Shown here: positions 1 to 64,000 of the stretch, in pieces
Layout: every line of letters begins with the position of its first letter
How positions within the stretch are numbered: position 1 is the stretch's first letter
Source of the DNA: Candidatus Roizmanbacteria bacterium GW2011_GWC1_37_12
Lineage (GTDB): Bacteria > Patescibacteriota > Microgenomatia > UBA1406 > GWC2-37-13
NCBI GenBank assembly: GCA_000991135.1
Contig: LBST01000004.1
Coordinates: 17,535-81,534, forward strand
DNA length: 64,000 bases
Reading direction: 5' to 3'
Program-made: the position numbers and the translations under genes
Notes under the pieces: model-generated
The model's database searches: none
Seen by the model: the letters and a program-made list of their open reading frames with translations, nothing else
Told to the model about the DNA's origin: nothing

Positions 1-404
1 CTCGGCCGCAAAGATGATAGATTAATGCCGACGCCGCCGCCTCGAGCCATAATCTCAATCATCTGCCTTAAGGTTTCCAAAATCCCGCCTCTTGAATCCT
101 GGGGCGAAGGGATGACAAAACAGTTATAAAAAGAGACGGCAAAACCAGTGCCGGCACCAGACAAAATTCTGCCTCCGGGCACGTATTCAAAGTCTTTTAA
201 GACCGAATAAAATTCTTTTTCCCACTTGTCTGCCGAAGCTTTTTTAGCGAAGGCGGATTTTTTATATCTTTTTTCAACTTCGGAGGCAGCCTTTGCTATC
301 CTCAACCACATTTCCTCTGGTTTTTTTTCCAGAGACTTGCCGGTTTTATCCTTTAATGAATATCTATCTAAAAAAACCTTTTCCGATATTCCTGTTAATT
401 TCAT
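1..404 (-). CDS. nrdJ: Class II (adenosylcobalamin-dependent) ribonucleotide reductase, N-terminal part, runs off the window
   Basis: Reduces ribonucleotides to deoxyribonucleotides. Only the first ~134 residues are in the window. Reading the minus strand from the ATG at 404 gives an N-terminal helical region, then PGGRILSGAGT, then YNCFVIPSP and a Gly-rich RGGGVGIN stretch. These are the substrate-site motifs of B12-dependent reductases, and the Cys in YNC is the usual first redox cysteine. The start lies 3 nt after the nrdR stop, so the two genes are one operon and NrdR is the expected regulator. Class II is inferred from the motif spacing; class I large subunits are less similar here. Confidence 0.85.
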   Translation of the reverse strand, partial: MKLTGISEKVFLDRYSLKDKTGKSLEKKPEEMWLRIAKAASEVEKRYKKSAFAKKASADKWEKEFYSVLKDFEYVPGGRILSGAGTGFAVSFYNCFVIPSPQDSRGGILETLRQMIEIMARGGGVGINLSSLRP

Positions 405-407
405 ATT

Positions 408-854
408 TTATGCCAGTTTTTTTAACTCTGTCTCAAAATCTTCCAAGTCGACAAACCTTTTGAAAACTGCCGCAAACCTAATGTAGGCAATTTTATCCAA
501 TTTTTTTAATTTTTTGGCGACCAAATTGCCTATTTCTTTGCTCTCAATCTCTGTCGTGTCTTTTTGTTTCAGGTCGGCTTCGACTTCATTAATCAGACTT
601 TCGATCTCCTCGCTCTTAACCGTCGTCTTCTCACAGGGCAGAATTACTCCTTTTCTTAGTTTTTCTCGATCAAATCTCTCCCGCCTGCCATCTCTTTTGA
701 TTACCAAGATTGGTAATTCTTCTATCCTCTCATAGGTCGTAAACCGCTTCTCACACTTGGGACACTGTCTTCTTCTCCTTATCGCTCCTCCGTCTTCAGA
801 CAACCGAGTCTCAATGACCTCGGTGTCGTTATTTTTGCAAAATATACAAAACAT
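408..854 (-). CDS. nrdR: Transcriptional repressor NrdR
   Basis: NrdR is the zinc-finger/ATP-cone repressor of ribonucleotide reductase genes. The 148 residues match the usual length of about 150. The N-terminal zinc ribbon has Cys3/Cys6 and a second CPKC pair near residues 31-34, followed by the RFTTYER stretch. An ATP-cone covers roughly residues 49-139 (PILVIKRDGRRERFD...). It sits directly upstream of, and is probably co-transcribed with, the reductase it should control. The second ATG-proximal region and the zinc ribbon are intact. Confident family assignment. Confidence 0.96.
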   Translation of the reverse strand: MFCIFCKNNDTEVIETRLSEDGGAIRRRRQCPKCEKRFTTYERIEELPILVIKRDGRRERFDREKLRKGVILPCEKTTVKSEEIESLINEVEADLKQKDTTEIESKEIGNLVAKKLKKLDKIAYIRFAAVFKRFVDLEDFETELKKLA

Positions 855-872
855 ATAATTAGCGCAATTTAA

Positions 873-901
873 AATTTAAAACACTAGTGGTAGGATTTCA
901 A
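873..901 (-). promoter_or_regulatory. Candidate nrdR-nrdJ promoter with internal palindrome
   Basis: On the minus strand a TTGAAA (896-901) is followed after 17 nt by TAAATT (873-878). The palindrome CACTAGTG (882-889) lies between them, an ideal place for a repressor site. It is shorter than a full pair of NrdR boxes, so calling it an NrdR operator is only an inference. The rest of the gap up to 1036 is AT-rich and holds no gene that I can see. Confidence 0.4.
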
Positions 902-1036
902 GAGGTCAAAATATATAAAAACTATATCAAGTTAAAATTTAGCCTTGAGGGTTTTCACCTATTTTTAAAAATCGAAGATTCCCTTAAATTTGTGAACAAA
1001 ATAGGGTAAAAAAGTTGTTATTATAACCATATAGCC

Positions 1037-1729
1037 ATGTTCTTAAAAGATCTTCTTTTCCCTAAGTTTTGCCTTGGTTGTGGTACTCTTGGGACATATA
1101 TTTGTCCGAAGTGCCAAAGACTCCTCCGCTATCTCAACCGAGATACCTGTTTCTATTGTAAAAAGGCCAGCCTATATGGCCTGACTCACCCTATCTGTTT
1201 AAAAAAGTTTAACGTCGACGGAGTCGTATCAATTTTCTATTACAATAACCTTTTGAAGAAAATTATCAAAAATGTCAAATACCGATTGGTTACCGAAGCC
1301 TGGAAGGATTTGACTAGAATGATCAAGCCGGAGTCAATTGGAAGAATTGCCTTTTATAAAAAGCTGTCTCGAGATTTATTTCTTCAGCCAATTCCTCTTT
1401 TTAAAACAAAGATTAGAGAACGGGGCTTTAATCAAGCTTTTTTAATCGCTAAATTTTTCCAGACTTTTCTTGAATTTTCCATCTCTGATTTTTTGGTAAG
1501 AGTCAAAGAAACCTTTCCCCAAGCCGAATTAAAAACAAAAAGAGACAGATACCAAAATCTAAGAGGCGCTTTTAAGGTTAGGCCAGAATACCGCTCAGCC
1601 TTGGCGGGATCTAATATAATTCTCATTGACGACGTCATCACCACCGGGTCAACTGCGAAAGAGGCGGGTAAAACACTCAAAAAAGCAGGCGCCAACAAAG
1701 TCTATGTCTTAGCTATTGCCAAAGGATAA
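1037..1729 (+). CDS. comF: ComF family protein (phosphoribosyltransferase-like, DNA uptake)
   Basis: ComF proteins are cytosolic factors needed for natural transformation. The 230 residues start with a four-cysteine zinc finger (C12/C15, C23/C26) plus another CxxC near residue 38. The C-terminal half is a phosphoribosyltransferase fold with the PRPP loop IDDVITTGST around residues 197-206. Length is typical. A TATAAC lies 9 nt before the ATG. The related type IV secretion-like genes elsewhere in this window fit a DNA-uptake lifestyle, but that link is inferred. Confidence 0.92.
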   Translation: MFLKDLLFPKFCLGCGTLGTYICPKCQRLLRYLNRDTCFYCKKASLYGLTHPICLKKFNVDGVVSIFYYNNLLKKIIKNVKYRLVTEAWKDLTRMIKPESIGRIAFYKKLSRDLFLQPIPLFKTKIRERGFNQAFLIAKFFQTFLEFSISDFLVRVKETFPQAELKTKRDRYQNLRGAFKVRPEYRSALAGSNIILIDDVITTGSTAKEAGKTLKKAGANKVYVLAIAKG

Positions 1730-1751
1730 ACGTAGGTTATAATATAGCTAT

Positions 1752-2729
1752 ATGATGCCGCAAAAAATAGAGATTTCCTCAAAAACGATCGTCTTTACAG
1801 TTTTTTTCCTGTTATCTTTGGTTTTGCTTTGGCAGATCAAAGATTTAATATTCTCTTTATTTATTGCTTTTATCATTGCCGGGGCTTTAAAACCTCCCGT
1901 TGACTATCTGGAAAAGAAAAGACTCCCTCGCTTACTCGTTTCGGTTCTAATCTATTTCCTATTTCTTTTTATAATCTTTAATCTGTTTTCCTTGGTTATT
2001 CCCCCATTGGTACAAGAAATGTCCTATTTTTTTAAAAACTTTCCGACGATTGTAAGAAATATCCCCCAGGTCTCATCATATATCGATCTTAATTTGATCA
2101 CACAAAATGTCCCCAACCTGGCCAACGATCTTGTAGGTTTTGTCAAAGGCGTCTTTTCCAACGCTATCTTTATCACTTCGACCTTGTTTTTTGGATTTTA
2201 TCTTCTTATCGACAAAAATTTCATTGAAGAAATATTAAAAAACTTTTTTGAAGACGCCGAAGCGAAAAAAATCAGCCATATGGTTTCTCAAGGTCAAAAA
2301 AGGGCCGGCACCTGGTTCTGGGGTGAAGTAATACTAATGACCGCTGTTGGTTTTTTAACCTATATCGGATTGACTATCATTGGTATGAAATATGCGGTTG
2401 CCCTGGCTGTTTTGGCAGGCCTTTTAGAGATCGTTCCGACTCTCGGACCAATAATTTCTGCCATCCCAGCGGCCCTGATCGGTTTTTCCCATTCATATAT
2501 TTTGGGGCTTTCCAATATCGCCTTATACTTTGTCGCTCAACAGCTAGAAAACAATCTCATCGTCCCAATAGTGATGAAAAAAATCGTCGGCGTCCACCCC
2601 GTCATCACCCTGATGGCTCTTATAATCGGCGGAAAACTCGCCGGAGTACTTGGAGTCCTTCTGGCCGTACCGACGACTATTTTTATCGAAACGCTTCTTA
2701 TCGAAAGCCAAAAATTGCAGAAAAAGTAA
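1752..2729 (+). CDS. AI-2E family transporter (PerM/YdiK-like permease)
   Basis: Polytopic membrane protein of 325 residues with about seven to eight hydrophobic segments. The family's conserved C-terminal block is recognisable: EIVPTLGPIISAIPA, a Gln-rich turn (AQQLENNLIVP) and a final GGKLAGVLGVLLAVP stretch. Members are annotated as AI-2 exporters or Na+/H+ antiporters, and the substrate here is unknown. A TATAAT (1738-1743) lies 8 nt before the first ATG; the second codon is also ATG, so the start is uncertain by one codon. Confidence 0.9.
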   Translation: MMPQKIEISSKTIVFTVFFLLSLVLLWQIKDLIFSLFIAFIIAGALKPPVDYLEKKRLPRLLVSVLIYFLFLFIIFNLFSLVIPPLVQEMSYFFKNFPTIVRNIPQVSSYIDLNLITQNVPNLANDLVGFVKGVFSNAIFITSTLFFGFYLLIDKNFIEEILKNFFEDAEAKKISHMVSQGQKRAGTWFWGEVILMTAVGFLTYIGLTIIGMKYAVALAVLAGLLEIVPTLGPIISAIPAALIGFSHSYILGLSNIALYFVAQQLENNLIVPIVMKKIVGVHPVITLMALIIGGKLAGVLGVLLAVPTTIFIETLLIESQKLQKK

Positions 2730-2788
2730 ATTCTGCGGAGAATCTGCGTTAAATATGCGGAAATTAATAAATGATATAATAGTACCTT

Positions 2789-4105
2789 ATGAAAGTGGCA
2801 GTCTTAGGAGGTGGAATAACCGGGTTAACAGCCGCTTATTGTCTATCGAAAAAAAATCATCAGGTGACGATCTTTGAGAAATCTGCTATTTTGGGCGGTC
2901 TGGCCGTTGGCTTTAAACAGCCAAACTGGAAGTGGAATTTAGAGATGGCCTACCATCATCTTTTTGCCAACGACTATGACATCATAAAATTCGCAAAAGA
3001 AATTGGCTTTAACAAGATCTTTTTTAAGAGTCCCCAGACAGCTTCCCTATTTAATGATCTAACCATTCACCCCATGGATACTCCAATAGATTTCCTCAAG
3101 CTTCCCTATTTGGATCTTTTTAATAAATTTCGGGCCGGATCAGTACTGGCTTTTCTTAAACTGTCTCCGTTTCTTTCATTATATGAAAAACAAACTTCCG
3201 AAGAGTTTATCAAAAAAACCATGGGGAAAACTATTTGGATTAGATTGTGGCAAGAGCTTTTTCGGAAAAAGTTCGGTGATTATGCGGGAATTATTTTGGC
3301 CTCTTTTATCTGGGCGAGAATCAACAAAAGGACAAAAAATCTGGGATATATCGAAGGAGGATTTCAATCGTTTATTGACTATTTAGCTAAAGAGTTAACG
3401 GGTTTGCGGGTTAACGTGTTAACGAGTTATGAAGTAGAGCAGATTAATAAACAAAAAAATAAGTATAAAATCACAGGTCATTTCGAGCGAAGCGAGAAAT
3501 CTAGCGAAGCGTTCGATATTGTCGTTTCGACTCTGCCAACGCCAATCATGGCAAAACTGACAACTAACATTTTTTCTGAAAAATACTTGGAAAAGTTCTC
3601 AAAGTTAAAATATCTCCATGCTTTGACTTTAATACTAGAAAGTAAAGAACCGCTTTTGAAAAAAACCTACTGGCTCAATATATCAACACTACAGATTCCA
3701 ATCATGGGCATTGTCCAACACACTAATTTTATTGATAAAAAAAATTATGGCGGCAACCACATTGCTTATCTGGGATGGTATTTAAAAAGAGAAGATAAAC
3801 TAATGCAAATGAATGACAAAGAATTACTTGATTTTGTTATGCCTCACCTTGAAAAAATTTTTAATTTTCAATTTTCAATTTTCAAAAACTATGAAACTAA
3901 TTTCAAAAAACAAATTTCAAATTTCTATACTTTCCGTGGGCCGTTTGCCCAACCGATCTTTGATAAAGATTTTGTAAAAAACAAACCAGGCTTTATTACT
4001 CCAGCTAAAAACTTTTATATTGCCAATCTCGACATGACCTATCCTTATGACAGGGGAACGAACTATGCTGTCAAACTCGGTAAACAGGTCGCCGAGATGA
4101 TATAA
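2789..4105 (+). CDS. NAD(P)/FAD-dependent oxidoreductase (amine oxidase / desaturase-like flavoprotein)
   Basis: The 438-residue protein opens with a Rossmann FAD-binding motif (VAVLGGGITGLTAAY, residues 3-17) followed by an acidic residue (IFEKSAILGGLA). This is typical of the protoporphyrinogen oxidase / phytoene desaturase / UDP-galactopyranose mutase superfamily. The C-terminal FAD contact (YIANLDMTYPYDRGTNYAVKLG) is present. The substrate cannot be read from the sequence. Residues ~230-238 are encoded by a palindromic repeat (3477-3502), and residues ~351-372 by an AT-rich low-complexity run, so both look like tolerated insertions. TATAAT (2775-2780) lies 8 nt before the ATG. The next gene starts 8 nt after the stop. 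Confidence 0.85.
   Translation: MKVAVLGGGITGLTAAYCLSKKNHQVTIFEKSAILGGLAVGFKQPNWKWNLEMAYHHLFANDYDIIKFAKEIGFNKIFFKSPQTASLFNDLTIHPMDTPIDFLKLPYLDLFNKFRAGSVLAFLKLSPFLSLYEKQTSEEFIKKTMGKTIWIRLWQELFRKKFGDYAGIILASFIWARINKRTKNLGYIEGGFQSFIDYLAKELTGLRVNVLTSYEVEQINKQKNKYKITGHFERSEKSSEAFDIVVSTLPTPIMAKLTTNIFSEKYLEKFSKLKYLHALTLILESKEPLLKKTYWLNISTLQIPIMGIVQHTNFIDKKNYGGNHIAYLGWYLKREDKLMQMNDKELLDFVMPHLEKIFNFQFSIFKNYETNFKKQISNFYTFRGPFAQPIFDKDFVKNKPGFITPAKNFYIANLDMTYPYDRGTNYAVKLGKQVAEMI
3477..3502 (+). repeat. GTCATTTC...GAAATCT palindromic repeat, translated inside a gene
   Basis: A 26-nt imperfect palindrome begins GTCATTTCGAG and ends GCGAGAAATCT. Its reverse complement aligns end to end with 38642-38667. It is in frame and contributes residues H-F-E-R-S-E-K-S of the flavoprotein. 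Confidence 0.75.
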
Positions 4106-4113
4106 TCTAACGT

Positions 4114-4707
4114 ATGAGAAATATTTTTATAATTCATGGGTCATACGGTTCTCCAAAAGAAAATTGGTTTCCTTGGTTAAAAAAAGAGTTGGAAAAATTG
4201 GGTCACCGAGTTCTTGTTCCCCAGTTTCCTATACCGCCTCGAGAAAAATGGGACGCTGCCACTAGCGGACATAGTCTTTCCGCCTGGTTGAAGACTTTGG
4301 CCAAATACAAAAAATACATAAACGATAAAACAATTTTAATTGCCCATTCGAGAGGAAACGCATTTCTTTTTCACTTTTTGAACACATTAAAAAAGCCTGT
4401 ATCTTCCGTTTTTTTGGTTGCCCCATGGATGACTTTCATCTGGTATCCAAAAAGCTGGAAAAAAACAGACTCTTTTATGAAAAAACCATTCCAATGGAAT
4501 AAAATCAAAAATACTTCAAAGTACTTTGAAGTATTTCAATCAATTAATGATTCTGCTGGTATATCTGTTAATGATGGAGAAAGAATTGCCAAATATTTGG
4601 GTGCTAAATTCAACCTTGTAAAAAACGCTGGACACTTTAATATTGCGACGTATAAAAAATTTAAAGAATTTCCTCTGCTTTTGGAAAGAATAAAAATTCG
4701 TTTGTAA
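4114..4707 (+). CDS. RBBP9/YdeN-family alpha/beta hydrolase
   Basis: A small (197 aa) serine-hydrolase-like protein. Visible features are an N-terminal strand IFIIHGSYGSP (oxyanion region), a nucleophile elbow AHSRGN around residues 78-83 that lacks the first Gly of the usual GxSxG, and a C-terminal NAGHFN supplying the catalytic His. This arrangement matches the Ser_hydrolase (RBBP9) family. Substrate unknown. TATAAT (4101-4106) lies 7 nt upstream of the ATG. An 18-nt palindrome-like run (TACTTCAAAGTACTTTGAAGTA region near 4512-4534) lies inside the gene. Confidence 0.85.
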   Translation: MRNIFIIHGSYGSPKENWFPWLKKELEKLGHRVLVPQFPIPPREKWDAATSGHSLSAWLKTLAKYKKYINDKTILIAHSRGNAFLFHFLNTLKKPVSSVFLVAPWMTFIWYPKSWKKTDSFMKKPFQWNKIKNTSKYFEVFQSINDSAGISVNDGERIAKYLGAKFNLVKNAGHFNIATYKKFKEFPLLLERIKIRL

Positions 4708-4714
4708 TCCGAAA

Positions 4715-5836
4715 TTAACAAACATAAAGATGTCCACAATTTTGGCAAGGGGTCCAGTTAGAACGCTCGCTGCCTATAATTTCTCCTTGCCTTAATGATC
4801 CGCAACTAGGACAATTATAATTTTTGTGTCGGTGTTCCTGCTTCATCAGTTCTTTTAGCCCTTGCGTCGTTATTCGAAAAACAGTTGACGCTGGATTGAA
4901 TCTTTGGAAAAGAAAATTCTCCGGAGCAAAAGGCAGATCGTCTAATTCCATTATCGATCCACCACAAGAGCCAGCCAATAATTTTTTGGTAAGATTATTT
5001 CCTATCATATGATTAAAAATTGCTTTTTGGAAAGTCATTCTCACCACTTCCTCCGTTGTCTCTCTCCTCATCATTTCTTCAATAGTTTTGTCATAAACTT
5101 CGACATATTGTTTTTTTTTGCCTGATATTCGTTCTTGTATTTCGGCGATTATTTCTTTAATAAAATATTCTTTTCCTTTATGGTCAGTATAAAACGGCAG
5201 ATTCTCCGGAAAACTTTTTAGATTAAAATCCGAAATCATAGAAGATAAGATTGTTTGTTTTATTTTTTCCTCCGAAGATAAATCTCCATAAAGAAAATCT
5301 TCGGCGTCTTTTGAAGTTTTTAACGCTAAACCGTCAACTTTATTTCCTTTGCGGTAGTAAAGATATAGCTGTCCGTAATCATAGCTTATTTGTGAAAACG
5401 GATTCTCTTCATTATTATTAAACTCTGCTTTACCAATCGGACTATACCAAAGAATAGTCTTCCCTGGATTTTCAACCAAAAGTTTCTCTAGATTTTTAAA
5501 GCCTTCGATATAAACGCCGTCTCTTTCTTGGGGATTAAACATGGCGCTCGCCAGATGTTTTTTGTCAGGATTCGGTTGAAGATATAATCGACTATCCTGC
5601 CCTAACCAATAATTAAATATGTTCGATACCGGTTCGTCCCTGATGACTTCGTTGACATAACTTTCAAGGTGTCTTTGAAATTCAAACTGCCTTTCTTGAA
5701 GAGAAAGTCTGGAAAAACGGAGCGTTTGCGCCCTAGGGTCAATCCCTAATTGTTTTAATTCAGATAAAGCCATACTCCTTGCTCGAGGTAAGAAGGCTTT
5801 GGTGGTCTCGGACTCTCCCGACTTAGTCGGGATCAC
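4715..5836 (-). CDS. Hypothetical protein with C-terminal zinc ribbon
   Basis: I do not recognise this 373-residue protein. It is soluble, charged and mixed alpha/beta, with no signal peptide. The C-terminus carries two CxxC pairs (CPSCG and CQNCGHLYVC) that look like a rubredoxin-type zinc ribbon, and a GSCGGS motif lies around residue 286-291. The largest frame starts at a GTG (5836) inside a palindromic repeat (5815-5833). An ATG at 5773 is an alternative start with an AGGAG only 1 nt upstream. It lies 59 nt downstream of the isomerase gene on the same strand and may be co-transcribed. Confidence 0.65.
   Translation of the reverse strand: MIPTKSGESETTKAFLPRARSMALSELKQLGIDPRAQTLRFSRLSLQERQFEFQRHLESYVNEVIRDEPVSNIFNYWLGQDSRLYLQPNPDKKHLASAMFNPQERDGVYIEGFKNLEKLLVENPGKTILWYSPIGKAEFNNNEENPFSQISYDYGQLYLYYRKGNKVDGLALKTSKDAEDFLYGDLSSEEKIKQTILSSMISDFNLKSFPENLPFYTDHKGKEYFIKEIIAEIQERISGKKKQYVEVYDKTIEEMMRRETTEEVVRMTFQKAIFNHMIGNNLTKKLLAGSCGGSIMELDDLPFAPENFLFQRFNPASTVFRITTQGLKELMKQEHRHKNYNCPSCGSLRQGEIIGSERSNWTPCQNCGHLYVC
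5815..5833. repeat. CTCCCGACTTAGTCGGGAT palindrome, copy 1
   Basis: A 19-nt palindromic sequence whose exact reverse complement recurs at 22291-22309. Here it encodes or abuts the N-terminus of the upstream-most frame of the zinc-ribbon protein. Confidence 0.8.
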
Positions 5837-5895
5837 CGTTGCGGCACAGTGGCTGATTTACACAGCCTTCCCAAAATCAAAGCCAATTGATAAAA

Positions 5896-6969
5896 TTACT
5901 CTGCTAGTCTTTTTTTAAAATAATCGACATATGGAATTATTTTCGGATTTTGTTCGTAGAGAACTGATAAATACATTGATAAGTAACTACCTATAGCCAT
6001 GAGTTCAAAAGTCTGCTCGATCTTATTTTTTCCTTTTAATTCGTACCAAAGCGTTGAAATCTTGTTCTGTTCAACAACATCTTTTGTTATCGCAAATCTC
6101 TTTTGAATTTTAGTTGAATAAAGATTTGAATAAAAGAAAACAAAAGTTAAAATCTCTTTTAATTTGTCGGGAAATTTTAGTCCTTCCAGAAAGTGATGAT
6201 TTAGCTCTGGAATTATCCTAAAGCTAGAAATAGACTTGGCGGTTTCGTTTGTTTGATTGGCAATTGAATTACCTATGCCGGTCAAAAATTCGGAAACAAT
6301 ATAATATGGATATCTCTGGTAAAGCTTTGTGGCCAATTGTTTTATTTGATTATTATCTTTTCCTATATCCACTTTAAAATCTTTGATTAAATTCGATAAA
6401 TTGCTAATTGACTGTTCTATTTCTTGTCTGGCTGATTTAATAAACCCTAATTTGAATAACATACCTAAGTGGCCTCCGACAAAATAACCAAAACCTATCC
6501 TTGGTTGTCCTGATGGATTAAATACTGGGTCGATCACATAACGAGGATAGTTGTTTTTCTCCAAAAATGTTTTTAGATCTCCACCGATAGTAATACCGCA
6601 TATTTTTGCTCCTTTTTTGACTGCTTTCTCCCCGCAGATTAGGACTTCTTCTGTTGTCCCAGAATAGGAAGATAAGATCACCAAAGTATTATTGTCGACG
6701 AATCCTGGCAGGCTGTAATCGTCATTAATTATATAAGGAACAGCTAATTCTTCTTTAAACAGTTCTTTAATAATAAAGCTGGGGAATCTCGAACCTCCTT
6801 GACCGCAAACTACAATCCGATTAACAGTTTTAAAATCTTCAGGAAAGGAAATATTATATGAGTCTTTAAAAGACTGTTCTAACTGCCGGGGAAGATTATC
6901 GATCGATTTTATTACTAAATCACCTCCTTGAAGTTCTAGGATTCTTTTTATATCGTCGAGGTCGATCAT
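5896..6969 (-). CDS. Bifunctional phosphoglucose/phosphomannose isomerase
   Basis: Interconverts glucose-6-P or mannose-6-P with fructose-6-P in central sugar metabolism. The 357 residues fit the archaeal/bacterial PGI/PMI family. An N-terminal SIS domain carries VVCGQGGSRFP (usually GMGGSA) and LSSYSGTTEEVL. The C-terminal bact-PGI domain carries IPELNHHFLEGL, the family's active-site block. The change of GMGGSA to GQGGSR is a family variation worth noting. The start ATG (6969) is 42 nt from the divergent UbiA gene, so the two share a short promoter region. Confidence 0.88.
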   Translation of the reverse strand: MIDLDDIKRILELQGGDLVIKSIDNLPRQLEQSFKDSYNISFPEDFKTVNRIVVCGQGGSRFPSFIIKELFKEELAVPYIINDDYSLPGFVDNNTLVILSSYSGTTEEVLICGEKAVKKGAKICGITIGGDLKTFLEKNNYPRYVIDPVFNPSGQPRIGFGYFVGGHLGMLFKLGFIKSARQEIEQSISNLSNLIKDFKVDIGKDNNQIKQLATKLYQRYPYYIVSEFLTGIGNSIANQTNETAKSISSFRIIPELNHHFLEGLKFPDKLKEILTFVFFYSNLYSTKIQKRFAITKDVVEQNKISTLWYELKGKNKIEQTFELMAIGSYLSMYLSVLYEQNPKIIPYVDYFKKRLAE

Positions 6970-7011
6970 AGATTATGATAATACTTAAGTTTATTATATA
7001 ATTCAATCATA

Positions 7012-7929
7012 ATGAAAAAGAAGATTTTCGTGCTTCTTCGGGCTTTGCGCGTCAGCCAGTGGATGAAAAATCTGGTGATTTTTACGGCAATAATTTTTTC
7101 CGGAAAGCTTTTTGACCTTCCTATTTTCTTAAATACTACTTATGCTTTTTTGATTTTCTGTCTTTTGTCATCGACGTCCTACGTCTTAAACGACATCATC
7201 GACTACCCATTTGACCGAAAACACAGAGTCAAAAAATACCGTCCGATCGCCTCTGGCGAAGTTTCCCTGCAGCAGGCCAGCTTTCTTGTTTTTATTATGA
7301 CTTTATCTTCTCTTATCTTAAGTCTATTTTTTTCCTTACCGTTTTTCTTTTTGAGCTTGACTTTTATCCTTCTTCATTTTTTCTATTCCTTATATCTTAA
7401 AAGATATCCTGTCATCGATATCTTTACGATTTCTTTGTCTTTTGTCATCAGGTCATACGCCGGTGTGGTTGCTAGCAGTTACTATATTCCAATCTGGATG
7501 ATGTTGACGATATTTTTTCTCTCGCTTTTCATGGCGACAGTCAAAAGGCATGCTGAACTGGTCTCTCAAGGATCAGAAGCAAGAATCTCTCTTTACCGGT
7601 ATAATGAACACTTTCTTGACTTTTTAACTTATACGGCGGCTACAGCAACCATTATCTCTTACTCATTCTATACCTATTTTGAAAGACCACCGCCAATTAA
7701 AACTTTATTTGGTGATTTTTTTTCTTTATATTTCCCCCAGTTGGAAGCGAGAAAATTAATGATGGTTACTATTCCTTTGGTACTTTACGGTATCACCCGC
7801 TACGCCCAACTTTTATATGAAAAATACGAAGGAGAAAGACCTGAAAAATTGATTACTTCTGATATTCCGTTGATTGTCACTATCAGCTTATGGGGAGTAA
7901 TTGTTATCAGTCTGATTTATTTGCTTTGA
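7012..7929 (+). CDS. UbiA-family prenyltransferase (decaprenyl-phosphate phosphoribosyltransferase-like)
   Basis: Integral membrane transferase of 305 residues with about eight to nine hydrophobic helices. The first Asp-rich motif NDIIDYPFDRKHRVKKYRPIASGEVS (from about residue 61) is diagnostic of UbiA enzymes, and the Lys/Arg-rich tail resembles DPPR synthases that prime arabinan or other wall glycans. The second Asp motif is weak. The product is inferred to be a polyprenyl-phosphate sugar precursor, consistent with the glycosyltransferases at 19.9-22.7 kb. TATAAT (6997-7002) lies 9 nt before the ATG. Confidence 0.82.
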   Translation: MKKKIFVLLRALRVSQWMKNLVIFTAIIFSGKLFDLPIFLNTTYAFLIFCLLSSTSYVLNDIIDYPFDRKHRVKKYRPIASGEVSLQQASFLVFIMTLSSLILSLFFSLPFFFLSLTFILLHFFYSLYLKRYPVIDIFTISLSFVIRSYAGVVASSYYIPIWMMLTIFFLSLFMATVKRHAELVSQGSEARISLYRYNEHFLDFLTYTAATATIISYSFYTYFERPPPIKTLFGDFFSLYFPQLEARKLMMVTIPLVLYGITRYAQLLYEKYEGERPEKLITSDIPLIVTISLWGVIVISLIYLL

Positions 7930-7999
7930 TTTTATAAAATCAGCCTTAAATTGTAGGTTATAGTCCGTTGACTTTTTAAAATAATTAATTTATTGTTTG

Positions 8000-8049
8000 A
8001 TTACTGATTTCTAATTCCTGATTAATTAGTAATTAGCAATTAGTAATTT
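8000..8049. repeat. AT-rich ATTACT...AGTAAT repeat upstream of recA
   Basis: A degenerate inverted repeat built from attactgatttct and attaattagtaattag units. A close relative lies at 9084-9117, upstream of recX. The remaining 7930-8068 gap is AT-rich, with a GATTTTATAAAATC palindrome just after the UbiA stop. Confidence 0.55.
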
Positions 8050-8068
8050 AAAAATTAAATAATTTACT

Positions 8069-9061
8069 ATGAAAACTAACCAAGATAGTCATAAAAAGCA
8101 GGCAGTGACTTTGGCGATTGATCAAATTCAAAAACAGTTCGGCCGGGGATCGATTATGAGATTCGGCCAAGGACCGGTCGTGCCCGTTGAAGTTATTTCA
8201 ACTGGAATTTTGCCCCTCGATACGGCTTTGGGAGTAGGCGGAATACCAAGGGGACGCATTATTGAAATTTTCGGCCCGGAAGCAGCAGGAAAGACTACAG
8301 TTTGTTTATCGATCATTGCCGAGGCCCAAAAGGCTGGCGGAACTGCGGCTTTTATCGACGCCGAGCACGCCCTTGATGCAGAATGGGCAAGAAAACTCGG
8401 GGTCAAATTGGACGACCTTTTGGTTTCCCAACCAGATACTGGTGAGCAAGCTTTGGAAATCGCTGAGACTTTAATTAGATCTGGCGGAGTTGATTTAGTG
8501 GTTATTGATTCTGTAGCTGCTCTTGTTCCAAAATCAGAAATCGAAGGCGAGATGGGCGAGTCACAGATGGGGCTTCAAGCCAGGCTAATGTCCCAAGCCT
8601 TAAGAAAACTGACCGGAATCGTTTCAAAGTCAAAAACAACCGTAATTTTTACGAACCAGATCCGTTTAAAAATAGGCATTATGTTTGGCAACCCCGAAAC
8701 GACTCCTGGAGGATTAGCTTTGAAATTTTACTGTTCAATCAGGATGGATGTCAGAAAGATCGAGACTCTAAAAAAGAATAATCAAGTCTATGGAGCAAGA
8801 ATTAGAGTCAAGGTAGTAAAAAATAAGGTCGCTCCGCCTTTTAAGGAAGCCGAAGTGGTGATTACCGCGGCTGGAATCGACCGCGAAGAGGGCTTGGTCG
8901 ACGCCGCCATCAACGCCGGGATTATCACCAAATCCGGTTCATTTTTCAAAATCGGCGAGAAACTTTTGGGACAAGGAAAAGAAGAAGTAAAGTCGGTAAT
9001 CGCCAAGAACGAAAAGCTGAAAGAACAACTCATTAAGCAAATAACCAACAAAAAGAATTAA
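8069..9061 (+). CDS. recA: Recombinase RecA
   Basis: Catalyses homologous strand exchange and SOS signalling. The 330 residues include Walker [10 protein letters not shown] (69-77), Walker [13 protein letters not shown], the L1/L2 loop regions ([22 protein letters not shown] and TNQIRLKIG...[10 protein letters not shown]), and a short C-terminus. All catalytic features are intact. It is followed by recX after a short AT-rich repeat, a common gene order. No LexA-type operator is recognisable upstream. Confidence 0.98.
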
Positions 9062-9083
9062 ATAAGAGATTACTTAATTTCTA

Positions 9084-9117
9084 ATTACTGATTTCTGATT
9101 AATTAGTAATTAGTAAT
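9084..9117. repeat. AT-rich ATTACT...AGTAAT repeat upstream of recX
   Basis: Second copy of the repeat preceding recA (8000-8049). Arms TAATTACT (9082-9089) and AGTAATTA could form a hairpin between recA and recX. Confidence 0.5.
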
Positions 9118-9142
9118 CTGTAATCATTCAATTAAATAATTA

Positions 9143-9619
9143 ATGAATGATGATTTACTTGCTTTATTAAATAAGGCTTACTTTTTCTTAAAATTCCGTC
9201 CTAGGAGTGAAAAAGAAGTCCGCGATTATCTTTATAAAAAAATAAAATCAAAACACTGGTCGAGGGACGACGCCGAAAAAGTCATCGGAGAATTAAGGAA
9301 AGAAGATTTGATCGACGATGAAAAATTTGTCGCTTGGTTTGTCCGCAGCCGGACGACCCTCAAACCAAAAGGGGAAAGATTGCTGAAACGCGAGCTCAAA
9401 CAAAAAGGTGTGAGTGACGAATTAATTGAAAAATATTTTTCGGAAAATATTATTGATGAAGAATCTCTCGCTTTCAAAATATTGGAAAAACGCTGGCTCC
9501 GTTTCAAAAATCTCGACTCCCGCAAGCGCTTCGAAAAATCCACCCGCTTCCTGATGAGTCGCGGGTTTTCTTTTGATCTTTGTAAGAGTGCGTTTGAAAA
9601 ACTGGAAAACAAAGATTAA
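9143..9619 (+). CDS. recX: Regulatory protein RecX
   Basis: RecX binds RecA filaments and modulates their activity. The 158-residue all-helical protein shows the three-repeat RecX pattern: RPRSEKEVRDYLYKK, EDLIDDEKFVAWFVRSR and LKPKGERLLKRELKQKGV followed by SRKRFEKSTRFLMSRGFSFD. It lies 81 nt downstream of recA in the same direction. Typical length. Confidence 0.93.
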   Translation: MNDDLLALLNKAYFFLKFRPRSEKEVRDYLYKKIKSKHWSRDDAEKVIGELRKEDLIDDEKFVAWFVRSRTTLKPKGERLLKRELKQKGVSDELIEKYFSENIIDEESLAFKILEKRWLRFKNLDSRKRFEKSTRFLMSRGFSFDLCKSAFEKLENKD

Positions 9620-9631
9620 GATATTTATTAT

Positions 9632-9925
9632 ATGGAAAATATAAAAAAGACCTGTAAGACTTGTGGAAAGGAATTTTGGGTTATCAAGCAAGAACAAGAA
9701 TTCTTAGCAAAAATGAATCTTCATCACCCTTCAAGTTGTCCTGGTTGCCGCGAAGCCCGAAGATTGGCAGACCGTGGAGAAAGACAACTATACCGAACTA
9801 AGTGTCAAAATTGTCAAAAAGATGTCATTGTCAGTTATAATCCGGAAACAGAAAAGAGACGGATTCTTTGTAAAGATTGCTATCTCCAATGGTTTGAAAA
9901 AAATCAAGTTTTAAAGACCGAATGA
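9632..9925 (+). CDS. Small zinc-ribbon protein
   Basis: A 97-residue protein with four Cys pairs: CKTCG (residues 8-12), CPGCREARR (around 36-44), CQNCQ (around 58-62) and CKDC near residue 80. The first ribbon plus CPxCR resembles the probable zinc-binding domain PF13451 that is frequent in Patescibacteria. No enzyme motif. It is one nucleotide upstream of another Cys-rich gene (start 9927), so the two are probably translated together. Function unknown; nucleic-acid binding is a guess. Confidence 0.8.
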   Translation: MENIKKTCKTCGKEFWVIKQEQEFLAKMNLHHPSSCPGCREARRLADRGERQLYRTKCQNCQKDVIVSYNPETEKRRILCKDCYLQWFEKNQVLKTE

Positions 9926-9926
9926 T

Positions 9927-10826
9927 ATGAACTTCCAGCAGTTTCAAGAAAAATTTAATAAACTTAAGCATGGATTTCCTGCTTATCCAAACGGATCTTC
10001 CAAAATTGATAACGCCGATTATGGATATTCTCTTTATGATGTTAAAAATGCTTACTTTGTCTTTGACACATCGTATTCAAAAGATCTAATTTTTATCTTT
10101 GATTCTTTTAGAGCGGTCGACTGTTGTGACGGAGATTATGTTATTGAGAGTGAAAGATGTTATGAATGTGTCGATGTTCTAAAAGTATATAACTCTACTT
10201 ATCTTAATTATTGTGCTAGAACGTACAATTCTCATTTTTGCTGGGATTGCGGAGATTCCAATAATCTTTTTGGCTGCGTTCACCTAAAAAACAAAAAATT
10301 TTGCATATTTAATAAACAGTATTCGGAAGAAGAGTATAAACAAAAGGTTGCAGAATTATTAAAACGACCGGCGGAAGAAAATCTGCGCCAACTGAAAAAG
10401 TTAGCGATGGAATACCCGGTGACTGTTACTAATAATGGCTATTCTGAAAACAGCGATTATGGCAATCATGTAGACTACAACAAAAATATGTATCTTTGTT
10501 TCGATTGCGCCCATAGCGAAGACTGCGGTTATTGCTATGATGCCCATCATAATAAAAATTGCTACGACTTAACCCAATCATTTCATAATCAATTCTGTTA
10601 CGAGTCGGTCGATACCTCCCAATCAAATAACTGTTTCTTTATGAATAAATGCGGGTCGATGTTCGACAGTAGTTTCTGTGAAGAGTGTCGTAATAGTAAC
10701 CATCTTTTTGGCTGTTACGGATTGGATAAAAAAGAATACTGCGTTCTCAATAAAAAATATTCAAAAGAAGAATACGAAAAGATCGTCAAAGAAATAATGG
10801 ATTCGTATCGAGAGCAACTTAAATAA
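9927..10826 (+). CDS. Cys-rich repeat protein of unknown function
   Basis: I cannot assign a function. The 299-residue protein holds about 30 cysteines and many Asn, Tyr and Asp residues. It is internally duplicated: a block SNNLFGCVHLKNKKFCIFN followed by KQYSEEEYKQKV recurs as SNHLFGCYGLDKKEYCVLN followed by KKYSKEEYEKIV near the C-terminus. Between them is a ladder of short D/N-x-C units every 6-10 residues, suggesting a stacked (beta-helix-like) or multi-metal fold. It follows the zinc-ribbon gene by 1 nt and overlaps the convergent ATPase gene by 8 nt. Confidence 0.8.
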   Translation: MNFQQFQEKFNKLKHGFPAYPNGSSKIDNADYGYSLYDVKNAYFVFDTSYSKDLIFIFDSFRAVDCCDGDYVIESERCYECVDVLKVYNSTYLNYCARTYNSHFCWDCGDSNNLFGCVHLKNKKFCIFNKQYSEEEYKQKVAELLKRPAEENLRQLKKLAMEYPVTVTNNGYSENSDYGNHVDYNKNMYLCFDCAHSEDCGYCYDAHHNKNCYDLTQSFHNQFCYESVDTSQSNNCFFMNKCGSMFDSSFCEECRNSNHLFGCYGLDKKEYCVLNKKYSKEEYEKIVKEIMDSYREQLK

Positions 10827-13083
10827 TCGGCTCGGGGAAAAATTCTTCTTGAGGAGTTTCAACTGGTTTTTGCTCTTTCTTTATTGTAATTTTACCGCTC
10901 TCCCAAGCCTGAATTTCTTCCTCGACTTCTTTTCTAGGACGACCCCACTGTTTGCGTGAAGCCTCGATTACTTTTTCTAGTTTATTCTCTATTGGTTTGT
11001 TCAGAGTAATCGTCATCGCCGAGAAAGGTTGAGCCGTCGTTCCATCGATTGACATCTTAATAAAGAAATTCCTAATATCAAGATTTAAAAAATCATTGAC
11101 GGTAAAAACTGGCTCGTATTCCTTGACCAAAATCTGAGCGTCCTCGCCGCCGACCCGGAAAGAAACAATATTTCCGATGTTGCCAAAAATTGCCGCTCTG
11201 ACTTCCGCAGGAAGCTGTTGGATATATTGATGAGCCGCCGTTAAATTCAATCGGTATTTACGGGCTTCTGATAATATATTTGAAAAAGCGGTCGTAGCAA
11301 AGTTCTGGAACTCGTCGATGTAGAGAAACACGTCTTTTCTTTCCTCTTCAGGAATAGACGTTCGTGATATTGCCGATTGCCAAATCTTCGTTATCAACAT
11401 CGATCCTAATAAAGCGCTATTTTCTTCACCTAATTTTCCAACTGATAAATTACAAACTAAAATTTTTTCTTTATTCATGATGTCATCCAAAGAAAATCCT
11501 GTTTTCGCTTGACCGACGATATTTCTTACCATCGGATTAGCAATAAATTGACCGACTTTATTGATTATTGGAACAATCGCCTCACTAGCGAATTGATCGT
11601 TCCAACCAGCAAACTCTGTCGTCCAGAATTTTTTTACCAAAGGATCGGTAATATAGCTTATAACGTCTTGGCGAAACATATTATCTGTTAACATTCTTGG
11701 AAGACCTAGGATACTTGCCGCGGGATATTCAAGTAGGGCAAGGGTCGTGTATCGCAATACGTGTTCAAATCTCTCATTCCAATTTAGCCCGAAAAGTTTT
11801 TTGAAAATTGAAATGAAGCCGGCAACGATATTTTGGCGAAACTCAAAAGCGCCGACTCCTTCCATTGGATTAAAACCGATTGGGTAATCAATATCAGAAG
11901 GGTCAAAATAGATTACGTCTTTTAACCTTCTTTCCGGAATCATATTGATAACTTCCTTGGCTAAGTCGCCGTGCGGGTCCATAATAATAATTCCTCTATC
12001 AGCCTGTAAATCAGAGGAAATAAGAAGTTCCAGAAACTTTGATTTACCAGTGCCGCTTTTTCCAACCGCATATAAATGACGACGCCTGTCTTCGGTTTTG
12101 ATTCCGAAGATATTTTTCTGGTTCTGGAAATTAGTCTCACCAAAGAAAGTGATGTTTTTATCATCATTAGAGGATTTTGTCGGAAGATTATGTGGGGGAG
12201 GAGCTTTTTTAGATCTGATTTGGGCAATTTGGGAGATTTCTTCTTTATCGTAAGGTAGATGAAAAAAGGTTGCAATTTCCGTCGGTGAAAATTTAAATTT
12301 AAATTTTTTTCCCAAACTAAAAGTTTGACTCAATAACCTACTTTTATAAATGTCAACAATTTTTGCTCCGCTATAAAAATTGCTTTCCTTAAATTTCTGC
12401 ATTTTGGATCTTTCAAGATTTTTTTTATAAACTGTGACCATCGATGCTAAATTAAGCTGGGTCTTTTCCGGACTAGCGCCTGTTGCCAAAAACCTTATTG
12501 TCGTTTTAAAGTTAACGCCATCGTCTTTTTTGTCCTCTAATTCTAGGTAGTCTTTTGCCGTAGGATTTTGTGAAAGAGTCTTATTTCTACCAGATTCTCT
12601 CATTTTTTTACCGAGTTTATTGAATATGTCTTCTTTTTTTGGAGCCTCAAGTACCAATTGGATAAAACCGCTTTCGTTTTGGGCAAAAGAAGAAGCTATG
12701 CCTGCCAAGGCCACTAAAGGATTCTTCTCTAGCTCCTTGTAGGTAAGAATTGGAATTAATTCACCCTCACCTAGATAGAGTTCACACCCGACGAATGCTT
12801 TTGGTTGATAGTTAAAAAGCAGTTTTTCGGTGTAGTCTTTTATCTCTTCAATTTCCGAGTCCGGATAAAACGACTGCCACTGGCCACGGACGACGTCTTT
12901 AATATAAGTGGGGCAGGTGAGAAAAAACCATAAAAATTTTCCAAAGATGGCGATTTCAGCTGTAATAATGACTTTTTTTCCTTTGAGAATTTCGCCTATT
13001 TGGGTAAAAAAACCGTCGGCCGCCGCCTCGTTTTTATTGTTGTTTTGAGGAATTTTTAAAAGTAAGACTGATCTTTTGTCCAT
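10819..13083 (-). CDS. VirD4/TraG-like conjugative coupling ATPase
   Basis: Hexameric P-loop ATPase of the type IV secretion coupling-protein/HerA superfamily. Walker A is GKSGTGKSKF (in the region after YAVGKSG) and Walker B is VFLYIDEFQNFAT; the block IIIMDPHGDLAKEVI is typical. I chose the ATG at 13083 because TTGAAT, 17 nt, then TACAAT (13091-13096) ends 7 nt before it; the frame is open to 13119. The N-terminal ~250 residues are a divergent domain without predicted long membrane helices. It probably works with the VirB4/VirB6/VirB2-like genes at 33.9-48.8 kb. Confidence 0.85.
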   Translation of the reverse strand: MDKRSVLLLKIPQNNNKNEAAADGFFTQIGEILKGKKVIITAEIAIFGKFLWFFLTCPTYIKDVVRGQWQSFYPDSEIEEIKDYTEKLLFNYQPKAFVGCELYLGEGELIPILTYKELEKNPLVALAGIASSFAQNESGFIQLVLEAPKKEDIFNKLGKKMRESGRNKTLSQNPTAKDYLELEDKKDDGVNFKTTIRFLATGASPEKTQLNLASMVTVYKKNLERSKMQKFKESNFYSGAKIVDIYKSRLLSQTFSLGKKFKFKFSPTEIATFFHLPYDKEEISQIAQIRSKKAPPPHNLPTKSSNDDKNITFFGETNFQNQKNIFGIKTEDRRRHLYAVGKSGTGKSKFLELLISSDLQADRGIIIMDPHGDLAKEVINMIPERRLKDVIYFDPSDIDYPIGFNPMEGVGAFEFRQNIVAGFISIFKKLFGLNWNERFEHVLRYTTLALLEYPAASILGLPRMLTDNMFRQDVISYITDPLVKKFWTTEFAGWNDQFASEAIVPIINKVGQFIANPMVRNIVGQAKTGFSLDDIMNKEKILVCNLSVGKLGEENSALLGSMLITKIWQSAISRTSIPEEERKDVFLYIDEFQNFATTAFSNILSEARKYRLNLTAAHQYIQQLPAEVRAAIFGNIGNIVSFRVGGEDAQILVKEYEPVFTVNDFLNLDIRNFFIKMSIDGTTAQPFSAMTITLNKPIENKLEKVIEASRKQWGRPRKEVEEEIQAWESGKITIKKEQKPVETPQEEFFPEPII

Positions 13084-13130
13084 TTTTATTATTGTAAGGA
13101 TAAAACCCAATGAATTCAATAGACGAAAGT

Positions 13131-13382
13131 TTATGAATAAACGATGCTTCGATGACCGGCAGTTAGGATTTTTACGATCTTATCTTTTTTGTCTACAATA
13201 TAAATAATTCTGTAAGGGCCAACTTTAAGGGAATATTTTCCAAAGAGTTCTCTTAAGAGAGGTTTTCCAGTAAAAGGATCTTCTTTTATTTCCTCGATCG
13301 CCAAACTAATCCCTTCCTGATATCTTTTTTTTATCGCTTTTAGCTCTTTTCTTGCTTGAGCCGTAAGTTTTATCTGATACAT
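13131..13382 (-). CDS. RelE/ParE-family toxin
   Basis: An 83-residue type II toxin candidate. It has the RelE pattern LTAQARKELKAIKK at the N-terminus, then PLLRELFGKYSLKVGPYRIIYIVDKKDKIVKILTAGHR, with the basic residues and C-terminal His/Arg expected for an mRNA interferase. Its coding start overlaps the 3' end of the antitoxin gene by 77 nt in a different frame. Confidence 0.88.
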   Translation of the reverse strand: MYQIKLTAQARKELKAIKKRYQEGISLAIEEIKEDPFTGKPLLRELFGKYSLKVGPYRIIYIVDKKDKIVKILTAGHRSIVYS

Positions 13383-13662
13383 CGTGTAGTAAATAACTGT
13401 CTAATTCTTTCTTTACGTCATTCCAATCGTATAGTCTGCCTGCTTTTACGTCTTCCTCTCCTTTTTTAATCGCATCCATAAGCTTTTGGTCGGCTAGGAT
13501 CTCATTAGTTTCCTTCCAAGATTCGTATTCGACAGCAGATATAATCACAGCGGCAGGGGATCCGTTAACGGTAATGATATATTCGTCCAGTTTGCTTTTG
13601 GCATTTTCAACAAGAGTTGTTAATTCTTCTCTGGCTTTGGTAATCGGTAATGTTTGAATCAT
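13306..13662 (-). CDS. Phd/YefM-family antitoxin
   Basis: Antitoxin of the pair. The N-terminal DNA-binding part ITKAREELTTLVENA and the ITVNGSPAAVIISAVEYESW strand-helix are typical Phd/YefM. At 118 residues it is longer than most (~85-95). The last ~27 residues, rich in Lys/Ser, are encoded in sequence shared out of frame with the toxin start. Transcribed from a strong promoter ending 6 nt before the ATG (13669-13697). Confidence 0.88.
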   Translation of the reverse strand: MIQTLPITKAREELTTLVENAKSKLDEYIITVNGSPAAVIISAVEYESWKETNEILADQKLMDAIKKGEEDVKAGRLYDWNDVKKELDSYLLHDVSDKTYGSSKKRAKSDKKKISGRD

Positions 13663-13668
13663 AATGAA

Positions 13669-13697
13669 ATATTACATAATCCTGTACATATTGTCAA
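13669..13697 (-). promoter_or_regulatory. Promoter of the first toxin-antitoxin operon (leaderless)
   Basis: Minus strand: TTGACA (692-697 in 13 kb), 17-nt spacer, TAATAT (669-674), then 6 nt and the antitoxin ATG. The expected transcription start coincides with the ATG. Confidence 0.75.
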
Positions 13698-13755
13698 GCT
13701 TAATAACTGTTGTAGTTTTGAAAGATTTGGAGTAAAATATCAATTGTTAGAAATT

Positions 13756-13873
13756 GCTTGAAGAAATTATTAAGATTAATAATTAAAAAAATGTTGTTAA
13801 AAAGTTCATATCTAACTTTCAATCACGCCATTATATAAGTGGTCTAGTGTAACAACATTTTTCCTCTTCAAGC
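13756..13873 (+). other. Long structured inverted repeat in the RNase Y leader
   Basis: Perfect arms GCTTGAAGA (13756-13764) / TCTTCAAGC (13865-13873) enclose perfect 13-nt arms AAAAATGTTGTTA (13787-13799) / TAACAACATTTTT (13850-13862). Inside is a smaller hairpin AAAGTT/AACTTT (13801-13819). The element ends 13 nt before the rny start codon. It could be a structured 5' leader or a palindromic insertion. The rest of the 13663-13886 gap is the antitoxin promoter and AT-rich DNA. Confidence 0.6.
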
Positions 13874-13886
13874 TTCATAAAATCAT

Positions 13887-15344
13887 ATGCTCCAGAAATT
13901 TTTTAAGAAGTTCCTGTCTGTTAAACAGGATCGGGAGAATCTATTAAACACGGCCAAAAGACAGGCCGAAGAAATTGTTATCAAGGCTAGGGCGGAGGCT
14001 CTAAAATTCAAAGAGGAAGCGGAAAGAAAGGCTGGAGAGACGGCGAGTACTGCTCTGGAGGTGGAAAAAAGACTGTCGAAACGGGAAGAAATGCTTACGG
14101 AAAAAGAAAATCTGACTGCCAGGGAAAGACAGTCGGTCGCCGATACAAAAAATCACTTCGAACGCCTAAAAAAAGAACTCGAGGAAAAGAAGACCGAGAT
14201 GCTTGCCAAACTCGAGAAAATCGCCAAGATGACTAAAGACGAAGCCAAGGACCTCCTCCTTCGCGGCTGGGAAGATCGCCTCAAAGAGGACATCGCCAAG
14301 AAAATAAAAGCCGCCGAGGAAGAAATTAAATCAACCGCCGACGACAAAGCCAAAAGCATTTTGGTCGACGCCATGCGCTATGGAGCGGTCGATTACACCG
14401 CCGAATATACTCTCTCTGTCATCAACCTTCCAAGCGAAGATTTTAAAGGCCGGATCATCGGCAAAGACGGCCGCAACATCCGCGCTTTTGAAATTGCCAC
14501 AGGAGTCGACGTCGATTTGGAAGAAGAAGGAGTCATCAGGCTATCTTCATTTGACGCTGCCCGCCGGGAAATTGCCCGCTTGTCACTGGAGCGGCTGATT
14601 AAAGATGGACGCATCCAGCCGCAAAGAATCGAGGAAATTGTCAAAAAAACCAAAGAGGACGTAGATAAGGACATTTTTAGAGCCGGAGAAGACCTTGCTC
14701 ATCGAGTCGGCGTCTTCAATCTGCCGGCCGAAATCACCCAGACCTTGGGCCGATTCAAATACCGTTATTCTTACGGCCAAAATATGATTGTCCACACTCT
14801 TGAGGAAACCAAGATCGGCATTGCTTTGGCTCATGAACTCGGTACCGACGTCAACGTCGTCAAACTAGGGTGTCTTCTTCACGATATCGGCAAAGTCGTC
14901 ACTGACAAAGAAGGTTCACACGTCGACCTCGGTGTTGAACTTTTGAAAAAACACCGTTTCCCTCAGCCAGTCGTCGACTGTGTTGCCGCTCACCACGAAG
15001 ACATTCCTTTTCCATCGATTGAATCGATTATCGTCTACATATCAGACGCCGTATCAGGAGGCAGGCCGGGCGCCAGACACGAGGACTTTGAAGAATACTT
15101 AAAAAGAATCAAGACGATTGAAGAGGTCGCGAAAACTAAAAAAGGCGTCCGCGAAGCCTATGCCTTGCAAGCCGGGCGGGAACTGCGAGTCGTTGTCCGA
15201 CCTGACGAAATCACCGACGATGAAGCCACGGTTATGGCGGAAAAAATCAGGGAAGAACTCGAGTCAAAATTCGACGTCTTTCCAGGACAGATTAAGGTAA
15301 CAATAATTAGGGAAACAAGGGCGGAGGCGACGACTAAGATTTAA
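13887..15344 (+). CDS. rny: Ribonuclease Y, form without membrane anchor
   Basis: Endoribonuclease initiating mRNA decay. The 485 residues comprise a long charged coiled coil (about 15-180), a KH domain with GRIIGKDGRNIRAFEIATG (about 187-205), and an HD phosphohydrolase domain with LLHDIGK (about 330-336) and AHHEDIPF. The usual N-terminal transmembrane helix is absent: the protein begins MLQKFFKKFLSV and goes straight into the coiled coil, and stops block an upstream extension. It may be cytosolic or attach through an amphipathic N-terminal helix. It is preceded by the structured repeat 13756-13873. Confidence 0.96.
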   Translation: MLQKFFKKFLSVKQDRENLLNTAKRQAEEIVIKARAEALKFKEEAERKAGETASTALEVEKRLSKREEMLTEKENLTARERQSVADTKNHFERLKKELEEKKTEMLAKLEKIAKMTKDEAKDLLLRGWEDRLKEDIAKKIKAAEEEIKSTADDKAKSILVDAMRYGAVDYTAEYTLSVINLPSEDFKGRIIGKDGRNIRAFEIATGVDVDLEEEGVIRLSSFDAARREIARLSLERLIKDGRIQPQRIEEIVKKTKEDVDKDIFRAGEDLAHRVGVFNLPAEITQTLGRFKYRYSYGQNMIVHTLEETKIGIALAHELGTDVNVVKLGCLLHDIGKVVTDKEGSHVDLGVELLKKHRFPQPVVDCVAAHHEDIPFPSIESIIVYISDAVSGGRPGARHEDFEEYLKRIKTIEEVAKTKKGVREAYALQAGRELRVVVRPDEITDDEATVMAEKIREELESKFDVFPGQIKVTIIRETRAEATTKI

Positions 15345-15355
15345 TTAAAAAGCTC

Positions 15356-15420
15356 GATACCGAAATTTTTTGACGCAGTGGGGACCCCTACACCCCAAAA
15401 GCGCAAAGAAATTTGGTATC
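15356..15420 (+). terminator. Stem-loop after rny, possible terminator
   Basis: GATACC (15356-15361) pairs with GGTATC (15415-15420) and AAATTT (15363-15368) with AAATTT (15409-15414), with one bulged G. A GC-rich inner hairpin lies near 15378-15396. A TCCGCTTTTT tract follows. Reads as a rny terminator or a palindromic element. Confidence 0.5.
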
Positions 15421-15434
15421 TCCGCTTTTTAAAA

Positions 15435-15516
15435 GACGAGGCAATGTGATTTTTTCACTTTCGAGGGGACCACGAAGTGGTGAGACTCTCGTGTGATAAA
15501 AATTACGTTGCCGAGT
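15435..15516. repeat. GACGAGGCAA...TTGCCGAGTC palindromic element, long copy
   Basis: An 82-nt imperfect hairpin with arms of about 25 nt and an apical ACCAC-GAA-GTGGT hairpin (15469-15481). The same terminal sequence occurs as a 29-nt element at 26915-26943. Confidence 0.65.
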
Positions 15517-15531
15517 CTTTAACATTTGCTA

Positions 15532-16437
15532 ATGAATGAATTTAAATTAATAGACAAAATAAAAACGATCTTAAAAAACAGAGTCATCGGGGATGACACG
15601 GCTCCGATAATCGTAGGAAATAAAACGTTAATCGTTACCAACGACATTCTTCTTGAAGGGCAACACTTCCTAGATTACTTTCCCATTGACAATCTTGGCT
15701 GGAAAGCAATAAGCGTCAACGTCTCCGACATTGCTGCTTCCGGAGGAAAACCAAAATACGCCCTCATCTCGCTTCTCTTGCCAAAAAGTAAAACCCATCT
15801 CGTCAAAAAAATTTATAGATCGATAGACAAAGCCTGCCGATATTATCATTGTCAAGTCATCGGCGGAAATATTACCCAGTCTGGAAAACTTGGAATTGAC
15901 GTTTTTATGATTGGCGAAACAAAAAAATTTGTCGGCCGAAGAAATGCAAAGCCTGGAGACTTTGTATATCTGACCGGTCCGATTGGCAACTCGAAAGCAG
16001 GACTGGAACTTCTGATGATGAAAAAGAATCATTATGAAGTCTTTGAAAAAAAACTGATCGAAAGACACCTTAAGCCAACGATTAACATCAATTCATCAGA
16101 AATAAGCCAGAATTCCACCGCTTCTGTGGACATAAGTGATGGACTGTCTTCAGATATTTTCCATATTGCCAATATGAGCAACGTAAGAATTGATATCAAC
16201 TCAAATAAAATTCCCACCACAAAAGAATTAAAAATGTTCGGAAAAAAATATAAAAAAAATTCTTTTGATTACGGATTGATTGGGGGAGAAGATTATCAAA
16301 TTTTATTTACGAGCCGAAAAAAATTAAAGGAAAACCGAAACTTATATTTAATAGGAAAAGTCAATCCGGGTAAAAACGTTTATCTCGATGGAAAAAAAAT
16401 AAAAAATAAAAGTTTTGATCATTTCTCCTCGTCATAA
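15532..16437 (+). CDS. thiL: Thiamine-monophosphate kinase
   Basis: Phosphorylates thiamine monophosphate to the diphosphate cofactor. The ~301-residue protein has the AIR-synthase-like fold marks: GDDTAPI near the N-terminus, TNDILLEGQHF, VSDIAASGGKP, an inner TGPIGNSKAGL, DISDGLSSD and GGEDYQILFT. I use the ATG at 15532; an in-frame TTG lies 6 nt upstream. No other thiamin genes and no TPP riboswitch are visible nearby. It would supply TPP to enzymes such as the acetolactate synthase at 60.1 kb (inference). Confidence 0.9.
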   Translation: MNEFKLIDKIKTILKNRVIGDDTAPIIVGNKTLIVTNDILLEGQHFLDYFPIDNLGWKAISVNVSDIAASGGKPKYALISLLLPKSKTHLVKKIYRSIDKACRYYHCQVIGGNITQSGKLGIDVFMIGETKKFVGRRNAKPGDFVYLTGPIGNSKAGLELLMMKKNHYEVFEKKLIERHLKPTININSSEISQNSTASVDISDGLSSDIFHIANMSNVRIDINSNKIPTTKELKMFGKKYKKNSFDYGLIGGEDYQILFTSRKKLKENRNLYLIGKVNPGKNVYLDGKKIKNKSFDHFSSS

Positions 16438-16577
16438 AGCCCCCAAATTGATATAGATTGTTATAATAAGATGTTTTAAATATGGATTGACAGAAAGCCT
16501 AAAAACTACTATTCTGTTGTTGTTTATTCATTTTAATTAAAAATTTAAAGTCTAACGAAGGCGAGGTGAAATAAAAA

Positions 16578-16850
16578 ATGACAAAAGCAGATTTAGTCGC
16601 CCAAGTAGCAAAAAAAGCTAACCTTACCGCTAAAGCCGCTAAAGATGGCGTCTCGGTAGTATTTTCGACAATGTCCGACGCCTTGAAAAGAGGAGAGAAG
16701 GTCGTCGTCACTGGTTTTGGAACCTTTATGGTAAGAAGGAGAGCCGCCCGAAAAGGCCGCAATCCACAAACAGGTGCTGAGATCCAAATCCCAGCCACCA
16801 AAACTCCAGGCTTTACCGCTGGTAAAAGCTTAAAAAGAATGGTCAAATAA
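16578..16850 (+). CDS. hup: HU-family DNA-binding protein
   Basis: Nucleoid protein that bends DNA. The 90 residues match HU throughout: MTKADLVAQVAKKA start, VTGFGTFMVRRRAARKGRNPQTG arm and PGFTAGKSLKRMVK end. A strong Shine-Dalgarno GAGGTGA (16562-16568) lies 9 nt before the ATG, one of the few clear ones here. A perfect terminator palindrome follows. Confidence 0.97.
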   Translation: MTKADLVAQVAKKANLTAKAAKDGVSVVFSTMSDALKRGEKVVVTGFGTFMVRRRAARKGRNPQTGAEIQIPATKTPGFTAGKSLKRMVK

Positions 16851-16876
16851 AAAACTTAAAAACCTTGAATGGGTTT

Positions 16877-16909
16877 ACCAGGTACCATATGGTACCTGGT
16901 TGTTTTTTT
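16877..16909 (+). terminator. Intrinsic terminator of hup
   Basis: A perfect 24-nt palindrome (16877-16900, centre GGTACCATATGGTACC) is followed by TG and a seven-T run. Confidence 0.85.
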
Positions 16910-16940
16910 ACCCCGAATTTTGTATACTTTGTTTTGCTCT

Positions 16941-17489
16941 ATGAAGAAAATAGGTCGATTTATCTTGATATTCCTCTTTCTCATTCTCATCCCCGCCATG
17001 GCTTATTTTGTTATGGAATCTTCAGGCGCGTCTGTCAATACACCACAGGAAAAAGTCATCTACAACCTACCTTATCCCGGCATCCTTTCTGATCACCCCT
17101 TATATTTTGTAAAAATCATCAGGGACCGCCTGACCGAATTTCTCACTCGGGACAACGTCAAAAAAGCCCAACTCTATCTTCTTTACTCTGATAAAAGGGT
17201 CGCCATGGCTATGACCCTCGCTAAAAAAGGCAAGAGCCAACCGGCGATCGAGGCTTTTTCCAAAGGAGAGAAATATTTCTTAAAAATCCCTGATTTATTA
17301 AGGGCGGCAAAAGAACAAGGTGGACCGGCACCGTCGAGTTTTGTCGAAACATTAAAACTATCTAATGCCAAGCACACCGAGCTTATTGGAGAGCTGATGA
17401 AAACCCTTCCCGAAGGCAATCAATCTGGTATCAACGGACTCCTCAAATTGAATTTAGAAATAAAAAAACTGCTCGAGACACTCCCATAA
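16941..17489 (+). CDS. Membrane-anchored DUF5667-type protein
   Basis: A 182-residue protein with a signal-anchor (about residues 4-24) and a helical extracytoplasmic domain. The segment YPGILSDHPLYFVKIIRDRLTEFLT is the typical DUF5667 opening; the family is common in Gram-positive-like and CPR genomes and has no known reaction. I chose the ATG at 16941 because upstream codons of the frame lie in the hup terminator. TATACT (16923-16928) lies 12 nt upstream. It overlaps the convergent O-antigen ligase gene by 70 nt. Confidence 0.75.
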   Translation: MKKIGRFILIFLFLILIPAMAYFVMESSGASVNTPQEKVIYNLPYPGILSDHPLYFVKIIRDRLTEFLTRDNVKKAQLYLLYSDKRVAMAMTLAKKGKSQPAIEAFSKGEKYFLKIPDLLRAAKEQGGPAPSSFVETLKLSNAKHTELIGELMKTLPEGNQSGINGLLKLNLEIKKLLETLP

Positions 17490-18682
17490 ACTAAAGCCAA
17501 CAGAAGAAAATTTTGCTCCAGCGTCAGCCAATAGTGGTCGAAGAATCCTGTCAAGACAACCGCCAAAACAATATAAGAATTTACTTTGATTAAACGTTTA
17601 ATTAAAGTAAAAATTAACAACAGTATTATTCCTCCGATAATGACTCCAGATTCGCTGAAAAAAAGCAGGAAAATATTGTGTACCGGCTGATTAAAAAAAA
17701 GGGGATATTTGGAGATGTACTCCGCTTGAGCAATCAAATAATTTCCTAAACCAACTCCGAAAAACGCCTTATTAGATAATATGTTGAACGAGTTCTTGAT
17801 AAGCTCGAGCCGTTTTTCAATTGTCAAAGGATCGGTCGTCACCTGAAGAAAGATTAGCGAAACAACTAGCGGGACAATTATCCTGGTTATTTTGCAGATA
17901 CGGCATTTAATACCAGTATTTAGTATTAAGTATGAAGTATTTAGTATCAAAAAAATCAAAATTGCCGCTTTGGAAAAACTAATAAATACCAGCCCTGTCA
18001 AAATAAAAAGCAGGGAGTATTTTAAGACAAAATGTTTATTGAATTTCTTATTGGTTAAGACAAAAAAATACAAAAGCAAGAAAAACCCTGAAAGAGAATT
18101 TGGGTGGGAGAAGGTCCCATAGGGCCGTAAAAACTCTATTCCCTGAAACGCCGCTTTGGCAATCCCGGGTGTCGACAGACTAAAAAGCCTCTCGCCGAAA
18201 AAATAGAAAATCCCTTGGATAGAGTGTTTGGAAATCAATTGAAGAGCCGCTAAAATTAATTGAAAACTACTGGTTAATAAGAGAATTATTAACAACAGCT
18301 TTTCTTTGATTATCTTAAATAATTGCCGGCCTAAAGAAAAAACTATTAGAAACTCGACAATTCTTATCAGTTGGTAAAAAGCAGTCAATTGATTTTTTGC
18401 CAATAATGAATTAATCAATAATAACCCTAATCCAAGAAGAACATTTTTGTTTTTAAAAAAATTAATAACAGCTTTAAAATTGAAAAGAAAAAGTAAAAAG
18501 ATAATAATGTCAGTTAAATAAATAGTCGGAGAAAGATAATCGACTCTAACGCCGTTTATATAGGAAAATGGAGGAAAAAAATGCTTGCCAAGTTGTGTTG
18601 GCAAAAGAAAGAGAAAAAAAGAGAATAAAATGATGTTAAAAAAGCTTTTGTTGGGTTGTTTTTTCATTTTTATTTTCTTCAT
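17420..18682 (-). CDS. O-antigen ligase/polymerase family membrane protein
   Basis: Polytopic protein of 420 residues with about ten to twelve hydrophobic helices and a larger loop containing RPYGTFSHPNSLSGFFLL, then FGVGLGNYLIAQAEY and QPVHNIFLLFFSESG. This is the Wzy/WaaL signature that transfers lipid-linked glycans. Residues ILNTSYLILNTG are encoded by an AT-rich tandem repeat (about 17908-17949). The frame starts at 18682; ATG at 18667 is an alternative. It overlaps the end of endonuclease Q by 47 nt, so they are co-transcribed. Confidence 0.85.
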   Translation of the reverse strand: MKKIKMKKQPNKSFFNIILFSFFLFLLPTQLGKHFFPPFSYINGVRVDYLSPTIYLTDIIIFLLFLFNFKAVINFFKNKNVLLGLGLLLINSLLAKNQLTAFYQLIRIVEFLIVFSLGRQLFKIIKEKLLLIILLLTSSFQLILAALQLISKHSIQGIFYFFGERLFSLSTPGIAKAAFQGIEFLRPYGTFSHPNSLSGFFLLLYFFVLTNKKFNKHFVLKYSLLFILTGLVFISFSKAAILIFLILNTSYLILNTGIKCRICKITRIIVPLVVSLIFLQVTTDPLTIEKRLELIKNSFNILSNKAFFGVGLGNYLIAQAEYISKYPLFFNQPVHNIFLLFFSESGVIIGGIILLLIFTLIKRLIKVNSYIVLAVVLTGFFDHYWLTLEQNFLLLALVYGSVSSSFFISKFNLRSPLIPD

Positions 18683-19967
18683 CTTCTTTAAAAATCTTCA
18701 CCTTGCCAAAAACCCCGTCGTAGCCCGGGTCGACGAATACCTTTCTTTCTCTGACAATCTCAACCGCCTGCTTTAATTTTTCTCCTCCTAACCTCTCAAT
18801 CTCCTCATAGGTTTTTTTAAGTAGAATATCAAATTCTGCTGCCTCTAACGTCAACCTCTCATATTCTTTTTGGGCTTTTGTCAGAGAATGATCATTTAAC
18901 TCTAATAAAATCTCAAGTAGCGGGATCATCGATACGAAAGGTCGCCTTGTTTTTTCCTTGTCATAAACAAACGTTAATCCGACTTTATTTTTCATCAACA
19001 AAAGATCTTCCGGCCCGAGAAGTTTTTCCGAAAGGTCAAGGACGCGGTTTTCCACGCCGACTGTTAAGGGTCGGCCACAAACAGGACAGATCGAGCCTTT
19101 TTCTTTTATCTCGCGGGCATTATAACGAATGCTGCAGACGCGGTGACCAGACCAATGATACTTTCCTTCTTCGGGAAAAAATTCAATGGTAAAACCTATT
19201 TTTAGTTTTCCTTCCCGGTCTTGTTTGATGGCGCCGGTGATATCATTATAGGTGAAATGGGTCTCATGGGTCTTATTAGACTCATTGGAAACAAACACTG
19301 TCGCTTCGCGGCCTAATTTCGGCCCGGAATGGGCATCGGAAAAAGAAACAATCGACCGGTTTTTCAGTTCTTTTATCTGCCAGTTCATGATCGGATCAGA
19401 ACTTAAGCCTGTTTCAATCGCATAAATATGTCTTGCCTCATCACCAAAACATTCACTCAACGAATCAAATCCGCTCTTGGAGCCAAAGACAGCAAACCAA
19501 GGCGTCCAGGCATGGGCGGGGATAAACAAAACTCTTTCGTCAATCTCCAATACCAATTTCAATAAGTCGACCGAAGAAATTCCCACAATCGGCCGGCCGT
19601 CAGCCATCAGTTTGCATCCCCGGGTATTTAATTCTTTGATTATTTTCTCGCAGGTTTCAATTGACGGAGAAAAAATCAGATTGTGGACGCGCCTCACCTG
19701 ACCGCCCTGCGAATAGATACTGGAAATTTCTGTCGACAACAAGAAATTTGTTTCTCCTGGTCGATCTTTCAACGTAAAAATGCCGGAACTGGTTTCTTTT
19801 AAACTATCTTTGATTGACCGAAACCACAAAGGATGAGTCCAGTCTCCTGTAGCTACTAACTGGATTCCTTTTAACTTCGACCAGCGGGAAATTTCCGGAA
19901 GAGTCATGTTGGGCGACACCGCCCGCGAATAACGGGAGTGAAGCTGTAAATCAGCGATTATTTGCAT
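18636..19967 (-). CDS. Endonuclease Q family protein (PHP domain)
   Basis: EndoQ cleaves DNA 5' of deaminated bases (dU, hypoxanthine). The 443 residues start with the PHP metal site ADLQLHSRYSRAVSPNM, followed by ATGDWTHPLW, TEISSIY, PAHAWTPWFAVFGSKSGFDSL, ETGLSSDPIMNW and SFSDAHSGPKLGREAT. A zinc site (HRVCSIRY then CPVCG, about 277-300) separates the PHP domain from the DNA-binding C-terminal part. All are EndoQ hallmarks. The family is best known from Thermococcales archaea and scattered bacteria. ATTATA on the plus strand (a TATAAT at 19974-19979) lies 6 nt before the ATG. Confidence 0.88.
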   Translation of the reverse strand: MQIIADLQLHSRYSRAVSPNMTLPEISRWSKLKGIQLVATGDWTHPLWFRSIKDSLKETSSGIFTLKDRPGETNFLLSTEISSIYSQGGQVRRVHNLIFSPSIETCEKIIKELNTRGCKLMADGRPIVGISSVDLLKLVLEIDERVLFIPAHAWTPWFAVFGSKSGFDSLSECFGDEARHIYAIETGLSSDPIMNWQIKELKNRSIVSFSDAHSGPKLGREATVFVSNESNKTHETHFTYNDITGAIKQDREGKLKIGFTIEFFPEEGKYHWSGHRVCSIRYNAREIKEKGSICPVCGRPLTVGVENRVLDLSEKLLGPEDLLLMKNKVGLTFVYDKEKTRRPFVSMIPLLEILLELNDHSLTKAQKEYERLTLEAAEFDILLKKTYEEIERLGGEKLKQAVEIVRERKVFVDPGYDGVFGKVKIFKEDEENKNEKTTQQKLF

Positions 19968-19974
19968 ATTGTTA

Positions 19975-21255
19975 TTATATGAAAAGATAGAAAAAAATTA
20001 ATAGATTCACAGCTGAAAGGCTTCTATATATTAATGGATTGTCAATGAATTTGAAAACAAACGGAATGTAGGGGACTGCCCAGCTATGATAATGATTTAA
20101 AAATGCCAAAACAGATAGTAAATAAAAATGCTTCAGATATTGTCTTCTATGAATTGCCAGCACTAATAAAAAAGGCAGTGGTAAAAGAAAATACCTCTCG
20201 TGCATTTTTGTCAAGAAAAGTACCGAAACCAATGAAGAAAAAAACAATCCCAACAAAACCGTCTCTGTTTTGATTTTAGATTTTATCAAACGAGACAAAA
20301 CAATCAGAAAAAATAATCCTGTTAGTAAATATCCCCATGCTCTATAGGAAAGATTAAAAATGAAGGGTGCTGTATCCAAAACTGCTTTTTTTAAATCGAT
20401 AAAAATCAGCCAAAAATTAAAAGCACCGTTGGTTACAAAGGGAAGGCTTTGAGCAGAGATGATTTTCTGCCAGTAAATAAAATACGGAGCCAACAAATCA
20501 CTTCTTTTTAAGAAGGGCAAAAAAGACAACCAAAAAACCAGATTGGAAATGAGCAAGGTTTTGATAGATTTTCGCCAACCAAACTTTTTCAAAAATATCA
20601 GTCCATAGACCGGAAAAAATACTAATGATGTCGGCTTAACTAAGAGGCTTAAGGTAAAAAAGACTCCGCTCCAATTATTTTTTTTTGTAAATAAAAGAAA
20701 ATAAAAGGAAATCATAACAAAAAACAAAGGAATGACGTCGATCTGGCCCCAAAGGCTGCTGTTATAGATAAAGACAGGATTGAATAAAATCAAAGAAGCG
20801 GTTAACAGGACTAAGTTTTTATTCTTGGGGGTTATTTCTTTCGCAAAAAGAACCAACATCCAGGCTAATCCCAAATCAGAAAGAACTGCTGGCAATTTCA
20901 GCATGGCTGCCAAAAATAACCTCTTGTCAATGCTCTCCAAAAACGAGACAAAGTTTGAAGGAAAAAACGGAATGTTAATATTCAACCACCAAAAAAAATC
21001 AAAGATAACTTTCGGCAAAGGATAAAAAAGATAAAAAATAAAAAGCGAAAGAGGAGGATAGTTTGGATAAAGGACGGCAAATTTCTCTGACGAAGGTCTG
21101 CTGAAAAAATCCAGAAAACCCCGCTCGTGCAGGTCTTTTGCCCAGACAATATGATTGTTGACGTCAAAACTATAATTTCCAAAAATAAAAAACAAACGAA
21201 CTATGAGTCCCAAAAGAAAAGTAAACAGAAGCAAATGCTTTTTTGTGAAGCGCAT
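19975..21255 (-). CDS. GT-C type membrane glycosyltransferase (ALG6/8- or DUF2029-like)
   Basis: A 426-residue multi-helix membrane protein. The first lumenal loop carries the acidic pattern YSFDVNNHIVWAKDLHERG, and a further YPNYPPLSLFIFYLFYP block and SLWGQIDVIPLFF follow, as in polyprenyl-phosphate-dependent GT-C mannosyl/glucosyltransferases. Acceptor unknown. Its start is only 25 nt from the divergent GT39 gene, with TATA-rich sequence between, so the two probably share a bidirectional promoter. Confidence 0.8.
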   Translation of the reverse strand: MRFTKKHLLLFTFLLGLIVRLFFIFGNYSFDVNNHIVWAKDLHERGFLDFFSRPSSEKFAVLYPNYPPLSLFIFYLFYPLPKVIFDFFWWLNINIPFFPSNFVSFLESIDKRLFLAAMLKLPAVLSDLGLAWMLVLFAKEITPKNKNLVLLTASLILFNPVFIYNSSLWGQIDVIPLFFVMISFYFLLFTKKNNWSGVFFTLSLLVKPTSLVFFPVYGLIFLKKFGWRKSIKTLLISNLVFWLSFLPFLKRSDLLAPYFIYWQKIISAQSLPFVTNGAFNFWLIFIDLKKAVLDTAPFIFNLSYRAWGYLLTGLFFLIVLSRLIKSKIKTETVLLGLFFSSLVSVLFLTKMHERYFLLPLPFLLVLAIHRRQYLKHFYLLSVLAFLNHYHSWAVPYIPFVFKFIDNPLIYRSLSAVNLLIFFYLFI

Positions 21256-21280
21256 AAGATATATTGTATATAATCTACTT

Positions 21281-22726
21281 ATGAAGAGCAGGAAAAATCT
21301 CTTTCTTTTATTTTTTGTTCTTGTCCTGGCTGCTTTTCTTCGTTTTTATAAAATAGAAAACCTGGCGATTTTTTTGTCCGACCAAGCATCTGACTCAACT
21401 AAGGTTTTTGAGATGATGCGCGGACGTTTTACTCTTCTTGGCCCGATCACATCAGTCGGAGGATTTTACAACGGACCGATTGTTTATTACTTGATGCTTC
21501 CTTTTTATTGGATATTGAAAGGTGGACCGGTGAGCGGTACTGTTTTCCAGACAGTTCTTCAAATCGCTACGATTCCTTTTATATTTCTTCTTGGCAAGAA
21601 ACTAAAAAATGAAACTGTTGGATTGATTGCTTCATTCCTATTTGCCATTTCACCCCTGATGATTGACTACTCACGAGCCGGCTTCAACGCCCATCCGGCA
21701 ATCTTTTTTTCAACATTAATACTTTATGTTTTGTTTCTTTTGAAGGAAAATTTTTCTTTATTAAAAGGTGTTCTTCTTGGAATTTTCATTGGTTTTATTC
21801 TCCAGATGCACTACATGACTATCTCCATTCTTTTATTTGTTTTTTTATATCCTTTGATTTTCCAGAAAAAGCTTTTTAACTTTAGGTATTACCTGACAAT
21901 AATTACTGGAATAATAATCGGCCTGTCTCCGTTTTTATTGTTCGAATTAAGACACCAGTTCTTAAATATCAATCTGTTTTTAAAATATTTCTTTTCCGAA
22001 AAAACTTCTTCTTGGTCTTTTATCCCTGCTTTTAAAATCTGGCCGGAAACGATTAATGAACTTTTGTTTGGTAATTATTTTATCGCTATTGCCATCGTCG
22101 TCTATATTTTAAAAACCTTTTTCTACATAAAAAATAAAGAAACAAAACCTTATCTATTGTTTTTTCTCTGCATTTTTCTAATCAGTCTGATCTATGGAAA
22201 ACCGCTGCAAAAACACTACATAATTGCCTTTCACACATCATTGATCCTTTTGTTTTCCTTAGCTGTCGAGTCCACATTGTCATTCTGGCAATCCCGACTA
22301 AGTCGGGAGCGTCCAGAATCGTTGTTGGTTTTTGTTTTATGTTTTCTGATTTTTTTTATTAACCTTCCCCGTTTAAATCTGGAAAAATCCAGACACCCGC
22401 TCCAGAGAGGAATGGCGGTCGCTGATTTTAGAAAAGCCGCCAAGATAATTAACGAGGATAATAAAGAAGTCTACAACGTCGCCATGCATACCCAAGGAGA
22501 CAACCGGGCCATGCCCCTTCGCTACATGCTTTTATTATTAAACGAGAAGCCTCTTGATTATGAGCACTACGGCGAAGCCGAAGAGCTATATTTTTTAATT
22601 CCTAAAACCGAAAAAATAGAAATCCAAACCATGTGGGAATACACATCGTTTGGTTCGTCAAATGTTGTTAATAAATGGGAGATAAATGAAGAATACTTTC
22701 TTTATAAACTTGATAAACTTATTTAA
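21281..22726 (+). CDS. Glycosyltransferase family 39-like membrane protein
   Basis: About 481 residues with some eleven to twelve hydrophobic helices. The first loop SDQASDSTKVFEMMRGRF and GPITSVGGFYNGPIVYYLMLP fit ArnT/PMT-type glycosyltransferases. I chose the ATG at 21281: TATAAT (21269-21274) lies 6 nt upstream, while the longer frame would begin inside the divergent gene. Residues ~333-347 are encoded by a palindromic repeat (22279-22320). mscL starts immediately after the stop. Confidence 0.8.
   Translation: MKSRKNLFLLFFVLVLAAFLRFYKIENLAIFLSDQASDSTKVFEMMRGRFTLLGPITSVGGFYNGPIVYYLMLPFYWILKGGPVSGTVFQTVLQIATIPFIFLLGKKLKNETVGLIASFLFAISPLMIDYSRAGFNAHPAIFFSTLILYVLFLLKENFSLLKGVLLGIFIGFILQMHYMTISILLFVFLYPLIFQKKLFNFRYYLTIITGIIIGLSPFLLFELRHQFLNINLFLKYFFSEKTSSWSFIPAFKIWPETINELLFGNYFIAIAIVVYILKTFFYIKNKETKPYLLFFLCIFLISLIYGKPLQKHYIIAFHTSLILLFSLAVESTLSFWQSRLSRERPESLLVFVLCFLIFFINLPRLNLEKSRHPLQRGMAVADFRKAAKIINEDNKEVYNVAMHTQGDNRAMPLRYMLLLLNEKPLDYEHYGEAEELYFLIPKTEKIEIQTMWEYTSFGSSNVVNKWEINEEYFLYKLDKLI
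22279..22320. repeat. GTCATTC...GAATC palindromic repeat inside the GT39 gene
   Basis: A 42-nt element with outer arms ATTCTGG/CCAGAAT and a core 19-mer (22291-22309) that is the exact reverse complement of 5815-5833. It is translated in frame. Confidence 0.75.
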
Positions 22727-23026
22727 ATGAAAGGATTTATTGAGTTTATCAGAGAAAGGGGAATTGTTGGCTTTGCCGTTGGCTTTATCTTGGGAGGAGC
22801 AGTGACAAAGGTGGTATCTTCGTTCGTTTCCGATATTGTCAATCCTATCCTCGGGCTTCTTCTGTCAAAAACCAGGAGTCTTGAGTCAATGTATTTTCAA
22901 ATCGCCGGCGCGAAAATCGCTTGGGGCCACTTTGTCAGCGTCCTCATCGACTTTGTCATCCTCTCCTTTATCATCTACTTTGCTGTTAAAGGACTAAGGT
23001 TAGAAAAGATAGACAAGAAGAAATAA
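22727..23026 (+). CDS. mscL: Large-conductance mechanosensitive channel MscL
   Basis: A pore-forming osmotic safety valve. The 99 residues contain the amphipathic N-terminus MKGFIEFIRERGIVGFAVGFILGGAVTKVVSSFVSDIVNP (TM1), a short loop, TM2 (VLIDFVILSFIIYFAV) and a basic tail. It is shorter than E. coli MscL (136) mainly in the loop and C-terminal bundle. It starts with no gap after the GT39 stop. Confidence 0.92.
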   Translation: MKGFIEFIRERGIVGFAVGFILGGAVTKVVSSFVSDIVNPILGLLLSKTRSLESMYFQIAGAKIAWGHFVSVLIDFVILSFIIYFAVKGLRLEKIDKKK

Positions 23027-23028
23027 TT

Positions 23029-23416
23029 TGGTGGAGATGGCGGGAGTTGAACCCGCGTCCGAGAAAACACTCATATAGATTTTTAGTTGGGGTTAGATTA
23101 TTTTTACTCTTGTTTGCCCGCTTAAATAATCAAATCGTAACAAACAGCTGATTAGGGTTGTCGACTCAAGATACAATCAGTTACTTTCAAGAGCCTTATT
23201 CCGATTGGTTTATCCCTCATATAGATTGAATCGGAAGAAATCTAAAGAGAGCCCGATTAGTTAACGTAGGCAAAGTTCATATTTGCATATGACCTAGCCA
23301 ACATCGCTTCTCGGAAATCTGACAATTGCTTATCAGTTATTGTTTCCGTTTAACGCAACAGGTGCGCCCCAACGATCTATAAAAGTGCGAATTTCCCGTC
23401 GATGCCTTGCATCCCC
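23029..23416 (-). ncRNA. ssrA: Transfer-messenger RNA (tmRNA)
   Basis: Rescues stalled ribosomes. On the minus strand the 5' end GGGGATG (23410-23416) pairs with CATCTCC before ACCA (3' end 23029, CCA encoded). The conserved GACGGGAAATTCGCACTTTTATAG block follows the 5' end, and the T-arm GGGTTCAACTCCCGCC precedes the 3' end. The likely tag frame is GCA (23286) to a TAA at 23257-23259, encoding ANMNFAYVN. The resume codon is inferred from its Ala-Asn start and position after the first pseudoknot region. smpB lies just upstream on the same strand. Confidence 0.93.
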
Positions 23417-23448
23417 CGTAAATTTTTGAAATTCAAAAATTTACGGGG
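23414..23448 (-). repeat. 17-bp perfect inverted repeat overlapping the tmRNA 5' end
   Basis: Arms CCCCGTAAATTTTTGAA (23414-23430) and its exact complement (23432-23448) flank a single A. The outer part includes the first Gs of mature tmRNA (23414-23416). No T-run follows on the minus strand, so a processing or sequestering hairpin is more likely than a terminator. Confidence 0.8.
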
Positions 23449-23471
23449 TAAACCCTTTTGTCAAAGAGTTT

Positions 23472-23921
23472 CTAAACTTTAAGGTACTCCTTCGCTTCTC
23501 TCTTCTCCTGTCTCTTTATATCTCTTGCTTTTTCCAGCTTTCTCTTCTCAATTTCTTTTCTGCCTTTAACCAAAGCTATCTCAAGCTTGATTAAAGGACC
23601 CTTATTATAGCATGATTTAGGTGCTAACGTCAACCCAGCTGAAGTCATTTTCGTCCGCAGTCTTATCAGTTCCTTTTTGTGCAAAAGAAGTTTTCTCGTT
23701 CTTTTCGGGTCATAGTTTTGGTTTCGGGCAAACTCATAGATAGGTATCTCGGCATTGATTAAATAAGCATCTCCGTCTTCCATAATCCTGACAAAAGCAT
23801 CGTCGAGTTTAAACCGACCAGCACGAATAGACTTAACCTCTGGTCCAGTCAAAACTATTCCAACTTCATAGGTTTCGATTTCTCTATATTCTCGGTTAAA
23901 CTTGCGATTGATGATTTTCAT
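23472..23921 (-). CDS. smpB: SsrA-binding protein SmpB
   Basis: Binds tmRNA and delivers it to stalled ribosomes. The 149 residues show the SmpB pattern: NRKFNREYREIETYEVGIVLTGPEVKSIRAG, DAYLINAEIPIYEF, RTRKLLLHKKEL, then a basic tail REKEKARDIKR-like (KLEKARDIKRQEKREAKEY). The family's usual Asn in the first 'NRKA' motif is kept. I prefer the ATG at 23921, with TATAAT (23930-23935) 8 nt upstream; a start 9 nt further up is possible. tmRNA is encoded next, so both partners are probably co-expressed. Confidence 0.96.
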   Translation of the reverse strand: MKIINRKFNREYREIETYEVGIVLTGPEVKSIRAGRFKLDDAFVRIMEDGDAYLINAEIPIYEFARNQNYDPKRTRKLLLHKKELIRLRTKMTSAGLTLAPKSCYNKGPLIKLEIALVKGRKEIEKRKLEKARDIKRQEKREAKEYLKV

Positions 23922-23965
23922 ATATAGCAATTATATACCATCCAATTATTGATATAATTTACCTC

Positions 23966-24829
23966 ATGCCGTTTTATGTTTATGCATGGATCGCCTGTGT
24001 GTCTTCGGCGTTAACCATCATTATCACCAAGTTAACAAGTAAACACACAATCAGAGATCCTTGGCTATTCAACTTCATCTGGACCTTAATAATTTTTCTA
24101 TTTACGATTCCTCCTGCAATATATTACCAAGCCGGACTTCCAAAAGATTGGTGGCCAATAATTATAGCTGGCATATTTGCTGCTGGTTGGAATATCCTTT
24201 ATATTCAGTCAGTTTATAGAATTGACGTTTCAACTCTTTCGCCTCTTTTCAACTTTAGATTAATATTCGCGATCATTCTCGGTTCTGTTTTATTTCAAGA
24301 ACAACTGACGATTAACCAATCTATTTTCTTCATGATAATTTTGGTCGGAGGTTTGTTTATATCTATTGACGAAAAAATGAAAATTAACTCATTTTTTAAA
24401 CCTTCTATTGCTATTGGTTTACTGGCAATGCTTTCTTTGGCGTTAAACAATGCTTTTATAAAAATGGCATTAATAAAAAATGACTTATGGACAGCAAATT
24501 TGTGGATGAGTATCATTACACTCTTAATGGTGATTCCGACTGTTTTTCTTTTCAAAAAAGACATCAAAAGAGTTGACGGAAAACAAATCCTACCAGTTTT
24601 AGGAATGGGAATTTTACAAATCGTCACCAATGCCGCGGCCAATATCGCTTATAGTAAAAACCTCGGAATAACAACACTCATTATGGCCGTTCCTCTTTCC
24701 ATGATTTTTACTTTTATCTTGTCAACATATGCTCCAAAACTACTTGAAAAGCACACTTTGAAAGTATACGCAGTAAGATTCGCGGCTGCGGCTATTATGA
24801 TTTTTAGTGCGATACAACTATCGCGATAA
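23966..24829 (+). CDS. EamA/DMT-family transporter
   Basis: A 287-residue protein with about ten hydrophobic helices in two homologous halves, each ending in the EamA pattern (LFQEQLTINQSIFFMIILVGGLFI, and the C-terminal PLSMIFTFILSTYAPKLLEKHTLKVYAVRFAAAAIMIFSAI). Such proteins export or import small metabolites; substrate unknown. TATAAT (23953-23958) lies 7 nt before the ATG, divergent from smpB. Confidence 0.85.
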   Translation: MPFYVYAWIACVSSALTIIITKLTSKHTIRDPWLFNFIWTLIIFLFTIPPAIYYQAGLPKDWWPIIIAGIFAAGWNILYIQSVYRIDVSTLSPLFNFRLIFAIILGSVLFQEQLTINQSIFFMIILVGGLFISIDEKMKINSFFKPSIAIGLLAMLSLALNNAFIKMALIKNDLWTANLWMSIITLLMVIPTVFLFKKDIKRVDGKQILPVLGMGILQIVTNAAANIAYSKNLGITTLIMAVPLSMIFTFILSTYAPKLLEKHTLKVYAVRFAAAAIMIFSAIQLSR

Positions 24830-24856
24830 TTATTAAAAAGTAATATAATATAAGTG

Positions 24857-25156
24857 ATGGCTGTTTTCGAAAAGTACTACGTTTACACAATTCTTTCTTT
24901 GAGGGATTTTGATTTATATACTGGAATTACAAACAATTTGAAAACGCGAATCGAAGAGCACATGAGAGGGATTGTCTCTTCGACAAAGATCAGAATTCCT
25001 TTTAAGCTCATTCACTATGAATATTTCATTAATCTTGAAGATGCCAGAAAGAGGGAAATGTATCTCAAATCAGCAAGAGGCAAGGCGGAACTTAAAGATT
25101 CATTAAAGAGAACTCTCGCAAGCAAAACCTATATGCCATATAGGATATCGAGATAA
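24857..25156 (+). CDS. GIY-YIG nuclease-like small protein
   Basis: About 99 residues. The YYVYTILSLRDFDLYTGITNNLKTRIEEHMRG stretch is the GIY-YIG motif (YVYT...YTG) with the catalytic Arg. Followed by FKLIHYEYFINLEDARKREMYLKS, typical of the stand-alone UPF0213-like group. ATG 24857 is preferred over GTG 24854; TATAAT (24844-24849) lies 7 nt upstream. A related 78-residue gene is at 49703. Confidence 0.88.
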   Translation: MAVFEKYYVYTILSLRDFDLYTGITNNLKTRIEEHMRGIVSSTKIRIPFKLIHYEYFINLEDARKREMYLKSARGKAELKDSLKRTLASKTYMPYRISR

Positions 25157-25192
25157 ACTTGACGAACTTGAAAAACTTGATACACTGAAATT

Positions 25193-25402
25193 ATGGAACA
25201 TAAAATCAACCGCTATATCAAGGGCCACATGATGACGATGATGATCGCGGTTTTGACCGGCTTCTTGATTTTGTTTCTCGGTGAGTTCTTACTCTACCGA
25301 AAAATTATGGTTTTAAACCAGATGGTTTCGGAAGGCCTGATACAGATAAAAGAGGTCACAAACCCTTCTCCTTTGCCAACCGTAGCGATGATGAAGAAAT
25401 AA
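25193..25402 (+). CDS. Small single-pass membrane protein, unknown
   Basis: A 69-residue protein with one hydrophobic helix (about residues 15-36) flanked by basic residues and ending in a Pro/Thr-rich tail. No family recognised. Supported as a real gene by TTGACG (25159-25164), 16 nt, TACACT (25181-25186), then 6 nt to the ATG, and by the tight 3-nt spacing to the next gene. Confidence 0.6.
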   Translation: MEHKINRYIKGHMMTMMIAVLTGFLILFLGEFLLYRKIMVLNQMVSEGLIQIKEVTNPSPLPTVAMMKK

Positions 25403-25405
25403 ACC

Positions 25406-26152
25406 ATGGAAGAAAAAATATTTTTTCAAGACTCAAACGGCAATAATCTTTGTGGCATCTTATCAAATCCTACTAGTAATAAAAATAAACCTGTCATTAT
25501 TCTTATCCATGGGTTCAATAGCGGAAAAGATAGCTCTACTAATACAACTTTACTTGAGAGATTAAACAAAATAAATATCTCTTCATTTCGTATTGATTTA
25601 TTTGCTCATGGAGAGAGCGACGGAAGTTTCGAAAATCTGACCCAGTCTGAAGCAGTCGACGACGTATTACAAGCAATCAAGTTTCTAAAAGGTTTGGGTT
25701 ATGAAAAAATTGGCCTGGAAGGATCTAGTTTTGGAGGCTTGGCCTCAATAATGGCTGCTTCGCAGTCATTTGATATCTGTCTTCTTGCTTTAAAATGCCC
25801 TGTCTCAAGTTATTTAGAATTTAAAAAGTATGCTAATCCTGGGTTAATTGAAGAGTGGAAAAAACAAGGTTATAACTATCGAGAAAACAAAAAACTAAAA
25901 TACGCTTTTTATGAAGATGTAAAAAACAATATTGCTTACGACGTTGCTAGTAAAATCAAAGTTCCGACCTTAATCGTTCACGGCGACGCTGACGCCGAAG
26001 TCCCAATAGAGCAGAGTATAAAACTTGCTAAATTAATTCCAAACTGTCAACTAAAAATCATCAAGGGCGCGGGTCATCGTTTCCAAGAAGGAAACACAAA
26101 GGAAGAGATGTTAAACGTAATCACTGATTTTATCATTGAAAAATCAAAGTAA
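25406..26152 (+). CDS. Alpha/beta hydrolase (serine aminopeptidase/esterase-like)
   Basis: A 248-residue hydrolase with complete catalytic apparatus: HGFNSGKDSS (oxyanion loop), nucleophile elbow GSSFGG (Ser ~107), acid in HGDADAEVP and His in GAGHRF. It matches the S33/dienelactone-hydrolase-like group. Cytosolic; substrate unknown. It follows the small membrane gene by 3 nt. Confidence 0.88.
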   Translation: MEEKIFFQDSNGNNLCGILSNPTSNKNKPVIILIHGFNSGKDSSTNTTLLERLNKINISSFRIDLFAHGESDGSFENLTQSEAVDDVLQAIKFLKGLGYEKIGLEGSSFGGLASIMAASQSFDICLLALKCPVSSYLEFKKYANPGLIEEWKKQGYNYRENKKLKYAFYEDVKNNIAYDVASKIKVPTLIVHGDADAEVPIEQSIKLAKLIPNCQLKIIKGAGHRFQEGNTKEEMLNVITDFIIEKSK

Positions 26153-26171
26153 AGGGTATAAATTAAGTTAT

Positions 26172-26918
26172 ATGGAAAAATCTAATAATTTCCTAAAAAA
26201 CTTTTTCACTGTAATAGTTGTTTCTCTTGCGGCACTTTATTTAATTAAAGTATTTAATATCTCTTATCCTCTAACAATCGTCAATACCACCCAGACGACA
26301 GAGCTCGCGGTTGTGGGCGAGGGTAAAGTCGAGGTAACGCCTGATACCGCCTATGTTGATGCGGGAATTACCGTTGATAATCGAGGAACAGTCAAAGAAG
26401 TCCAAGACACAATTAATACTATCAACAACAAAATCATCAATGCTTTGAGAGATATGGGGATCGAAAAAGCCGACATTAAGACTTCAAACTACTCTGTTTA
26501 TCCAAACTATAAATATGAGAACAATGTAAATTCCATTAACGGGTATAACGGCAACGCGACTGTCGAGGTAAAAGTCAGGGATACACAGATTGTTTCCCAG
26601 GTGATAACTGCTGTTACTGAAGCTGGCGCAAACCAGATCCAAGGAGTCAATTTTTCAATCGACAAACCAGAAGCCTACCGCGAACAGGCTCGGGACATGG
26701 CAATAAAAAACGCCAAAGACCAGGCAAAAAAAATAGCAAAAAATCTCGGGATAAAACTTGGAAAAGTTACCAATATCGTCGAGTCTTCACCAGACTCTCC
26801 ACCGGTCCTTTATGACCGAGCTTATGCTGTCGAAGGCATTGGCGGTGGCGAACCGACTGTTGAAGGAGGCACACAAACTGTCAGTTCTGTCGTAACACTA
26901 TACTTCGAAAAGAAATGA
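26172..26918 (+). CDS. SIMPL-domain (DUF541) protein
   Basis: About 248 residues with an N-terminal signal-anchor and an extracytoplasmic SIMPL domain: VVGEGKVEVTPDTAYVDAGITV, then a helical NTINNKIINALRDMGIEKADIKTSNYSVYPNY and a final SSVVTLYFEKK strand. These periplasmic/surface proteins are of unclear function. I start at 26172; the frame is open further into the preceding gene. Its stop codon is inside a palindromic element (26915-26943). Confidence 0.88.
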   Translation: MEKSNNFLKNFFTVIVVSLAALYLIKVFNISYPLTIVNTTQTTELAVVGEGKVEVTPDTAYVDAGITVDNRGTVKEVQDTINTINNKIINALRDMGIEKADIKTSNYSVYPNYKYENNVNSINGYNGNATVEVKVRDTQIVSQVITAVTEAGANQIQGVNFSIDKPEAYREQARDMAIKNAKDQAKKIAKNLGIKLGKVTNIVESSPDSPPVLYDRAYAVEGIGGGEPTVEGGTQTVSSVVTLYFEKK

Positions 26919-26943
26919 CGAGGCAATTACGTTGCTTAGTCAT
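26915..26943. repeat. GACGAGGCAA...TTGCTTAGTC palindromic element, short copy
   Basis: A 29-nt palindrome sharing its ends with 15435-15516. It supplies the stop codon of the SIMPL gene and lies between convergent genes. Confidence 0.65.
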
Positions 26944-26945
26944 TA

Positions 26946-28367
26946 TTAATTTGTTTTGACTAATTCGATCGTCACAATAGAATTAGCCGGCATAATAATC
27001 GCTTTGTCTCCTGTTAAACTGATTTCTCCGTTAACTGCTTCAACATTAAGATCAACTGTTTTTTGCCCGTTAAGGAAAGTTTTTGTCAAACTATGTTTTC
27101 CAGGAAGTAAGTTTCTAAAAACTACCGGTACGGCTTCAGTATTTCGCCCAGTTTCATCATAGTTAGTCAAAATCAAACTGATTTTATCGTCGCTCACACT
27201 GGCTAGAGCCGTCACATAAGTCCCTTCGCCGTCGACGATGATTTGATTGCCGTTTAAAGTATTTAACATCTGTAATGCATACCAGCGGGGTTTTTTACTA
27301 CCATCGTAGTTTAAGATCCCCCAAGATAAAGCCGGGCCGTCTTTGACTTCAAATAAAAAGGCAGACTCGATATTAGCATTGATAAAATTTCGAATTGAGG
27401 CTAGAGTATGAGCTGCGCCGACCTCGGTATCGGCGATCGGGTTTTTTTCCGAGTCATAACCCCATTCGCTAATAATTCTTGGAAGATTTTCAAACCTGTC
27501 GTAGCGAGGACTTTCTGCCAACCACTTATTAAGATTGATGATGTCTTGAGTATAGTCGTCGGTCTTTTTTGAGTAGTGATGCCAACTGATGAAATCTATT
27601 TTTAAATTATTGACAGCTACATAATCCAAAAACTTTTGGATCCAGTTTTTGTAAAGGGCAGTCGTCACCGGGCCGCCCAACTTATACGGGAAAATGTCCT
27701 CGGCTTTTTCCGCTCCTTTAGCAGAATAAAAATAAAGTTCTGAATAGCTTTTGTCACCCAAATACTTCCATTTACCAAACGATTCTAAATCAGGCTCATT
27801 CCAAACTTCATAGTAAATATCGGTCCGCCAAAAATCGTCTAAACCACCGCAGGGCAAGGTTGTTTGTCGACCGCTGTAGCGCTCGACTGTTTTTTGAACC
27901 AATAGACTCCATTCGTCCCAGCTTTTCGGCTTACCGATGAGAGAGCCGTCGTCAGACATCGTCGGAGGCATATAGCCTAAGGAAAAGAATGGTTTTGCTC
28001 CGGTGTGGTAGATATCACAAACTGTCTGATCGAGTTTGTCAAAGTTAAAACTCAAATTGCCTGATCCGTCACGAGTTACTACGTCATAAAAATCATAGAT
28101 GTGATCGATCCTGATGAAGCGAGGATAGAGCTCGGAGACTTGGGAAATGACATTTTCAAACATCCTGACTCCTGATTCTTCTCCTCCTTGTGCCAGGGCT
28201 TTCCAGCGGTCTGGAAACGGCCCGGAAGTTTTTGCTACGTCAACGACAATATTGGCTTTAATTGCCGCCGCTCGGGATAAATACTGGAAAGAAAAAAACA
28301 AAAACGGAAAAGCCAAAAGAGTTAAAACAAAGTAGAGAGTTAGTTTAAACTTTAATCTTTTTTTCAT
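26946..28367 (-). CDS. Secreted glycoside hydrolase, GH39-like
   Basis: A 473-residue secreted enzyme with an N-terminal signal peptide/anchor (about residues 10-33). The TIM-barrel catalytic residues are visible: acid/base Glu in VWNEPD (E191) and nucleophile Glu in ISEWGYD (E301), with SWHHYS between, as in clan GH-A family 39 xylosidases/iduronidases. The C-terminal ~100 residues are beta-rich. It may trim host or environmental glycans. It is preceded by a toxin-antitoxin pair on the same strand. Confidence 0.85.
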   Translation of the reverse strand: MKKRLKFKLTLYFVLTLLAFPFLFFSFQYLSRAAAIKANIVVDVAKTSGPFPDRWKALAQGGEESGVRMFENVISQVSELYPRFIRIDHIYDFYDVVTRDGSGNLSFNFDKLDQTVCDIYHTGAKPFFSLGYMPPTMSDDGSLIGKPKSWDEWSLLVQKTVERYSGRQTTLPCGGLDDFWRTDIYYEVWNEPDLESFGKWKYLGDKSYSELYFYSAKGAEKAEDIFPYKLGGPVTTALYKNWIQKFLDYVAVNNLKIDFISWHHYSKKTDDYTQDIINLNKWLAESPRYDRFENLPRIISEWGYDSEKNPIADTEVGAAHTLASIRNFINANIESAFLFEVKDGPALSWGILNYDGSKKPRWYALQMLNTLNGNQIIVDGEGTYVTALASVSDDKISLILTNYDETGRNTEAVPVVFRNLLPGKHSLTKTFLNGQKTVDLNVEAVNGEISLTGDKAIIMPANSIVTIELVKTN

Positions 28368-28368
28368 T

Positions 28369-28638
28369 TTAGTTTTTTAACTTTCTATAGACATCTTTCC
28401 GAAAGCCGATCTTTCTTATGATAATTCTTTTTAACTCATGATCAATATAGAATAAAACCCGTATTTTCCCTGTTTTCATTCTATACAGATCACTTTTTCC
28501 TGACATTTTCTTGATATTAAGAGAGTCTGGAAAAGGAAAAGTAAGTTGTCTGATTTTAAGGATTGTCTGTCTCCTTTCTCTTTCTTCTAGTTTTTCTAGA
28601 TCATCTTTTGAAAATAAAGAGTAAAACCGCTTATACAT
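28369..28638 (-). CDS. RelE-like toxin
   Basis: An 89-residue protein with the RelE fold pattern: FSKDDLEKLEERERRQTILKIRQL, KKMSGKSDLYRMKTGKIRVLFYIDHELKRIIIRKIGFR. It carries the conserved Tyr-Arg and basic strand. It overlaps the antitoxin stop by 8 nt and ends 1 nt before the GH39 start. Confidence 0.85.
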   Translation of the reverse strand: MYKRFYSLFSKDDLEKLEERERRQTILKIRQLTFPFPDSLNIKKMSGKSDLYRMKTGKIRVLFYIDHELKRIIIRKIGFRKDVYRKLKN

Positions 28639-28897
28639 ATTCTTTTATTATATCTTCTTCGGGAATCAGTTTGCCAATCGGTTCTTTTTCTAGTTTTCTC
28701 GCTTCAATCTCATCAAAATAATCTTCAAGAAGATCTTGAATTCGAGAAAATTCTTCGATATCCATCATGACTGCTTTAGGCTCGCTTCTATGGAAAATAT
28801 AGGCAATTCCGTTCTTTTTCACCAGATCAAGAAGGCCTAAAGCATCCTCTCTCATATCAGTAATGGTTTTGACGTTCTTTGATGTTGGAATTAACAT
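28631..28897 (-). CDS. Phd/YefM-like antitoxin
   Basis: An 88-residue antitoxin candidate: VKTITDMREDALGLLDLVKKNGIAYIFHRSEPKAVMMDIEEFSRIQDLLEDY has the Phd/YefM dimer/DNA-binding pattern, followed by an acidic toxin-binding tail. Expression is predicted from a consensus promoter with an internal palindrome (28904-28932), consistent with autorepression. Confidence 0.85.
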   Translation of the reverse strand: MLIPTSKNVKTITDMREDALGLLDLVKKNGIAYIFHRSEPKAVMMDIEEFSRIQDLLEDYFDEIEARKLEKEPIGKLIPEEDIIKEYV

Positions 28898-28903
28898 AAG
28901 ACT

Positions 28904-28932
28904 ATTCTATAGATTAATCTAAGGTTTGTCAA
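28904..28932 (-). promoter_or_regulatory. Promoter/operator of the second toxin-antitoxin operon (leaderless)
   Basis: Minus strand: TTGACA (28927-28932), 17 nt, TAGAAT (28904-28909), 6 nt, ATG. The spacer contains the perfect palindrome TAGATTAATCTA (28910-28921), a likely antitoxin operator. Confidence 0.78.
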
Positions 28933-28936
28933 GGGA

Positions 28937-29224
28937 TTACTTCCATCCGTACATGCGCTTGAACATTTTGGTTATTGCTTCGGATTCTTCTGGAGAATAA
29001 AGATATAAAACCTTATAGTTTCCTTTTATCTTTCCATCGATTCTTTCCTGTTTTGTAACTTTTATTTCTCCAACCGCTGTCCAGTCTTTTTTTACCAACC
29101 AGATTGGGATATCATCGAAATAGACTCGACTGCCTTCATTATTAAATGAGTATTCTCCACCAACTTTAATAGTATTTGGAACATCAACCCTAACAATTGA
29201 GTTAAACTCTACTTTAAATCCCAT
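28937..29224 (-). CDS. Hypothetical small protein (possibly DUF2584-like)
   Basis: A 95-residue soluble beta-rich protein. Pattern VYFDDIPIWLVKKDWTAVGEIKVTKQERIDGKIKGNYKVLYLYSPEE resembles DUF2584 but I cannot confirm this. No catalytic motif. It sits 12 nt after the dehydrogenase-like gene and before the TA promoter. Confidence 0.55.
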   Translation of the reverse strand: MGFKVEFNSIVRVDVPNTIKVGGEYSFNNEGSRVYFDDIPIWLVKKDWTAVGEIKVTKQERIDGKIKGNYKVLYLYSPEESEAITKMFKRMYGWK

Positions 29225-29236
29225 AATTATATTAAT

Positions 29237-30163
29237 CTAAATATTTAAATTAACCAAGTTTTTCGGTATTCCTTTAATACATGAAATTATCGTATCCGTC
29301 CATTCTTGAATGTTCTTATCAAGCGACTGCTTTGAATACCAAGCAAGCGGAGGAGTAACAAATACGTTACCTTCGAGTCGTTCCTTTTTTCCTTCAAAGT
29401 TTTCAAATGCCAGTCCTGCCAATTGATTTTTCTTAACCCGCTCCAAAAGATATTGTTTGTCCCAGACTTTATCACTAATTAGTCCTACAAAATATGCGTC
29501 ATTTTTAATAATTTCAAGCTTTTTCCTATCTAAGAATCCTTCCGTTTCCTTTGTTGCTGCAACAAGCGGAATAACCACATCAGAACTTGATAACAACTTT
29601 TCTAAAGAACAATTCTCAAAACGGAAATCTCTTTTTTTTCTTGACCAGTAAACAACTTTCATCCCCATTCCTTTAACTAATTCTGCAACACGACTTCCAA
29701 TGTCTCCTAAACCAATTATTCCAACCTGCTTTCCTAACAAATCATCAGCTAGTACTTTCTTAGAAAAATCGTATTTATAATTTACCTGTGCTGGCAGACG
29801 CTTAGAAAGAACAAGTAACATCATGATGACTTGCTCGGATACCGCCTCACTCGCGTAGTGGGGAACATTAGTCACTTTTATCCCTGCCCTTGAGCATTTT
29901 TCAAGATCTAAAAACTCATGACTCGTAGTTACAAGACAAAGATATTTTACGTTCTTTAGTTTTAAATATAAATCTTTAGGAAAATTCCAGCCGAGAGGTG
30001 CAGGAGACAAAGCAAGAATTTTTTCTTCATCGTCAAAAAGTTCTTTTACTAAATACGGGTTGGTCTTATTACTATCGATCCATTCTACTTTAGAATATTT
30101 TTGTAATTGCAAAAGTCTCTTATTATCGAATTCTTCTTTTTGACAAATCAGTATTATTTTCAT
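29237..30163 (-). CDS. D-2-hydroxyacid dehydrogenase-like protein, catalytic residues altered
   Basis: A 308-residue protein with the NAD-binding GIIGLGDIGSRVAEL motif of the D-isomer-specific dehydrogenase family. However, the usual catalytic Arg region (NTSRG) reads VGLISDKVWD, and the catalytic His region (SPHxA) reads TPPLAWYS. Both catalytic residues appear lost. It may be a non-catalytic NAD-binding homologue or have another activity. A catalytically intact relative is at 55412-56365. Next upstream gene starts 10 nt away. Confidence 0.8.
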   Translation of the reverse strand: MKIILICQKEEFDNKRLLQLQKYSKVEWIDSNKTNPYLVKELFDDEEKILALSPAPLGWNFPKDLYLKLKNVKYLCLVTTSHEFLDLEKCSRAGIKVTNVPHYASEAVSEQVIMMLLVLSKRLPAQVNYKYDFSKKVLADDLLGKQVGIIGLGDIGSRVAELVKGMGMKVVYWSRKKRDFRFENCSLEKLLSSSDVVIPLVAATKETEGFLDRKKLEIIKNDAYFVGLISDKVWDKQYLLERVKKNQLAGLAFENFEGKKERLEGNVFVTPPLAWYSKQSLDKNIQEWTDTIISCIKGIPKNLVNLNI

Positions 30164-30173
30164 TCTTACAACA

Positions 30174-31052
30174 TTATTTTAACTTATTCATCTGAATTAC
30201 GCTAAATAAAATTAGAATTCCGCCGATCGCGTCTTTAAGCGTAGGAATTTCTCGGAAGAAGAAAAAACCAAATAAAATCGCAAAAAACATTTCTAGAGTT
30301 AGGATGTTACTGGCAACAGACGTCTGGATTTTTTCAAAACCATAGTTTGTCAAAAACATCAAAGCAATATTGATAAAACCAGCCAATATGACAGTAATAA
30401 TAGAACTCAGATTCCAATTGGCCAAGGGCAATCCTTCGCCAAAACCAAGAGAAGTGACAAACACAAAAATAAAGCCAAAAATTAACATGATCTGGGTGAT
30501 TTCATTGTTGTTTAGAAGCTTTGTCTGGTATCTCCTTTGAATAATTGCCAACGATACAAAGATAACAGATATAAAAGCGATTATCTCTCCTGTTCCCCAG
30601 ACAAAAACTGAAGAAAAATCCTTGATAGAAATTATCATCACTCCCAAAAACGCTAAGAAAATATAGAGTATTTTTTTGAAAGTGATTTTTTCCTTTAAAA
30701 TCAAAAATCCCAGTATGGCCGTCATTGGTATCGAACCGATAAAAGAGAGAGTGCTAATCTTTATCATCAAGGCAGCTTTGGTAAATAAACCAACTCCGAT
30801 AAGATAATAAAAAAACGACCTGAAGATAAGCAGTCCCCATTCTCTCAAAGATATTTTCTTTAATTTTGAAAAATTAAGGTTCTTTCTAAATACAAAAAAT
30901 CCTAAGATAGAAGCAGATAAAAGCCTGATATACAACTGTTGGAATATGGCAAAACTCAAGGCCAAATAACGAACAAATATTCCTAGAGAAGCATAAACAA
31001 CAGCCAAAGCAATCAACGAAAGTATTCCTTTTTGTTTTTCTGAAAGATTCAT
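30174..31052 (-). CDS. EamA/DMT-family transporter
   Basis: A 292-residue, ten-helix membrane protein with the two EamA repeats (first ending AILGFLILKEKITFKKILYIFLAFLGVMII; second AILFGFFFFREIPTLKDAIGGILILFSV). Substrate unknown. Its start overlaps the stop of the preceding membrane gene by 4 nt (31049-31052), indicating translational coupling. Confidence 0.85.
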   Translation of the reverse strand: MNLSEKQKGILSLIALAVVYASLGIFVRYLALSFAIFQQLYIRLLSASILGFFVFRKNLNFSKLKKISLREWGLLIFRSFFYYLIGVGLFTKAALMIKISTLSFIGSIPMTAILGFLILKEKITFKKILYIFLAFLGVMIISIKDFSSVFVWGTGEIIAFISVIFVSLAIIQRRYQTKLLNNNEITQIMLIFGFIFVFVTSLGFGEGLPLANWNLSSIITVILAGFINIALMFLTNYGFEKIQTSVASNILTLEMFFAILFGFFFFREIPTLKDAIGGILILFSVIQMNKLK

Positions 31053-31615
31053 TTTTTAAAACGAGACTTTAAAATTATTGAAAGAACAATGATATTCATT
31101 ACTGCCAAACAGGCTGGATAGATATATGTGACAAGATTATAGTTGGCTATGGCAAATATTGATAAACTATGACGAATCGCATTAATTACGTAGCTTATAA
31201 AAGTCTCACTTTCTGGATTCTTGATTGTTTTTCTAATTGTGGGAAAAAAACCAGAAACATCAATGGCTGTTAATATTACTACGGACAAAGTTGGATCTTT
31301 AGTTAACATCCAAGGAAAGATTGCCAATAAAGCAGCGACGAGCATAATAACGTCAAATTTAGCTATATCCTTACTACCTTTTTTTATCGAAATTAAGGCT
31401 ATAAAAACCACTAATAAACCAGCTGTAGCCGTTGTCCAACTTCCAGCCCCAGCTCCTTTTTGCCATTGACCAAAAAACGTTAAAGAAGTTGTCAAAGTCC
31501 AGATCATCCAAGTAAACATGTGTGGTTTTGTTTTATTACGAAAGATGTCGATAATGTAAGGAATAATTGACACAAAAACCAAAATAACCGTTACCAAACC
31601 TATGAATTCTTTCAT
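31049..31615 (-). CDS. Membrane protein with two PQ-loop-like halves
   Basis: A 188-residue protein with about six hydrophobic helices. Two related segments, PYIIDIFRNKTKPHMFTWMIW near the start and FPTIRKTIKNPESETFISYVIN near the end, look like SWEET/PQ-loop repeats. A sugar- or metabolite-transport role is a guess. It abuts the kinase-like gene by 1 nt. Confidence 0.6.
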   Translation of the reverse strand: MKEFIGLVTVILVFVSIIPYIIDIFRNKTKPHMFTWMIWTLTTSLTFFGQWQKGAGAGSWTTATAGLLVVFIALISIKKGSKDIAKFDVIMLVAALLAIFPWMLTKDPTLSVVILTAIDVSGFFPTIRKTIKNPESETFISYVINAIRHSLSIFAIANYNLVTYIYPACLAVMNIIVLSIILKSRFKK

Positions 31616-32635
31616 TTAAAACAACTTCAATAAATTTTTAATAGAAATAATTTTATCATCAAAGACGGTCATTCCAAATTTAATAAGCGATAATTTTTGT
31701 TTTTTAGTCTCTATTCCTTGAACCCACTTTCCATTGGCCCGGTGAAAAACTTCCATGGCTAAATAGTGACAGAAAATCTTCTCGTCTACTGGCTCAATTT
31801 CTTTAAATGAATTAATGCATCGCATTAGATATTTTCTTGCTGAATCTTTTTTTATATATCCTGCAAGCGCATAAAGAACAATATGCGCCAAATGACTTGG
31901 GAACATAAATCTTTGGTCAGCCCACTGGGAATAACCAAAGTCAATAAAAGCAACCTCTCCTTTTTCATTGACGAAGACGTTTTTCGGGTGGCAATCCGGC
32001 CAGGAAAAATATTCATTGTTCGTCAAATATTCTTTTTCCAGCGTTGAGTATTCTTTTTGACTGTTTGGGTAAGACAAGCGAAGCTCTAATCCTCTCTCAT
32101 AAATACTCATCTGGGCATTTTGGACAATATAGGGAAACTCTTTCCATTTTCTCGATTCAAGTATAAGATGAGCTAATGACCTTCCAACGTTTTTAGCAGC
32201 TTTAATTGAGAATCTATTTTTAAAAATATCTTCTTGCATTAAAGAGAAGCCTTTCGAATAAAGATTTTCCATTATTGAAGTGGTGATGTCTGGAAAATCA
32301 TAAAGTAATTTTGGAACTCTAACTTCTTGATTATTTTGCAAGTTTTTTAAAACTTGGACGTCAACTTTATGAGATTTTTTATCCAGATAGAGTTCTGTTG
32401 GATCAAAAGGGAAAGCACCTTCAGTGTGCTTGATAACAACCTCCTGCCCGTCAAGAACGGCCGAATAAACTTGGGAGATAAACCCTCCTTTTAAACTTTC
32501 TTTTAGTTCTATTTTTAAACCTCTTTTTTGTAATTCTTTTTGGAGATTTAATTTGTCGATTAACGGGGATTGTTTTGGATATTTTTTTGGTTTTGATGAA
32601 GGTAAAACAGAATGGATATATTTGTTTTTATTCAT
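31616..32635 (-). CDS. Aminoglycoside-phosphotransferase-like kinase
   Basis: A 339-residue APH/choline-kinase fold protein. Visible are KESLKGGFISQVYSAVLDGQEVVIKH (nucleotide loop and Lys), WPDCHPKNVFVNEKGEVAFIDFGYSQW (catalytic loop and DFG-like Asp). Note Asp-x-His-Pro-Lys-Asn order and an intact metal Asp. Substrate is unlikely to be an antibiotic; a small metabolite is more probable. It heads a run of four same-strand genes; the divergent M24 peptidase starts 29 nt away. Confidence 0.8.
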   Translation of the reverse strand: MNKNKYIHSVLPSSKPKKYPKQSPLIDKLNLQKELQKRGLKIELKESLKGGFISQVYSAVLDGQEVVIKHTEGAFPFDPTELYLDKKSHKVDVQVLKNLQNNQEVRVPKLLYDFPDITTSIMENLYSKGFSLMQEDIFKNRFSIKAAKNVGRSLAHLILESRKWKEFPYIVQNAQMSIYERGLELRLSYPNSQKEYSTLEKEYLTNNEYFSWPDCHPKNVFVNEKGEVAFIDFGYSQWADQRFMFPSHLAHIVLYALAGYIKKDSARKYLMRCINSFKEIEPVDEKIFCHYLAMEVFHRANGKWVQGIETKKQKLSLIKFGMTVFDDKIISIKNLLKLF

Positions 32636-32664
32636 TAGTTTTAAATTATATATAATAATTTATT

Positions 32665-33801
32665 ATGCTACAACGGATTGACAAATTAAGACAAACTTTA
32701 AAAGAAAAAAATATTGACGCGATTTTAGTGAGTAATTTTTACAATATCCTTTACCTTTCCGGATTTAAAACGCTGACGGAAAACGAGAGAGAAGCGTGGA
32801 TGTTGATAACGGCTAGAAATACTTATCTCTTTAGCGATAACCGTTACATAAATGACAAATCACAAATAACAAATAACAATTCAATAATAAATAATAAATT
32901 TTTAATTTATAAACTCATCACCCCTGAAAAAGGTCTGATAAAACACCTCGAAGAAATTTTTCAAGAAGAGGGAATTAAAAATTGCGGAGTCGAGGCGGAT
33001 AATTTAAAACTTTTAGAATTTCAGCAGTTAATAAAATATTTTCGAGAGACAATGTTTGTTCCTACTGAAAAATTAATTATCAAACAAAGAGAGATAAAAG
33101 ACGAGGATGAGATTAAAAAAATAAAAAAAGCCTGTGAGATTGTAGACCTTTGCCTAAAAGACATACTTCGATTAATCGAAGTGGAGAAAACGGAAAAAGA
33201 AATCGCTTTTAGGATCGAATTCTGGCTCAAAGAGAAAAATTATGACTTGGCTTTTTATCCGATTGTTGCTATCGACGAAAATTCCGCTGTTCCTCATTAC
33301 GATACAAGAAACGGAAACAACAAAAAAGCAAGAAGCGGGTCAATAATTCTCATTGACTTTGGCGCTAAGTATCAAGATTATGTGTCAGACATCACTCGCA
33401 TGATATTTGTTGGTAAACCGACTGACGAACAGATAGATACATATAATAAACTTCTTGGTGCTCAAACAAAAACTATCAAATATCTCACAAATTTAGCCTC
33501 AATCAACCTCGGAGGTGGAAGGGGTAAGCAAGTAGATCAATACTGCCGTCAAATGGTTACTGAAAATCAATTACCGAATTACCAACATTCAACTGGTCAC
33601 GGCGTAGGACTGGAGGTCCACGAATATCCAAAAATTTCGCCCATTTCTGAAGACAGATTATTGGAAAACCAGGTTGTCACTATTGAGCCAGGGGTTTATT
33701 TCGAGGAAAAATGGGGGATAAGGATTGAAGATACTGTTCTTGTAAAAAAAGATGGGGTGGAAACTCTAACTAAATTTAGCAAACAACTGCTGAATATATA
33801 A
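32665..33801 (+). CDS. M24 family aminopeptidase (Xaa-Pro aminopeptidase-like)
   Basis: A 378-residue metallopeptidase with a creatinase-type N-terminal domain and pita-bread C-domain. Metal ligands are visible: IDFGAKYQDYVSDITR (two Asp), STGHGVGLEVHE (His), VTIEPGVYFEE and RIEDTVLV (two Glu). Residues DKSQITNNNSIINNKF (about 66-81) are encoded by an AT-rich repeat that recurs at 33806-33905. TATAAT (32651-32656) lies 8 nt before the ATG. Confidence 0.92.
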   Translation: MLQRIDKLRQTLKEKNIDAILVSNFYNILYLSGFKTLTENEREAWMLITARNTYLFSDNRYINDKSQITNNNSIINNKFLIYKLITPEKGLIKHLEEIFQEEGIKNCGVEADNLKLLEFQQLIKYFRETMFVPTEKLIIKQREIKDEDEIKKIKKACEIVDLCLKDILRLIEVEKTEKEIAFRIEFWLKEKNYDLAFYPIVAIDENSAVPHYDTRNGNNKKARSGSIILIDFGAKYQDYVSDITRMIFVGKPTDEQIDTYNKLLGAQTKTIKYLTNLASINLGGGRGKQVDQYCRQMVTENQLPNYQHSTGHGVGLEVHEYPKISPISEDRLLENQVVTIEPGVYFEEKWGIRIEDTVLVKKDGVETLTKFSKQLLNI

Positions 33802-33805
33802 ACAT

Positions 33806-33905
33806 CAAATCATAAATAACAAATCCACAAATGAATATTAAATTATAAATATTTAATAACTAAAAATTAGTTATTTGTTATTCAATTGTTATTTATCATT
33901 TGTCA
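33806..33905. repeat. AT-rich long inverted repeat
   Basis: Arms near 33806-33829 (caaatcataaataacaaat type) and 33870-33902 (attcaattgttatttatcatttg type) are imperfect complements. The right arm encodes the last residues (QMTNDK) of the convergent secretion gene. A similar run lies in the peptidase CDS (32860-32905). Confidence 0.6.
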
Positions 33906-36372
33906 TTTGTAATTTTTCTTCCATCCTCATTGTCCTTTCCACAGCTTTCGCTTTCGGTCTGGCAACTTCTACTTTTTCGCTTTCGGCTTTTAACTTTTCC
34001 GTAATCTCTTTTTCCTTGTCAAAAAGTTCCTTAACGGTCTTGGCGGCTTCAATCTTGGCCTTAAGATAGGTCACAAGCTGTTCTCCATTGAGGCTGTTGA
34101 CCATGAAGATCGGCAAAATATAGCCGATTTCATCCAACCCCTCGTGTTTTAATTCGGCATTTTCCGAAAGCAGTTTATTCAATGTGTTAGTAATCATGAC
34201 GATGTCATTGTCAACCCAGCGGTCACGAGTTTTGATATTTTCGGTTGTTGGCACTTCACCTTTTTCATACTGATCTACCCACATTTTTTTTACCTGTTCA
34301 TACTCGTCGATGGAAACGGTTTGCGGAATCATTACTGACTGTTCGATATTTTTTTCCGGTTCGGCGACTAACGGCGCCTGGGCAGCGACCACATCTTTTA
34401 CTTCTTGGGGCTTGAGGCTCTGTTCGCTCGCGACTGATTCGGCAATCTTCATGTCTGTTTTCACAATGACAGAGTATTCTTTTATGACCGCGACTACCTT
34501 AGTTTTGTCTAATTTTACCTCTGTAGAAATTTTTTGAACAATTGTATTCGGAGACTCTGCTAGAGATTGATGAAACACACTAATTATTTCTTGAATTTTT
34601 CCTTCTTCAACGCCGGTTTTTTTGGAAAGGTCAGAAATTAATCCGGCGTTACCGGAAACATAGTTGGCAACTGAAGAAGAGACTTGTTGAATTTTCTCTC
34701 GTGGCAGTTTTACTTTGACGGAAACCACTTGAGTCACCGGAACCATTTTTGGCAGCGTCGTAATAATGGCGCTTCGATTTTTTACCCGTTCAAGTGGTGG
34801 AGCAAAGACCGATGAAACGATCCGTCCGGCCAAAGGATCGGCCTTAACGGCGCGGTTGGACAACTCAACCCTAATATTCATATAGCGCTGTCTTTCGCTG
34901 GCGGTTGTGGCTTGAGTCGGATTTTTCAAATAGTTTATATTCTGGGTCGACTGCTTGTTGGTTTCAAAACGGGCGACGTCGGTGATTTTTGTGGCTTGAA
35001 TGTCAAGCGAACGAACGATCTCTTCGGTTTTGGCTTTTTTGATTTCTTCGACCGTCTCTATTCTTGTTTTTGCAAAAGTTTCTACTTCTCTGGGAATTTT
35101 TAAAGCCGCGCCAAGATTTGTTGTCAAATTAACAGGAGAAAGAGAAGGACTTGGCCCGCCGCTTCTGCCCGGGCCGAAATTTGAAAGCAACAGGTTCTTT
35201 ATAGCGTTGATGCCGTCACAACAGTAGTCGCGGAACGTACGAAGCAACCACCAAGGGAAAATTGTCACCGCCCAGAGCATGATCAAAGTGATGATGTATT
35301 CGGCGTATGGATCAATATAATTTACATTGTTTAAGGTGTTAAGTTTTTGCGCCGGGCCACCCCAGAGAATGTTTGTGGCTGTCGGATAGACATATCCAAC
35401 TATAGTATTACTTCGAGAAAAGTCAAAAATAAAAGGAATCCCACCTTTCCAAATCGTCGCCAATCCTCCTAAAAACAAAGACAACAACGGACCATAAAAA
35501 ACCCATTGAAAAAAAACACCCACCCAAATCCAACCGATGTTTTTTGAAAAAGAAAAGGAAAAAAGAATCGGCAAAAAAGGAGAAGCAAATAATAAAAACC
35601 AAAGAATTATTTTTCGCAAGAGTATCATCCCTCCCATCAAGTAATAACTGACATTTGTCAACTTAAGGGTAAATAGTTGGGTCTTTATCGACTCCTGGAC
35701 TCTGATATTTAGGTCTTTCAAACCAACAAAGTCAATGTAACCCATCTCCGTGCTCGTTCCGGAAAAATAGATATTAAAAAGGTCTTTTCCTCCAAGATTC
35801 TCGACGAAAAATTTCATTATCAAATCGGAAAGCTGGACAATAGTAATAACAACCGTAGCAGAGAATGAAATATAGAGAATTGAGGTTAAAATTTTCATCA
35901 CCGACGGCCAAACTTTGACGCCGGTATCAAAATTTGTCCTTTGGCCGATAATAATTCCCAGTCCCAAAAGGGCAGCTGTCAAAATGACAAAAAAATAACT
36001 CAAATTTCTCGCCGTCGACCAAATTTTTATCAGAACCGGGTGATTATCAATTGAAGGATGAGTCATCACCCAGTAGATAAACTGGCGCGCCCTGTCATTG
36101 GATTTGCCTTGGGTTGTCACCTCTTCGTCTTCCACCCAATAATGATTGACTCCGGGATTGCTTTGAAATTCTTGATAGTTGGTCGTGCACTTTTCCCCCT
36201 TGCCTCTTTGTTGATAGATCTGGACGAGCTCTTGCGGGCATTCATAGCCTTGAGGAGCGGTCGTCGCCGGCGGGGTTGATGTTGGTTGTAGTTGTCGTTG
36301 GGCAAAAATAGAAAAAGGGTTTAAAAAAACAATCGCAAGAAGAAAGATAATGCTAAACAACCATTTTTTCAT
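33889..36372 (-). CDS. Type IV secretion-like polytopic membrane protein (VirB6/TrbL-like)
   Basis: An 827-residue protein with a signal peptide, a Cys-containing extracellular segment, about six hydrophobic helices (residues ~120-400), then a long hydrophilic cytosolic tail of ~400 residues. It resembles the large VirB6-like proteins linked to VirB4 in Gram-positive and CPR systems, by architecture rather than motif. The C-terminus is formed by an AT-rich repeat. It is followed by cohesin-like and SpoIID-like genes on the same strand; upstream-to-downstream order is SpoIID, cohesin-like, this gene. Confidence 0.6.
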   Translation of the reverse strand: MKKWLFSIIFLLAIVFLNPFSIFAQRQLQPTSTPPATTAPQGYECPQELVQIYQQRGKGEKCTTNYQEFQSNPGVNHYWVEDEEVTTQGKSNDRARQFIYWVMTHPSIDNHPVLIKIWSTARNLSYFFVILTAALLGLGIIIGQRTNFDTGVKVWPSVMKILTSILYISFSATVVITIVQLSDLIMKFFVENLGGKDLFNIYFSGTSTEMGYIDFVGLKDLNIRVQESIKTQLFTLKLTNVSYYLMGGMILLRKIILWFLLFASPFLPILFSFSFSKNIGWIWVGVFFQWVFYGPLLSLFLGGLATIWKGGIPFIFDFSRSNTIVGYVYPTATNILWGGPAQKLNTLNNVNYIDPYAEYIITLIMLWAVTIFPWWLLRTFRDYCCDGINAIKNLLLSNFGPGRSGGPSPSLSPVNLTTNLGAALKIPREVETFAKTRIETVEEIKKAKTEEIVRSLDIQATKITDVARFETNKQSTQNINYLKNPTQATTASERQRYMNIRVELSNRAVKADPLAGRIVSSVFAPPLERVKNRSAIITTLPKMVPVTQVVSVKVKLPREKIQQVSSSVANYVSGNAGLISDLSKKTGVEEGKIQEIISVFHQSLAESPNTIVQKISTEVKLDKTKVVAVIKEYSVIVKTDMKIAESVASEQSLKPQEVKDVVAAQAPLVAEPEKNIEQSVMIPQTVSIDEYEQVKKMWVDQYEKGEVPTTENIKTRDRWVDNDIVMITNTLNKLLSENAELKHEGLDEIGYILPIFMVNSLNGEQLVTYLKAKIEAAKTVKELFDKEKEITEKLKAESEKVEVARPKAKAVERTMRMEEKLQMTNDK

Positions 36373-36375
36373 ATT

Positions 36376-36933
36376 TTAAAGGTTTTTAAAGACTATAAGC
36401 CCTGTCCCGGCGAGGATAAGAAAAATTAATCCAAAAGCAATTTGGACAAAATTACCATTGACTCCAGACGTAGGCAGAGCCGTAGGTAGAGGTGGAGAAG
36501 TGGCAATGGGCGTTGGTGTGCTTTCGGCCGGATTAAACAAGGCGCAAAGTTGGGTTGACCCGGGGGCGGTTGCGATTAGTTTAAAAGTCACATAAGCAAA
36601 AGCGCCGCTTCCTGAAAAGCCAGATGGAGAGCTGCCGGTAATAATCAACTTGCCGTCTCCTTGGGGATCGGCAGAAATAGTCGCAAACGTATTTCCGGCC
36701 GATACCGAGATATACTCAAGGTATTTTGTATCATATGTCATCCCAATTCTCGTTGATGTTGAAGACTTCCCCTCTGTATCCACATTAATAGTAAATTTAA
36801 TATCCTGTCCTCGTTGAAGCTGTCCCGACGGAGCAATTAAATCAAAGGTAATGGCCGACACAGAGTTTGGAACTATAAATATGGTAAGTAAAAAAATAAA
36901 GATTATAAAAAATCTTTTTAGATAGTTTTTCAT
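36376..36933 (-). CDS. Surface protein with cohesin-like domain and C-terminal sorting-type motif
   Basis: A 185-residue exported protein: signal peptide (about 1-28), a beta-sandwich LIAPSGQLQRGQDIKFTINVDTEGKSSTSTRIGMTYDTKYLEYISV resembling cohesin domains, a Pro/Thr-rich linker, then LPTSG followed by a hydrophobic helix and short basic tail (FKNL). The tail looks like a sortase-type anchor. It lies 3 nt upstream of the VirB6-like gene. No sortase is visible in this window. Confidence 0.7.
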   Translation of the reverse strand: MKNYLKRFFIIFIFLLTIFIVPNSVSAITFDLIAPSGQLQRGQDIKFTINVDTEGKSSTSTRIGMTYDTKYLEYISVSAGNTFATISADPQGDGKLIITGSSPSGFSGSGAFAYVTFKLIATAPGSTQLCALFNPAESTPTPIATSPPLPTALPTSGVNGNFVQIAFGLIFLILAGTGLIVFKNL

Positions 36934-36958
36934 TCTTCATCCATCATACTCTAATTTG

Positions 36959-38623
36959 TCATCTTTTTTCAACATTAAACAGCGGGCCGACGATTTGAAT
37001 ATTTGAAGGTGCGCGCAAATTAAACCAGTCTTTAAACTCCGAGGCAGAAAAAGAAGCGTTTCCTCCGTCGCCGGAAAAATTAACAGAAGAACTTCTGCCT
37101 GATCCAAAGTCAGCTCCAACCGAAGCGTCAGAAATCGAAGAAAAAGGATTAATTCCTCTTGACCTTAATTCTGATTTTACTTTTTCAAAATCCCATGTGT
37201 CTGTGCCGGCTGGATTTGACTTGTCGACTTGATACAAATGGTCGCGTGTCGACGGGTCGTTTTTGACCAAAAGAATAATGTTGACGATATCGGCTAACTC
37301 GTCTGATTTTAACCAGGCGGTTTTATTGTATTCTCCCCTCGACCCCCAATCGCAGTAAAACCAAGGCGAATCACGGTCATAGGCGCGGCTAGATAAATCG
37401 GCAAAGCTTCCGATCGATCCATCAAAATCGTTCGCGTGTTTGGTCCAAGAAGTTCCTGACCAACCGATTTCACCCGATGAAAAAACATAACCGCCGTGGG
37501 TCGACGAATACCATGCTTTGATCGGCGACCCGCCCTGATACATTGTTAATCCTTCAGTTTCTCTCACCGCCTGGTCCCATGCTCCTGTTTTTGGATCATC
37601 ATGAAACACCTGGCAATTCTCCGAATCGCAAATTGATCCCGCCCCATTGTTTGTATAGGCCAAAGCGTAGGAACGAGCAGCGATCGCTTGGGCCTTAAGG
37701 ACTTCTATGTGCCAAGATTCTGGCACCTCGTAAATGCGTTTTACATAATCTTCCAAACTATAGGTGTTATGACCATCAACTTTTATTTGTATGTTTTCTG
37801 CTTTTTTCATCTCGTCAAAATTATAATAAGCTCTTAATATTGTTTCATAGTTTTGTCCTGCTTCAGCCCTTCCTTTAGCTCCATACTGGTTTAGGCCAAC
37901 CCTATTTGGAACTCCATAAGTAAACATTGCAAACCTGGGAGAAAAACCTGGGTCGCGTCCGTTAGTCAGATCGCTGTCACATCGACCAAGCGTTGAGGCG
38001 GAGCGGGAGATGTTTAGGCTTGCTTGCTTTTGGGCGATTAAGTCTTGTTGGCGGGCTGACAGTTGGGCGATCTGCGTCCTCGTCTGACTGATCTGTCCGG
38101 CGAGAATTTTTGACTGGGAGTCAATCTCCTGTTTCAAGCTAGACAAACCTAATTTCTCAGTTTCTAAATCTCTTTTAATATCTTCGAGGTTTTTTATGTA
38201 TAAAACGACTTTGATAATCGTATTTTTGTCTTGGTCGACCAAAGACTGTTGATAAAAAAATCCCCGAAGAGATTCTGATAAATTATCAGACGTCAAGACC
38301 GTCAATAAATTAAGCGAGTTTTTGTTGATGTTTTTGTAATAAGACCGGGCTCTTTCATTGAGGAGATTTTTTTGATAATCCAAGGCTTCTTCTCCCTTTT
38401 TTACTTCAGCTTCTTTTTTGCCTATTTCTACCTCAAGATTGTTGACTCTTTTTTTGATGTCGTTCAACCTTGAATTTAATTGTTGATAGTTGGATTCTTT
38501 GGCGTTTAGGTCTTTTCTTAAAGACTCAAGAGCTTTTGTTACGTCTTCAAGCTCGTCGGCGCGGACAAAAAAAACAGGAACAATAACTATTAGTAAAAAA
38601 AACAAAAGAAAAAATCTCCTCAT
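36959..38623 (-). CDS. SpoIID/LytB-domain cell-wall protein with N-terminal coiled coil
   Basis: A 554-residue exported protein. A signal peptide is followed by a long coiled coil (about 25-200, as in secreted peptidoglycan-hydrolase activators), then a SpoIID/LytB domain: NQYGAKGRAEAGQNYETILRAYY, LEDYVKRIYEVPESWHIEVLKAQAIAARSYAL, GLTMYQGGSPIKAWYSSTHGGYV. SpoIID domains are lytic transglycosylases acting on denuded glycan strands. Wall remodelling for the secretion apparatus is a plausible role. Confidence 0.85.
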   Translation of the reverse strand: MRRFFLLFFLLIVIVPVFFVRADELEDVTKALESLRKDLNAKESNYQQLNSRLNDIKKRVNNLEVEIGKKEAEVKKGEEALDYQKNLLNERARSYYKNINKNSLNLLTVLTSDNLSESLRGFFYQQSLVDQDKNTIIKVVLYIKNLEDIKRDLETEKLGLSSLKQEIDSQSKILAGQISQTRTQIAQLSARQQDLIAQKQASLNISRSASTLGRCDSDLTNGRDPGFSPRFAMFTYGVPNRVGLNQYGAKGRAEAGQNYETILRAYYNFDEMKKAENIQIKVDGHNTYSLEDYVKRIYEVPESWHIEVLKAQAIAARSYALAYTNNGAGSICDSENCQVFHDDPKTGAWDQAVRETEGLTMYQGGSPIKAWYSSTHGGYVFSSGEIGWSGTSWTKHANDFDGSIGSFADLSSRAYDRDSPWFYCDWGSRGEYNKTAWLKSDELADIVNIILLVKNDPSTRDHLYQVDKSNPAGTDTWDFEKVKSELRSRGINPFSSISDASVGADFGSGRSSSVNFSGDGGNASFSASEFKDWFNLRAPSNIQIVGPLFNVEKR

Positions 38624-38641
38624 AAAATTATTATACTCAAA

Positions 38642-38667
38642 AGATCTCTCACTTCGTTCGGGATGAC
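38642..38667. repeat. AGATCTCTC...GGGATGAC palindromic repeat
   Basis: A 26-nt copy of the family seen at 3477-3502 (reverse complement), between divergent genes. Confidence 0.7.
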
Positions 38668-38694
38668 GGGGAGAGGATGTGTTATACTTTTTCT

Positions 38695-39318
38695 ATGAGA
38701 CGATTTTTAATATTCTTACTTGTTGTTTTTTCATTTTTTTCATATGACAATCTCGTGTCAGCCCAAAGGAGAACGCCAACTCCAGAACCGTCGCCAACTA
38801 TAGAACAAACAGCTCCAACCGTCGCCATTCAAGAACCAGCTGGGCCTCGATATGCTGCTTGCGATCTCTGCGGATACTGCCCACCCAATAACCCACCCCA
38901 AAGTTGGCCAGCCTGTCAAAAATGTCTTTACCCAAACATTAATCCTGACCCGTCAGTCATGGAAAGCCTTATAATCAATCCCGAAACTAACACTCCTGTT
39001 GCCGCCGCCCCTGGTCGTCAATACACATTTTTGGGATGTTTTGGGGGGCAGGGTAATTTTTCTGATGAAGGCTCGGCTGGAGCCGTAGTCCAGTCAATTC
39101 TCAACATTATTTTCTCTCTTGCCGGAGGGATTGCTTTTCTTTACCTTCTTTATGGCAGCTTTATCATTACCACTTCTCAAGCTGACCCGGAAAGACTAAA
39201 CTACGGAAAAAGGCTTGTCTGGGGAGCGATTATTGGCCTAGTTTTTACACTAAGCAGTGTCCTTATAGTAAACTTTATTGCTTCAAATGTCCTAAAAGTA
39301 CCGGGGTTTGGAGAATAA
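38695..39318 (+). CDS. TrbC/VirB2-like pilin protein
   Basis: About 207 residues: signal peptide, a Pro/Thr-rich linker, a Cys-rich stretch (CDLCGYC, ACQKC), then two C-terminal hydrophobic helices separated by a short polar loop (IITTSQADPERLNYGKRLVWGAIIG). This helix-loop-helix is the TrbC/VirB2 pilin pattern. I start at 38695 because TATACT (38683-38688) lies 6 nt upstream. It probably belongs to the same apparatus as the VirB4 and VirB6-like genes. Confidence 0.72.
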   Translation: MRRFLIFLLVVFSFFSYDNLVSAQRRTPTPEPSPTIEQTAPTVAIQEPAGPRYAACDLCGYCPPNNPPQSWPACQKCLYPNINPDPSVMESLIINPETNTPVAAAPGRQYTFLGCFGGQGNFSDEGSAGAVVQSILNIIFSLAGGIAFLYLLYGSFIITTSQADPERLNYGKRLVWGAIIGLVFTLSSVLIVNFIASNVLKVPGFGE

Positions 39319-39333
39319 TATTTGACTATTTGG

Positions 39334-39672
39334 TTATTTTGATTTTCTTAGGAATAACCCTCCAACAGCTCCTGCCAATAAGGAAGGAATAAACAAGGTA
39401 GGAATACCTGTTGCTGGAATTGTCCCTGGTTTTGTTGGCGTTTTTGTTAACTCCGCCTTGTAGTTGTTTCCTAAAACGCTACCACCTTGACCGTCAATTT
39501 TTACAGTTGAAATCGGGGTTGGAGTAGGAGAAGCTGTTGGTTTTATTGTTATTTTTGAAAAAGGAGACGAAAACTTTCCTGGCAATTTTAACCTGCCGGT
39601 AACGACGGCAAAAAAGACCAAAACGACAACCAGGCCGAGGACAAATGAAATTACCTTATTAAAACTATCCAT
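39334..39672 (-). CDS. Small surface protein with IPATG-type C-terminal anchor
   Basis: A 112-residue protein: N-terminal hydrophobic segment (about 8-26), a Thr/Pro-rich middle, then IPATGIPTLFIP, a hydrophobic helix and a basic RKSK end. The tail resembles an LPxTG-type sorting signal. Function unknown. Confidence 0.6.
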   Translation of the reverse strand: MDSFNKVISFVLGLVVVLVFFAVVTGRLKLPGKFSSPFSKITIKPTASPTPTPISTVKIDGQGGSVLGNNYKAELTKTPTKPGTIPATGIPTLFIPSLLAGAVGGLFLRKSK

Positions 39673-39759
39673 ATAGTATTTATTATATCATAGGGCCTGC
39701 TAATAAGCAAATACTACAAATAAGCAAATAAACAAATAAATGTTGTAATATTAAAATAT

Positions 39760-40302
39760 ATGGAACAGAATCCGCAGATAGTTTTTTCTTGGAGAGCCCC
39801 GCTTCGACCATACAAAAAACAAACTGGTTTAATCCTTCGTTTTTATTTGGCCGTTGCCCTCCTTCTTTCGGCGATTATGTTCTTTTTTGGAGACAAAATC
39901 CTTTTAATCCCTATCTGGGCGATAGTTTTTCTCTTCTATGTTCTGACAATTACCCCCCCGCCTGAAGTAGATAATAAAATCACCACCTTCGGCATTGACG
40001 CCGCCGGCACCACTATGCGCTGGGAAACTCTTTCCCACTTCTATTTTGGGAAAAGATTTGGCTTTTACACCTTGACCGTTGTCAGTCATGCCCCTTATTT
40101 TTATCACGCCTACCTGGTCGTCCCCAACGAAAGCATAAAAAACAAACTAATACAGATTCTTTCCCAACACCTTGTTTTCCAAGAAAAGCCGCAAAAAACC
40201 ATGACTGACAAAGCCGTAGACTTCCTGTCCAATCTTATTCCTGATGAGGTTGAAGGAGAGACTGAAGTCGTTTTACAAAAACTGAAGCGGGTATCTCTTT
40301 GA
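39760..40302 (+). CDS. Hypothetical membrane protein, two helices
   Basis: A 180-residue protein with two adjacent hydrophobic helices (about residues 27-66) and a soluble C-terminal domain. I recognise the general pattern (FSWRAPLRPYKKQ start, TPPPEVDNKITTFGI after the helices) as one that accompanies CPR secretion genes, but no function is known. It overlaps the convergent PIN gene by 68 nt. Confidence 0.65.
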   Translation: MEQNPQIVFSWRAPLRPYKKQTGLILRFYLAVALLLSAIMFFFGDKILLIPIWAIVFLFYVLTITPPPEVDNKITTFGIDAAGTTMRWETLSHFYFGKRFGFYTLTVVSHAPYFYHAYLVVPNESIKNKLIQILSQHLVFQEKPQKTMTDKAVDFLSNLIPDEVEGETEVVLQKLKRVSL

Positions 40303-40873
40303 CGCCAAAAACCCTACCCCAATGCAAAACCCCTTCGTCTGTTGAGACCAAAAAACCGTCTTTTTGTTTTGCCAAAACGATTAGGTCAAGGTCTGTGACG
40401 CTGTCCAAAAAACCAGTTCTCGTCGCATTTCTATATCTCTCTCTAAATTTTTTTATAAAACCGCCAATGGCGATTTGAAAATCTTTTTTTATATCGATTT
40501 TTTTTCCTGAAAAATCAACAGCTGTTTTTTCTATCTCTTCCTCGGCGATGTTCATTCCTCTATAGCTTCTTCCCCTAACGTCATCAACCAGCTTATAAAA
40601 TATACTGGCCGAAAATGACGCCTTGGTTAGGTCGGGAGATTCTACGTTGATAGCTGAAAGAAAGTTTTTAATAAAACCCTGGTTTTTTTCTTCAAAAAAA
40701 CTCAAAAATTCGTCGACGGCTCTAGGCGGCATAAAAAAAGAGGCGGACCTGTTTTTCTTCAGGCCTAAAATCGTTTTTGTTAAATTGACAACGACGTCTT
40801 CTGTTTTGTTTCCCAAAGACAACCCCGCCTCCATATTAAAAAAAAGATTTGTGTCTAAAATAAAAGTTTCCAT
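40235..40873 (-). CDS. PIN-domain protein, RNA ligase partner-like
   Basis: A 212-residue PIN-fold protein. Acidic residues of the nuclease site are visible in ILDTNLFFN (D7), PPRAVDEFLSFFEE, SVTDLDLIVLA and STDEGVLHWG. The overall order (DTNLFFN ... TGFLDSVTDLDLIVLAK ... VSTDEG ... WGRVFGVKEIPA) matches the RNA ligase partner protein family, best known from archaea. No RNA ligase is visible here. It is separated by 1 nt from dnaN. Confidence 0.78.
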   Translation of the reverse strand: METFILDTNLFFNMEAGLSLGNKTEDVVVNLTKTILGLKKNRSASFFMPPRAVDEFLSFFEEKNQGFIKNFLSAINVESPDLTKASFSASIFYKLVDDVRGRSYRGMNIAEEEIEKTAVDFSGKKIDIKKDFQIAIGGFIKKFRERYRNATRTGFLDSVTDLDLIVLAKQKDGFLVSTDEGVLHWGRVFGVKEIPASVFVKRLQSLLQPHQE

Positions 40874-40874
40874 A

Positions 40875-41972
40875 TTATTCTTGGATTCTTACAGGCATAA
40901 TTATGTGTAAAAAATCTTCGTTTTTTTCTCCTTTAAACGCCGCTGGAGAGTTTGGTCTTAACAACTCTATAATTATCTTTTCTGAAGGAACGTTGTTTAA
41001 AAAATCAATTACAAATTTAAAATTAAAGGCTATTCTTATCTCTTCGCCGTCGACCTTTGACTCTTGATAGGCGACATTAGTATCCGACCCACCTGTCTTG
41101 GGACTTAATTTTATCCCGTCGCGACCAACGTCAAGAATGATAATGTTGGAAAAATCACGAGCAAAAACCGAAACAAGCCTGACGTTTCTTAAAAATTCAC
41201 CCTTGTCCAAAACAATGCTTGTTTTTTTCTCTACCGGAATAACTTTTTCATAGGGAGGATAGTCTCCTTCTATCAGCCTTGTCGAGATCTCATTGTCTCC
41301 TAGGTAAAAAGTTAAAAGCTTTTCTTCTTCTTGAAAATTAAACAGGACTTCTTTTTCGTCTCTGATCAAGCGACTCATTTCAAAAAGAAACCCTGAAGGG
41401 ACAATCATTGAAGAAAACGGGGTTTCTTTTTTTAGATTAAGGAGAGAAAGACGAAATCCGTCTGTGGCAACAATCTGATTCGTACTTTCTCTTGCAACAA
41501 AGTTTATCCCTGTTAAAACCGGTCTGGTCTCGTCTGTTGAGGCGGAAAAAAGCAAAAGGGGGAGAGTCTCTTTTAGAAAAGATGTCTGTATTTTCTGTTT
41601 TTCTGATGTCGAGCGTGGAGGAAGAGGAAATTCGTCGGGAGAAAAAAGGGAAAATTCACCTTTAGTTTTACCTTGTGAGATAATGACTGATTTTTCTTTA
41701 AACTCAACTTCAATTTTTCCCGAAGATAAGAGAGATAAAAACTCGCTGATTTTTTTAGGCTCAATAACAATCTCAAACTGATGGTTTTCCTCTGTATTTA
41801 AAAAACTATGATAATAATAGTTAAGGTTTGTCGAATAAAAATGAATTTGTTTTTTTTCTCCTTTCAAAAAAACTCCTTGAAGGGAGGTTGAAGAAGAAAG
41901 TTTGTTTGAGGCAAATTTAGAAGCAAGGTTAATTTTTTCTAAAAACAGGTCCTTATTTATTTCTATTTTCAT
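40875..41972 (-). CDS. dnaN: DNA polymerase III sliding clamp (beta subunit)
   Basis: The replication processivity clamp, 365 residues, three clamp domains. Recognisable are LQGVFLKGEKKQIHFYSTNL, LPLLLFSASTDETRPVLTGINF, ATDGFRLSLLNL and the C-terminal HIIMPVRIQE, equivalent to the conserved MPMRL-type end that binds clamp partners. It lies 119 nt downstream of dnaA on the same strand, the usual arrangement. Confidence 0.96.
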   Translation of the reverse strand: MKIEINKDLFLEKINLASKFASNKLSSSTSLQGVFLKGEKKQIHFYSTNLNYYYHSFLNTEENHQFEIVIEPKKISEFLSLLSSGKIEVEFKEKSVIISQGKTKGEFSLFSPDEFPLPPRSTSEKQKIQTSFLKETLPLLLFSASTDETRPVLTGINFVARESTNQIVATDGFRLSLLNLKKETPFSSMIVPSGFLFEMSRLIRDEKEVLFNFQEEEKLLTFYLGDNEISTRLIEGDYPPYEKVIPVEKKTSIVLDKGEFLRNVRLVSVFARDFSNIIILDVGRDGIKLSPKTGGSDTNVAYQESKVDGEEIRIAFNFKFVIDFLNNVPSEKIIIELLRPNSPAAFKGEKNEDFLHIIMPVRIQE

Positions 41973-42091
41973 AATAGTAATATTTAAATAGTCGTAATAG
42001 GTAGTGTGTATAAGTGTATAAAAAGAAGGTTAGATTTTCAAGACAAAATAAACTCGGCTTTTTACCTGTGGAAGAGGGGTGGACACTGTGT
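41973..42091. other. Candidate oriC segment, dnaA-dnaN intergenic
   Basis: This 119-nt gap holds a consensus DnaA box TGTGTATAA (42005-42013) and an overlapping near-match AGTGTATAA (42013-42021). Together with the boxes at 43431-43449 it flanks dnaA. Confidence 0.5.
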
Positions 42092-43420
42092 TTATATATT
42101 TAACGATTGGAAGATTGTCTCAACCTCTTTTTTAAAATTTTGGTCCCTCATCATTAAATTAGAAATTTTTTCTTGGGCGTGGAGAACGGTCGTGTGGTCT
42201 TTTCTTTTTAAAACTTCGGCAGTTTCCATCAATTTTAAGCCGACGTGCTTTCTGATGAGATACATGGCAACTTGCCGAGGGAGGACAATTGCCTCGTTTC
42301 TTTCAGGACCTCTTAAATGCGACTGTTTGACATTGTAATAAGTGCAAACAGCCTTAATAACGTCAGAAGGACCTATTCTTTTAACCTTGTTTACTTCTTT
42401 TTTGGAAAAAAACTCCTCCACAGAATCCAGGTCGATCTTATCTTTTTTGCCAAGAATATTTGCATAAAGAGAAAGAAGAGTTCCTTCAAGGGTGCGCGAA
42501 TCAGAGTCCCTTTCGGCAATTACCTTGGCGGCTTCGATGTCGACGCTGATGTTTTTTTCCTTTGCCTTAATAAGGAGAATGGCTGTTCTTAATTCAAAGT
42601 CTGGCGATTGAATGTCGACTGTCAGGCCTCCGGAAAAACGAGATCTCAACCTGTCTTCTAAATTTTTGATTGAGGTCGGTGGTCGATCTGAGGTCAAGAT
42701 GATCTGTCCGCCAGAAGAGATTATCGAGTTGAAGGTGTGAAAAAATTCTTCTTGAATATGGGCTTTTCCGGCGATAAATTGAATATCGTCGATAATAAGA
42801 AGGTTGAGGTGGCGATACTTTCTCCGGAAGAGGGGCGTGGTTTTATCCCTAATTGCTTCGATTAACTCGTTGGTAAAGTTGTCTCCAGGACAAAAATATA
42901 CTTTTTTGTTTTTATCCGCTTCGAGAATTCTCTTGGCGACTGATTGAGCAAGGTGAGTTTTTCCAACACCAACGCCGCCATACAAGAAAAGGGGATTGTA
43001 GGCGGATCCCAGATTATTGACGACGGCCTGCGCCGCCGCATAGGCGACCTGGTTAGTTGAAGACACGGCAAAGTTTTCAAAACTGTATCTTTTGTTAAGG
43101 CCTGATTTGGCAAAGAGGTCTTCTACAGCTGGTTCAAAGGCGAGGAGAGGTGAGACAACCTTCTTTCTTAACGTTGGCGAGACAATAAATTCTACAGAAA
43201 GATGCTTTTTAAAATTTTGATAAATATGTTCTTCGATTTCATTAAGGCGAGGGTCGAGAAATTTTTTTATTCCCTGATTATTACAGCCAATAACAAGAGT
43301 TCTTTCAGTCAGCTCAACCGGCCTGGTTTGTTTTAGAACAGAATATAATACGGACTTTTCACCCTTAATTTCTTTAAATTTTGCTAAAAACTCATCCCAA
43401 AAAGAGCCTAAGAGAGACAT
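42092..43420 (-). CDS. dnaA: Chromosomal replication initiator DnaA
   Basis: Initiates replication at oriC. 442 residues: helical domain I, AAA+ domain with Walker A GGVGVGKTH (148-156), Walker B LLIIDDIQF and sensor LTSDRPP, then domain IV with the box-binding signature RKDHTTVLHA. All motifs intact. DnaA boxes lie on both sides of the gene. Confidence 0.98.
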   Translation of the reverse strand: MSLLGSFWDEFLAKFKEIKGEKSVLYSVLKQTRPVELTERTLVIGCNNQGIKKFLDPRLNEIEEHIYQNFKKHLSVEFIVSPTLRKKVVSPLLAFEPAVEDLFAKSGLNKRYSFENFAVSSTNQVAYAAAQAVVNNLGSAYNPLFLYGGVGVGKTHLAQSVAKRILEADKNKKVYFCPGDNFTNELIEAIRDKTTPLFRRKYRHLNLLIIDDIQFIAGKAHIQEEFFHTFNSIISSGGQIILTSDRPPTSIKNLEDRLRSRFSGGLTVDIQSPDFELRTAILLIKAKEKNISVDIEAAKVIAERDSDSRTLEGTLLSLYANILGKKDKIDLDSVEEFFSKKEVNKVKRIGPSDVIKAVCTYYNVKQSHLRGPERNEAIVLPRQVAMYLIRKHVGLKLMETAEVLKRKDHTTVLHAQEKISNLMMRDQNFKKEVETIFQSLNI

Positions 43421-43430
43421 ATTTTATATT

Positions 43431-43449
43431 TGTGGATAACTTGTCCACA
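43431..43449. promoter_or_regulatory. Two inverted DnaA boxes upstream of dnaA
   Basis: TGTGGATAA (43431-43439, complement of TTATCCACA) and TTGTCCACA (43441-43449) face each other across one base, 11 nt before the dnaA start. They could serve autoregulation or origin function. Confidence 0.7.
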
Positions 43450-43486
43450 AATAATAAACAAATTCACAAAGGAAGTCAAGAGGAAG

Positions 43487-44347
43487 TTAAAGTTCTCCAA
43501 GGCCTTCTTTTTTTTGCACTTCTTCTTTGACAAGGTTGAGGAAGCGTTCGGTAGAAGATAGTCTTTTATGTCCGACTAAACGGGCGATATACTCGACTGA
43601 TGCCCCTTGTCTTAACTGGTGGGCGATAAAAGTATTTCTTAGATCGTTGACTGTAGCGCCCTTAATCTCTACTTCTCGAAAACAACGGGCGATAATTTGC
43701 CTGATGTTTCTTATCAAGAGCGGGTGGCCTGTGCGGGTGATGAAAAGACGGTCGTCTTTTGTCTGTGGCCTGATTTTTAGATAGTCGTCAACGGCTTTTT
43801 TTACCGCTTTGTTTAAAGGAATATCTCTTTCTGGGGTTTTTCCATAGTCTCGAATATGGATAATAGAACTGTTAACATCTCCGACTCTTAAATTAGAAAG
43901 TTCTCCGATTTTCATGCCAGTCTGGAGAAGAATCTCGACCAAAGCATAGGTGCGGGCGTCTTCTTTGGCAAAGTCTCTTAAGGCTCGATATTCAAGTTTG
44001 GTAAAAATTCTCGGCGGCGATTGGATATATTTTGGGTGAGAGACGTCGAGCGATGGGTTTTGGTCGACAACACCCTCCTGTTTTAAGTATCTAAAAAAAG
44101 TTCTTATAGAGTTGAGTTTTCTTGACGCAGATTTTTTTGTATAGTTGTCGGCGATTAATTTATCAATAAAAGAGGTGATATTGTCTTTTTTTACTTCTCT
44201 AATGTCTTGGACTTCTTTTCCTGTTAAAAAACCAACAAACTGTTCCAAATCTTTTTTATAGGCTATGATCGTGAAAGATGATTTTCCTTGGGCCTCGAGA
44301 TGTTTAATAAATCTCTCAACCAAAGATGGTAGTAGGACATTATCCAT
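43487..44347 (-). CDS. Xer-like tyrosine recombinase with altered catalytic residues
   Basis: A 286-residue protein with an N-terminal SAM-like core-binding domain and a phage-integrase catalytic domain. Aligned by motif to XerD, Arg-I is Lys (TGMKIGEL, K146), the beta-hairpin Lys is kept (K170), the HxxR box is NDLR (N234/R237), the second His is kept (GHKRL, H260), but the nucleophilic Tyr is Phe (STERF, F269). It should therefore be unable to form the covalent DNA intermediate. It may bind dif-like DNA without cutting it. Confidence 0.88.
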   Translation of the reverse strand: MDNVLLPSLVERFIKHLEAQGKSSFTIIAYKKDLEQFVGFLTGKEVQDIREVKKDNITSFIDKLIADNYTKKSASRKLNSIRTFFRYLKQEGVVDQNPSLDVSHPKYIQSPPRIFTKLEYRALRDFAKEDARTYALVEILLQTGMKIGELSNLRVGDVNSSIIHIRDYGKTPERDIPLNKAVKKAVDDYLKIRPQTKDDRLFITRTGHPLLIRNIRQIIARCFREVEIKGATVNDLRNTFIAHQLRQGASVEYIARLVGHKRLSSTERFLNLVKEEVQKKEGLGEL

Positions 44348-44474
44348 AACGCCCTATAATATATCATATTGTTCAAGTGAATTCAAGGTGTCCATTTTCT
44401 GTTGAGTTTTTAGCTGTGCTTTGGTATATTATTAAATCTGCTCGCGAGAAAGCGGCGCAAAGGAGAATTGAAAG

Positions 44475-45557
44475 ATGCCCAAAAAGAAAGAAGAAAAAAC
44501 AAAAGCCCCAATAAACATAATGGAGGCGCTTCTCAAAAAACAAAGGCCAGCCGTCTTGAAAAAAGGCAAAGAAATCGAAGCTAAAATCGTCTCTCTGTCA
44601 AAAAAAGGAATCGTCTTTGACGTCGGCGCCAAGGCCCACGCGCTTTTGGGCGAACTCGAAATAAAAGAGGTCTCGACGTATCTTCCATACCTTAAAGAAG
44701 GTGACAAAATTCAGGTTAGAGTGATCTCCGAAGAGTCAAAAAACGGTTTTCCAGTCGTATCACTTCGTAAATTTTTTGAAAAAGGCAAGTGGGAGATTCT
44801 TAAAGAGAAAAAAGAGAAGGAAGAAGAAATTGAGGTAATGTGTGGAGACTATGGAAAAGGCGGTGTTTTTATAGACTTTATGGGAATAAGAGGCGTAATT
44901 CCTAAAATCCAACTAACAGAACCTTTTATAAGCTCTCCGGAAAAACTAGTCCGCCAAAAAATAAAAGTGAAAATTCTCGAGGTCGACAAGGAAAAAAATA
45001 GGCTAGTTGTTTCCCAAAAAGCTTCGGTCCTAAAGATTTCTCAAAAAGACCTAAAGAAAAAATTTGACGCTATTAAGGAAGGAAAAACCTACAAAGCTAA
45101 AGTATTAGGAGCTTCTGAATTTGGTGTTTTCTGCGAAGTCGAAGGAGTCGAGGGCCTGATTCACATTTCAGAAATTTCTTGGGAAAAGGTCGCCAATGCC
45201 GCTTCCTTCGTCACAATAGGCGAAACTATCGATGTCTATGTGGTTGAGAAAAACGAAAGAGATCTAAAATTAAACCTTTCTTTAAAAAGATTACTGGCCG
45301 ATCCATGGAAGGAAATAGAAGAGAAGTATCCAAAGGACAAAGAGGTCGAAGGAGAGGTCGTCCGCAAGGAAAAATACGGCTATTTTGTCCGTCTTGAGCC
45401 TGGAGTCGAGGGCTTGATTCACATTTCCAAACTCACAGGACAAGAAGATCTAAAAATCGGCCAGAAAATCAAAACCTTTATCGAAAGAGTCTCTCTTAAA
45501 GAAAGACGAATGAGTCTAGTTCTTCCTCAAAAAGAAAAGCCGGTAATGTATAGATAA
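44475..45557 (+). CDS. rpsA: 30S ribosomal protein S1-like, four S1 domains
   Basis: RNA-binding protein of 360 residues built of four S1 repeats at about 30-100, 115-190, 205-275 and 290-355. Repeats three and four (GLIHISEISWEKV, GLIHISKLTGQEDL) are canonical; one and two are divergent. E. coli S1 has six. A clear Shine-Dalgarno AAGGAG (44460-44465) lies 9 nt before the ATG. Confidence 0.9.
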   Translation: MPKKKEEKTKAPINIMEALLKKQRPAVLKKGKEIEAKIVSLSKKGIVFDVGAKAHALLGELEIKEVSTYLPYLKEGDKIQVRVISEESKNGFPVVSLRKFFEKGKWEILKEKKEKEEEIEVMCGDYGKGGVFIDFMGIRGVIPKIQLTEPFISSPEKLVRQKIKVKILEVDKEKNRLVVSQKASVLKISQKDLKKKFDAIKEGKTYKAKVLGASEFGVFCEVEGVEGLIHISEISWEKVANAASFVTIGETIDVYVVEKNERDLKLNLSLKRLLADPWKEIEEKYPKDKEVEGEVVRKEKYGYFVRLEPGVEGLIHISKLTGQEDLKIGQKIKTFIERVSLKERRMSLVLPQKEKPVMYR

Positions 45558-45558
45558 A

Positions 45559-47319
45559 CTATTCTATTAAGGTTTTTTCTTCTTCCGAAGAGATCACCTT
45601 GAAGCCGACGTGCGAGTGGCCGGCAAAAAAGAGCCCTTCGCCGACTCCGGCAGAAAGCAGGAAATGTCTTTCGCCACCGGTCAAAAAAAATGTTTGAGCA
45701 ATTTTTTCGACAGCCGCGGTTGACTGCTTCAAAATAATCTGGAGAGAAGAGTTTGTTATGATTGCTTTTCCTTCATCAGTTGATAAAAAATCTTCAACAT
45801 CTTGGGTTATAGTCGTCAACCCAAGTTTATACTTTCTCGCCCGTTTGGCAAAAGAATGTAGATAGGCCCCAGAGTCTTTTTGTTTGATTAAATACCAGGC
45901 CTCATCGACTATAAGCACCCTTTTTTTCGGATCGCGCCTAACCCGATTCCAAATATAGTCAAGGACTATATACATGGCAACCGGCCTCAAATTTTCCTCT
46001 AAGTCACGAATGCCAAATACGGTAAAAGGATTTTTAATGTCGAAGTTTGACCGTTGGTTGAATATGCCGCTGGCTGATCCAGAGACGAACTTTTCCAAAC
46101 GGTCTGACAGTTCTTTGGCTTCAGGCGTTTCCATACCAATCAAAACTTTGAATAAATCTTCCAAAAGCGGCGCTTCGCTCTTAAAGGTTTCTGGGTCCTG
46201 GGTGATGCCTTTTTCTCGGTAGGTTAAAACTAAGGCCCGATCCAAAAGCGCGTCTTGAGAAGGAGTTAATTCACCCATAACTACTTTCATAAGAGAATGT
46301 AAGTCTAAGATTTTGTTGGAAAGTTCGTCTGGTCCGGCGTTGGTGGTTTCCAAATCAAAAGGATTGATTTTATATTGAGAAGAAGTTGAAAAAACAACAA
46401 ACTCTCCACCCATTGATTTAGTTAATTTTTCGTATTCGTTTTCCGGGTCGATGATAATAACATCTGTTCCCATCATCAAGAGGCGTAGGGCCTCGAGTTT
46501 GACCAAAAAACTTTTTCCTCCTCCTGATTTTCCCAAAATTACCGAATTGGCATTTTCCAAAGTAAATCTATCAAAGATGATTAACGATCCGTCGTGCTCG
46601 TTCATCCCATACATTATTCCTTCATTTTTTGTTAATGAGGCGGTCGCAAAAGGGAAAGTGGTCGCGAGCGATGTTGTATCCATATTGCGCCAGACGCTCA
46701 AGCGGTCATAAAAAATCGGCATCGTCGATTTGAATCCCTCTTCCATTTCCAGGGTTGCTTGGCGGGCGACTATTAAAAGCGACGACAGAACCGAGTCGAC
46801 CTCTTTTGTCAATCGATTCAGTTCTTCAAGTGTGTCACCGGGAATAGTAATATAGAGGCCGAACTGAAAAAATCTCTCCGCGCCTTTGGCGAGTTCAGCC
46901 TGAAGAGAAAGGGCGTCGTCTAAGGCAACCTGAACAGTCGGGTCAACAACTTTTCCGGCCTTAATATCACCCTCGATTGTAGCCTCCATTTCGGCGATCT
47001 TTCTTTTCAAATCTTCGAGAACGTTTTTTGACTCGGTCGGATAGATATACATGGAAATATATAAGGGGTGGTCAAAAGTAATGAGCGAATATAACCAGTT
47101 GGCCGATACATAGCGAGGATAACCGACAACATACAGGGTCCGATAAAATTTTTCATCGATTTTTAAGTGATTAAAGTCGACCTCGATATAAGAGGGGGCG
47201 ACCAAATCTTTGGTGGAAACAGACCCGGTGGCGAGAAATTGGGCCATACTATTATTACCGCTAGCTTTTACTCCGTTTATTGGCGATTGTTTTTTGGAAA
47301 ACAAGTTAAATATATTCAT
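45559..47319 (-). CDS. VirB4-family type IV secretion ATPase
   Basis: A 586-residue P-loop ATPase. Walker A is LGKSGGGKSF, followed by IIIDPENEYEKL, then Walker B RVLIVDEAWYLI and the Gln motif TITQDVEDFL. It energises transport of DNA or protein across the membrane. Its N-terminal VirB4 domain is largely in a separate gene (47316-47972); the two overlap by 4 nt. Confidence 0.93.
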   Translation of the reverse strand: MNIFNLFSKKQSPINGVKASGNNSMAQFLATGSVSTKDLVAPSYIEVDFNHLKIDEKFYRTLYVVGYPRYVSANWLYSLITFDHPLYISMYIYPTESKNVLEDLKRKIAEMEATIEGDIKAGKVVDPTVQVALDDALSLQAELAKGAERFFQFGLYITIPGDTLEELNRLTKEVDSVLSSLLIVARQATLEMEEGFKSTMPIFYDRLSVWRNMDTTSLATTFPFATASLTKNEGIMYGMNEHDGSLIIFDRFTLENANSVILGKSGGGKSFLVKLEALRLLMMGTDVIIIDPENEYEKLTKSMGGEFVVFSTSSQYKINPFDLETTNAGPDELSNKILDLHSLMKVVMGELTPSQDALLDRALVLTYREKGITQDPETFKSEAPLLEDLFKVLIGMETPEAKELSDRLEKFVSGSASGIFNQRSNFDIKNPFTVFGIRDLEENLRPVAMYIVLDYIWNRVRRDPKKRVLIVDEAWYLIKQKDSGAYLHSFAKRARKYKLGLTTITQDVEDFLSTDEGKAIITNSSLQIILKQSTAAVEKIAQTFFLTGGERHFLLSAGVGEGLFFAGHSHVGFKVISSEEEKTLIE

Positions 47320-47972
47320 TGCGATGTCATAACAACATCCGTATAACTTTCGACAGGTGCTAATCGGCGACCCGTCGATGACGGATTATATAAGTTGTAA
47401 TATAATTCAGTCAGCTGTTGATTTTGTAAGACGCTTGCTCGAAGACCAATTTTGGAAAGCAATCTTAGCAAATTGTCCCTTTTCGGATAGAGTGAAGTTT
47501 TTGCCCTATTGACGACGTATTCTTTATTTAATGATCCCGGATTAGCGCCAGAGACGCCAAGCTCGAGGGGAGAAAAAGGAATGACGAAAAAAAATCTTTT
47601 TTCAAGGACGGTATTTTTTTTGACAACGTTTTTAATAAATTCTTTATAACTCGACAGTCGAGATTTAAGAAGGTCGTTGGTTTGAACGTCTATTTTTCCG
47701 TCGAGGTAATCAAGATATAAAGAGACGTCCATTTTTTTAGAAAGGATCAATATTTGGACCGGAAAAGACAAAGAGTTTAACAAACCAGAATAAGAATAGA
47801 TCATCGATGTTTGTTCTTCGGTTGAAAGAAGCCAAAAATTAACAGCGCCGACTTCTATGACAACTGATGCGGAAAAATCCTTCATCAAGACGACATCGTC
47901 TTTTATCTCCTCAATCTCGATAAAAGATTGAGTAGAAGCCTTAACCGGTGAAGTTGGTTTGACAGTTGTCAT
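47316..47972 (-). CDS. TraC-like (VirB4 N-terminal-type) protein
   Basis: A 218-residue soluble protein. Its pattern FIEIEEIKDDVVLMKDFSASVVIEVGAVNF and LLNSLSFPVQILILSKKMDVSLYL corresponds to the N-terminal domain of TraC/VirB4 proteins. It overlaps PrgI upstream and VirB4 downstream by 4 nt each, so the three are translationally coupled. Confidence 0.8.
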   Translation of the reverse strand: MTTVKPTSPVKASTQSFIEIEEIKDDVVLMKDFSASVVIEVGAVNFWLLSTEEQTSMIYSYSGLLNSLSFPVQILILSKKMDVSLYLDYLDGKIDVQTNDLLKSRLSSYKEFIKNVVKKNTVLEKRFFFVIPFSPLELGVSGANPGSLNKEYVVNRAKTSLYPKRDNLLRLLSKIGLRASVLQNQQLTELYYNLYNPSSTGRRLAPVESYTDVVMTSQ

Positions 47973-48763
47973 ATGAGTTCTTTAGATAATATTTCGATAG
48001 GATTATTTTTTTCATTTTCTATCTTTACTTTCATTGTATCAAAAATGTAGGTTCCTTTTGGGTCTTTGACTTCAAAAAAATATTCTCCTTGGGGTAGGGG
48101 ATTGTAACTCAAAAAAACTCCATGGGCATTTGATTTAAGAATTCTTATTGGTTCGGCATCGACGGTTTTTTTTACATAAATTAAAATCGCGCCAATTGGG
48201 GTGAGTTTGTGGTTTTTGACTGTTCCGGTAAGAAAAGGATGATTTGGAGAAGTGATTACTACTTGACGTTTGGTTATTGGTTGTTGGGCAGGAGGTTTTT
48301 TACCAAAGAAACTAATGGGATTTGACAAAAGGTCGTTAATGCTTTGTTTTTTTGTTGTTTCTGCTTGGACGTTTTTTCCTAAGTAGTTGCTCAATTTTTT
48401 TCGAGAATCAATGTGGGCTGTCACTTGATGAGGATTGGATGCAAGGACAGAATCTTGCAAAAAATGAACAGGCTTGTTTTGTTTTTGAAAACTATATTGG
48501 GTCGGAGAGACTAATCTTTTTATCAGATTTTTGATCCAGACTTCCATTGGTCTATCATTTATAGGTATAAAGGCAAAAGCAGCGCCGATTGAGGCCGTTA
48601 AGACGCCAAGCATAACATTTAAGACGGGAATTGGCGTCAATCCATAGATAGCTAAGCCAAGAGCGACAAAAATAACAAGATAGACAAACTGTTTGATGGT
48701 TAAAAAACCAACAAGTTTGAATTCAAAGGTGGTGATCTGCCTAGGGATTGGATGCTGGTCCAT
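47969..48763 (-). CDS. PrgI-family membrane protein with C-terminal beta domain
   Basis: A 264-residue protein: PrgI domain with two helices (about 22-65; LVGFLTIKQFVYLVIF and the IPINDRPMEVWIKNLIKRL block), a Lys/Gln-rich linker, then a carboxypeptidase-regulatory/CnaB-like beta-sandwich (GTVKNHKLTPIGAILIYVKKTVDAEPIRILKSNAHGVFLSYNPLPQGEYFFEV). PrgI proteins partner VirB4 in Gram-positive type conjugation. Confidence 0.85.
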   Translation of the reverse strand: MDQHPIPRQITTFEFKLVGFLTIKQFVYLVIFVALGLAIYGLTPIPVLNVMLGVLTASIGAAFAFIPINDRPMEVWIKNLIKRLVSPTQYSFQKQNKPVHFLQDSVLASNPHQVTAHIDSRKKLSNYLGKNVQAETTKKQSINDLLSNPISFFGKKPPAQQPITKRQVVITSPNHPFLTGTVKNHKLTPIGAILIYVKKTVDAEPIRILKSNAHGVFLSYNPLPQGEYFFEVKDPKGTYIFDTMKVKIENEKNNPIEILSKELI

Positions 48764-48777
48764 ATTTTTAGTATAAC

Positions 48778-49395
48778 TTATTTTAGTGAAAAAATTTTTC
48801 CCACCTCATCATCTTTGATTTGTGGAAATTCTTTATAAAACTGTGACACAGAAGAAAATGATGGGTCGCGGTGGATAATAACTACTTCATCAAAGCCGGG
48901 ATTTTCAAAATCATCTGGTGCAATAGGAGTTGCTAAAATAATCTTATGAGGTTTTAAGCTTTTGACGAATAATAGAGCGGCTTTGACAGTTGAACCGGTG
49001 GCGACGCCGTCGTCGACCAAAATCACCACTTTGTTTTTCAATCTATAGTTTGATTTTTTTAAACCGAACCTTTTTAAATAAGAACGGAATTTTTCTTTGG
49101 CAATCAAGATTTGTTTTTTTGACGTTTCCCGGTCGATATTAAGCGAATTAATCAACTTTGGATCAAGATAAGTAAAATCAAAACACAAGGCGCCAATTGC
49201 TAGTTCCGATTGAGAAGGTGCAGGGATTTTTGCAACTGCTAAAGGAAGATGAGGAATTTTTAATTTTTTAGAAACTTCCTGGCCAACAATAATACCTCCG
49301 CGAAGAAGCGAAATGACGACAGAGGATTTTAATTTTTTTTTGAGAAGAACTTTAGCTAATTTTTCTCCCGCTTCTTTTCTGTCTTTAAATATCAC
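48778..49395 (-). CDS. Phosphoribosyltransferase-family protein
   Basis: A 205-residue PRTase fold with the PRPP loop VILVDDGVATGSTVKAAL (about 125-142). N-terminal SLLRGGIIVGQEVSKKLKIP is typical of the group of uncharacterised Gram-positive/CPR phosphoribosyltransferases. Substrate not predictable. Its start is 28 nt from tRNA-Ala on the other strand. Confidence 0.85.
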   Translation of the reverse strand: MIFKDRKEAGEKLAKVLLKKKLKSSVVISLLRGGIIVGQEVSKKLKIPHLPLAVAKIPAPSQSELAIGALCFDFTYLDPKLINSLNIDRETSKKQILIAKEKFRSYLKRFGLKKSNYRLKNKVVILVDDGVATGSTVKAALLFVKSLKPHKIILATPIAPDDFENPGFDEVVIIHRDPSFSSVSQFYKEFPQIKDDEVGKIFSLK

Positions 49396-49423
49396 TAGTA
49401 ATATTCTATAATACTTTCGTTCC

Positions 49424-49494
49424 GGGCCTATGGTTCATCGGTAGAACGTGCCCATGGCATGGGCAAGAGCGGGGTTCAATTCCCCGTAGGTCCA
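49424..49494 (+). tRNA. tRNA-Ala(GGC)
   Basis: A 71-nt cloverleaf: acceptor GGGCCTA / TAGGTCC plus A, D-stem GTTC/GAAC, anticodon stem TGCCC/GGGCA with loop ATGGCAT (anticodon GGC), T-stem CGGGG/CCCCG with TTCAATT loop. CCA is not encoded. Confidence 0.95.
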
Positions 49495-49581
49495 CACTTC
49501 GCTCTTTACTTTCAGTAAAGAGCTACGTAGTGGCACAGCCACTATTTATATCAATATTTTAGAATCTTTATGCGAAGTGTG
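49493..49581. repeat. Nested inverted repeats downstream of tRNA-Ala
   Basis: CACACTTCGC (49493-49502) is complementary to GCGAAGTGTG (49572-49581). Inside are a 10-bp hairpin (49501-49523, loop TTC) and a 7-bp hairpin TAGTGGC-ACA-GCCACTA (49528-49544). The rest up to 49702 has no visible gene. Confidence 0.6.
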
Positions 49582-49702
49582 TCCCTAACGTAGTTCCTAG
49601 TATGGCCATTCGTATTAAATGGAACGAAGTGGAGCTCTAAATATTCTATTTTGTAGCGTATAGTCTACAGACAAATCTATTTTTATGCCTTAAACTTTTT
49701 TT

Positions 49703-49939
49703 ATGTATTATACATATATAATTGAACTTAAAAATAAAGCAAAATATATAGGATTTTCTTCTGATTTGAAAAATAGAATCAAAGATCATATTATTGGAAG
49801 TGTTTCACAAACAAAGAATTTTAGACCAATAAAATTAATCTTTTACGCAGCCTTTGAAAACAAATTAAGAGCTCTTAAATTCGAACAATACCTCAAAACA
49901 CCATCGGGCTTTGCTTTTAGAAATAAAAGGTTAATTTAA
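49703..49939 (+). CDS. GIY-YIG nuclease-like mini-protein
   Basis: A 78-residue protein: MYYTYIIELKNKAKYIGFSSDLKNRIKDHIIG carries the YTY...YIG motif with the Arg, followed by RPIKLIFYAAFENKLRALKFEQYLK. It is one nucleotide from radC. Paralogue of 24857-25156. Confidence 0.85.
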   Translation: MYYTYIIELKNKAKYIGFSSDLKNRIKDHIIGSVSQTKNFRPIKLIFYAAFENKLRALKFEQYLKTPSGFAFRNKRLI

Positions 49940-49940
49940 T

Positions 49941-50633
49941 ATGCCAACACTTCATGATTTACCAGCCGATGAACGGCCGCGGGAACGCCTCATTAAGTAT
50001 GGTGTAGAAGTTTTATCTCTTCAAGAATTATTGGCTTTAATTTTTGGCCGCGGAACAAGAGGTGAGCCGGTGATGAATATCTCTCAAAAATTATTATCGA
50101 AATTTGGTTCTTTGGAAAATTTATCAGAGGCGTCAGTTGAGGATTTAAAAACGGTTAAAGGATTGGGGTTGGCAAAAGCCTGTCAAATTAAAGCCTGTTT
50201 TGAGATGGGCCGCCGTCTGCAGTCGGGCCATTCCCTTGGAAAAAGGAATCTAAAAACAACAAAAAATATTTCACCGGAAAATATTTATCAACAGATTCGC
50301 TCGAAAATCGTCAATTACAACAAGGAGCATCTGTTAGTCACTTCTCTGGATAACCGCAATAAAATCATTGGTATTGATACGGTTTCGGTGGGAACTTTAA
50401 ACAGCAATTTGATTCATCCTCGGGAGACATTTGAAGCTGCCATCAAGCGCCACGCCGCTCAGATAATTATCTGTCACAACCATCCTTCAGGAGAATTAAC
50501 CCCGTCGGAAGATGATCTAAAAATTACCAAAGACTTAGTCGCTGCGGGAAATATTTTAGGAATAAAAGTGATTGATCACTTGATAATTACTAAAGATAGT
50601 TTTTATAGTCTTGCTAAAGACAAGCTGATTTAA
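49941..50633 (+). CDS. radC: RadC/JAB-domain protein
   Basis: 230 residues: N-terminal helix-hairpin-helix (LQELLALIFGRGTRGEPVMNISQ, TVKGLGLAKACQIKACFEMGRR) and JAB metalloprotease-like domain with CHNHPSGELTPSEDD (HxH...SxxD). Complete metal site. True biochemical role of RadC is unsettled. A GIY-YIG gene precedes it; the leu attenuator follows. Confidence 0.93.
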   Translation: MPTLHDLPADERPRERLIKYGVEVLSLQELLALIFGRGTRGEPVMNISQKLLSKFGSLENLSEASVEDLKTVKGLGLAKACQIKACFEMGRRLQSGHSLGKRNLKTTKNISPENIYQQIRSKIVNYNKEHLLVTSLDNRNKIIGIDTVSVGTLNSNLIHPRETFEAAIKRHAAQIIICHNHPSGELTPSEDDLKITKDLVAAGNILGIKVIDHLIITKDSFYSLAKDKLI

Positions 50634-50638
50634 TTTAT

Positions 50639-50671
50639 TTGCAAACAAATTTTTTTTTGGTAATGTATAAT
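50639..50671 (+). promoter_or_regulatory. Promoter of the leu operon with TTTGCAAA box
   Basis: TTGCAA (50639-50644), within palindrome TTTGCAAA, is followed by TGG-TAATGT (16-nt spacing, 50661-50666). A TATAAT (50666-50671) lies 6 nt before the leader ATG as an alternative -10. The box recurs before the pyk and ilv leaders. Confidence 0.65.
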
Positions 50672-50677
50672 ATTACA

Positions 50678-50743
50678 ATGATAAAAAATTTGTCATTAAA
50701 TCTTCTTCTTAACCTTACCAACCTTAACAGGTGGGGACGTTAA
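50678..50743 (+). CDS. leuL: Leucine-rich leader peptide
   Basis: A 21-codon frame with Leu at positions 5, 7, 9, 10, 11, 13 and 16, i.e. seven of 21, including three consecutive CTT codons. It ends in N-R-W-G-R. It is followed by mutually exclusive hairpins and a T-tract before leuA, which makes it a classical attenuator leader. There is almost no 5' UTR. Named by analogy; no similarity search was possible. Confidence 0.88.
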   Translation: MIKNLSLNLLLNLTNLNRWGR

Positions 50744-50789
50744 TATAGAAGAAAAAAATTATAACCCCGCCTAGGCGGGGATTTTTTTT
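50718..50789 (+). terminator. leu attenuator (protector, antiterminator, terminator)
   Basis: Terminator: CCCCGC (50765-50770) pairs with GCGGGG (50775-50780), loop CTAG, then A and eight Ts (50782-50789). Antiterminator: AGGTGGGG (50729-50736) can pair with CCCCGCCT (50765-50772). Protector: CC/ACCT (718-724) with AGGT/GG (729-734). Leu codons lie immediately upstream, so stalled ribosomes would favour antitermination. Confidence 0.85.
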
Positions 50790-50807
50790 GGTTTAAAAAA
50801 ATAAAAT

Positions 50808-51959
50808 ATGGAAAATAAAGTTTATATTTTTGATACAACTTTACGCGACGGAGAACAAGTTCCGGGGTGTCAGTTGAACACAGAGGAAAAAGTTATCATT
50901 GCCAAAGAGTTAGAAAAACTTGGGGTTGACGTGATTGAGGCAGGATTTCCAATTTCATCGCCTGGAGACTTTAATTCTGTTATTGAAATATCAAAAGCTG
51001 TTAAAAATCCAATAGTTTGCGCTCTGACCAGAGCAAAAAAAGAAGACATAGAGGCAGCAGTAGAATCCTTAAAATATGCCAAGAAAAAAAGAATCCATAC
51101 GGGTATTGGCTCATCAGACACCCATATTCAATATAAATTCAAGTCCACCCGAGAAAAAGTTTTGGAGCAAGCAGTCTGGGCAGTTAAATACGCCAAAAAA
51201 TTTGTTGATGATGTTGAGTTTTATGCCGAAGATGCCGGCCGGGCAGACAAAGAATTTTTAGCGAAAATGGTTGAAGAAATAATAAAAGCCGGGGCAACGG
51301 TTGTCAATATTCCCGATACGACCGGCTACTGTCTGCCGCAGGATTTTGGGGGTAAAATTAAATACTTGTTCGAAAACGTAAAAAACATTCATAAGGCAAT
51401 TATTTCAGTTCATTGTCATAATGATTTAGGAATGGCGACTGCCAATACTATTTCTGGTCTTATCAATGGAGCCAGACAGGCAGAGGTGACAGTCAATGGT
51501 ATAGGGGAACGAGCTGGCAATACTTCTTTAGAAGAAATCACCATGATTTTAAAAACACACAAGAAGTTAGATTTGGAAACAGGTATCAATACTAAAAAAA
51601 TTTATGACATCAGTCAAAAGGTATCAAAAATGATGAACATGCCAATACAAAAAAACAAGGCTATTGTTGGCGCTAATGCCTTTGCTCATTCATCAGGTAT
51701 TCACCAGGATGGCATAATCAAACAGAGGGAAAATTATGAAATTATTGATCCAAAAGACGTCGGTATTGATAAATCAAAAATTGTTTTAACCGCTAGGTCA
51801 GGACGTGCAGCCTTAAAATATCGGTTGAGAAATCTTAAATATGAAATCAAGCAAGAACATCTAAATATTATTTATAAAAAATTTTTGAATTTAGCTGATG
51901 AAAAAAAAGAGATTAACGATCAAGATTTAAGAATTTTAATGATTCAAAATAACTTATGA
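50808..51959 (+). CDS. leuA: 2-isopropylmalate synthase lacking the regulatory domain
   Basis: First step of leucine synthesis (2-oxoisovalerate + acetyl-CoA). 383 residues, against ~510 for usual LeuA. The TIM barrel is complete: [57 protein letters not shown] and [11 protein letters not shown], then an [13 protein letters not shown] linker domain. The C-terminal leucine-sensing dimer domain is missing. Length also resembles homocitrate synthase, but the leuDC-leuB context and Leu leader favour this call. It overlaps leuDC by 4 nt. Confidence 0.88.
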
Positions 51960-53854
51960 CAAACAAAATTATAGGAAAAATCACGTCTATTTTTCCCAAA
52001 GACATCAACACCGATGATATTATTCCCGCTTGGACTTTGCAGGAATCAACTGATAGAAGTTATTTTGAAAAATATGCTTTTGATAATTACGATAAAGATT
52101 TTGTTTTTAGATGTAAAAAGGATGAAAACAATATTATCGTTGCCGGAAAGAACTTTGGTTGCGGGTCCTCCCGCGAACAGGCAGTCTATACTTTACAGGA
52201 AAATAATATTAAAGCAATTATTGCCCTATCATATCCTGATATCTTCTACCGAAATTGCTTAAACAATGGCCTTCCGGCAATCATTGTTGATGATATTACG
52301 GAATATAAAATTAAGCAAAAAATAATTATTGATTTTGATAACAAAATTGTTCAATTTGACGGAAAGAAATATAAAATAAAAAATCCACCTGAAGATATAA
52401 AAAGCTTCTCTTTGGGTGGAAAATTAGGAAAAACAAGATCACATTTGGGTGCCCTACTGAGCCAAAAACAACCGCGGAGGTTAGAATCAGATTGGCAGAA
52501 TAGTCTAAAGCCGAGTAAAAATCAAACAATTGTGGAAAAAATCATTTCCGATCATGTTGGCCGGCCGGTCTTTCCCGGAGAAAAACTGGATCTTCCTATC
52601 GATATTTTATTTTTTAACGAGGTGATCGGACAACCGGCTATTCAGGATTTTAAAAATAAATTTTCTGATGTATTTGCTAAATACAACAAAAGGGTTAAGG
52701 TTTTTGATCCGAAACGGATATTTTTTATTCCTGATCATACAGTCCCGTCTTCGTCGGTGGCCGTTTCTGAAGGAATCGATCTGATGGAGAAATTTTCCCG
52801 TGAACAGGGAACAAAATGTTATAAAGAAGGTGACGGCATCGAACATGTTGTCTTGATTGAAGACGGTTATATTGTCCCAGGTGAAATAGTTTTGGGAACC
52901 GATTCACATACTGATACAAACGGGGCTTTAAATACTTTGGCTTTTGGTGTAGGAACGAGCGATGCAACTTATGCCATGTCTACGGGATTTATATATGACT
53001 TCGAAATACCAAAAACTATTAGATTTAATCTGAAAGGAAAATTCAAAAAAGGTGTTTATGGAAAAGATCTAATCTTGTATCTAATTGGGAAACTTGGGGT
53101 TGACGGTGCGTCAAAAAAAATCATTGAATTTGGTGGTCCGGGTTTGAAAAACATTTCTCTTGAGCAGAGAATTACTATTGCCAATATGGGGGTGGAGATG
53201 GGTGCGAGAACTGCCATTTTTGAGCCTGATGAAGAACTGGAAAAATACCTGAAAAATAAAAATAAATTCCCTTACAAATTTTATTATCCTGATAAAGATT
53301 GTCTATACGAAAAAGTCGTTGATATCGATCTATCCAGTCTTGAGCCTTGCGTGGCTTTTCCTCACAAGCAGGGGAATATCACTTTTGTTTCCCAAATGGA
53401 TTTATACATGAAAAAAAGCCAGAAAAGCAAATCAATGGATTTTGTACCAGTAGAATCATTAAAAATTACCGATGCTTTTTTAGGTGCTTGTACTAATGGT
53501 CGCTATGAGGATTTTATCGAAGCAGCAAAAATAATAAAAGGAAAGAAGGTTCACCGAAACGTCAACTTTGTCGTTATTCCCGCTTCGCGAAAGGTCTATA
53601 ACCGATTGATGAAAGATGGAATTTTGCAAATATTTGCCGACGCCGGAGCCAACATCGAATCGTCAAACTGCGGCCCATGTTTTGGCAAGCATATGGGAGT
53701 GGTTGGAAGAGGAGCGCAAATGATCTCCTCATCAAACAGAAATTATATCGGTAGGATGGGGTCGCGCGAGGCCCGGATATTCTTAGCGTCGCCGGTGACG
53801 GTTACAGCCGCGGCAGTTGCAGGTGAAATAGTTGACCCAAGAAAATACTTATGA
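51956..53854 (+). CDS. leuDC: Fused 3-isopropylmalate dehydratase (LeuD-LeuC order)
   Basis: Isomerises 2- to 3-isopropylmalate with a [4Fe-4S] cluster. 632 residues hold both subunits. Residues ~1-165 are the small swivel subunit ([23 protein letters not shown] at about 66-77). Residues ~190-632 are the large subunit: [41 protein letters not shown] (cluster Cys near 511) and [13 protein letters not shown] (Cys near 572 and 575). Elsewhere these are two proteins in bacteria. The order small-then-large is unlike fungal Leu1. Coupled by 4-nt overlaps to leuA and leuB. Confidence 0.92.
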
Positions 53855-54912
53855 AAAAAAATATTGCAGTTCTACCGGGAGATGGGGTCGGACCAGAGGT
53901 GACAATGGAAGCCGTCAAAGTTTTGGAAAAAATTGCGGAAAAATTTAATCACAAGTTTATTTTCAAAGAGGGTTTGATCGGAGCCATTGCAATTGATAAA
54001 ACTGGTACTCCTTATCCAGACGAAACTCATCAACTATGTTTAAAATCTGACGCAGTTTTATTTGGAGCCATCGGTGATCCAAAATATGATAATGATCCCA
54101 AAGCGAAAGTAAGACCGGAACAAGGATTATTAAAAATGAGAAAATCTTTGGATCTTTATGTTAATTTACGCCCAATTAAAACTTTCCCCTTTCTTATTAA
54201 TCAATCACCATTAAAACCCGAAATTATCAAAGGCGTTGATTTTATATTTGTCCGGGAATTAACCGGTGGAATTTATTTTGGAAAGCCCAGAGGAAGACGA
54301 AAAAACGGAGAAGAAGCTTTTGACACTTCAACTTACTCAAGAAAAGAAATTATTAGGGTTGCAAAAATCGCTTTTGATCTAGCAATGAAGCGGAATCGTA
54401 AAATTACTGTTGTTGATAAAGCTAACGTTTTAGAAACTTCTAGATTATGGCGCGAAACTGTTCAAGACCAAATGACTAATAACTCATCACCCATAACCAT
54501 TGAATACATGTTTGTTGATAACGCCGCCATGCAGATAATTAAAAATCCTCGACAGTTTGATGTAATACTTACCGAAAATATGTTTGGAGATATTTTACCT
54601 GATGAGGCTTCGGTTATTACCGGATCAATCGGTATGCTACCATCTACTTCCATTGGTGATAAAATAGCGCTTTACGAACCAATCCATGGTTCATATCCGA
54701 AAGCAACCGGAAAAAATACCGCAAATCCAATCGGTTCAATTTTATCGACGGCTATGATGTTAGACTATAGTTTCGGACTAAAAAAAGAAAGCCAAGCGGT
54801 TTATAACGCTGTCGAAAAAACATTAAATAATGGTTTAGGAACAAAAGACATCGTTGACAAAGATCCTCTATCGACATCAGACTTGGGAAACGCTATTATT
54901 AATTTTATTTAA
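53851..54912 (+). CDS. leuB: 3-isopropylmalate dehydrogenase
   Basis: NAD-dependent oxidative decarboxylase, third leucine step. 353 residues: LPGDGVGPEVTMEAVKVLE, FGAIGDPKYD, RPEQGLLKMRKSLDLYVNLRP, FVRELTGGIYFG, VDNAAMQIIKNPRQFDVILTENMFGDILPDEASVITGSIGMLPS and HGSYPKATGKNTANPIG. All substrate-binding Arg and metal Asp motifs are present. Translationally coupled to leuDC. Confidence 0.97.
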   Translation: MKKNIAVLPGDGVGPEVTMEAVKVLEKIAEKFNHKFIFKEGLIGAIAIDKTGTPYPDETHQLCLKSDAVLFGAIGDPKYDNDPKAKVRPEQGLLKMRKSLDLYVNLRPIKTFPFLINQSPLKPEIIKGVDFIFVRELTGGIYFGKPRGRRKNGEEAFDTSTYSRKEIIRVAKIAFDLAMKRNRKITVVDKANVLETSRLWRETVQDQMTNNSSPITIEYMFVDNAAMQIIKNPRQFDVILTENMFGDILPDEASVITGSIGMLPSTSIGDKIALYEPIHGSYPKATGKNTANPIGSILSTAMMLDYSFGLKKESQAVYNAVEKTLNNGLGTKDIVDKDPLSTSDLGNAIINFI

Positions 54913-54922
54913 TACTTTTTCT

Positions 54923-54950
54923 GTCATTCCCGCGGAGGCGGGAATCCAGA
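54923..54950. repeat. GTCATTCCCGC...GCGGGAATCCAGA palindromic repeat
   Basis: A 28-nt GC-rich hairpin of the GTCATTC...GAATC family directly after leuB. It could also serve as a transcription barrier, but has no long T-run. Confidence 0.75.
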
Positions 54951-54963
54951 CTAAAATTACCTT

Positions 54964-55398
54964 ATGGATCAAACATTTAAATCTTTCACACATAAGTTTG
55001 TTGCTGTCTTGAATAAAAAGATTCCCGTTCCAAATTTGATGAATGCCTTGGGTCATATGGCGGCCGGTTTATCAGCTAATTATCCTAATATTCCTGAAAT
55101 GCGTTTTGACAGTTATTTCGACCGCGACGGCGGAAATCATAAAAACATTTCTGATAATCCATTTATTATTCTTGCTGCTGACAATTCTAATAAGATTAGA
55201 GTTTTAAGAAATTTTTTAATCGAAAAGAATATTCATTTTGTCGATTTTACCTCGACTATGACGGTTGGAACTTATGTTGAACAACAACAAAGAACTAAAG
55301 AAACTCCGGAAGCGGAGCTTGAATATTACGGAATATGTCTGTTTGGAGAAATCAGCCAAGTTAATGAACTAACCAGGAAATTTTCTCTTTGGAGATGA
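54964..55398 (+). CDS. DUF2000-family protein
   Basis: A 144-residue protein with the DUF2000 pattern: THKFVAVLNKKIPVPNLMNALGHMAAGLSANY, then NKIRVLRNFLIEKNIHFVDFTSTM and EYYGICLFGEISQVNELTRKFSLWR. The fold is related to peptidyl-tRNA hydrolase 2; role unknown. It follows leuB by a 51-nt repeat-containing gap and may be read from the same transcript. Confidence 0.82.
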   Translation: MDQTFKSFTHKFVAVLNKKIPVPNLMNALGHMAAGLSANYPNIPEMRFDSYFDRDGGNHKNISDNPFIILAADNSNKIRVLRNFLIEKNIHFVDFTSTMTVGTYVEQQQRTKETPEAELEYYGICLFGEISQVNELTRKFSLWR

Positions 55399-55411
55399 AT
55401 TTGGACTGATA

Positions 55412-56365
55412 TTAACAAACCTTGTTTTGTACTTTCCCGTTAATCCAACCGCTGACATTATTAAATGCAATTTCCGCCCTTCTTACTAAAGCTTCTTTGG
55501 TTGCAAAGGCTACATGGGGAGACATGACTGAATTAGTTGTTTTTAATAACTGGTTATCTAGTGAAACTGGTGGTTCTTGAACAAACACATCAATCCCACC
55601 ACCAGCAATTTTTTTTGTATTTAATGCATCAGTAAATGCCTCTTTATTAATCGTTCCCCCTCTAGACGTTTGGATTACGAATACGGTTGATTTCACTAAT
55701 TTAAATTCATCCCAACTTATCAAATCTTTAGTTTCACTATTTAATGGAGAGTGAACTGTAATTATGTCACTTCCTGACAATAATGTTTTTAAGTCAGTAT
55801 ATTTCAATCCTAATTGAGTGGCTTCTTTTCTTTCACTATGGCTATACCCAAGCAACTTGCAACCAAACGCCTTTCCAATTTCAGCCACTCTCAAACCAAT
55901 CGTTCCTGTTCCAACAATCCCCAGAGTTTTTCCATAAAGATCGTTGCCAATTAATCCTTGTCTTGTTCCACCAACCCTAATAACTTCGTTACATTTTGGA
56001 ATATTTCTTAATAGAGAAATTATTAAACCAAAAGTTAATTCAGCAACAGAATTAGTTGCATAACCGGCCGCATTACAAACAACAATATTTCTTTTTTTAC
56101 ATTCTTCAGTATCGACATGGTCAAATCCTGTAAAAGCGACTGAAATCATTTTAATATTGGGACATGATTTTATCGATTCTTTATCAAAAGGATAATTAAC
56201 TAACATTAATATTTCTGCATTTTTAGCTCTTTCAATTGCTTCTTTCTTATCCTTTGGTAATGTATCAAAAGAAGTCAGTTCATGGCCTTTATCAGATAGA
56301 GTTTTAATAAAAACATCTAATTGAGATTTATCAATCGCCAACGGTTGAAGTATTACTATTTTCAT
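55412..56365 (-). CDS. D-2-hydroxyacid dehydrogenase
   Basis: NAD-dependent dehydrogenase, 317 residues. NAD motif GIVGTGTIGLRVAEIG; catalytic Arg in QTSRGGTINKEAF; Glu in VQEPP; His in SPHVAFATKEA. All catalytic residues are kept, unlike the relative at 29237-30163. Substrate could be phosphoglycerate-like or a 2-oxo acid; context near the BCAA genes hints at branched 2-hydroxy acids, which is speculation. Confidence 0.9.
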   Translation of the reverse strand: MKIVILQPLAIDKSQLDVFIKTLSDKGHELTSFDTLPKDKKEAIERAKNAEILMLVNYPFDKESIKSCPNIKMISVAFTGFDHVDTEECKKRNIVVCNAAGYATNSVAELTFGLIISLLRNIPKCNEVIRVGGTRQGLIGNDLYGKTLGIVGTGTIGLRVAEIGKAFGCKLLGYSHSERKEATQLGLKYTDLKTLLSGSDIITVHSPLNSETKDLISWDEFKLVKSTVFVIQTSRGGTINKEAFTDALNTKKIAGGGIDVFVQEPPVSLDNQLLKTTNSVMSPHVAFATKEALVRRAEIAFNNVSGWINGKVQNKVC

Positions 56366-56377
56366 TGTTATTATTTT

Positions 56378-56632
56378 CTAATTATATATAGGAGTTAAAA
56401 TCCAAGGATTGTCTGGATTACTTGTTTCTTGTGCTCTAACCACAGTTTTTCCCTCTAGTTTCAATCCCGGAATCAATTTAATATTTAATTTATTAAGCTC
56501 TTCATTTTTATAAGAAAAAACAATATACGAACACCCAGAATATTTCTTAAGTATATCTGGTTGTGTTATTAAATAATTAGCTAATCTATCAGATAAATTT
56601 ACATTTAGCTTGAACTGTTGAGCTTTACTCAT
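56378..56632 (-). CDS. Small DUF5647-like protein
   Basis: An 84-residue protein. The segment NVNLSDRLANYLITQPDILKKYSGCSYIVFSYKNEELNKLN resembles DUF5647 family members often found with toxin-like genes. No catalytic motif. It lies 72 nt downstream of the next hypothetical gene on the same strand. Confidence 0.6.
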   Translation of the reverse strand: MSKAQQFKLNVNLSDRLANYLITQPDILKKYSGCSYIVFSYKNEELNKLNIKLIPGLKLEGKTVVRAQETSNPDNPWILTPIYN

Positions 56633-56704
56633 AGGTTGATATTATAACTTGTTTATAATAAAAATGTAATATATTTACGCTAAAATTACAACTGTTAAAA
56701 TTTT

Positions 56705-57112
56705 TTAAAATTTTTCAACTTTTATATCTTTTAGTAAAAATCTATTTCTATAAAGAAATTTTTTCTTGTAATAAATATAATTATTTTTAATATCTTCTAT
56801 TGCCCAATGCAGAAGTTTTTTCCAATCGCCTTTTTTCTTAACACCCTCATTGTCAACTATATTAGCCTCATTGTCATATGAAATCTTATTATGACGATGC
56901 AATAATCCTTCATGGTGATTATCATAGTACAAAATCGTAACCCAATTATCCAATATTTTTATATTCAATGAAACGCTAACTATTTCTGTTTGCTTTGTTT
57001 TTAGATCGTCGTTATATACATAAATTATTTTATTACTATTTGAAAGTATGATTTCAGATAAATGTCTTTTTTTAAAATTCTCTTTAATTTTTTTCAAATA
57101 CTTCTTTTTCAA
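56705..57112 (-). CDS. Hypothetical basic protein
   Basis: A 135-residue, Lys/Asn/Tyr-rich soluble protein. The segment NWVTILYYDNHHEGLLHRHNKISYD is distinctive (paired His). No family recognised with confidence. It may pair with the DUF5647-like gene as a two-gene module. Base composition is even lower in GC than its neighbours, suggesting recent acquisition. Confidence 0.55.
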   Translation of the reverse strand: MKKKYLKKIKENFKKRHLSEIILSNSNKIIYVYNDDLKTKQTEIVSVSLNIKILDNWVTILYYDNHHEGLLHRHNKISYDNEANIVDNEGVKKKGDWKKLLHWAIEDIKNNYIYYKKKFLYRNRFLLKDIKVEKF

Positions 57113-57156
57113 TTTATTTTAAAAAATGTAATAAATTATTATATCAACAATTTCAT

Positions 57157-57185
57157 TTGCAAAATAAAAAAAGTTCTGCTATCAT
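57157..57185 (+). promoter_or_regulatory. Promoter of the pyk leader with TTTGCAAA box
   Basis: TTGCAA (57157-57162) inside TTTGCAAA, 17-nt spacing, extended -10 TGC-TATCAT (57180-57185). Predicted start is ~7 nt before the leader ATG (57199). Confidence 0.75.
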
Positions 57186-57198
57186 TGTTGCTTATCTT

Positions 57199-57267
57199 AT
57201 GAAAAATCAGGTTTTGTCAATTGTTGTCCTTATTACTCCGCTTACGGCGGTGTCATGTAATAATTGA
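57199..57267 (+). CDS. Ile/Val/Leu-rich leader peptide upstream of pyk
   Basis: A 22-codon frame with V, L, I at positions 5, 6, 8, 9, 10, 11, 12, 15 and 18 (nine branched-chain residues), plus two Thr. It ends S-C-N-N. Followed by the attenuator hairpins at 57238-57311. Judged real by composition, promoter placement and the hairpin logic. Confidence 0.85.
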   Translation: MKNQVLSIVVLITPLTAVSCNN

Positions 57268-57311
57268 TAAAAATCAATTAAGACAAGGACCCGCCGAAAG
57301 GCGGTTTTTTT
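57238..57311 (+). terminator. pyk attenuator (protector, antiterminator, terminator)
   Basis: Terminator CCGCC-GAAA-GGCGG (57291-57304) and seven Ts. Antiterminator CGGCGG (57245-57250) with CCGCCG (57291-57296), extendable by TGTC/GACA. Protector CCGC (57238-57241) with GCGG (57247-57250). Ile/Val/Leu codons 57211-57234 lie just before the protector. Confidence 0.83.
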
Positions 57312-57327
57312 ATTTTAAAGCTAAAAT

Positions 57328-58731
57328 ATGCGAAGAACTAAAATTATCTGTACTATAGGACCAAACACTCAAGATTATAAAAGCCTTCTAAGGTTGGCAG
57401 AATTAGGCATGAATGTAGTCAGGCTTAATATGTCTCATGGAGATCATATCTGGCATAGTCAGGTAATCAAGGCAATAAAATCCATTAACTCCAAAGGAAA
57501 ATATTCTTTATCGATCCTTATGGATACAAAAGGTCCAGAGGTAAGAACAGGAGACCTTAAACATCAACTCATTCTAAAAAAAGGAGATATATTCAACTTT
57601 ACGATCAGTCGACAAGCTAAATATCAACAGAATACAGTTGAAGTAAACTACGACGGTTTTATCGACGATATAAAAATAGACGACATTATTCTGATAGATG
57701 GAGGAATGATAAGCTTCCGTGTTAAAAATAAAACCAAAAATGACGCTGTTTGCGAATGTCTTGATGGTGGCACCTTGACGTCTAGGAGACATCTAAACAT
57801 AAGAGGAAAAAGCGCCAGATTACCAACAATCACCAAAAAAGACTGGGAGGACATAAAATTTGGCATTAAAGAGGGATTTGATTTTATAGCTTTGTCATTT
57901 GTAAAAAACAGGGCAACAATTGAAGAAGTAAAAACATATCTAAAAAAGCAAAAAGCACCAATAGATGTAATCGCCAAAATAGAAAGCGCCCAATCAATTC
58001 CCTATATCGACGAAATTATTGAAAGCTCCGACGGAGTCATGGTTGCCAGAGGAGATCTCGGGGCTGAGTTGCCAATTGAAGAAGTTCCTTTGATTCAAGA
58101 AGAAATTGTCAGTCAATGCTTAGCATCTGGAAAACCAGTTATAGTTGCCACTCATCTTTTAGAGTCTATGATTGAAAATCCTACCCCAACCAGGGCGGAA
58201 GTAACAGACATATTTTTGGCAGTGAGACAAAAAGCAGATGCCATCATGTTGTCTGGAGAAACCGCCGTTGGCCTTTATCCATATAAGGCAGTATCGGTTA
58301 TGAGTACGGTCGCCGAAAGAATAGAAAAAAGAGTTTTTGAGGATAAAGAAATAAATATTGCCGTGACCTCTGATCCTAAAACAGAGGTTGCCAGAAGCGC
58401 TTCCATTTTGGCAAACAATCTTAATAGTGCGGCGATTTTGGTTTTTACAAGAAGAGGTTATATGGGAACTCTTGTCTCAAAATGTAGACCCAACTCTTCC
58501 ATATATGCTTTCACCAATATGACTTCGGTACGAAGAAGACTAAACCTCTATTGGGGAGTCGCTTCTTTTAGAGTTAAGTTCTCCAACAACCCAGAACATA
58601 CTATACAAAGAGCAGTTGAGGTTTTGAAAAATAAACATCTCTTCAAAAAAAACGACCAAGTTGTTATTGTCTCAGACATACTCGCCGGTAAAGAATATGT
58701 AGAAACAGTGCAGATAAGAAGGATTAATTAA
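57328..58731 (+). CDS. pyk: Pyruvate kinase
   Basis: Makes pyruvate and ATP from PEP. 467 residues: CTIGPNTQDYKSLLRLAELGMNVVRLNMSHGDH, MDTKGPEVRTG, catalytic IAKIESAQSIPYIDEIIESSDGVMVARGDLGAELP, and RAEVTDIFLAVRQKADAIMLSGETAVG. A C-terminal domain is present. Preceded by an Ile/Val/Leu attenuator, so it appears to be regulated by branched-chain amino-acid supply; pyruvate is the direct substrate of acetolactate synthase encoded downstream. Confidence 0.97.
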   Translation: MRRTKIICTIGPNTQDYKSLLRLAELGMNVVRLNMSHGDHIWHSQVIKAIKSINSKGKYSLSILMDTKGPEVRTGDLKHQLILKKGDIFNFTISRQAKYQQNTVEVNYDGFIDDIKIDDIILIDGGMISFRVKNKTKNDAVCECLDGGTLTSRRHLNIRGKSARLPTITKKDWEDIKFGIKEGFDFIALSFVKNRATIEEVKTYLKKQKAPIDVIAKIESAQSIPYIDEIIESSDGVMVARGDLGAELPIEEVPLIQEEIVSQCLASGKPVIVATHLLESMIENPTPTRAEVTDIFLAVRQKADAIMLSGETAVGLYPYKAVSVMSTVAERIEKRVFEDKEINIAVTSDPKTEVARSASILANNLNSAAILVFTRRGYMGTLVSKCRPNSSIYAFTNMTSVRRRLNLYWGVASFRVKFSNNPEHTIQRAVEVLKNKHLFKKNDQVVIVSDILAGKEYVETVQIRRIN

Positions 58732-58747
58732 ATTACCAAGTTTTCAT

Positions 58748-58776
58748 TTGCAAATTAAAAAAGAATTTGTTATTAT
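58748..58776 (+). promoter_or_regulatory. Promoter of the ilv leader with TTTGCAAA box
   Basis: TTGCAA (58748-58753) inside TTTGCAAA, 17-nt spacing, extended -10 TGT-TATTAT (58771-58776). Nearly identical to the pyk leader promoter, including the upstream TTTCA. Confidence 0.78.
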
Positions 58777-58789
58777 ATTTACTAAATTT

Positions 58790-58855
58790 ATGAAAATCAA
58801 TAAATTGGTTATCGTCAGCATTATTCTTGACCCGAAACCGGGCGGATGTTGTTGA
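58790..58855 (+). CDS. ilvL: Ile/Val/Leu-rich leader peptide of the ilv operon
   Basis: A 21-codon frame with I, L, V at positions 3, 6, 7, 8, 9, 11, 12 and 13 (four Ile, two Val, two Leu), ending P-G-G-C-C. Followed by attenuator hairpins and the aminotransferase-ilvBNCA operon. Named by analogy with enterobacterial ilv leaders; not homologous by descent as far as I can tell. Confidence 0.87.
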   Translation: MKINKLVIVSIILDPKPGGCC

Positions 58856-58901
58856 TAATAAAAATTAATAAACACCCCGCCCGAGAAAGGGCGTTTTTTT
58901 T
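58831..58901 (+). terminator. ilv attenuator (protector, antiterminator, terminator)
   Basis: Terminator CGCCC-GAGAAA-GGGCG (58878-58893) and eight Ts (58894-58901). Antiterminator CGGGCGG (58839-58845) with CCGCCCG (58877-58883). Protector CCCG-AAAC-CGGG (58831-58842). The hydrophobic codon run 58805-58828 ends just before the protector. Confidence 0.85.
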
Positions 58902-58913
58902 AGGCTGAAAATT

Positions 58914-60098
58914 ATGAATCTCAATAAACTAAAATCAAAACGAATCAAGGTGATGGAGTATAGTGCCTTGAGTGAGCTTTTGAGAGTTACTGCTAAGCCG
59001 GAAATTATTTCTATGGCCGGAGGACTACCGGCTCCAGAAGCCTTTCCTTTTAAAATCATTTCTGCTCTTAATAATCTCGTTCTAAAAAAACATCGTAGTG
59101 TTTCTTTACAGTATGGCCCAACTAATGGAGTCCTAGTCCTTCGTGGAGAAATTGCTAAGTGGTTGGAAGAGCGGAAGATGAAAGTAACCTCTGAAAACAT
59201 TGGAATCACTTCCGGTAGCCAAGGCGGGCTTGATACCTTAGGAAAAATATTTATTAATGAAGGTGATAAGATTGCAGTTGAGTCGCCGACCTACATCGGA
59301 GCCATTGACGCCTTTACTTCATATGGCCCTATCTATGAAGAAATTAAAACAGACTATGATGGTGTTATCCCTGAATCCCTGGAAAAAATTCTGAAAAACA
59401 AAAAAGTGAAGTTTGTTTATTTGGTGCCGACGTTTCAGAATCCAACTGGAAGAACCATTACCTGGGGAAGAAGAAAAAAGATCGCCAAGATTATTAAAAA
59501 ATATCATGTACTTTTGGTGGAAGATGATCCTTATAACAGTCTTCGCTACCGTGGTAAACCAATTGATCCGATTCAGACTTTAGTGCCTGAAAACACTATC
59601 TATCTTTGTACTTTTTCCAAAGTCTTGGCTCCAGGACTTAGAATAGGGTTTTATGCTGCTCCAAAAAAATTAGCCGATCTGATGGTAGTTGCCAAACAGT
59701 CAGTTGATCTTCATACTTCAAGTTATGGTCAATATCTGGCAGCTGAATATTTGAAAACAGGGGATTTAAAAAGACATCTCCCTAATATTTTAAAGATATA
59801 TAGGTTTCGTCAAGAAGCGATGTTTGAAGCTTTGGAAAAATATCTTCCATCTGGTTTCTTCTGGACTCGTCCTGAAGGAGGAATGTTTGTTTGGGTCACC
59901 GGGCCGAAAAATTTTGATTCAGTAAAACTTTATTGGCAAGCAATTAAAAATAATATTGCCTATGTTCCGGGCACCTATTTTTTTACCAAGCAAGGTGAGG
60001 GAAAAAACACCATGAGACTGAACTTTACTAATGTTAATGAAGAACAAATCGATACGGCAGTAAAAAGATTAGCAAAAGTTATTAAAAATAGCCTATGA
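58914..60098 (+). CDS. PLP-dependent aminotransferase (class I/II, LysN/2-aminoadipate type)
   Basis: A 394-residue fold-type I aminotransferase. Visible: SLQYGPTNGVLVLRGEIAKWL, ITSGSQGGLDTLGKIF, PTFQNPTGRTIT, VEDDPYNSLRY, CTFSKVLAPGLRIGF (PLP Lys in FSK) and the C-terminal NTMRLNFTNVNEEQI (carboxylate Arg). This subgroup has broad specificity. Position between the ilv attenuator and ilvB strongly suggests it makes Val/Ile/Leu from their 2-oxo acids, replacing IlvE. It overlaps ilvB by 4 nt. Confidence 0.88.
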   Translation: MNLNKLKSKRIKVMEYSALSELLRVTAKPEIISMAGGLPAPEAFPFKIISALNNLVLKKHRSVSLQYGPTNGVLVLRGEIAKWLEERKMKVTSENIGITSGSQGGLDTLGKIFINEGDKIAVESPTYIGAIDAFTSYGPIYEEIKTDYDGVIPESLEKILKNKKVKFVYLVPTFQNPTGRTITWGRRKKIAKIIKKYHVLLVEDDPYNSLRYRGKPIDPIQTLVPENTIYLCTFSKVLAPGLRIGFYAAPKKLADLMVVAKQSVDLHTSSYGQYLAAEYLKTGDLKRHLPNILKIYRFRQEAMFEALEKYLPSGFFWTRPEGGMFVWVTGPKNFDSVKLYWQAIKNNIAYVPGTYFFTKQGEGKNTMRLNFTNVNEEQIDTAVKRLAKVIKNSL

Positions 60099-61777
60099 AA
60101 TATACTGGAGCGGAAATATTGATGAGATCACTTTTACAAGAAAAGGTTGAAGTGATTTTTGGCTATCCGGGTGGAGCTAATATGCCCATCTATGATGCTC
60201 TATATTTCTATGGAAAAAAATTCCGTCATATTTTGGTACGCCATGAACAGGGGGCCGCTCACGCAGCCGAGGGTTATGCCCGGGTAACTGGAAAGCCCGG
60301 AGTTTGTCTGGTAACTTCGGGACCTGGGGCGACTAATCTTGTCACAGGTATTGCCGACGCGATGATGGACTCTGTACCAATGGTTTGCATCACCGGCCAG
60401 GTGGCTGCGGAATTTTTAGGCAGCGACGCATTTCAAGAAGCCGACGTTGTGGGTATAACAACACCGATCACCAAGTGGAACTGCCAACTAACCCACGCTG
60501 AAGAAATTCCTGAAGCCATCGCTAAAGCTTTTTATATCGCTAGTCATGGCCGACCTGGACCGGTTGTCATCGATATCACCAAAAACGCCCAATTTGAAAA
60601 AGCTGAATTTAAATATCCTAAAAATTTTTATGTCAAAAAATTAAAAACAGTCAATAAATTTAACAGCGGAGATATAAAAAAAGCGGCTGAAATTATCAAC
60701 AAGGCAAAAAAACCTTTAATGTTGGTCGGTCACGGAGTATTGATTTCCAAAGCAGAAAAAGAAGTTTTACAAGTGATTGAAAAAACAGGAATGGTAGCCG
60801 CCTCCACCCTCCATGGCCTTTCATCGATTCCTTTTGATCATCCCCTTTATGTGGGCATGATTGGAATGCACGGTAACTACTCACCAAACAAATTGACTAA
60901 CAGTGCTGATGTTATCTTGGCCGTTGGCATGCGTTTTGATGACCGTGTGACCGGAAAACTGTCTGAGTATGTTCCGAAAGCAAAAGTTATTCATATTGAC
61001 ATTGATGAAAGCGAACATCATAAAAATGTTCGGGCCCACTTTCCTTTACTTGGAAATGTCAAGGATGTTTTAAAAAGTCTTATGCCCTATCTCAAAAAAA
61101 ATAATCACGATGAATGGCTGGGAGATTTCAAAGAACTAGACAAAAAAGAATTGGAATTTGAAAAAATTAGACAACAAAAAAATAAAAATAAAATCACTAT
61201 GAATGTGGTTTTGTCACTTTTATCTGAAAAAACAAAAAACGAAGCAGTAATCGTCGCCGACGTCGGGCAAAATCAGATGTTTTCCGCCCGTTATTACAAA
61301 TATAAAAATCCTGATAGTTATATCACTTCCGGCGGGCTGGGGACGATGGGTTTTGCTTTGCCGGCAACCATGGGAGCCAAAGTTGGCGCTCCAAAAAGAT
61401 TGGTTTTTGCCGTCATTGGTGACGGTGGTTTTCAAATGACCATCCAGGAACTGGGGACGATCATGCAAGAAAAAATGCCGATTAAAATATTACTTTTGAA
61501 CAACGAATATCTGGGAATGGTACGTCAATGGCAGCAGCTATTTTTCGAAAAACGTTACTCTTTTACCCATATGCAAAATCCCGATTTTATAAATATTGCC
61601 AAATCTTATGGAATTAAAGGTGAACAAGTTATGGAAAGAAAAAAACTTGAGATAGCTTTGGACAGATTTATCAATTTTCAAGGCCCATATTTATTAGAAG
61701 TTAAAGTGGAGAAAGAAGATAATATTTTTCCCATGGTGGCTACTGGAACGTCTGTTGACGATGTTCGTCTTGAATAA
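60095..61777 (+). CDS. ilvB: Acetolactate synthase large subunit
   Basis: TPP/FAD enzyme condensing pyruvate (or pyruvate + 2-oxobutyrate). 560 residues: FGYPGGANMPIYDAL, VRHEQGAAHAAEGYAR (catalytic Glu near 50), VTSGPGATNLVTGIADAMMDSVP, AFQEADVVGITTPITKW, then TSGGLGTMGFALPATMGAK, VIGDGGFQMTIQEL (TPP motif) and LLNNEYLGMVRQWQ. Complete. First committed enzyme for Val/Leu/Ile. Its stop is 1 nt before ilvN. Confidence 0.96.
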   Translation: MKYTGAEILMRSLLQEKVEVIFGYPGGANMPIYDALYFYGKKFRHILVRHEQGAAHAAEGYARVTGKPGVCLVTSGPGATNLVTGIADAMMDSVPMVCITGQVAAEFLGSDAFQEADVVGITTPITKWNCQLTHAEEIPEAIAKAFYIASHGRPGPVVIDITKNAQFEKAEFKYPKNFYVKKLKTVNKFNSGDIKKAAEIINKAKKPLMLVGHGVLISKAEKEVLQVIEKTGMVAASTLHGLSSIPFDHPLYVGMIGMHGNYSPNKLTNSADVILAVGMRFDDRVTGKLSEYVPKAKVIHIDIDESEHHKNVRAHFPLLGNVKDVLKSLMPYLKKNNHDEWLGDFKELDKKELEFEKIRQQKNKNKITMNVVLSLLSEKTKNEAVIVADVGQNQMFSARYYKYKNPDSYITSGGLGTMGFALPATMGAKVGAPKRLVFAVIGDGGFQMTIQELGTIMQEKMPIKILLLNNEYLGMVRQWQQLFFEKRYSFTHMQNPDFINIAKSYGIKGEQVMERKKLEIALDRFINFQGPYLLEVKVEKEDNIFPMVATGTSVDDVRLE

Positions 61778-61778
61778 T

Positions 61779-62024
61779 ATGAGTAGATTTACTGTTGATA
61801 TTATTGTCGAAAATAGACATGGTGTTCTTTATAGAATTGCCGGTTTATTGACAAAAAGAAAAATCAACATCGAAAGGATCAATGCCTATGCTGTCAAAGG
61901 CGACGGGATTTCCAAGATATTTTTTACGGCTGATATTGAGGAAAAGATTGTTGATACAGTGGTAAAGCAGATAGATAAGATTATTGAAGTTATTGACATT
62001 AAGTATCACAAAGCCAAATTATAA
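61779..62024 (+). CDS. ilvN: Acetolactate synthase small (ACT) subunit, short form
   Basis: Regulatory subunit. About 81 residues with a single ACT domain: TVDIIVENRHGVLYRIAGLLTKRKINIERINAYAV. The full-length subunit is ~160 residues; the C-terminal half is absent, as in E. coli IlvN/IlvM short forms. The ATG at 61779 follows ilvB by 1 nt; an upstream in-frame start would lie inside ilvB. Confidence 0.9.
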   Translation: MSRFTVDIIVENRHGVLYRIAGLLTKRKINIERINAYAVKGDGISKIFFTADIEEKIVDTVVKQIDKIIEVIDIKYHKAKL

Positions 62025-62029
62025 GTTCT

Positions 62030-62065
62030 AGATTCCTCGTCCCGCTTCGCGGAACTCGGAATGAC
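62030..62065. repeat. AGATTCCTCG...CGGAATGAC palindromic repeat between ilvN and ilvC
   Basis: A 36-nt member of the same family with core CCGCTTCGCGG. It contains an in-frame ATG (62061) that could be mistaken for the ilvC start. Confidence 0.72.
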
Positions 62066-62078
62066 AGAGAAGAGAAAT

Positions 62079-63125
62079 ATGAAAATAGATTTTGGAGGAG
62101 TCAAGGAAAACGTAGTCACACGCGATGAGTTTCCATTGAAAAAAGCGCGTCAAGTTTTATCATATGAGATAGTTGCCATCATTGGTTATGGGGTGCAAGG
62201 TCCAGCCCAAGGAATGAATCTGCGGGACAATGGCTTTAATGTCATTGTTGGCCAGAGGAAGCCGTCAAAGAGCTGGGATAAAGCAGTGGCTGACGGTTGG
62301 AAACCCGGTAAGAATCTTTTTGAGGTCGAGGAGGCGGTGAAAAGAGGCACGATTATCTGTTATCTTTTGTCCGATGCGGGACAGCTGGCAGCTTGGCCGG
62401 TTGTTAAAAAACATTTAACAAAAGGCAAAGCCCTTTATTTTTCCCACGGATTTGGAATCACTTTTTTCAAAGAAACCGGCATTGTCCCGCCGAAAGACGT
62501 TGATGTGATTTTAGTGGCACCAAAAGGAGCCGGAAGAACGGTGAGAAGACATTTTTTGGCAGGAAAAGGAATCAACTCTTCCTACGCTATCTATCAGGAT
62601 GCGACTGGCAAGACTAGTGAGAGAGTGAAGGCAATGGGAATTGGAGTCGGATCAGGTTATCTTTTTGAAACAACTTTTAAAAAAGAGGTCTATTCTGATC
62701 TTGTTGGCGAGCGGGGGGTTTTGCTTGGAGCCACAATCGGGATCATGGAAGCCCAGTATGAATTTTTTAGAAAAAAAGGCCATAGTCCAAGCGAGGCGTT
62801 CAACGAGACAGTTGAGGAGTTAACAGAGAGCCTGATCCCTTTGATGGCGGAAAAAGGACCAGACTGGCTTTTGGCCAACTGCTCAACAACTGCCCAGAGA
62901 GGCGCGTTTGATTGGAAGGATAGATTTAACAAAGCCGTCAAACCTGTTTTTGAAAAGCTTTATAAGAGTGTTGCCGACGGGACTGAGGCGAGAAGAGTTA
63001 TCAAGAAAAACAGCCAGAAGAATTATAAAGAACAGTTGGAGAAAGAACTGACAAAATTAAGGAATAAAGAAATGTGGAGGACAGGAGTAAAGGTAAGAGA
63101 ATTAAGGCCAGAAAATAGTAAATAA
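62079..63125 (+). CDS. ilvC: Ketol-acid reductoisomerase, Bacteroidota/fungal-like type
   Basis: Rearranges and reduces acetolactate. About 348 residues: IIGYGVQGPAQGMNLRDNGFNVIVGQR (NAD(P) site), YLLSDAGQLAAWP, FSHGFGITF, VAPKGAGRTVRRHF, and the C-terminal METAL region (SDLVGERGVLLGA, EAFNETVEELTESLIPLM, NCSTTAQRGAFDW). The DFGGVKENVVTRDEFPLKKAR start and KVRELRPEN end recall Bacteroidota enzymes from memory. Preferred start 62079, since 62061 lies in the repeat. Confidence 0.93.
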   Translation: MKIDFGGVKENVVTRDEFPLKKARQVLSYEIVAIIGYGVQGPAQGMNLRDNGFNVIVGQRKPSKSWDKAVADGWKPGKNLFEVEEAVKRGTIICYLLSDAGQLAAWPVVKKHLTKGKALYFSHGFGITFFKETGIVPPKDVDVILVAPKGAGRTVRRHFLAGKGINSSYAIYQDATGKTSERVKAMGIGVGSGYLFETTFKKEVYSDLVGERGVLLGATIGIMEAQYEFFRKKGHSPSEAFNETVEELTESLIPLMAEKGPDWLLANCSTTAQRGAFDWKDRFNKAVKPVFEKLYKSVADGTEARRVIKKNSQKNYKEQLEKELTKLRNKEMWRTGVKVRELRPENSK

Positions 63126-63132
63126 TCAATTT

Positions 63133-63909
63133 ATGAAAAATTTATTTAAACAGATAGAAGAAGCAGTAAAAAATCTGGAAGGGTCGGTGAAAAAGACGCC
63201 GTTGCAGTTTTCCCAAAGGCTGTCTGATCTTTATCAGGCAAATATTTATTTGAAACGCGAAGATCTGCAGGAGGTGAGGTCGTATAAAATCAGAGGCGCT
63301 CTTAATAAAATGATGAGTTTAACTGAAAAGGAAAAATCCTTGAGAGTAGTAACAGCTTCGGCTGGCAATCATGGTCAAGGAGTCGCCTTTAGTTGCAATA
63401 AGCTGAAAGTCAAAGGAGTAATTTTTATGCCGCGAGCAACTCCTAATCAAAAAGTCGAAAGGGTGAAGTATTTTGGTAATGGCCAGGTCGAAATCAAGTT
63501 GGAAGGCGATACCTATGATGAAGCAGTAGCAGCCGCAAAAAAATATAGTCAGAGAAAAGGCGCAGTTTACGTCCCGGCCTTTGACGATGAAAAAGTCATT
63601 GCCGGACAGGGAACAGTTGCAAAAGAAGTTTATGATCAATTAAAAGGAGATATTGATTATGTGTTGGTGCCGATCGGCGGCGGCGGATTAATCTCCGGAG
63701 TTAGTGTCTATCTAAAAGAAAAAAACAAAAATATAAGGATTGTTGGTGTTGAAGCAAAAGGAGGTAACTGCATGATTAAATCATTTAAAGCTGGCAAAAT
63801 TGTTTCTTTGGACTCAGTTGATACTTTTTGCGATGGTTGTGCAGTTAAGACTCCAGGAAAGTTAACCTTTGAGATTTGTAAGAAACTATTACATACAATT
63901 ATGGCTTAA
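63133..63909 (+). CDS. ilvA: Threonine dehydratase-like protein, C-terminally truncated
   Basis: PLP enzyme converting threonine to 2-oxobutyrate for isoleucine. 258 residues cover YLKREDLQEVRSYKIRGALNKM (PLP Lys), TASAGNHGQGVAFSC, PIGGGGLISGVSVYLKEKN and VDTFCDGCAVKTPGKLTFEICKK, then stop after LLHTIMA. Catabolic enzymes are ~320-330 residues and biosynthetic ones ~515, so the end of the catalytic domain and any regulatory domain are missing. No continuation is seen in other frames downstream. Possibly non-functional. Confidence 0.8.
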   Translation: MKNLFKQIEEAVKNLEGSVKKTPLQFSQRLSDLYQANIYLKREDLQEVRSYKIRGALNKMMSLTEKEKSLRVVTASAGNHGQGVAFSCNKLKVKGVIFMPRATPNQKVERVKYFGNGQVEIKLEGDTYDEAVAAAKKYSQRKGAVYVPAFDDEKVIAGQGTVAKEVYDQLKGDIDYVLVPIGGGGLISGVSVYLKEKNKNIRIVGVEAKGGNCMIKSFKAGKIVSLDSVDTFCDGCAVKTPGKLTFEICKKLLHTIMA

Positions 63910-64000
63910 GTTTCAAAAAATGGGTCTGAATTAACTACTTTAAATTGATATAATGCTCCAAAGTTAATATTTCATAATTTTAGTATGATTAAAGTATCCT
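63910..64000. other. Intergenic end of window
   Basis: AT-rich 91 nt after ilvA. GATATAAT at 63946-63953 could be a -10 box for a gene beyond the window. No coding sequence recognised. Confidence 0.4.

Follow-up and report, generated by a model that had tools for sequence, protein, structure and literature searches.

A predicted Ile/Val/Leu transcription attenuator in front of the pyruvate kinase gene of a Candidatus Roizmanbacteria genome

In the genome of Candidatus Roizmanbacteria bacterium GW2011_GWC1_37_12, the gene for pyruvate kinase (pyk) very probably lies behind a ribosome-stalling transcription attenuator, so that a shortage of charged isoleucyl-, valyl- or leucyl-tRNA would turn on synthesis of the enzyme. 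Control of pyk by Ile/Val/Leu (ILV) attenuation had been proposed in a preliminary description of this DNA, and the present analysis supports it. Attenuation by ILV codons is the best reading of the predicted folds, because the switch coincides with the end of the ILV run and is stable to the footprint size assumed for the ribosome, because the module is homologous to the attenuator of an ilv operon in the same genus (genome G016, 82% over 163 columns), and because nine other leaders of the genome share its geometry, with codons that fit the genes behind them.

The window, that is the whole stretch of DNA analysed, comprises 64,000 nucleotides, and coordinates are given as window positions unless a contig or locus is named. 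The elements found at pyk, all on the + strand, are the following:

57157..57185, + strand: promoter-like site TTGCAA-17-TATCAT, whose -35-like TTGCAA begins at 57157
57199..57267, + strand: leader frame MKNQVLSIVVLITPLTAVSCNN, 22 codons, nine of them for Ile, Leu or Val
57220..57234, + strand: control-codon run ATT GTT GTC CTT ATT (I V V L I), at the end of which the in-silico ribosome scan places the switch
57238..57250, + strand: early hairpin of segments 1 and 2, CCGC (57238-57241) with GCGG (57247-57250), P = 0.99 in transcripts ending at 57256-57290
57245..57296, + strand: antiterminator, 57245-57250 with 57291-57296, six G-C pairs; it shares the 5' arm of the terminator, and the two are mutually exclusive
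57291..57311, + strand: intrinsic terminator CCGCC-GAAA-GGCGG-T7 (segments 3 and 4), 57291-57295 with 57300-57304, five G-C pairs closed by a GAAA loop
57328..58731, + strand: pyk, pyruvate kinase, 467 aa, with domains PF00224 (PK) and PF02887 (PK_C) and 493.3 bits against TIGR01064 (cut-off 306.4)

The 22-codon frame with nine branched-chain codons reported in the preliminary description is right to the base (ATG 57199, TGA 57265-57267), and the competing pairings that it gave, 57245-57250 with 57291-57296 against 57291-57295 with 57300-57304, are present in the sequence. The antiterminator is extended by 57252-57254 with 57288-57290, 57256-57258 with 57283-57285 and 57261-57268 with 57273-57280, and the fold of 57226-57312 has a z of -5.4. 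A spacer of 16 bases separates the last T of the terminator (57311) from the pyk ATG (57328). Promoter-like sites of the kind found here occur twice in the window, against 0.32 expected (two or more in 3 of 100 shuffles), and the other one precedes the leader of the ilv operon. The pyk transcript would start about 7-8 nt 5' of the leader ATG, near 57192, and the leader gene would then be near-leaderless. A TTG frame is also readable from 57157, ATG 57199 being the likelier start. The motif TTTGCAAA was considered as an operator and rejected (6 matches against 5.55 expected).

The 467-aa protein resembles solved pyruvate kinases, and its gene is the sole copy found in the assembly (994 kb, 94% complete); the other own match is weak and was rejected as a second pyk, being by sequence what we take to be a GyrB-like frame. 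PEP synthase and enolase are also encoded in the genome. Two enolase matches were observed (C9:29578-30384 and C8:41218-41988), one of them with a TAA inside the matched stretch. Within the genus sample of 20 genomes, a PPDK_N domain occurs in 18, and a convincing pyk match (E below 1e-50) in six, the own genome included (G000, G001, G003, G005, G011 and G018).

The gene stands among branched-chain amino acid (BCAA) genes, with leuA, a fused LeuD-LeuC gene and leuB on its 5' side and an aminotransferase gene, ilvB, ilvN, ilvC and a partial ilvA on its 3' side. Both sides carry leaders of their own, the one before leuA serving as an internal comparison:

50678..50789, + strand: Leu leader MIKNLSLNLLLNLTNLNRWGR and terminator before leuA (50808-51959)
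58748..58776, + strand: promoter-like site TTGCAA-17-TATTAT of the ilv operon
58790..58855, + strand: second ILV leader MKINKLVIVSIILDPKPGGCC, with relatives in G005 and G019
58878..58901, + strand: second terminator CGCCC-GAGAAA-GGGCG-T8
58914..60098, + strand: class I/II aminotransferase, first gene of the ilv operon
60095..61777, + strand: ilvB, acetolactate synthase large subunit (TIGR00118)
61755..62024, + strand: ilvN, acetolactate synthase small subunit, with an ACT domain
62061..63125, + strand: ilvC (TIGR00465)
63133..63909, + strand: N-terminal part of ilvA, 258 aa as against 413 aa in G005 and G016; contig and window have a common end

The interval between pyk and the second leader contains no recognisable terminator, so that pyk transcripts can run into the latter. 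The LeuD-LeuC fusion (51956-53854, 632 aa) has the small subunit first; it has full-length matches in G005, G001 and G011, and corresponds to separate genes in G016.

The behaviour of the switch was predicted with an equilibrium ribosome scan, in which, for every codon of the leader, a footprint of 14 nt to either side of the first A-site base was masked and the remainder was folded. At pyk, the predicted probability of the terminator is at most 0.013 at all A-site codons through CTT 57229, 0.16 at ATT 57232 (0.74 when all upstream RNA is masked as well) and 0.98 at ACT 57235, and it stays at 0.83-0.92 afterwards. With a downstream cover of 10, 12, 14, 16 or 18 nt, the last open codon is T, I, I, L or V, respectively, which is always the end of the run. 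In silico, the antiterminator persists with the ribosome anywhere up to the Ile-Val-Val-Leu-Ile run or within it, and disappears as the end of the run is reached. When no ribosome is present, the equilibrium is slightly in favour of the antiterminator (0.58, vs 0.38 for the terminator), and full termination would therefore require either the kinetic hairpin at 57238-57250 or a translating ribosome.

The equilibrium scan is no validated predictor: applied to the thrL, leuL, ilvL, hisL and trpL leaders of E. coli, it gave a switch in none of the five, because their terminators win at equilibrium. A co-transcriptional version was therefore added, in which the transcript is stopped before the 3' arm of the terminator and the 5' arm is examined for being already occupied. 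With this version, thrL, leuL (partly), hisL and trpL drop 0-2 codons past their control codons, while ilvL is not clean. The boundary at pyk is the same as at equilibrium. Among the ten leaders of the genome described below, the drop comes at or within two codons of the end of the control codons, with the exception of the leader before a TrpB-like gene, where it comes three codons past the Trp pair and is only partial.

Attenuators of this type were then compared between relatives. The pyk attenuator is closest to the first of two tandem attenuators in G007 (84%) and to the ilv attenuator of G016, whose leaders, MKNQVLSIIVLIAPFRRTSCNN in G007 and MKNQMSIIVLITPLNCGVMK in G016, are related to the pyk leader; seven other ILV attenuators (own ilv, G005, G006, G081, G011, G023 and G063) reach 63-67%. 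A comparison of base pairs in the three closest copies gave no clean covariation, with one double change (57267/57274), several cells being broken and the arms shifting. The own ilv attenuator matches those of G005 (72-73%) and G019 (73%). The ilv attenuators of G016, G005, G017 and G019, all of the same genus, share the promoter-like site, the leader and the pairings with the window attenuators; DNA identity to a window attenuator is 72-82% for G016, G005 and G019, and for G017 the match is confined to the promoter stretch (87% over 55 bases against the pyk attenuator). Their first gene is an aminotransferase gene or ilvE, and they differ from the pyk locus in that pyk is absent between attenuator and operon. 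The order in G005, G017 and G019 is DUF2000 gene, attenuator, first ilv-operon gene, with a contig break inside the aminotransferase gene in G019, and two reverse frames lie in between in G016. The IlvB of G017 is 90% identical to the own one, and no pyk is shown in that genome (76% complete). Neither ilvC nor pyk is shown in G007, despite the 84% likeness of the attenuator. Tandem ILV- or Phe-rich attenuators were observed near an acylphosphatase-like gene in G007 (L173 1498-1790) and G003 (L179 1440-1740), where they precede frames of 68 and 425 aa that have no Pfam match.

For a broader view, 21 related loci with ilv genes were considered: 20 came from the 22 other genomes in which ilvC was matched (all except G002 and G022), and one from G017, included for its DNA match to the pyk attenuator. 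An ILV-rich attenuator precedes ilv or leu genes in 14 of these loci. The 14 loci hold 16 attenuators, of which 12 have an equilibrium switch and four do not; the latter include that of G016, where the equilibrium switch is unclear and a co-transcriptional switch is seen. The other seven loci, some of which are short contigs, are without an ILV-rich attenuator, under criteria that miss the Leu leaders before leuA in G005, G001 and G016.

The pyk gene has a different distribution. Near full-length matches among 57 relatives are 32-38% identical, the best match in a phylum sample of 379 genomes reaches 53%, and an E value of 1e-110 is passed in only one of 372 class genomes, the own one; the search for related loci with pyk returned one distant pyk only. 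Upstream regions were compared for 55 pyk starts, recognised in 58 loci (none in L025, L026 and L029; L027 and L030 overlap within one gene region, and L013 and L083 have less than 100 nt upstream). None of the 55 carries an ILV attenuator. A terminator-like site lies within 300 nt upstream of pyk in four (L009, L084, L092 and L106). Of these, L009 was rejected since its ILV-rich frame passes through the stem, and L106 since its ILV-rich frame ends 134 nt before the stem. L084 (G169) was also rejected: an ILV-rich TTG frame ends there 28 nt before the stem, and the ribosome scan gives no switch. This frame is inside the end of the upstream gene, so that the terminator most likely ends that gene. 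The L084 terminator is on the minus strand, 113 nt before a pyk of 52% identity and just past the end of a same-strand gene.

The comparison of sister pyk loci suggested in the preliminary description thus gave a divided answer, ILV-rich attenuators being common to the relatives in front of ilv or leu genes and missing from all 55 pyk starts. This absence does not refute attenuation at pyk, because the proteins compared are hardly orthologues (32-38%, 53% at best); the attenuator-pyk arrangement is, as known, confined to the own genome.

A protein search (best 120 matches listed) gave P0001 at 100%, whose cluster includes the own pyk, followed by P0002-P0020 at 62-67%, with none between 67% and 100%. 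By comparison, at least 11 IlvB proteins at 87-90% are among the matches listed, and the own IlvB is 88% identical to one of Candidatus Roizmanbacteria GW2011_GWA2_35_19. A nearest listed pyk at 67% against IlvB at 87-90% makes a recent acquisition of pyk most likely, and the 82-84% likeness to the G016 and G007 attenuators indicates that pyk was most likely placed behind an attenuator of the ilv type. The history would be that of a horizontally acquired pyk that landed there. A pyk (P0027, 63%) and an IlvB (P0172, 67%) among the proteins listed both have a longest contig of 97,399 bases, which is probably the same contig.

Such a history leaves some room for a working attenuator that has pyk as a mere passenger, which happened to land between the ilv operon and an old ilv attenuator; BCAA control would then be useless, and the enzyme would supply pyruvate on leader leak. 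This is possible but rather doubtful. It would agree with the apparent recency of pyk, with an arrangement that occurs in no relative examined, and with the presence of the attenuator type before ilv genes in G016. However, the leader frame, the promoter-like site, the three-way pairing and the terminator are all intact despite a letter difference of 16-18% from the relatives, and the ilv operon has its own second attenuator, the first one being unneeded for ilv.

The nature of the signal was considered next to the ILV reading. In silico, stalling at earlier codons of the pyk leader (Lys, Asn, Gln, Ser) also opens the switch, so that selectivity depends on where starvation occurs, and the predicted codon selectivity is from one side only. 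Since the antiterminator is retained at whichever leader codon the ribosome stalls, short of the end of the ILV run, the general translation rate, or starvation for Lys, Asn, Gln or Ser, might open the switch as much as BCAA starvation does. We consider such a signal unlikely, as ILV codons make up seven of the eight that immediately precede the switch (V L S I V V L I), and as the ilv and leuA leaders of the window give a closed state at the first codons and an open one mainly along the control run. In the ilv leader, the scan is open from Lys5 to Ile12 (KLVIVSII) and then closed again, and in the leuA leader it is open around LLL.

The number of ILV codons was rejected as stand-alone evidence for a leader, nine of them being unremarkable (binomial P = 0.039 for an ILV share of 23.4% in eight window proteins). 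The chance of the whole arrangement was assessed with 20000 dinucleotide-preserving shuffles of 57191-57290, placed before the real terminator. An ATG leader ending 15-42 nt before the stem was present in 3624 shuffles, 167 of which also had a run of at least 5/6 ILV codons, and the full composite, with a folding switch at the ILV run, occurred in one of the 20000; the composite of the ilv attenuator was also obtained in 1/20000. The terminator is thus very unlikely to be a plain insulator or roadblock without regulation, accompanied by a leader frame that arose by chance. The codon count, taken alone, would allow it, but the rarity of the composite speaks against it, as do the homologous leaders of two further genomes, in one of which the leader stands before ilv genes. 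A role as an end-of-gene terminator was likewise rejected: the upstream frames of at least 80 aa at 55412-57112 run on the other strand and the nearest on the + strand ends at 55398, so that no such + strand frame ends within 1.8 kb upstream and the terminator ends no upstream + strand gene.

A T-box, riboswitch or protein-binding leader in place of a translated one is hardly credible, for although the location before the gene, together with a terminator, is compatible with one, Rfam gave three matches in the window at gathering threshold, none of them at the pyk leader, and a translated leader explains the position, the codons and the homologues. A cobalamin riboswitch was observed elsewhere in the window, at 5783-5897 on the minus strand (Rfam RF00174, 38.6 bits).

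Attenuation by ILV codons is further set in context by a scan of all own stretches together with the window (1.006 Mb with overlaps), in which 78 terminator-like sites, all distinct, were searched for an ATG leader ending 15-42 nt before the stem and for an equilibrium switch. Eleven matches were obtained, one of which (L145, before a 121-aa frame) is probably spurious. The others are leaders before hisS (V H H; L113 13201-13295), thrS (T T T; L156 17298-17210, minus strand), a gene for a TrpB-like enzyme (W W I; L146 1168-1270), a gene for a SerB-like phosphatase scoring below the SerB cut-off (S P S N S; L143 5238-5130, minus strand), HutH (V H H), the DAHP synthase gene aroF (two in tandem, Y F Y F and F Y F Y), leuA (L L L), pyk (I V V L I) and the ilv operon (V I V S I I L). 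The switch codons fit the amino acid of the own gene in nine of ten cases; pyk is the exception, its codons fitting the neighbouring pathway. The first aroF leader ends in DPKPGGDCC and the ilv leader in DPKPGGCC, a likeness suggesting that one module was copied and its control codons were changed. Ten predicted leader attenuators in a genome of about 1 Mb suggest a large share for leader peptides in the amino-acid control of this lineage. Two observations concern single leaders. The tandem aroF attenuators are on the minus strand of contig C7 (L150 11745-11449), both with Phe/Tyr runs. The HutH leader (L146 11488-11612, contig C6) has two His codons at the predicted switch, and histidine ammonia-lyase is a degradative enzyme, for which control by His starvation would be in the wrong direction.

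In E. coli, the ilvGMEDA, leu, thr, trp and his attenuators work through a leader peptide and alternative hairpins. Attenuators of the leader-peptide type are known from genes that produce or charge the sensed amino acid. The pyk attenuator resembles the E. coli ones by its leader peptide, its alternative hairpins and a terminator before the first gene; it differs from them by a terminator stem of five pairs (7-12 in E. coli), by a leader gene that would be near-leaderless, and by a target in central metabolism. The ilvB or ilvBNC attenuators of Corynebacterium, Mycobacterium and Streptomyces are reported to have, like pyk, a short Ile/Val/Leu frame, a terminator and competing hairpins; these actinobacterial attenuators precede ilvB operons, whereas the one described here precedes pyruvate kinase (PMC1262725, PMC11857589). 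In S. coelicolor, codon changes were reportedly without effect, so that the case is not settled there (PMC1262725). As of 2010, the authors of another report knew of leader-peptide systems shown only in Proteobacteria and Actinobacteria, besides their own case in Firmicutes (PMC2965389). A leucine-rich attenuator peptide of Staphylococcus aureus is, like that of pyk, a leader peptide outside Proteobacteria and Actinobacteria, but it is reported to act on BCAA synthesis genes, and not on pyruvate kinase as the pyk leader would (PMC5794164). An engineered thrL-pykF fusion of E. coli also places an amino-acid leader element before a pyruvate kinase gene; it is man-made and responds to a threonine signal, whereas the predicted pyk attenuator is natural and its signal would be BCAA (PMC7041290).

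No natural pyruvate kinase under an amino-acid attenuator was found among the open-licence PMC papers listed, in agreement with the preliminary description, whose author was aware of no pyk regulated in this way by BCAA. What is new here is the target of the attenuator and, among the literature matches listed, the lineage, leader attenuation itself being well known.

For pyk, we infer leader translation, stalling, readthrough and a physiological purpose as follows. RNA polymerase would start near 57192, and a ribosome would enter the leader at once. With ample charged Ile-, Val- and Leu-tRNA, it would pass the I-V-V-L-I run and cover or pass segment 2 (57245-57250); the terminator 57291-57311 would then form, and transcription would halt just before pyk. 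A ribosome stalled at or before the run would cover segment 1, leaving segment 2 to pair with 57291-57296; the terminator would be blocked and pyk transcribed. The same starvation would open the second attenuator, before the aminotransferase-ilvB-ilvN-ilvC-ilvA genes. Because acetolactate synthase consumes pyruvate, such a circuit would provide the precursor along with the pathway, and pyruvate supply may be coupled to acetolactate synthase.

Taken as a whole, the data make it reasonably probable that this is a natural precursor-on-demand circuit, in which a horizontally acquired pyk has been wired to BCAA hunger via a captured ilv attenuator, in a reduced genome of the Patescibacteria type in which leader-peptide attenuators, duplicated, re-coded and moved between genes, govern eight or more other amino-acid genes or operons. 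The codon-level switch point at pyk makes the prediction directly testable. The target is a central glycolytic enzyme that feeds the pathway, so that a nutrient signal from the end product would reach back into glycolysis, and the case illustrates how an existing sensor can be recruited to a new gene.
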